Source: Spirochaetia bacterium
GTDB taxonomy: Bacteria > Spirochaetota > Spirochaetia > Treponematales > Breznakiellaceae
DNA: 16,856 nt
Direction of reading: 5' to 3'
NCBI GenBank assembly: GCA_025997715.1
Contig: BNUY01000057.1
Coordinates: 1 to 16,856 of the forward strand
Under the pieces are notes generated by a model. It saw only the letters and a list, made by a program, of their open reading frames with translations, made no database searches and was not told the origin of the DNA. The position numbers and the translations under genes are program-made. This document shows positions 1 to 16,856 of the stretch, in pieces (the first letter of the stretch is position 1; every line of letters starts with the position of its first letter).

Positions 1-846
1 CCTGAAATCAAGCAAAAACTGCTCAAAATCAGCCCCGCGACTATCGACCGGAAACTCAAAAGCGAGCGGGCCAAATTGCAGATACGGGGCATCAGCGGCA
101 CCCGGTGCGGCGAGGCAGCCCTCATTAAGCAGATACCCATTCGGACGCACTACAGCCCCGCTGAGAGCACTACACCGGGCTATTTCCAAACTGATACGGT
201 GCATCATTGCGGTGATACTGACTCGGGCGAGTTCAATCTGACCCTCACCGTTACCGATGTTGCTTCCGGGTGGTCTGAGTTTCGCGCTTTACGCAACAAA
301 GCGCATAAATGGACCCTTGAAGGCCTCCAAAACGTCCATTCCACCCTCCCTTTTGCCATGATTGAGCTCCATAGCGACAATGGCAGTGAGTTCATAAATT
401 ATGACACTTTGAACTGGTGGAAAATCGTCAAAACCCTTGATTTGTCCCGGAGTCGTTCCCGTCACAAAAATGATAATTGCTATGCCGAACAGAAAAATAA
501 CGCCTTCGTCAGAAATTATATCGGCTATTACCGTCTCGATACGGAGAAGGAACTCGCCGCTCTGGGGCGGGTCTATGCGGCGCTCTGCCCACTGCTCAAC
601 TGCTTCATCCCAAACAAGAAACTCATCAGTAAAACTACCGTCGGATCAAAAACGGTCAAGAACTATGACCGCCCTAAAACCCCGTATCAACGCCTCTTGG
701 AATCCACTCATCTCACCGACGAGGTGAAGGCCCGGTTGATCGCTTTTAAGGAACTGTACAATCCGGTCGTTTTACAGCAAGCTGTTCATCGGGCCGTCAA
801 CGCTATGCTGGCAGCCCACCAAGCCAAGCTTCGTACCAAGGCTTAA
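1..846 (+). CDS. DDE (rve-type) integrase/transposase, 5' end outside window
   Basis: The reading frame is open from base 1 to a TAA at 844-846, so this is the C-terminal 281 residues of a longer protein; a TTG at 76 is not a credible start because the frame continues upstream. It carries an RNase-H-fold integrase core with a DDE triad: Asp in FQTDTVHH (residue 65 counted from the window edge), Asp in LHSDNGSEF (126) and Glu in CYAEQKNN (163), the last two separated by 36 residues. The first 25 or so residues look like the tail of a DNA-binding region. The protein would cut and join the ends of its own insertion sequence. Two end-type repeats follow the stop codon directly, which supports a mobile element. 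I cannot assign the IS family with certainty. No frameshift is visible in the part present. Confidence 0.9.
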   Translation, partial: PEIKQKLLKISPATIDRKLKSERAKLQIRGISGTRCGEAALIKQIPIRTHYSPAESTTPGYFQTDTVHHCGDTDSGEFNLTLTVTDVASGWSEFRALRNKAHKWTLEGLQNVHSTLPFAMIELHSDNGSEFINYDTLNWWKIVKTLDLSRSRSRHKNDNCYAEQKNNAFVRNYIGYYRLDTEKELAALGRVYAALCPLLNCFIPNKKLISKTTVGSKTVKNYDRPKTPYQRLLESTHLTDEVKARLIAFKELYNPVVLQQAVHRAVNAMLAAHQAKLRTKA

Positions 847-871
847 AGGTACATTTTTGAAATGAGGCACC
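845..871 (+). repeat. IS end repeat, copy 1
   Basis: A 27-base unit beginning AAAGGTACATTT and ending AAATGAGGCACC. It overlaps the last two bases of the transposase stop codon. It matches the next repeat at almost every base, and the two halves form an imperfect inverted pair (GGTACATTT against AAATGAGGCACC). Probable transposase-binding site. Confidence 0.8.
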
Positions 872-879
872 CATAGCTG

Positions 880-905
880 AAAGGTACATTTCTAAATGAG
901 GCACC
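880..905 (+). repeat. IS end repeat, copy 2
   Basis: A 26-base unit, again AAAGGTACATTT to AAATGAGGCACC, one base shorter in the middle than copy 1 and separated from it by 8 bases. Probably the outer transposase-binding site at the element's right end. Confidence 0.8.
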
Positions 906-927
906 ACGGAGGGGGGAATATAAAAGA

Positions 928-954
928 GCCCCGGAAAAAAACTTTTTCCGGGGC
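928..954 (-). terminator. Rho-independent-type terminator
   Basis: A 12-bp perfect stem (GCCCCGGAAAAA / TTTTTCCGGGGC) with a 3-base loop. On the minus strand it is followed by TCTTTTAT, a weak U-rich tail; on the plus strand the following bases are A-rich. It lies about 130 bases after the stop of the minus-strand gene ending at 1087 and probably ends that transcript. It would also separate the operon from the insertion sequence. Confidence 0.65.
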
Positions 955-1086
955 AGAAAAAAGGAAAGGAGGAATGAAAACAGTACAGTGGTTGTGAACC
1001 AACGGTCCAACGTTTGCCTACTTATAAAGCAATCAATGGGGAAATAGGTAACATAATTTCATAAAAAAAGGGACAAAAATCTGAAA

Positions 1087-1341
1087 CTACGTATCCGCTT
1101 TCCATTCTGCGATAACCTGCTCATACGCCGCGATGGTTGCCGCCATGGTAATATCCCCAACATCCCCGCGGCCGAGCCAGTCCGCCCCGTCCATTATGTA
1201 GAGCCCCTGAAGTGTCCCTTCCAGGTCTGCCGCCGTACAACCGGGGTCGGCTTCCCGGCGCCGTTTCAGCCCCCGGACTTCCTGGTCAAAGGTTTTTGTA
1301 TAGAGGGTATCCTGCCAGCGTTCACTCATTGCCATCCCCAT
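1087..1341 (-). CDS. Small hypothetical protein (80-84 aa)
   Basis: An acidic soluble protein with no signal peptide or membrane segment. I do not recognise the family. The middle (CTAADLEGTLQGLYIMDGADWLGRGDVGD) reads like a compact helical protein of the kind often found as an uncharacterised domain in treponemes. The frame overlaps the 3' end of the upstream exported-protein gene. Start choice is open: ATG at 1341 gives 84 residues; ATG at 1329, just before the upstream TGA and preceded by GGGGATGGCA, gives 80 residues beginning MSERWQD and looks more natural for translational coupling. A terminator follows near 940. It probably belongs to the same transcript as the upstream gene. Function unknown. 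Confidence 0.65.
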   Translation of the reverse strand: MGMAMSERWQDTLYTKTFDQEVRGLKRRREADPGCTAADLEGTLQGLYIMDGADWLGRGDVGDITMAATIAAYEQVIAEWKADT

Positions 1342-2398
1342 AGATAATATTCCGCCCTATCACCACTTCGCCGCCCGGTATCAGGCGCCCGAACCGGCGG
1401 GCAAGGGGGATTTCACGCCGTTCCGTCCAGTTTAAGCGTTCATCCAGGATATATTCATACCGTATATCCAGTTCTTCACCGGTCTCCCTGACCGCACCGG
1501 TCTCCTTGACCGCAGTCTGCCGGGTCAGGAAGCCGGTTTCATCCCACTGCAGGGTATAGTGGGCGTCGGGCCGCTCCCAGTACCGGGGCCGGGCTGCGGC
1601 GGTATAGAGGACGGACCTGACCGGCAGAGGAGGGGCGCTGATGCCGCTTATACACCCGGCGCTGTTATATTCGTATACCGTGATTGCTGCCCCGTCCGCT
1701 ATAGAAATGAGCCGCTTTGTACCGGCGAACCTCTGGTTCGACGTTTCCCGGTATTCCAGGGAAAAAAACGCCAGGGGCAGGCCATCGGGATTGTACCAGG
1801 TTTCATTTGTCTGCCGGCCAAGATATTCCAGGGCCGCGAAGTACCATCCACCGGAAGCTTCGCCGCCGCCGTGGTTGAGCCGCACCAGGGAAGGATCATC
1901 CCACTTGTATTCGAGAAACTCAAACTCCCAAGGGTCGGAAGCCGCAGGATTGTCCAGTGTGATTTTGCCGATACGCCCCGGTACGGCATCGTCGTAAACC
2001 ACCGCCGCCTGATAGAAGGTCCCGTCCCGGAAGAAAGGGAATTCCAGGAAACGGCCCTGGGCGTCCCGGGTAATACGGTATTCCAGAGTTGCCGCTTCTC
2101 CACCCGTTTCATCTCCGGCGGTCCCGGTCCCGGAAGCTTCGGCGTCGGCGGTGTCTAAAACACCCGCAGGCAGGGTGAGGGTAAGGGAACGGGCCTGTCC
2201 TGCGATAAGGGAAAAGGCGTCCGGGGGCATCGCTGCCGGCCAGTCGGGGCGCCAGGGGATTTCGTCTGAGCGGGCGGCGTCCAGGAGGAGGTTTACGGGG
2301 AAAAGACCGGACCCGTTTTGACCGGCAGCTTCCTCTCCCGGCAGAGCGGAAAGGGCTGCCAAAAAAAGGAGCGCAAAAAGGGGAAACCGGGACTTCAT
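1322..2398 (-). CDS. Exported hypothetical protein with YD-like repeats
   Basis: Predicted 358 residues from ATG 2398. The first 27 residues form a signal peptide (MKSRFPLFALLFLAALSALP, then GEEAAGQ), so the protein is probably periplasmic or outer-membrane associated. A Gly/Thr/Glu-rich low-complexity stretch lies around residues 90-105. The rest contains several Tyr/Trp-rich hairpin-like units (for example YEYNSAGCI, LQWDETGFLTRQ, RYEYILDERLNW) that resemble the YD/RHS style of beta-strand repeats; this is similarity by eye only. The frame extends upstream to 2458, but that extension would bury the signal peptide and overlaps a promoter, so ATG 2398 is preferred. There is no Shine-Dalgarno sequence; the -10 element ends 6 bases before the ATG, suggesting leaderless translation. 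Function unknown. Confidence 0.75.
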   Translation of the reverse strand: MKSRFPLFALLFLAALSALPGEEAAGQNGSGLFPVNLLLDAARSDEIPWRPDWPAAMPPDAFSLIAGQARSLTLTLPAGVLDTADAEASGTGTAGDETGGEAATLEYRITRDAQGRFLEFPFFRDGTFYQAAVVYDDAVPGRIGKITLDNPAASDPWEFEFLEYKWDDPSLVRLNHGGGEASGGWYFAALEYLGRQTNETWYNPDGLPLAFFSLEYRETSNQRFAGTKRLISIADGAAITVYEYNSAGCISGISAPPLPVRSVLYTAAARPRYWERPDAHYTLQWDETGFLTRQTAVKETGAVRETGEELDIRYEYILDERLNWTERREIPLARRFGRLIPGGEVVIGRNIIYGDGNE

Positions 2399-2404
2399 AT
2401 TGAG

Positions 2405-2434
2405 AGTATAATAGAAAGAAAGGGGGGGAGTCAA
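2405..2434 (-). promoter_or_regulatory. Sigma-70 promoter with C-tract spacer, leaderless
   Basis: On the minus strand: -35 TTGACT (2434-2429), an 18-base spacer that starts with seven C residues (2428-2422), then -10 TATACT (2410-2405). The ATG of the exported-protein gene begins at 2398, 6 bases after the -10, where transcription would normally start. An almost identical promoter stands before lipA (6440-6469). Confidence 0.7.
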
Positions 2435-2478
2435 AGTACCCGGTTTCGGAATGTACAATAAATTTTACAAAAAAAGAC

Positions 2479-2506
2479 TTGACAAACATAAACAATAGTG
2501 TACAAT
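2479..2506 (+). promoter_or_regulatory. Promoter of the toxin-antitoxin operon, leaderless
   Basis: Perfect -35 TTGACA (2479-2484), 16-base spacer, -10 TACAAT (2501-2506). The toxin ATG at 2513 lies 6 bases after the -10 with no Shine-Dalgarno, so the mRNA should begin at or next to the start codon. The octamer TGTACAAT occurs at 2452-2459 and again at 2499-2506, and GTAC-AAT-GTAC (2500-2510) forms a small dyad over the -10. These are candidate sites for autoregulation by the toxin-antitoxin complex. Confidence 0.7.
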
Positions 2507-2512
2507 GTACTT

Positions 2513-2923
2513 ATGGATGTATTATTAGACGCAAGTGCAATAATGGCTATCATTCTCAATGAACCAAATCGGGATATTGTTGTCAATTTAACCAAAGAAG
2601 CAACCCTATTATCACCAGAAATGATCTCATTTGAGATTGGAAATGCTCTGGTAAGTTTATTTAAAAGACATAAGTTAAATGAAACAGAAGTATTAAAAGC
2701 ATATGAAGATTTTACTAAAATCCCAATAAGGACCTTGAAACCTGATATGGGGAAGGCATTAAAAATTTCCTGTAAATATACTATTTATGCCTACGATGCA
2801 TATTATTTAGAAACGGCACATCGGTTAAAATTACCGTTAATAACATTTGATACACATATGGCCGCTGTTGGTCAAAATATGAAAATCACTATTTTGAACG
2901 GAGGAAAAAATGAGGGTATATAA
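2513..2923 (+). CDS. vapC: PIN-domain toxin (VapC-type ribonuclease)
   Basis: 136 residues, normal length for a VapC toxin. PIN-domain acidic residues are all visible: D6 in LLDASAI, E41 in SFEIGNAL, D95 in YAYDAYYLETA and D113 in ITFDTHM. These coordinate Mg2+ in the family, whose members cleave RNA (often tRNA or rRNA) when freed from the antitoxin. A GTG at 2498 would extend the frame, but it lies in the promoter; the protein beginning MDVLLDASAI matches the usual VapC start. The antitoxin gene follows with a 14-base overlap. The toxin is first in the operon, the reverse of the common order. The region is clearly more AT-rich than its neighbours, suggesting horizontal acquisition. The RNA target cannot be read from sequence. 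Confidence 0.9.
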   Translation: MDVLLDASAIMAIILNEPNRDIVVNLTKEATLLSPEMISFEIGNALVSLFKRHKLNETEVLKAYEDFTKIPIRTLKPDMGKALKISCKYTIYAYDAYYLETAHRLKLPLITFDTHMAAVGQNMKITILNGGKNEGI

Positions 2924-3164
2924 TTATTCTGAGGCACGGCAAAACTTTGCAACAGTATTAAATACTGCATTAAAAGAAGAAGTAATAATCACCCGGAAAG
3001 ATGGCAGTAGATTTAAACTACTGTCAATTAACGAAAATAAAAAACAAGGAAAATCTCCGTTGGAAGACATAAAAGGTATAAAGACCGATGTATCAATGCC
3101 CGATATACTTGAAGCAATAAGATATGGAAGGGAAGATCGGGAATATAAAACCGATACCCAATAA
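2910..3164 (+). CDS. Phd/YefM-family antitoxin
   Basis: 84 residues. The N-terminal half (MRVYNYSEARQNFATVLNTA, then EEVIITRKDGSRFKLL) is a typical Phd/YefM DNA-binding and dimerisation domain. The charged C-terminal part (DILEAIRYGRED) would be the flexible segment that blocks the toxin. It has a strong Shine-Dalgarno, GGAGG at 2900-2904, 5 bases before the ATG, unlike the toxin in front of it. The start overlaps the toxin gene by 14 bases, so the two are translationally coupled. The antitoxin should neutralise the PIN toxin and probably represses the operon together with it. Pairing of a PIN toxin with a Phd antitoxin is a known arrangement. Confidence 0.9.
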   Translation: MRVYNYSEARQNFATVLNTALKEEVIITRKDGSRFKLLSINENKKQGKSPLEDIKGIKTDVSMPDILEAIRYGREDREYKTDTQ

Positions 3165-3170
3165 GAGGCC

Positions 3171-3193
3171 AAAAAACGCAGACCGAAGGTCTG
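3171..3193 (-). terminator. Rho-independent terminator
   Basis: On the minus strand a 6-bp stem CAGACC / GGTCTG with a 3-base loop (3193-3179) is followed by CG and six T residues (3176-3171). It lies about 40 bases after the stop codon of the ATPase gene and most likely ends its transcript. It also lies just after the antitoxin gene, but lacks a T tract in that direction. Confidence 0.65.
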
Positions 3194-3229
3194 ACACATA
3201 CCATGCCGCAGTAGCGCGGTTTTGGTGGG

Positions 3230-4477
3230 TCAGGTATATAAAAACGGCAAAGGCACGGCCCAAATGTCCCGGGCAAGGGAGACAAGCTCGCTGCCGGTAT
3301 AAAGTACAACGCCTTTTTTGAATTTATCCCCCAGGCTATCCTGCAACAGGCGGAGGCTTGAAATATCGCCGCCGGAAATACTGCCTGAAAGTTTTACTTC
3401 AATACCAAGGGTGTCTCCGTTGCGTTTTTCAACGACAAAATCAACTTCCTTATTGTCCTGGGTTCTGAAAACGGAAAGGTCATATTCATGGGCGCCGGTG
3501 ATGTTTTTCATAAGCTCGCAGGCAATAAAATTTTCAAAGAGATGGCCCATGGTGACCGGATCGCTTTTGTATACCTCATCCATATCCCTGCGCAGGAGGT
3601 AGGCGAGCAGATTTGTGTCGGTAAAATAAAGCTTTGGCGATTTCGTGAACCGTTTATTGAGCCGGACAGGCTTTGACCAGGGCTGGATTTCAAAGATGAT
3701 GTATGTATTGGAGCAAGCCGCCTTATAACGGTCGTAGGTTTTCGTGTCCAGTCCGGCTTCCGCCGATACGCTGCTGTTATTGAGAAGGCTCCCCGCCCGC
3801 AACGCGAGAAGTGAGAGGAGGGTGATGATTTTTTCCGGGCGCTTTATATCGGCGATAGCGCGTATGTCGCGTTGGATCAGGGTAGTGAGGTAGTCATCAA
3901 ACCACTGCGTACGGTGTATATCCTTATGGATCGCCGGTTCCGGGAAGGTTGCGTTTTTGATTACCGGTACAAGATCGCCCCGCGCAAATTTTTTGTATTC
4001 CAATTTTTCATGGAACAGCCGGTCGATGAAATTTACGTTTCTTTCCATAGATTCAGCGGCGGAAAAGGGCAGCAGGGTAAGCGCCGACATCCTCCCCACC
4101 AGGGCTTCCGCCAGTACGGGCAAAGCCATAAGGTTGGCCGAACCGGTAAGCAAATACCGGCATTTTCCCTCGCCCTTCGCCCGGTTTTCATCTACCGCCA
4201 TTTTGAGATACGGGAATATGCCGGGGGCCATTTGTACCTCATCAATGATATTCATAGCGTCGGCGGGAAGATTTTTGATGAAATTTTCAGGGTCCGTATG
4301 TGCCGCCTCAAGGGTAACCGGGGAATCGAAGGTGATATAATTTGTCGTCCCGGCGAATTTCAAATTTTGCGCCAGGGTTGATTTACCGGTTTGCCGCGGG
4401 CCATTGAGATAGATGAGGGGGCGGGTTTTCGCCGTTTCCTCAATGAGGGTGTTTAAAAGCCGGTGATAATACTGCAT
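3230..4477 (-). CDS. AAA+ ATPase with DUF4143 C-terminal domain
   Basis: 415 residues, usual size for this family. Walker A is GPRQTGKST (26-34), Walker B NIIDEVQ (76-82), and a sensor-like TGSAN follows at 111-115. The C-terminal half (about 190-400) is the DUF4143 region, with a winged-helix-like middle and a restriction-endonuclease-like fold signature: FENFIACEL (E315), EVDFVVE (D346) and IEVK (E360, K362), the spacing expected of a PD-(D/E)xK core. The family is widespread in bacteria and archaea; its biological role is not established, and links to mobile or defence functions are only suggestions. Start at ATG 4477 with AGGA at 4487-4484. It stands alone between the toxin-antitoxin pair and the lipoate operon and ends in a terminator. 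Confidence 0.9.
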   Translation of the reverse strand: MQYYHRLLNTLIEETAKTRPLIYLNGPRQTGKSTLAQNLKFAGTTNYITFDSPVTLEAAHTDPENFIKNLPADAMNIIDEVQMAPGIFPYLKMAVDENRAKGEGKCRYLLTGSANLMALPVLAEALVGRMSALTLLPFSAAESMERNVNFIDRLFHEKLEYKKFARGDLVPVIKNATFPEPAIHKDIHRTQWFDDYLTTLIQRDIRAIADIKRPEKIITLLSLLALRAGSLLNNSSVSAEAGLDTKTYDRYKAACSNTYIIFEIQPWSKPVRLNKRFTKSPKLYFTDTNLLAYLLRRDMDEVYKSDPVTMGHLFENFIACELMKNITGAHEYDLSVFRTQDNKEVDFVVEKRNGDTLGIEVKLSGSISGGDISSLRLLQDSLGDKFKKGVVLYTGSELVSLARDIWAVPLPFLYT

Positions 4478-4490
4478 TAAGCGTCCTTGT

Positions 4491-4538
4491 AAAAATGGTA
4501 TCGCAATCCATATATTTACTGGATTATGATACCATTTT
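4491..4538 (-). terminator. Long imperfect hairpin; terminator of the lipoate operon
   Basis: A dyad centred on 4515: AAAATGGTATC (4492-4502) pairs with GATACCATTTT (4528-4538), and AATCCA (4505-4510) pairs with TGGATT (4520-4525), with two mismatched positions between the arms and a 9-base loop. On the minus strand it starts inside the lplA stop codon and ends in TTTTT, so it can act as a terminator for lipA-lplB-lplA. It is unusually long and lies only 14 bases upstream of the ATPase start codon, so it could also be an operator or control element for that gene. Confidence 0.6.
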
Positions 4539-5298
4539 ACCGTTTATACAGCCAGTCCCGGGCGCCAAACTTTTCCACCGCCAGTTCCCGCCCGCGCTGC
4601 TCTTCCGCTGCGGTGGGATCGGCGGGGCTCAGGTCCAGGGTAAGGGTCCGGCGGAAGCCCTCTGCCAGTGCCTTTGACGCTTCCTCCATGGAAATGTCTT
4701 TCCCCAGCGCTCTGAGGCTGGTGACCCGGTTCTTTACATCTTTGATGATCTGGTCCTTCATTTTTTCCGGGGGTACCCGGAGGAGTTCAAACATCAGGTC
4801 CACATCGTTGTTCAAGAGTATGGTGCCGTGCTGCAATATGCAGCCCATGCGGCGGGTCTGGGCGTTCCCGGAGATTTTCCGGTCCCCCGCCAGGATATCG
4901 TTGATGGGGACGAATTCGGCTTCCACCCCTAAAAGCTTGAGCCCTTCTATAATACCGGCGCAGAACCGCGCATAGGACCGGTTGATATCCTGCTCCGCCA
5001 GGGCATGGGTGTTTGTCATGATGATGCTGTAGGTAAGTTCGGCCTGGTGAAATACCGCGCCCCCTCCGGAAATCCGGCGGACCACGTCTACCCCGTGTTT
5101 TTTGCAGGCCGTCACGTCCACCTCTTCCTCAATACCCTGGAAGCAGCCCAGGGATACCGCCGCAGGCCTCCAGCCGTAAAGCCTGATACAGGGCATGGCC
5201 CCCGCCGCCACGGATTCCAGGAGAGCCTCGTCCAGGCCCATATTGTAGCAGCCGTTGTGGTATCCGGTTTCTAAAAGCCGGAACGGGTGTGTGTTCAT
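4537..5298 (-). CDS. lplA: Lipoate-protein ligase A, catalytic chain
   Basis: 253 residues of the BPL/LplA/LipB fold. It activates lipoate with ATP and transfers it to the lysine of lipoyl domains (for example 2-oxoacid dehydrogenase E2 or glycine-cleavage H protein) in the cytoplasm. Visible motifs are RRISGGGAVFH (74-84), the lipoyl-AMP binding loop, and DRKISGNAQ (139-147) with the catalytic Lys141, followed by ILQHGTILLN. The E. coli enzyme is about 337 residues; this chain ends after the catalytic domain, and the missing accessory domain is encoded by the upstream gene. At the site where LipM-type octanoyltransferases have their cysteine, this protein reads VPINDILA, favouring a ligase. 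The start overlaps the upstream TGA (ATGA), with AAGGAG before it. Last gene of lipA-lplB-lplA; its stop codon enters the terminator hairpin. Confidence 0.9.
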   Translation of the reverse strand: MNTHPFRLLETGYHNGCYNMGLDEALLESVAAGAMPCIRLYGWRPAAVSLGCFQGIEEEVDVTACKKHGVDVVRRISGGGAVFHQAELTYSIIMTNTHALAEQDINRSYARFCAGIIEGLKLLGVEAEFVPINDILAGDRKISGNAQTRRMGCILQHGTILLNNDVDLMFELLRVPPEKMKDQIIKDVKNRVTSLRALGKDISMEEASKALAEGFRRTLTLDLSPADPTAAEEQRGRELAVEKFGARDWLYKR

Positions 5299-5579
5299 AG
5301 GATGCTCCTTTTAAGGGCCGCATTGAAGACCTCCGCTAATCCGTCGCCGGAGATCCCCTGGGCTTCTACCCCCTCTTCTGCCAGGTACTGGTCAAACCGG
5401 GGACCCAGCTCCGCCGCTTTGGTCCCCGAAAGCCGCTGTTCCGCCTTTTCAAACCCTTCCTCGGGGCTGGCAAAAAAATCCCCCCGGATGGAGATGGAAC
5501 GGATAATCCCCTCATCAAGTTCCGCAGTAATCCGTATGAGCTTACACCCCGCCGGTTTGCCCAGGGCTTCAATTTTCAT
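5295..5579 (-). CDS. lplB: Lipoate-protein ligase accessory chain (LplB-like)
   Basis: 94 residues from ATG 5579, which overlaps the lipA stop as ATGA; an upstream in-frame start at 5597 would only add six residues inside lipA. The sequence fits the small C-terminal domain normally fused to LplA: GKPAGCKLIRITAELDEG, then IRSISIRGDFFASPEEGFE, and a helical tail. In Thermoplasma this domain is a separate protein, LplB, needed by LplA to form lipoyl-AMP. Its position between lipA and a short lplA lacking this domain makes the same arrangement very likely here. It ends in an ATGA overlap with lplA, so the two chains are probably made in equal amounts. Cytoplasmic, no signal peptide. Confidence 0.85.
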   Translation of the reverse strand: MKIEALGKPAGCKLIRITAELDEGIIRSISIRGDFFASPEEGFEKAEQRLSGTKAAELGPRFDQYLAEEGVEAQGISGDGLAEVFNAALKRSIL

Positions 5580-6433
5580 GGCAGGGTTCCATCCCACGCT
5601 TCCAGGGCGTGGTAGCTGGTCCGGGCAAGGGGGGCGGACACCACGGAGGAAAAGCCCCGTTCCCGCCCTGCGCGCCCATAGTCCCCAAATTGTTCCGGGG
5701 TGATGTACTCTGCCACGGGGATCTGCTTCAAGGAGGGTTGGAGGTATTGGCCCAGGACCAGAATATCCACATCAGCGTTACGAAGTTCATCCATGGCCGC
5801 CAGGACCTCGTCTTTTGTTTCACCCAGCCCCAGGAGCAGGCTGGACTTTGTCCGGGGAACACCCAGGGCCTTTGCCGCCCGCAGGGTTGCCAGGCTTTTG
5901 TCAAAGGAAGCCCGGCTGTCCCGAACCCCCTGCAAAGAACGTACGGTTTCTACATTATGGGCCGCCACCTGAAGACCCGCCTCCGCAATAGGGGCAAACT
6001 CCCCTTCGGTATAATCCGGGGTGAGGGTCTCGACCTTTATTGCCGGAAGCCGTTCCTTGATGGCCCTGATACAGGCGGCAAAATGCCCGGCCCCCCGATC
6101 CGGGAGATCATCCCGGTCCACCGAGGTGAGTACCAGATAGCGCAGCTTCAGTTCCTCCGCCGCCCGGGCAATCCCGTCGCCCTCGTCGTGCCGCAGGGGG
6201 CGGCCCTCCCGGCCGGTACTTACCGCGCAGAACCGGCAGCCCCGGGTGCAGACATCCCCCATAAGCATGAAGGTGGCGGTTCCCAGGCCCCAACATTCCC
6301 CCTTATTGGGACAATGGGCCTCGTCGCAGACCGTATGGAGCCGGTATTTTTCCAGGATGCCGCCGACCGTGTTCCAGGTGTCCCCCGAAGGAAGACGCAC
6401 CCTGAGCCATTCGGGTTTGGTTAGGGACCTCAT
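5576..6433 (-). CDS. lipA: Lipoyl synthase (radical SAM)
   Basis: 285 residues. It inserts two sulfur atoms into octanoyl groups already bound to carrier proteins, making lipoyl groups, using SAM and two [4Fe-4S] clusters. The auxiliary-cluster cysteines are C36, C41 and C47 (CDEAHCPNKGEC). The radical-SAM cysteines are C62, C66 and C69 (CTRGCRFC). The conserved C-terminal RSSY motif appears as RTSY (271-274), with the second serine kept. The frame extends to a TTG at 6469, but that TTG is the -35 box of the promoter and has no Shine-Dalgarno; ATG 6433 is the likely start. The -10 box ends 7 bases upstream, so the message is probably leaderless. First gene of an operon with lplB and lplA, joined by ATGA overlaps. 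Confidence 0.95.
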   Translation of the reverse strand: MRSLTKPEWLRVRLPSGDTWNTVGGILEKYRLHTVCDEAHCPNKGECWGLGTATFMLMGDVCTRGCRFCAVSTGREGRPLRHDEGDGIARAAEELKLRYLVLTSVDRDDLPDRGAGHFAACIRAIKERLPAIKVETLTPDYTEGEFAPIAEAGLQVAAHNVETVRSLQGVRDSRASFDKSLATLRAAKALGVPRTKSSLLLGLGETKDEVLAAMDELRNADVDILVLGQYLQPSLKQIPVAEYITPEQFGDYGRAGRERGFSSVVSAPLARTSYHALEAWDGTLP

Positions 6434-6439
6434 GGGGAA

Positions 6440-6469
6440 AGTATAATAGAAAAAAGGGGGGGGAGTCAA
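6440..6469 (-). promoter_or_regulatory. lipA promoter with C-tract spacer, leaderless
   Basis: On the minus strand: -35 TTGACT (6469-6464), 18-base spacer starting with eight C residues (6463-6456), -10 TATACT (6445-6440), and lipA ATG at 6433 directly after TTTCCCC... (no room for a leader). The element is a near copy of the promoter at 2405-2434, including the 36-base distance from -35 to ATG. Confidence 0.7.
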
Positions 6470-6508
6470 AGCGGTGTCATAAAAATTATTTTTTATGCGT
6501 AAAAAGTA

Positions 6509-6539
6509 TTGACTAATTACGAATTATCATGGTAATAAT
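6509..6539 (+). promoter_or_regulatory. Probable promoter of the envelope operon
   Basis: TTGACT at 6509-6514 followed, after 19 bases, by AATAAT at 6534-6539, in a very AT-rich stretch. The spacing is slightly long, so other -10 choices within TAATAATATATACT are possible. A small perfect dyad, ACTAT-G-ATAGT (6544-6554), lies where transcription would start and could be an operator. The first gene begins at 6645 with a leader of about 100 bases. Confidence 0.45.
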
Positions 6540-6644
6540 ATATACTATGATAGTGAGTCATGTGATTTCTGTACTTTATTAAAAACATCCAGCTAAAATA
6601 CGAAAATTTAACGGAAAAAACCGTGTTACCTCAGGAGGGTAAGA

Positions 6645-7424
6645 ATGAAGGCGAGGCTTTTGCTTGCGGCAAGTATAGTGCTGTCCCTGGGCATGATGGG
6701 TATCGGATGCGCGGGTACCCCCGCCCCCGGTGCGGACCTGAGCCCGACGAGGGATCAGGCGGTTATTTCCGTAAAAAGGGACAATGTTGCTGGTTCACTG
6801 GGCGCATGGGACATTTATATTGATAAGAAACAGGTCGGTTCTGTCCAAAACGGTCAGGAGACACGGTTTCTTTTAAAAAACGGCAAATACTTTATGTACC
6901 TGACTGCCGGGTTTGGTCAGAAGAGTGAGGTGCTTACGATTGCCGCCGAATCGAATGTGGTGGCCTTTACCGCCTACCTCTCCGGCGGGCTTCATGTAGT
7001 ACAAAGCGGAACAAGTACCCCGCCAAGAACCGCAGCAACGAGCCTTGATGAAGCGATCCGGCGGGCCGGTGATAAGTTTATCGGGGAATTGCCCGGTCAG
7101 GCGGTGATTGCCGTATTAAATGTTTCTGCAAGGAACCGGAACTACTCTGCCATAGTGGTGGATGACCTGGAAATTCAATTAGTTGATTCGCACCAATTCA
7201 AGATAGTTGACCGGAAACAATTGGATATCATCATGGCGGAACAGAATTTCCAGATGTCAGGTGTTGTTGATGATGATTCGGCGGTAAGTATTGGGAAACT
7301 GTTAGGCGCCGGTGTGGTGATCACCGGAAGTATTACCGGAAGCGGTGAAACACAGCGGCTTATATTGAAGGCATTGGACGTACAAACCGCCCAGCTTGTA
7401 TCAATGGCAAATGAACGGTTTTAG
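6645..7424 (+). CDS. Lipoprotein with CsgG/LpoB-like domain
   Basis: 259 residues. A lipoprotein signal peptide ends in GIGC, with C22 as the lipidated cysteine. Residues about 40-120 look like a small PEGA-type beta domain (IYIDKKQVGSVQNGQ ... FLLKNGKYFMYL). Residues about 138-259 resemble the CsgG/LpoB family: a strand (AVIAVLNVSA), then VVDDLEIQLVDSHQFKIVDR, KQLDIIMAEQNFQMSG and LGAGVVITGSI, matching the typical order 'family domain: strand, ELE helix, RNxLDxIxxEQ, GADxxLxG'. Such proteins sit in the outer-membrane periplasmic leaflet; many in spirochaetes have no known role. Start ATG 6645 has AGGAGG at 6633-6638. First gene of a four-gene operon with two other lipoproteins and a barrel protein. 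Confidence 0.85.
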   Translation: MKARLLLAASIVLSLGMMGIGCAGTPAPGADLSPTRDQAVISVKRDNVAGSLGAWDIYIDKKQVGSVQNGQETRFLLKNGKYFMYLTAGFGQKSEVLTIAAESNVVAFTAYLSGGLHVVQSGTSTPPRTAATSLDEAIRRAGDKFIGELPGQAVIAVLNVSARNRNYSAIVVDDLEIQLVDSHQFKIVDRKQLDIIMAEQNFQMSGVVDDDSAVSIGKLLGAGVVITGSITGSGETQRLILKALDVQTAQLVSMANERF

Positions 7425-7433
7425 GGTGAGATA

Positions 7434-7456
7434 GGGTACTGTCCTGGACGGTATCC
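7434..7456 (+). other. Intergenic hairpin inside the envelope operon
   Basis: GGGTACTGTCC (7434-7444) and GGACGGTATCC (7446-7456) can pair over all 11 positions, including two G-U pairs; the innermost pairs must open to give a 5-base loop. It is followed by TTATAAAT rather than a T run. Possible partial terminator or mRNA-processing/stability element between gene 1 and gene 2 of the operon. Confidence 0.5.
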
Positions 7457-7490
7457 TTATAAATAAAGTTCCTCAAGGAAGGAGAAAAAC

Positions 7491-8105
7491 ATGAAGAATA
7501 AACTTCTTGTTTTGGCAGGGCTGATTGTGATCAGCTTTTCGGTTATAGGTTGCGCAGGTCTCGGCAATCTATTTTCAAAGAAGGGTAAGGTGGTGGACAT
7601 TGTTCTGGCGGAAGTTCCCGATACGGATTATGAGCCCCGGCTCAATCCGGCGGCAGCCCGTCATGCGGACGGTGATGTGTACGCCATCCCCATAAGTCCC
7701 CTGGCATTGGAAGTGGAAGACGGTCCATCGCCGGTGTACACGATTTCCGGTGTTAAAGATAGGGATCTCGAGAAAAACAATCCCCGGGAATTGGTCGATA
7801 TCGTGGTAAACCTGCCCGAAAAAGATACGTTTTCCAGGACCATTTTTGGAGGGACTGATGTCAGCGAATGGATCATTAACCTTCCTAAGGGGCTGGAAGC
7901 ACGGGCCCATGGGGTAAAGAAAGGGGCAACGACCATTAAAATTTATATTTCCGGCAAGCCGGAAGTAACCATGCGTGAGGTTGTTAGAGTGCAGATCCCC
8001 GGCGAATATCTAAAGAGCGGTTCAGCCCGTCAGTTTATCTCACCCACCGAGGAAGATTCCATCAAGGCATGGGAAGAACAACAAACAAAAGCTGGAAAAC
8101 AATAA
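7491..8105 (+). CDS. Lipoprotein with one GTDxSxW-NLPxGL domain
   Basis: 204 residues with a lipoprotein signal ending VIGC (C21). After a short region beginning VVDIVLAEVP, residues about 82-173 form a beta-rich domain with the signature GTDVSEWIINLPKGLEARAH, then GATTIKIYISGKPEV and VRVQIPGEY. The same domain occurs twice in the next gene, and the N-terminal VVDIV.AEV motif is also shared, so the two genes are related by duplication. I know no named family for it; function unknown. The C-terminal tail is charged (EEDSIKAWEEQQTKAGKQ). Start ATG 7491 has GGAAGGAG at 7477-7484. The next gene begins 12 bases after its stop, so the two are co-translated. Confidence 0.8.
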   Translation: MKNKLLVLAGLIVISFSVIGCAGLGNLFSKKGKVVDIVLAEVPDTDYEPRLNPAAARHADGDVYAIPISPLALEVEDGPSPVYTISGVKDRDLEKNNPRELVDIVVNLPEKDTFSRTIFGGTDVSEWIINLPKGLEARAHGVKKGATTIKIYISGKPEVTMREVVRVQIPGEYLKSGSARQFISPTEEDSIKAWEEQQTKAGKQ

Positions 8106-8117
8106 AGGAGAAAACTG

Positions 8118-9581
8118 ATGAAAAACAAAGCACTGTATTTTGGGTTCATTACCATTGTTTTGACCCTCTGTGTCCTTTCCGGATGCGCTACCAAGCCGGC
8201 GGTGGGGGGCTTCCCCTTGATCGACATTGTGGATGCGGAGGTTGAAATTGCCGACGATTCGGCGTATGCCGTTGTGGACTCCGGTGAATGGAGCCGCAGC
8301 GCGAATACGAAAGTTATCGGCGGTCCTAAGGGGACAAGAATAACGGCCAGGGATATTACCATCAGGCTTATTGAAACAAGCATTCAAGTTCCCATACGGG
8401 AGGGAACCGATATAAGCCATTGGTTTCTGAACATACCGACGGGCTTAACGGCCAAAGCCCATGGGCAGAATCCGGAATCGAAAAATGCCGTAGAACGGGG
8501 CGCCACCGAGATTATCGCTACCATTGAAGGTATTCCGGATATTGCCATCAATCAGCCTATCAAGATACGGGTTCCCTACGAGTATACCAACCGTGCCTGG
8601 GACTTTGATATTCCTCCGGATGAAGACCTTCGCTTTGAAGTATACGCGGTGGATATAGAGTCGGTGGTGGTCGGCGGCGCCGTTAACCGGGAAATTGACT
8701 CAAAGACCTTCAAACTGGTAATGGGCGGTACCAAGCTGGCAAATGCTATTGACGCCAATACCGATATATCCTCCTGGTTTAAAAATCTTCCCAAGGGCTT
8801 GAAAGCAGTTATCGCAGAAGATGTGGTGCCGCTTACAAAAGAACAGGAAGCCCAGAAACAACCAAAGGTTCAACAAAACTTACAGGTAACCATCAGCGGA
8901 ACACCATCGGTTCAGGTTTATGACCAAATGAACATTGTTATTCCGGCGAGCATTACAACAGCCAGCATTGAGCTGAGGATTCCCTCTTCGGAACGGGCCT
9001 TGTTTGATATTGGTTCTTATTCAAAAATTTCCGGGAGTGATATAGAACTTCGAACCGGGTCGAACTGGAAAGGGGCAATCAGTGGTTGGGGACTCACCGG
9101 CCCGGAGGTTTTCAAGGTGAAAGATTTTACTCCGGTGGGGATCGTTCAGATTGAATCCGAATCGGTGTACGCTATCGGCGAAGACGGTGATTTTCACTGG
9201 ACCGGCGATACCATTACCTACGGCAAGTTGATGGCGGAAGCCAAAAAACTGAATGCCCACGCAATTATTGATGTGGTGATTGATTCCGATGATCAGGTTA
9301 GCGAAACTGTTGAACGGCGGCATGTCGAAGCCAACCATGTGCGCTCAAACCTTGAGCAAAAAAAGTTTGCCGCCGCTCTCATCAAGGAAGAAGCCGATCC
9401 CAACGGCGGCATCATTTATGTAGAAACGATTAGGACCACCAAACGAACCTCGACGGGTACCGCGCTGGCGATACAGTATGCGCCTGCCTATCAGCCCGCG
9501 GTTGGCGACGGCGGAGCTATCGGTTATATTCCTGCGCTTCCTAACGCCGGTTATGTTCCTGTTCCTAACGGGGGGAAATAA
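8118..9581 (+). CDS. Lipoprotein with two GTDxSxW-NLPxGL domains and a YbjQ-like C-terminus
   Basis: 487 residues with a lipoprotein signal ending LSGC (C23). Domain copy B spans about 63-157 (REGTDISHWFLNIPTGL, RGATEIIATIEGIPDI, IKIRVPYEY); copy C about 177-277 (DANTDISSWFKNLPKGL, LQVTISGTPSV, NIVIPASI), with a Lys/Gln/Glu-rich insert near 237-255. Residues about 334-400 (FKVKDFTPVGIVQIES ... TYGKLMAEAKKLNAHAIIDVVID) resemble the strand-helix-strand pattern of YbjQ-type domains, where the helix is usually followed by 'GADAI'; this match is by eye and weak. The C-terminus is Gly/Pro/Tyr-rich and unordered. Start ATG 8118 has AAGGAG at 8105-8110. Ends in a TAATG overlap with the barrel gene. 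Probably an outer-membrane lipoprotein of unknown role. Confidence 0.8.
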   Translation: MKNKALYFGFITIVLTLCVLSGCATKPAVGGFPLIDIVDAEVEIADDSAYAVVDSGEWSRSANTKVIGGPKGTRITARDITIRLIETSIQVPIREGTDISHWFLNIPTGLTAKAHGQNPESKNAVERGATEIIATIEGIPDIAINQPIKIRVPYEYTNRAWDFDIPPDEDLRFEVYAVDIESVVVGGAVNREIDSKTFKLVMGGTKLANAIDANTDISSWFKNLPKGLKAVIAEDVVPLTKEQEAQKQPKVQQNLQVTISGTPSVQVYDQMNIVIPASITTASIELRIPSSERALFDIGSYSKISGSDIELRTGSNWKGAISGWGLTGPEVFKVKDFTPVGIVQIESESVYAIGEDGDFHWTGDTITYGKLMAEAKKLNAHAIIDVVIDSDDQVSETVERRHVEANHVRSNLEQKKFAAALIKEEADPNGGIIYVETIRTTKRTSTGTALAIQYAPAYQPAVGDGGAIGYIPALPNAGYVPVPNGGK

Positions 9582-10360
9582 TGAAACTCCAGAGCGGATC
9601 TTTGATCCGACTGATTACCGTCCTGAGTTGCCTGCTCATTGGCGGGTGGGGGCTTGGCGCGCAGGAAGGTACCGCGCCGCCGCCGCCGCCTGATAAGACA
9701 ACCGCAACTCCTCCTCCGGGAGGGACAGGAACGCCTCCCTCAGCGGATTCCGGTACGCAGTCATCGCCAGGGGCAACGCAGGCCGGCAAGCTGAGAATTC
9801 CCGGGTTGCCTCAAAATACCCCTGCGGGAAACCGTCCTTCAGGCGGTAACCGACAAGCCGGTGCTGCCGCTTCCTCCGGCTCAGGCGGAAGCAGTGCAAA
9901 GAACTGGGTGGCCGGTAATGTGGGTTTGTTGGGCGTCGGCGCTCAATATGAACGGGTGTTTACTCCAAAGCTCTCCGTAGGCGCCGGGATATACTGGTAT
10001 TCGCTTGTCTTATTCAGCACCTTTGGACTTGAAGCAAATGTGCGGTATTATCCCTTTTCAGGCAGGTTACAAGGCTTGTATGGGGATGTGGGCCTGGGCT
10101 TCGGCATCGCCATAAACGCCTATGGGGATGAAGATTCCTGGGGTTCCATGGGCGGCTTCCTCTTGCGCCCCGGCATCGGCTGGAAATTTGATGTAGGAAA
10201 GCCGGGCGGGTTTTTCATTGAGCCCCATCTGTCGATACCCCTCGTCTTTGGCACGAGGGAGAAGGAGGTCTACCGTTCTGGGTATGGGTATGATACGGAA
10301 AGTACGGCTGACGTCGGTGCAAACTTTGTTGCCCGTATGGCCCTGGGATATGCTTTCTAA
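9581..10360 (+). CDS. Outer-membrane beta-barrel protein with Pro-rich linker
   Basis: 259 residues. A signal peptide covers about residues 1-27 (cleavage near GLGA-QE). Residues 30-107 are low-complexity, rich in Pro, Gly, Ser and Thr (a run of five Pro near residue 33), forming a flexible periplasmic linker. Residues 108-259 contain alternating amphipathic strands (VGLLGVGAQYERVF, LSVGAGIYWYSL, FGLEANVRYYPF, GDVGLGFGIAI) and end in aromatic Phe (MALGYAF), a common barrel-assembly signal. About eight strands are likely, a small barrel. The start codon overlaps the previous stop as TAATG, preceded by a G-run Shine-Dalgarno. Likely last gene of the operon, followed by a strong terminator. Whether it works with the upstream lipoproteins is an inference from the operon. 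Confidence 0.85.
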   Translation: MKLQSGSLIRLITVLSCLLIGGWGLGAQEGTAPPPPPDKTTATPPPGGTGTPPSADSGTQSSPGATQAGKLRIPGLPQNTPAGNRPSGGNRQAGAAASSGSGGSSAKNWVAGNVGLLGVGAQYERVFTPKLSVGAGIYWYSLVLFSTFGLEANVRYYPFSGRLQGLYGDVGLGFGIAINAYGDEDSWGSMGGFLLRPGIGWKFDVGKPGGFFIEPHLSIPLVFGTREKEVYRSGYGYDTESTADVGANFVARMALGYAF

Positions 10361-10390
10361 CGCAGGCGTCCTGGTAGTTTAAAAATTGAG

Positions 10391-10424
10391 CGGCGGGGAG
10401 ATTTTAAGTCTCCCCGCCGTTTTT
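10391..10424. terminator. Bidirectional rho-independent terminator
   Basis: An 11-bp perfect stem CGGCGGGGAGA / TCTCCCCGCCG (10391-10401 and 10409-10419) with a 7-base loop, followed on the plus strand by TTTTT (10420-10424) and on the minus strand by CTCAATTTTT. It lies between two convergent genes (barrel protein ending at 10360, pfp ending at 10428) and can terminate both. Confidence 0.9.
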
Positions 10425-10427
10425 GGT

Positions 10428-12080
10428 TTACCGTACCGCCTTCTCCAGCTTCAGCGTAATAGTCGGCTGATCGCAAACCTCCGCTGGGCCGTAGTACTGA
10501 ATGGCGCCGGGGTAGACAAAGCTGGTCTTGACCGCCCAGGTTTCCCGTTCCGCCGCAAAGGTCTTGAAGGGTTTGCCCTCCAGTTCCACCAGGGCTTTTT
10601 TGATAACCGGTTTATCGGCGCCGTGACGGTGCTCCATGTTCATCATCATGGTCAGGGGGACCCCGCCGGCTACCCATTGGTCTGCGGGGGCGGTCAGGTT
10701 TTTTACGCTGGACAGGTACCCCGTAAGGCCCGAGGCGATAAGCACAAAGGCGCTGAACCCCAGGCTGTAACAGTAGTCGGCGTCGAAGTTGGAGGGGAAG
10801 GCGCAGCGGCCCTCGTAACCGAAGAAGTGGCCCAGGGCGCTGAAACTGCCCTTGTAGGTTCCCACTTTTTTGAGGTCCTTTAGCTTTGCTGCGGTCATGC
10901 CCATGAGCAGTTTTTCTGTTTCGATACGGGATACCTGGACATTGCCGTGGGGGTCGCGGTCCATGAGGAGTTCCTTGGCGATTTCCGCGGGGAGGCTGGT
11001 GAACAGGTAGCCCGAGGGGTCTGAAAGCTGGGTGACCAGCCAGTCGGTCTGGGCGTGAAAGTTTTCCAGTTCGGCAAATTCCTTTTCCTTATCCGCCATC
11101 ACCTCGTTCAGTTCCTCAATGAGCTTTTTCATCTCCGGGATAAACTCCACCAGGCCTTCGGGGATAAGCGCCACCCCGAAGTTTTCCTTGTTGTCCGCCC
11201 GCTTCACCACGGCGTCAACGATCTGGTCCACCACCTGGCCCAGGGAAAGTTTTTTTGCCTCCACCTCTTCGGAGATGAAACAGATGTTAGGCTGGGTTTG
11301 GAGGGCGCACTCCAGGGCGATATGGCTGGCGGAACGTCCCATGAGTTTGATAAAGTGCCAGTATTTCTTTGCGCTGTTGGCGTCCCGTTCTATGTTTCCG
11401 ATAAGTTCGCTGTAGGTCTTTACCGCCGTGTCGAAACCGAAGGAGATTTCGATATGCTCATTTTTCAGATCCCCGTCTATGGTCTTGGGGCAGCCGATAA
11501 CCTGTATCTTTGAACCCCTGGACAGGAAGTATTCCGCCAGAAGCGCAGCGTTTGTGTTGCTATCATCCCCGCCGATGATCACCACCGCGTCAAGGCCCAG
11601 CTTTGTTGCGTTTTCCAGGGAGGCGGCAAACTGTTCCGGGGTTTCAATCTTGGTCCGCCCGGAACCGATCATGTCAAAGCCCCCGGTATTGCGGTAGGCG
11701 TCCATCATGGCGGCGGTAATTTCCACACTTTTGTTGTCGATGAGGCCGCTGGGGCCCCCCTTTAAACCGATAAGTTTTGAATCAGGGTTGCCCTTCTTAA
11801 GGCCGTCGTAAAGGCCGGCTATCACATTGTGGCCCCCCGGAGCCTGACCGCCGGAGAGGATCACGGCCACGGTAAGTTTGCGGCCCATGGTTTCGGTCTT
11901 GCCCGGCACAAAGGTTGCTATGGGCTGCCCGTAGGTTTCCTTAAAAAGGGTCTTTAACGCCGCCTGATCCGCAATGGATTCGGTGGGGCCGCCCAATTTG
12001 ACTGCTATGTCGCTTTTTAAAATGCCGGGAAGTTTTGGTTTGTAGGTATAACGAACTTTTTGTAACGCCGATAATTCCAT
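10428..12080 (-). CDS. pfp: Pyrophosphate-dependent 6-phosphofructokinase
   Basis: 550 residues, the long form found in spirochaetes and plants. It converts fructose 6-phosphate and PPi to fructose 1,6-bisphosphate and Pi, reversibly, in glycolysis and gluconeogenesis. Motifs: [10 protein letters not shown] (76-85), GGDDSNTNA (170-178), PKTIDGDL (198-205) and [11 protein letters not shown] (247-257). The second Asp of GGDD and the Lys of PKTIDGDL are the residues that mark PPi rather than ATP use in the family. Start ATG 12080 has AAGGAG at the right distance. It has its own promoter (12121-12150) whose -35 overlaps the end of the Uma2 gene, so it is separately expressed although it follows the sigma-factor operon on the same strand. 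Ends in a shared terminator. Confidence 0.97.
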
Positions 12081-12120
12081 TGTGTACTCCTTGGAAAAGG
12101 GAAATGTTGTAATTACCGTT

Positions 12121-12150
12121 ATTGTACCGGGAAACCGGGGGGATGATCAA
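12121..12150 (-). promoter_or_regulatory. Promoter of pfp
   Basis: On the minus strand: -35 TTGATC (12150-12145), 18-base spacer, -10 TACAAT (12126-12121). Transcription would start near 12114, giving a leader of about 35 bases that contains the AAGGAG Shine-Dalgarno. The -35 overlaps the stop codon of the upstream Uma2 gene. Confidence 0.6.
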
Positions 12151-12713
12151 GGTTTGGGGAAAACCTCGCTCAGGTCGATGACACAGCCGGGGAGGACATG
12201 GATGGCAATCGTACCGGTTTCGTCGTAGGTGGCGGTGGTATAGACGCCGTTGACCAGGAGGTGGACGTGGACCAGGCAGCGCTCGCCGTCAACGATCCAG
12301 TATTCCCGCACCCCTATCTTCTGATAGAGGTTAAACTTGACCAGTAGGTCTACCCGGGCGGTTGAAGGGGACAATATCTCGATGATAAGGTCCGGCGCCC
12401 CGTAGCAGCCCTGCTCGCTTATCTTGGATTCGTCGCAGATAACGGTGATGTCCGGTTCCACATGGGTTTTGTCGCTATTATCCTTTTTAGGGTACGGCCT
12501 GACACCGAAGGGGGCGTCGAAAGCTTGACAGGTCTTCCCCCGGAGGAAGCTCAGAATTGGGAAGTAGATCTCCCGCTTGATAATCTCATGCCGGGTAGAC
12601 GGGTCGGCCATCTGGTAGAACTCCCCGTCGATAATCTCTGCCCGCACATCGTCGGCCAATTCCAGGATATCGGCATAGGTATACTGCGATTCTTCTTTCT
12701 CCACTGCTACCAT
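12147..12713 (-). CDS. Uma2-family (DUF820) PD-(D/E)xK protein
   Basis: 188 residues, normal for the family. The nuclease-fold signature is clear: VEPDITVICD (85-94), APDLIIEILSPST (106-118) and the YWIVD strand (138-142), with FNLYQKIGVREYW, a hallmark of Uma2 proteins, between them. The fold suggests a nuclease, but activity of this family is unproven and many are orphan genes in cyanobacteria, Deinococcus and some spirochaetes. Start ATG 12713 has GGGGAG 9 bases upstream. It lies 36 bases after the UMP kinase gene and in the same direction, so it is probably in that transcript. Why such a gene follows pyrH is unknown. Confidence 0.9.
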   Translation of the reverse strand: MVAVEKEESQYTYADILELADDVRAEIIDGEFYQMADPSTRHEIIKREIYFPILSFLRGKTCQAFDAPFGVRPYPKKDNSDKTHVEPDITVICDESKISEQGCYGAPDLIIEILSPSTARVDLLVKFNLYQKIGVREYWIVDGERCLVHVHLLVNGVYTTATYDETGTIAIHVLPGCVIDLSEVFPKP

Positions 12714-12749
12714 GATTCGTTCTCCCCTGCTCCACTATGCCCCAAACTC

Positions 12750-13436
12750 TTACCCAATGGTAGTCCCCCGGAACGCTTCCCCCCGCAGGATTTTTCGAAG
12801 GTTTGGGAGGTCCCGCCCCGCCGCGCAGATAACCTTCAAGCCAAGCTCTGCGGCGCGGCGGCTTGCCACGGGGTCAAAGGGTACGTTTTTGCCGGGGGTC
12901 CATTCATCACCCACCAGGGCGCGGAAGTCCGGCCAGGAGATGGCGTCAAGGGGCTTTGCGTTGAGGTCCTGCTTGGGGTCGGCGGTGTAGACCCGTTCGA
13001 TGTTGGAGAGGTTGATCACCGTGTCCGCCTGAAAGCGTTCCGCCAGAAGCACCGCGTCATTATCCGAGGAGAAGCCCGGTTTCCAGCCCGCCGCCACCAG
13101 AACCTTCCCGGTCATGGCCGCCGCCTGTGTGGGGTCCGTAACCACATCCTGGGAACACCACTCCCCCATAAGCGCCCTGACAAGTTGGGCGTTGAGCCTG
13201 GTGGCCATCACCCCGATCCAGTCCGCCTCGGTATCACTGCCCGCAGCCCCGGCGATTTCCCGGTATGCCTTCTGGTAAACCCGGGCGGGGCCGCCGCCGC
13301 CGACCACAAAGATGAAGCGCCGTTCTGCATCCGCCCTAAGGAATTCCCGAATCAGGGCGACAAAGTTCTTTAAAAAGGGTGTGTCAACTGCATCGGGGGC
13401 CACAATGGAACCACCCAGGGAAATGACCGTTATCAT
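12750..13436 (-). CDS. pyrH: UMP kinase, archaeal-type
   Basis: 228 residues of the amino-acid kinase fold. It phosphorylates UMP to UDP in pyrimidine nucleotide synthesis. Motifs: VISLGGSIV at the N-terminus (phosphate-binding), VVGGGGPARVYQ (44-55), TDPTQAA, AGWKPGFSSDNDAVLLAE and LSNIERVYTADPK. The N-terminus, without the extended start of E. coli PyrH, and the pattern of these motifs match the archaeal-type UMP kinase subfamily, which also occurs in spirochaetes. The start ATG 13436 is 29 bases after the transglutaminase-like gene stop, with AGAGGAAC upstream. An essential housekeeping gene in an operon with an ECF sigma factor is notable. Whether another pyrH exists elsewhere in the genome cannot be seen here. 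Confidence 0.9.
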   Translation of the reverse strand: MITVISLGGSIVAPDAVDTPFLKNFVALIREFLRADAERRFIFVVGGGGPARVYQKAYREIAGAAGSDTEADWIGVMATRLNAQLVRALMGEWCSQDVVTDPTQAAAMTGKVLVAAGWKPGFSSDNDAVLLAERFQADTVINLSNIERVYTADPKQDLNAKPLDAISWPDFRALVGDEWTPGKNVPFDPVASRRAAELGLKVICAAGRDLPNLRKILRGEAFRGTTIG

Positions 13437-13465
13437 ATTTTGTTCCTCTTACTCCTAACTTACTC

Positions 13466-15061
13466 CTAATGATAGTAAACACCGTTTATTGTAATGTCGC
13501 TCCAGAGGGATGAATAGGACCTTAAGTCCCCCACGGCTTCCTCCCAGAGGTTTTGCAGGGCGTAGTCCCGTTCCCGTATGGTTGTACGGCCCCTTGGGTC
13601 CATTTGGGAGAGGGTGGTAAAGCCCCGGGAGAAGATTATCCGCTGGTTGTCCAGGCTGCCGAAATAGTAGTCCGCGTTTTCCTCAGATATTGCTCCCCGG
13701 GCGGGGTCCACCGGTATCCAGCCAAAGCCGTCTATCCAGAATTCCGCCCAGTAATGACGGCTGACCATGCGGTTCCGGTCCAGCAGAACCCCGGAAACGG
13801 GTATGGCGGGGATACCCGCGGAACGGGCCAGGGCGCAGAAGAGCAGGGCCGCCGTATAGGGGTCCGCCTTTTTTGCCTCCAGCGCTTCCAGGGGGCCGCC
13901 GGGAAGGGGGGACTCCTGAATGCCCCCTTCGGCCAGGAGATAATTGTAGATACGCCGGGCTTTGGTATAGGGGTTTTGCTCCCGCCCCAGGATGGCGGCG
14001 GCCCGTTCCTTTATCCGGGGATCATCCGAGGGGATCAGGGAACTTGCAGCCGTGTAAGCCGCGGTAATGGGGGAGGCGCCCCCCCCGGTCCTCACGGAAG
14101 CGGCATTGACATTGGTTTCCACGGCATACACTTCCACCAGATAGGACAGGGTGACCCCCGTGTTGGCGCCGGCGGACAGGTTCTGCAGTTGGAAAAGGGT
14201 GGTTCCCCGGTAATTTTCGATAAAGGGCTCAAGGGAACGGGACAGGGTTTGGATATTCCGCTGGGAGGCGGAGTTTACCGGCCGGGGCAGCCACAGGTAG
14301 AGGCGGTTCGGGCTTTCCGCTTCCGCTATCCGTACATCCACGGAGTAGGAGATGGCGTAGCTCCGTTTATCCTTGTAGGTTTTTGTCCCCGGCTTACCGG
14401 TGATGTCGAAAAACACCGGCCGGGCGCTTCCCCGGTTGGTTCGCACCGTAAGGTTCCCCCCGATAGCCCCGTCGGGAAGGCGCACCCGGATTTCCCGCTC
14501 GCTCCAAAGCTCGTAGCCGAATTCGGTTTCCGAAACTTCCACCTCTCCGGGGCCGCCGCCTTCCGCCTGAGACTGCGGGAGTTCCGCGTCCCAGGCAAAA
14601 AACACCCCGCTTCCTTCCCGGGATGCGCCGAAACCATTTCCCCGGATGGTTACCACGGAGCCTATTTGCCCGGAAGCCGGTTCTACCGAAATGATGCGGG
14701 GGTCTATGCCGGTATACTCCCCCTCAATAGCCTGGGGCATGGTTTCCCGGTTGGAAAACAGGGCGGCGTTGCTTTTCTTATTGTCCCGGTGTACCGAAAC
14801 CAGGCCGGAATCGCCGAATTCGGGGATACGCACCTGAATCCGGGTATCGGTCCATTCGAGGTAGGATGAGGTGATGGGGGTGATCCCGGCGATGGTTACG
14901 TAGGATTCCTCCCGGCTATCCCCGAAGTGCTCACCCGAAATGGTAAGGATTTCCCCCATTATCCCTATCCGGGGATTAATGGTATGTATCCGGGGCTGCC
15001 GGTTTTCGCATGAAAAAAGGAGGAACAGGACCAAGGGCGCCGCAAAGAAGAACCGTCTCAT
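13466..15061 (-). CDS. Lipoprotein: two IPT/TIG domains and a transglutaminase-like domain lacking the catalytic Cys
   Basis: 531 residues with a lipoprotein signal ending LLFSC (C18). Residues about 24-103 and 121-221 are two IPT/TIG domains: each begins like INPRIGIMGEILTISGEHFG or VEPASGQIGSVVTIRGNGFG, the usual signature. Residues about 230-320 form a beta-rich region. Residues about 345-455 are a transglutaminase-like core: DPYTAALLFCALARSAGIPA, HYWAEFWIDGFGWIPVDP. The His (H436) and Asp (D452) of the catalytic triad are present, but the position where the family has Cys (12 residues before the Arg of LAR) is Pro401; the nearest Cys, C409, lies 8 residues later inside the helix. The domain may therefore be a non-catalytic binding module. 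The start ATG 15061 overlaps the upstream stop (ATGA). Third gene after the sigma factor. Confidence 0.9.
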   Translation of the reverse strand: MRRFFFAAPLVLFLLFSCENRQPRIHTINPRIGIMGEILTISGEHFGDSREESYVTIAGITPITSSYLEWTDTRIQVRIPEFGDSGLVSVHRDNKKSNAALFSNRETMPQAIEGEYTGIDPRIISVEPASGQIGSVVTIRGNGFGASREGSGVFFAWDAELPQSQAEGGGPGEVEVSETEFGYELWSEREIRVRLPDGAIGGNLTVRTNRGSARPVFFDITGKPGTKTYKDKRSYAISYSVDVRIAEAESPNRLYLWLPRPVNSASQRNIQTLSRSLEPFIENYRGTTLFQLQNLSAGANTGVTLSYLVEVYAVETNVNAASVRTGGGASPITAAYTAASSLIPSDDPRIKERAAAILGREQNPYTKARRIYNYLLAEGGIQESPLPGGPLEALEAKKADPYTAALLFCALARSAGIPAIPVSGVLLDRNRMVSRHYWAEFWIDGFGWIPVDPARGAISEENADYYFGSLDNQRIIFSRGFTTLSQMDPRGRTTIRERDYALQNLWEEAVGDLRSYSSLWSDITINGVYYH

Positions 15062-15558
15062 CCCGGCAATACGCTTTCCGTATAGGGGAGCAATTCCAGT
15101 TGGATTTCTATCCGGGCTTCATTGGCGGACCCGACCTTTCCCAGGGGGAAGAAGTATATCTGCTCGCCGAATTCCATGGGAATGGACTGGAGGGTTGTCT
15201 GGTAGCGGACCCCTTCGTTGGGCACGTTTATCCAGATTTGACCCTGGGCAACCAGGAGGCTCCTCCCGTTTTCCTGCTGATAGGGGGTGAACTGAACATA
15301 GACCACCACATTTTCCCCGATTAGCTTGAGGCTTACCGGCTTCCCCAGAATAGTTACCTTTGAATTGTTGGAGTTCCAGATTTCTTCATCCCCCGGCGCC
15401 ACTATCCGGGCCACGATGTTCAGCACCACCGCCCGCTCCCGCAGGCCGGGCATTATACCGTCCGGGGGCGGTTCCTGGGCGAAAACTACGACACCCGCGG
15501 CCAGGAAAAGCAAACCCCCAAGAAGGGGAAACTTCTGCAAACAGGGACACCGGTTCAT
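15058..15558 (-). CDS. Exported hypothetical protein in the sigma-factor operon
   Basis: 166 residues from ATG 15558. A signal peptide (MNRCPCLQKFPLLGGLLFLA, then AGVVVFAQE) suggests a periplasmic protein, cleaved after FA or AQ. The mature part is beta-rich: VVLNIVARIVAPGDEEIW, SLKLIGENVVVYVQFTPYQ, LVAQGQIWINVPN and IYFFPLGKV. I do not recognise the family. The frame is open far upstream (to 16005), but that part is a shadow of the anti-sigma gene; ATG 15558 overlaps the anti-sigma stop as ATGA and has GGAGG upstream. It ends in another ATGA overlap with the transglutaminase-like lipoprotein. Position suggests an envelope protein that works with, or is controlled by, the sigma/anti-sigma pair. 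Confidence 0.8.
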   Translation of the reverse strand: MNRCPCLQKFPLLGGLLFLAAGVVVFAQEPPPDGIMPGLRERAVVLNIVARIVAPGDEEIWNSNNSKVTILGKPVSLKLIGENVVVYVQFTPYQQENGRSLLVAQGQIWINVPNEGVRYQTTLQSIPMEFGEQIYFFPLGKVGSANEARIEIQLELLPYTESVLPG

Positions 15559-16097
15559 CGGGACTTGCTGCCTCCATGGTAATCCGCCGCCCTGATAATG
15601 GCCGGCTCCCCGGAACTCATAAAACTCCTGCTTTCCGGCAGGCGGATGATCACGATATCCGGGGAATCGTCCCCCAGGTATTGTAAAATCCCGTTTAAGT
15701 CCAAAGCAGGTACCACGGTTTCCAGGGCTGAATAGGTCAAGGCTGCATCCGCAGGGGGGGCTTGCCGGGGGCTTCTGACAAAGAACACCCCGAAGGCGAG
15801 GATCATCGCGGCGGCCGCAACGACAACGGCTGCTACCGCAGGCAGGGGCACCGGGACCGTGCGGTTCCAGACCCGCGCCGGAAACTCCCTCGGGGTATTG
15901 AGCCGCCGCCAGACCCGCTCCCGGCAGGCTGAAAGCCCGGCAGCATCCCCGGAACCATCGGACAAGAGCCGGAACTGTTCCAGGTGATTCCGGCAGGGCG
16001 AACATTCCGCTAAATGGGCTTCCAGTTTTTCCTTCCAGGGGGAGGGGAGTTCCCCGTCATAGTAAAGGGAAAGCATTTGGGGATCAGGGCACATCAT
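15555..16097 (-). CDS. Zinc-finger anti-sigma factor
   Basis: 180 residues. The N-terminal part is a ZAS (zf-HC2) domain with H28-x3-C32-x2-C35 in LEAHLAECSPCRNHLE; the usual upstream ligand could be C3. A single membrane segment lies near 84-107 (VPLPAVAAVVVAAAAMILAF), followed by a periplasmic tail of about 70 residues. The cytoplasmic zinc domain would bind the ECF sigma factor encoded immediately upstream and hold it inactive; the tail would sense the envelope. The start ATG 16097 overlaps the sigma-factor stop as ATGA and has AAAGGA 8 bases upstream; a second ATG follows directly. Ends in an ATGA overlap with the next gene. No activating protease site is recognisable. Confidence 0.9.
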   Translation of the reverse strand: MMCPDPQMLSLYYDGELPSPWKEKLEAHLAECSPCRNHLEQFRLLSDGSGDAAGLSACRERVWRRLNTPREFPARVWNRTVPVPLPAVAAVVVAAAAMILAFGVFFVRSPRQAPPADAALTYSALETVVPALDLNGILQYLGDDSPDIVIIRLPESRSFMSSGEPAIIRAADYHGGSKSR

Positions 16098-16633
16098 GAA
16101 CCATCCTTTAAAAGCGTGGCCAAGCGCTCACGGGCTCTGAACACCCGAACCTTGACATTACCTTCACTGATGCCAAGGACTTGGCCGATTTTCTTATAAT
16201 TAAGCTCACCATACTCACGTAAGATTAACACCATCCGCAGATTCTTAGGCAATTTCTTCAGGGCCTCCTGAACTTCCTCACGGGACTCCTTTGCAAGCAA
16301 TTCGCTTTCGCCGGTCTCTGTCTTCCGTACATCCTCCCGAAACGCCTTTTGGTAGGCCCTTCGTTCCCGGTCCTTCCGTTTCACGTAATTTAAGGACCCG
16401 TTGGTTGCCACCCTGATTAGCCAGTACTTGGCCTCCTCAAGGGTGGGGAAGACCATCTTCTTTTCGCAGAGCCGGAAAAAGGCCTCCTGGCAAAGGTCCT
16501 CCGCCGCTTCCTTGCTGCCTGAGATGCGGTACACCACCCGAAACAAAACCGGGAATACGGTTTCGTAAAGCCGGCGGAAATCCGCATCAAACTCATATCC
16601 AAAGGACTCCTGTCCACCTAAATCAGAAAACAA
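16094..16633 (-). CDS. ECF-family RNA polymerase sigma factor
   Basis: 179 residues, normal for a group-4 sigma factor. Region sigma2 spans about 19-90, with AAEDLCQEAFFRL (43-55) and YWLIRVATNGSLNYVKR (70-86) for -10 recognition and core binding. Region sigma4 spans about 118-172, with LPKNLRMVLILREYGEL and a helix-turn-helix in YKKIGQVLGISEGNVKVRVF. It directs RNA polymerase to stress-type promoters. The start is a TTG at 16633, chosen because GAGGGG lies 5 bases upstream and no in-frame ATG precedes the sigma2 domain; the next alternatives would truncate it. It begins 36 bases after the cysS stop and ends in an ATGA overlap with the anti-sigma gene, so the pair is made together. Confidence 0.95.
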   Translation of the reverse strand: MFSDLGGQESFGYEFDADFRRLYETVFPVLFRVVYRISGSKEAAEDLCQEAFFRLCEKKMVFPTLEEAKYWLIRVATNGSLNYVKRKDRERRAYQKAFREDVRKTETGESELLAKESREEVQEALKKLPKNLRMVLILREYGELNYKKIGQVLGISEGNVKVRVFRARERLATLLKDGS

Positions 16634-16669
16634 TATATCCCCTCGGTTGTTACAAATTGCTGTCGTAAA

Positions 16670-16856
16670 TCATAGCCGACGCCAGGTGACACCCGTAGGA
16701 CCGTCTTCCAGCAGAATACCCCGCTCTTTCAGGGTGTTCCGTATACTATCCGCCGCCGCAAAGTCCTTTGCCTTCTTCGCCTCCGCCCGTTCCGCAAGGA
16801 GCGCCTCAATTTCCGCTATCTCCTCCGGGTTGCCCTTTTCCGCATCCTGCCGTACC
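16670..16856 (-). CDS. cysS: Cysteinyl-tRNA synthetase, C-terminal end (partial)
   Basis: The minus-strand frame entering from the window edge encodes the last 61 residues of CysRS, ending in TGA at 16672-16670. The end reads [20 protein letters not shown], then [13 protein letters not shown], the conserved C-terminal signature of the family (helical region followed by 'G..L.D...G..W'). The enzyme charges tRNA-Cys. The catalytic domain and start lie outside the window. The gene is on the same strand as the sigma-factor operon and only 36 bases upstream of it, so read-through transcription into the sigma gene is possible. Not present in full, so start and operator are unknown. Confidence 0.92.

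Follow-up and report, generated by a model that had tools for sequence, protein, structure and literature searches.

A leaderless promoter of the housekeeping type, including its start codon, has probably been copied between the two ends of a former operon in a spirochaete genome (probability about 0.6), and its two copies now precede lipA and a second gene, called g2398 after the position at which it starts. Both copies lie in the window, i.e. the whole stretch of 16,856 nucleotides that was analyzed. As genome history the pair is neat but for the most part ordinary; it offers a clear candidate for the copying of a promoter together with its start codon, in a single short block, from one former operon neighbour to another.

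Upstream of lipA, the unit consists of TTGACT, C8, a T-rich stretch, TATACT, six bases and the ATG (6469-6431, minus strand), and a near-copy is found on the same strand upstream of g2398 (Table 1). Exact sequences are TTGACTCCCCCCCCTTTTTTCTATTATACT at lipA (6469-6440) and TTGACTCCCCCCCTTTCTTTCTATTATACT at g2398 (2434-2405). At both genes the -35 and -10 boxes are separated by 18 bases and 36 bases lie between the first base of the -35 box and the ATG, exactly as a previous sequence-only reading of this DNA had described; TATACT is followed by a gap of six bases. The strict pattern was matched twice in the window and never in 200 dinucleotide shuffles. Comparison of the window with itself aligned the two units without gaps (E 6e-9), the identity extending from CTTTGACT across the ATG and as far as the third of the codons that follow, with a 3′ end reading ATGARGTCCC. 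Both spacers are composed of C and T only, and the -35 boxes are near-consensus and good.

Table 1. Promoter units and genes of the locus, in window coordinates.
Feature	Coordinates	Strand	Basis
48-base unit at lipA: CTTTGACT, C8, T-rich, TATACT, 6 bases, ATG, AGGTCCC	6424..6471	-	41/48 identical, ungapped, to 2389-2436
-35 box TTGACT, lipA promoter	6464..6469	-	pattern match
C8 run in lipA spacer	6456..6463	-	homopolymer list
-10 box TATACT, lipA promoter, spacer 18	6440..6445	-	pattern match
48-base near-copy before and into g2398, C7	2389..2436	-	41/48 match; similar g2398 promoter in G002, G003, G004
C7 run of g2398 unit	2422..2428	-	
lipA, lipoyl synthase, 285 aa from ATG at 6433	5576..6433	-	PRK05481 334.6 bits, cut-off 203
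lplB-like small subunit of lipoate-protein ligase	5295..5597	-	LplB 45.4 bits, under cut-off 65
lplA-like lipoate-protein ligase (large subunit)	4537..5298	-	Pfam LplA-B_cat 177.6 bits, cut-off 27
AAA_14/DUF4143 ATPase, between lplA and g2398	3230..4477	-	Pfam
PIN/Phd toxin-antitoxin-like pair, between lplA and g2398	2510..3164	+	Pfam PIN and PhdYeFM_antitox
g2398, 358 aa from ATG at 2398, hydrophobic N-terminus	1322..2398	-	homologue matches in 18/38 genomes, own included
orf84, small ORF downstream of g2398	1087..1341	-	beside g2398 in all 8 relatives examined (G002, G003, G004, G005, G006, G009, G013, G022)

The sequence-only reading had noted that at lipA the C run is one base longer and the T-rich part one base shorter, and had seen in this a pressure to keep the spacing. 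While these lengths are correct, the C7 plus T of g2398 and the C8 of lipA differ by one T/C substitution at the border of the run, not by compensated indels. Since a T/C change at the run edge accounts for the additional C, the constant spacing of 18 needs no compensating indel, and a pressure on spacing finds no footing in two units that differ by substitutions alone (five of the seven differences being transitions).

The leaderless layout behind the two units is a common class in this genome and in its relatives. The genome assembly containing the window (G000; 3,377,303 bases, 447 contigs, 76.92% complete) carries 32 sites of the form TTGAC-N18-20-TATANT-N4-8-ATG compared to one in the control, and 57 genomes, including this one, carry 851 compared to 55. 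When any gap of 0-30 bases between the -10 box and the ATG was allowed, 89 matches (eight in the control) were obtained in the same genome, with gaps of six and seven bases accounting for 11 matches each and every other gap for at most five. A gap of six to seven bases after the -10 box is the position at which a sigma-70 transcription start would fall on the ATG. At 18 of the 30 sites fetched from these 32, the ATG opens at least 50 codons; the 12 others open fewer than 50, one of them running off its contig, and may represent leadered genes or chance matches. The start codons of both units open long genes with homologues in relatives (285 codons for lipA and 358 for g2398), for which a mechanical ORF list had wrongly chosen starts lying 12 and 20 codons, respectively, ahead of these ATGs and within their own promoters. 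These counts lend comparative support to leaderless starts being frequent in this spirochaete order. Among relatives, G011 contains 63 sites of this layout; its promoter L239 comprises TTGACC, the all-C/T spacer CCCTCCCCTCCCCCCCC, TATACT, six bases and the ATG of a helicase-like ORF (464 codons in the stretch). In addition, a promoter-like site on contig C107 (L037, 1189-1229, minus strand) has G8 between its -35 and -10 boxes, and its ATG opens 23 codons.

Since pyrimidine-rich spacers recur in the leaderless promoters of the family, convergence is the main rival to copying: two independent promoters of this style could have become alike through consensus boxes, a pyrimidine-rich spacer and a fixed six-base gap, a possibility to which we give odds well below even. 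The excess of Y10-N4-TATANT-N6-ATG speaks for it, with 12 matches compared to one control in five genomes of the genus (purine form, two compared to zero) and 180 matches in 86 genomes compared to 19 controls among 145 genomes of the family, counts that are too low given that a purine in the spacer stretch hides the G002, G003 and G004 g2398 promoters from the pattern. Ten of the 12 genus sites open at least 138 codons, the remaining two opening nine and 11, and 35 of 40 fetched family sites (17 of the 20 listed first, where one row fetched earlier was passed over, and 18 of 20 picked for C-richness) open at least 60 codons, compared to 346 of 904 ATGs (38%) in the same loci. Pyrimidine-rich leaderless promoters recur before mixed genes in several genomes of the family, such as those at L258, L259 and L281 and those at L244, L273 and L277, where the protein text resembles that of argB and polA orthologues, respectively. 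Only four of the 40 family sites have, as best hexamer at 15-19 spacing, one that fits TTGACA in five or six places; it is our speculation that a pyrimidine spacer helps where the -35 box is poor, and the spacer is a testable promoter feature. Convergence is also favoured by similar units at other genes, on C3 of G004 (90% over 29 bases) and on C139 of G125. In addition, part of the likeness of the pair may be convergent: once both hexamers, the seven shared Cs and the ATG are set aside, 19 of 26 columns are identical, and for match chances of 0.26, 0.35 and 0.5 the binomial tail amounts to 7e-7, 8.6e-5 and only 0.014, respectively.

Against convergence, the identity of the two units does not end at the ATG but continues into the coding sequence, and the copies lie 4 kb apart at genes that were formerly neighbours. 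Moreover, the lipA/g2398 pair scored 61 among the 435 pairs of 30 leaderless sites, and the runner-up, dispersed repeats set aside, reached 31, which favours copying over convergence. The one higher-scoring pair (86) is formed by L024 (1499-1565) and L032 (640-706); these are copies of a dispersed repeat of 67 bases with 85% identity, within which lie a promoter of the leaderless layout and a short ORF.

At the g2398 end, the promoter can be followed into relatives. The g2398 orthologues of G002, G003 and G004 keep TATACT-N6-ATG together with a largely pyrimidine spacer, and the promoter in G002 also carries TTGACTCCCGCCCC. In G002 other bases interrupt the C run; G003 and G004 have no C7 run and weaker boxes in the -35 place (TTCACT and TTGTCT, respectively), which speaks against copying. 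Used as a query, the lipA unit retrieved the g2398 unit of its own genome with E 2.6e-9 and the g2398 promoter of G002 with E 4.3e-9, and the TTCCC after the lipA -10 box matches g2398 of G002 rather than that of its own genome. Taken together, these matches suggest that the lipA and g2398 units were one sequence that would have diverged before G000 and G002 did. A direction from g2398 to lipA is slightly favoured, as ATGAAGYCCCGG recurs in g2398 orthologues (G000, G002 and G004), and not at the other located lipA starts.

A lipA match was obtained in 22 of 38 genomes, the own genome included, and none in the four other genomes of the same genus (G003, a single contig of 4,059,867 bases, and three drafts); the history of the lipA promoter is therefore not traceable there, a further point against copying. 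At eight of the 22 lipA loci, again including the own one, TATANT lies six to seven bases before an in-frame ATG; these loci belong to two families and have no common spacer, and they suggest that a putatively leaderless lipA recurs across the order. No such -10 box was found at the other 14 loci, one of which is short of upstream DNA. Among the lipA loci compared, only the own genome has a C run.

The sequence-only reading had taken lipA and g2398 for unrelated genes, a view that does not agree with gene order. Three relatives, G006, G009 and G022, have the genes arranged as lipA-lplB-lplA-g2398-orf84 (lipA and lplB being about 1.3 kb apart in G006), and the window shows the same order with the PIN/Phd pair and the AAA/DUF4143 gene lying between lplA and g2398. 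In the drafts G013 and G005, lipA-lplB-lplA and g2398-orf84 are on separate contigs, and in the draft G015 lipA-lplB-lplA occurs without g2398 on its contig piece; g2398-orf84 is present in G002, G003 and G004, where lipA was not found. As for gene identity, lipA scored 306.3 bits with TIGR00510, just below the cut-off of 310.25, and the lplA-like ORF scored 176.8 bits with LplA_large, below the cut-off of 480. No family was found for g2398 or orf84, the former being without a Pfam or NCBIfam hit at 0.001.

The sequence-only reading had suggested a common regulon, and had proposed a genome-wide search for a shared leaderless class. The wider class indeed emerged from such a search (32 compared to one, see above), but the C-run class did not: its strict form has two copies in the own genome assembly, which covers 77% of the genome, and a count of two was the outcome that this reading itself had set as telling against the class. 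TTGAC-N-C6 with TATANT occurs at six sites in the 145 family genomes, two being lipA and g2398, compared to five in the reversed control as counted by eye, and a relaxed C-run pattern gave nine matches, six of them the lipA/g2398 pair in three registers each, compared to eight in the control. A C-run regulon is thus not supported, given the copy number in the own genome assembly and the lack of excess over the reversed control. As to a mobile or duplicated promoter cassette, also proposed in that reading, duplication is the likeliest explanation, whereas mobility is not supported, there being only two copies, 4 kb apart, in a genome 77% complete; a 68-base search of five same-genus genomes gave strong copies solely at the g2398 genes of G002 and the own genome, with a weaker 29-base match in G004. 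The string TTGACTCCCCCC was likewise rejected as a lineage-specific promoter mark, since it occurs in many phyla and means little alone: an exact scan of genome contigs for TTGACTCCCCCC-N6-14-TATANT found at least 114 stretches, and among the 115 matches listed 13 have an ATG four to eight bases on, five of which open at least 60 codons.

Two further readings assign a function to the shared sequence itself. If the unit bound a putative regulator co-controlling both halves of the former operon, its near-identity at the two genes would maintain their co-expression, but the own genome assembly holds no more copies of the strict form, the window self-comparison reported no inverted repeat within the 48 bases, and the C run is not conserved in relatives; we regard this as the least probable of the readings considered. 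Scarcely more probable is phase variation, in which slippage in the C run would alter the -35/-10 spacing and switch lipA and g2398. The position of the seven- to eight-base C tract between the two boxes is in keeping with it and has a precedent in Treponema pallidum, where tp0126 and tprL are described as having phase-variable poly-G promoters, the tp0126 tract lying between -35 and -10 with a best spacing of 17 (PMC7864442). Compared with these promoters, the lipA/g2398 tract is poly-C, is located at a housekeeping-type gene and, as a comparison of g2398 indicated, lacks the conservation in close relatives that is a trait of phase-variable homopolymer promoters; G002 has a broken run, and no C7 run is present in G003 and G004. 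The spacing of 18 kept in both copies and the absence of an excess of the C6+ form over the control in the family also argue against phase variation.

The unit most likely belongs to a known class, the leaderless sigma-70-type promoter with a predicted transcription start at the ATG. Leptospira belongs to a different order of spirochaetes. In Leptospira interrogans, dRNA-seq placed many transcription starts at the start codon or within 10 bases of it; these were measured, whereas those of lipA and g2398 are predicted only (PMC5243855). A survey of bacterial leaderless genes reports a -10 box some 12 bases ahead of the start codon and lists such genes for six of 18 spirochaete genomes; the present units resemble them in a TANNNT-like box followed, after six bases, by the ATG, and add a near-consensus -35 box, a C/T-only spacer and a near-copy at two genes (PMC3160421). 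In Deinococcus-Thermus, a different phylum, leaderless expression is likewise driven by a -10 box adjoining the ORF, and a reporter is expressed from 50-base fragments taken from other species (PMC12340547). Among the open-access titles and abstract beginnings listed in literature searches, no publication on the lipA/g2398 unit was found.

We propose that the unit acts as an ordinary leaderless promoter of the sigma-70-like housekeeping type. RNA polymerase carrying the housekeeping sigma factor would use TTGACT and TATACT and start about six to seven bases past the -10 box, at the A of the start codon; ribosomes would initiate on the bare 5′ AUG with no need for a ribosome-binding site. As the unit carries its own start codon, even a short copy would be complete for transcription and translation. 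In the ancestor, lipA-lplB-lplA-g2398-orf84 most likely formed one operon; a copy of about 48 bases, comprising the promoter, the ATG and two to three codons, would then have passed between its lipA and g2398 ends, probably earlier than the split of G000 from G002. In the own genome, the PIN/Phd and AAA/DUF4143 block would have come between lplA and g2398. More generally, and only tentatively, leaderless promoters may be minimal transplantable cassettes, such that a micro-duplication of about 48 bases could restart a gene cut from its operon, with the pyrimidine-rich spacer that many of them have in this family possibly replacing a weak -35 box.

Further elements were observed around the locus. 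The PIN gene has a leaderless-looking promoter of its own, TTGACA-N16-TACAAT-N6-ATG (2479-2515, plus strand), divergent from the g2398 promoter, and its TGTACAAT is repeated just upstream. An imperfect inverted repeat of 47 bases (83%; 4492-4538) separates lplA from the AAA/DUF4143 gene; it may represent an operator or the mark of an inserted block. At the left edge of the window lies a transposase/integrase-core-like ORF (76-846, plus strand; rve 24.9 bits, under the cut-off of 32.6), and a terminator-like 29-base inverted repeat (10391-10419) is located just 3′ of the ORF at 10428-12080 on the minus strand.
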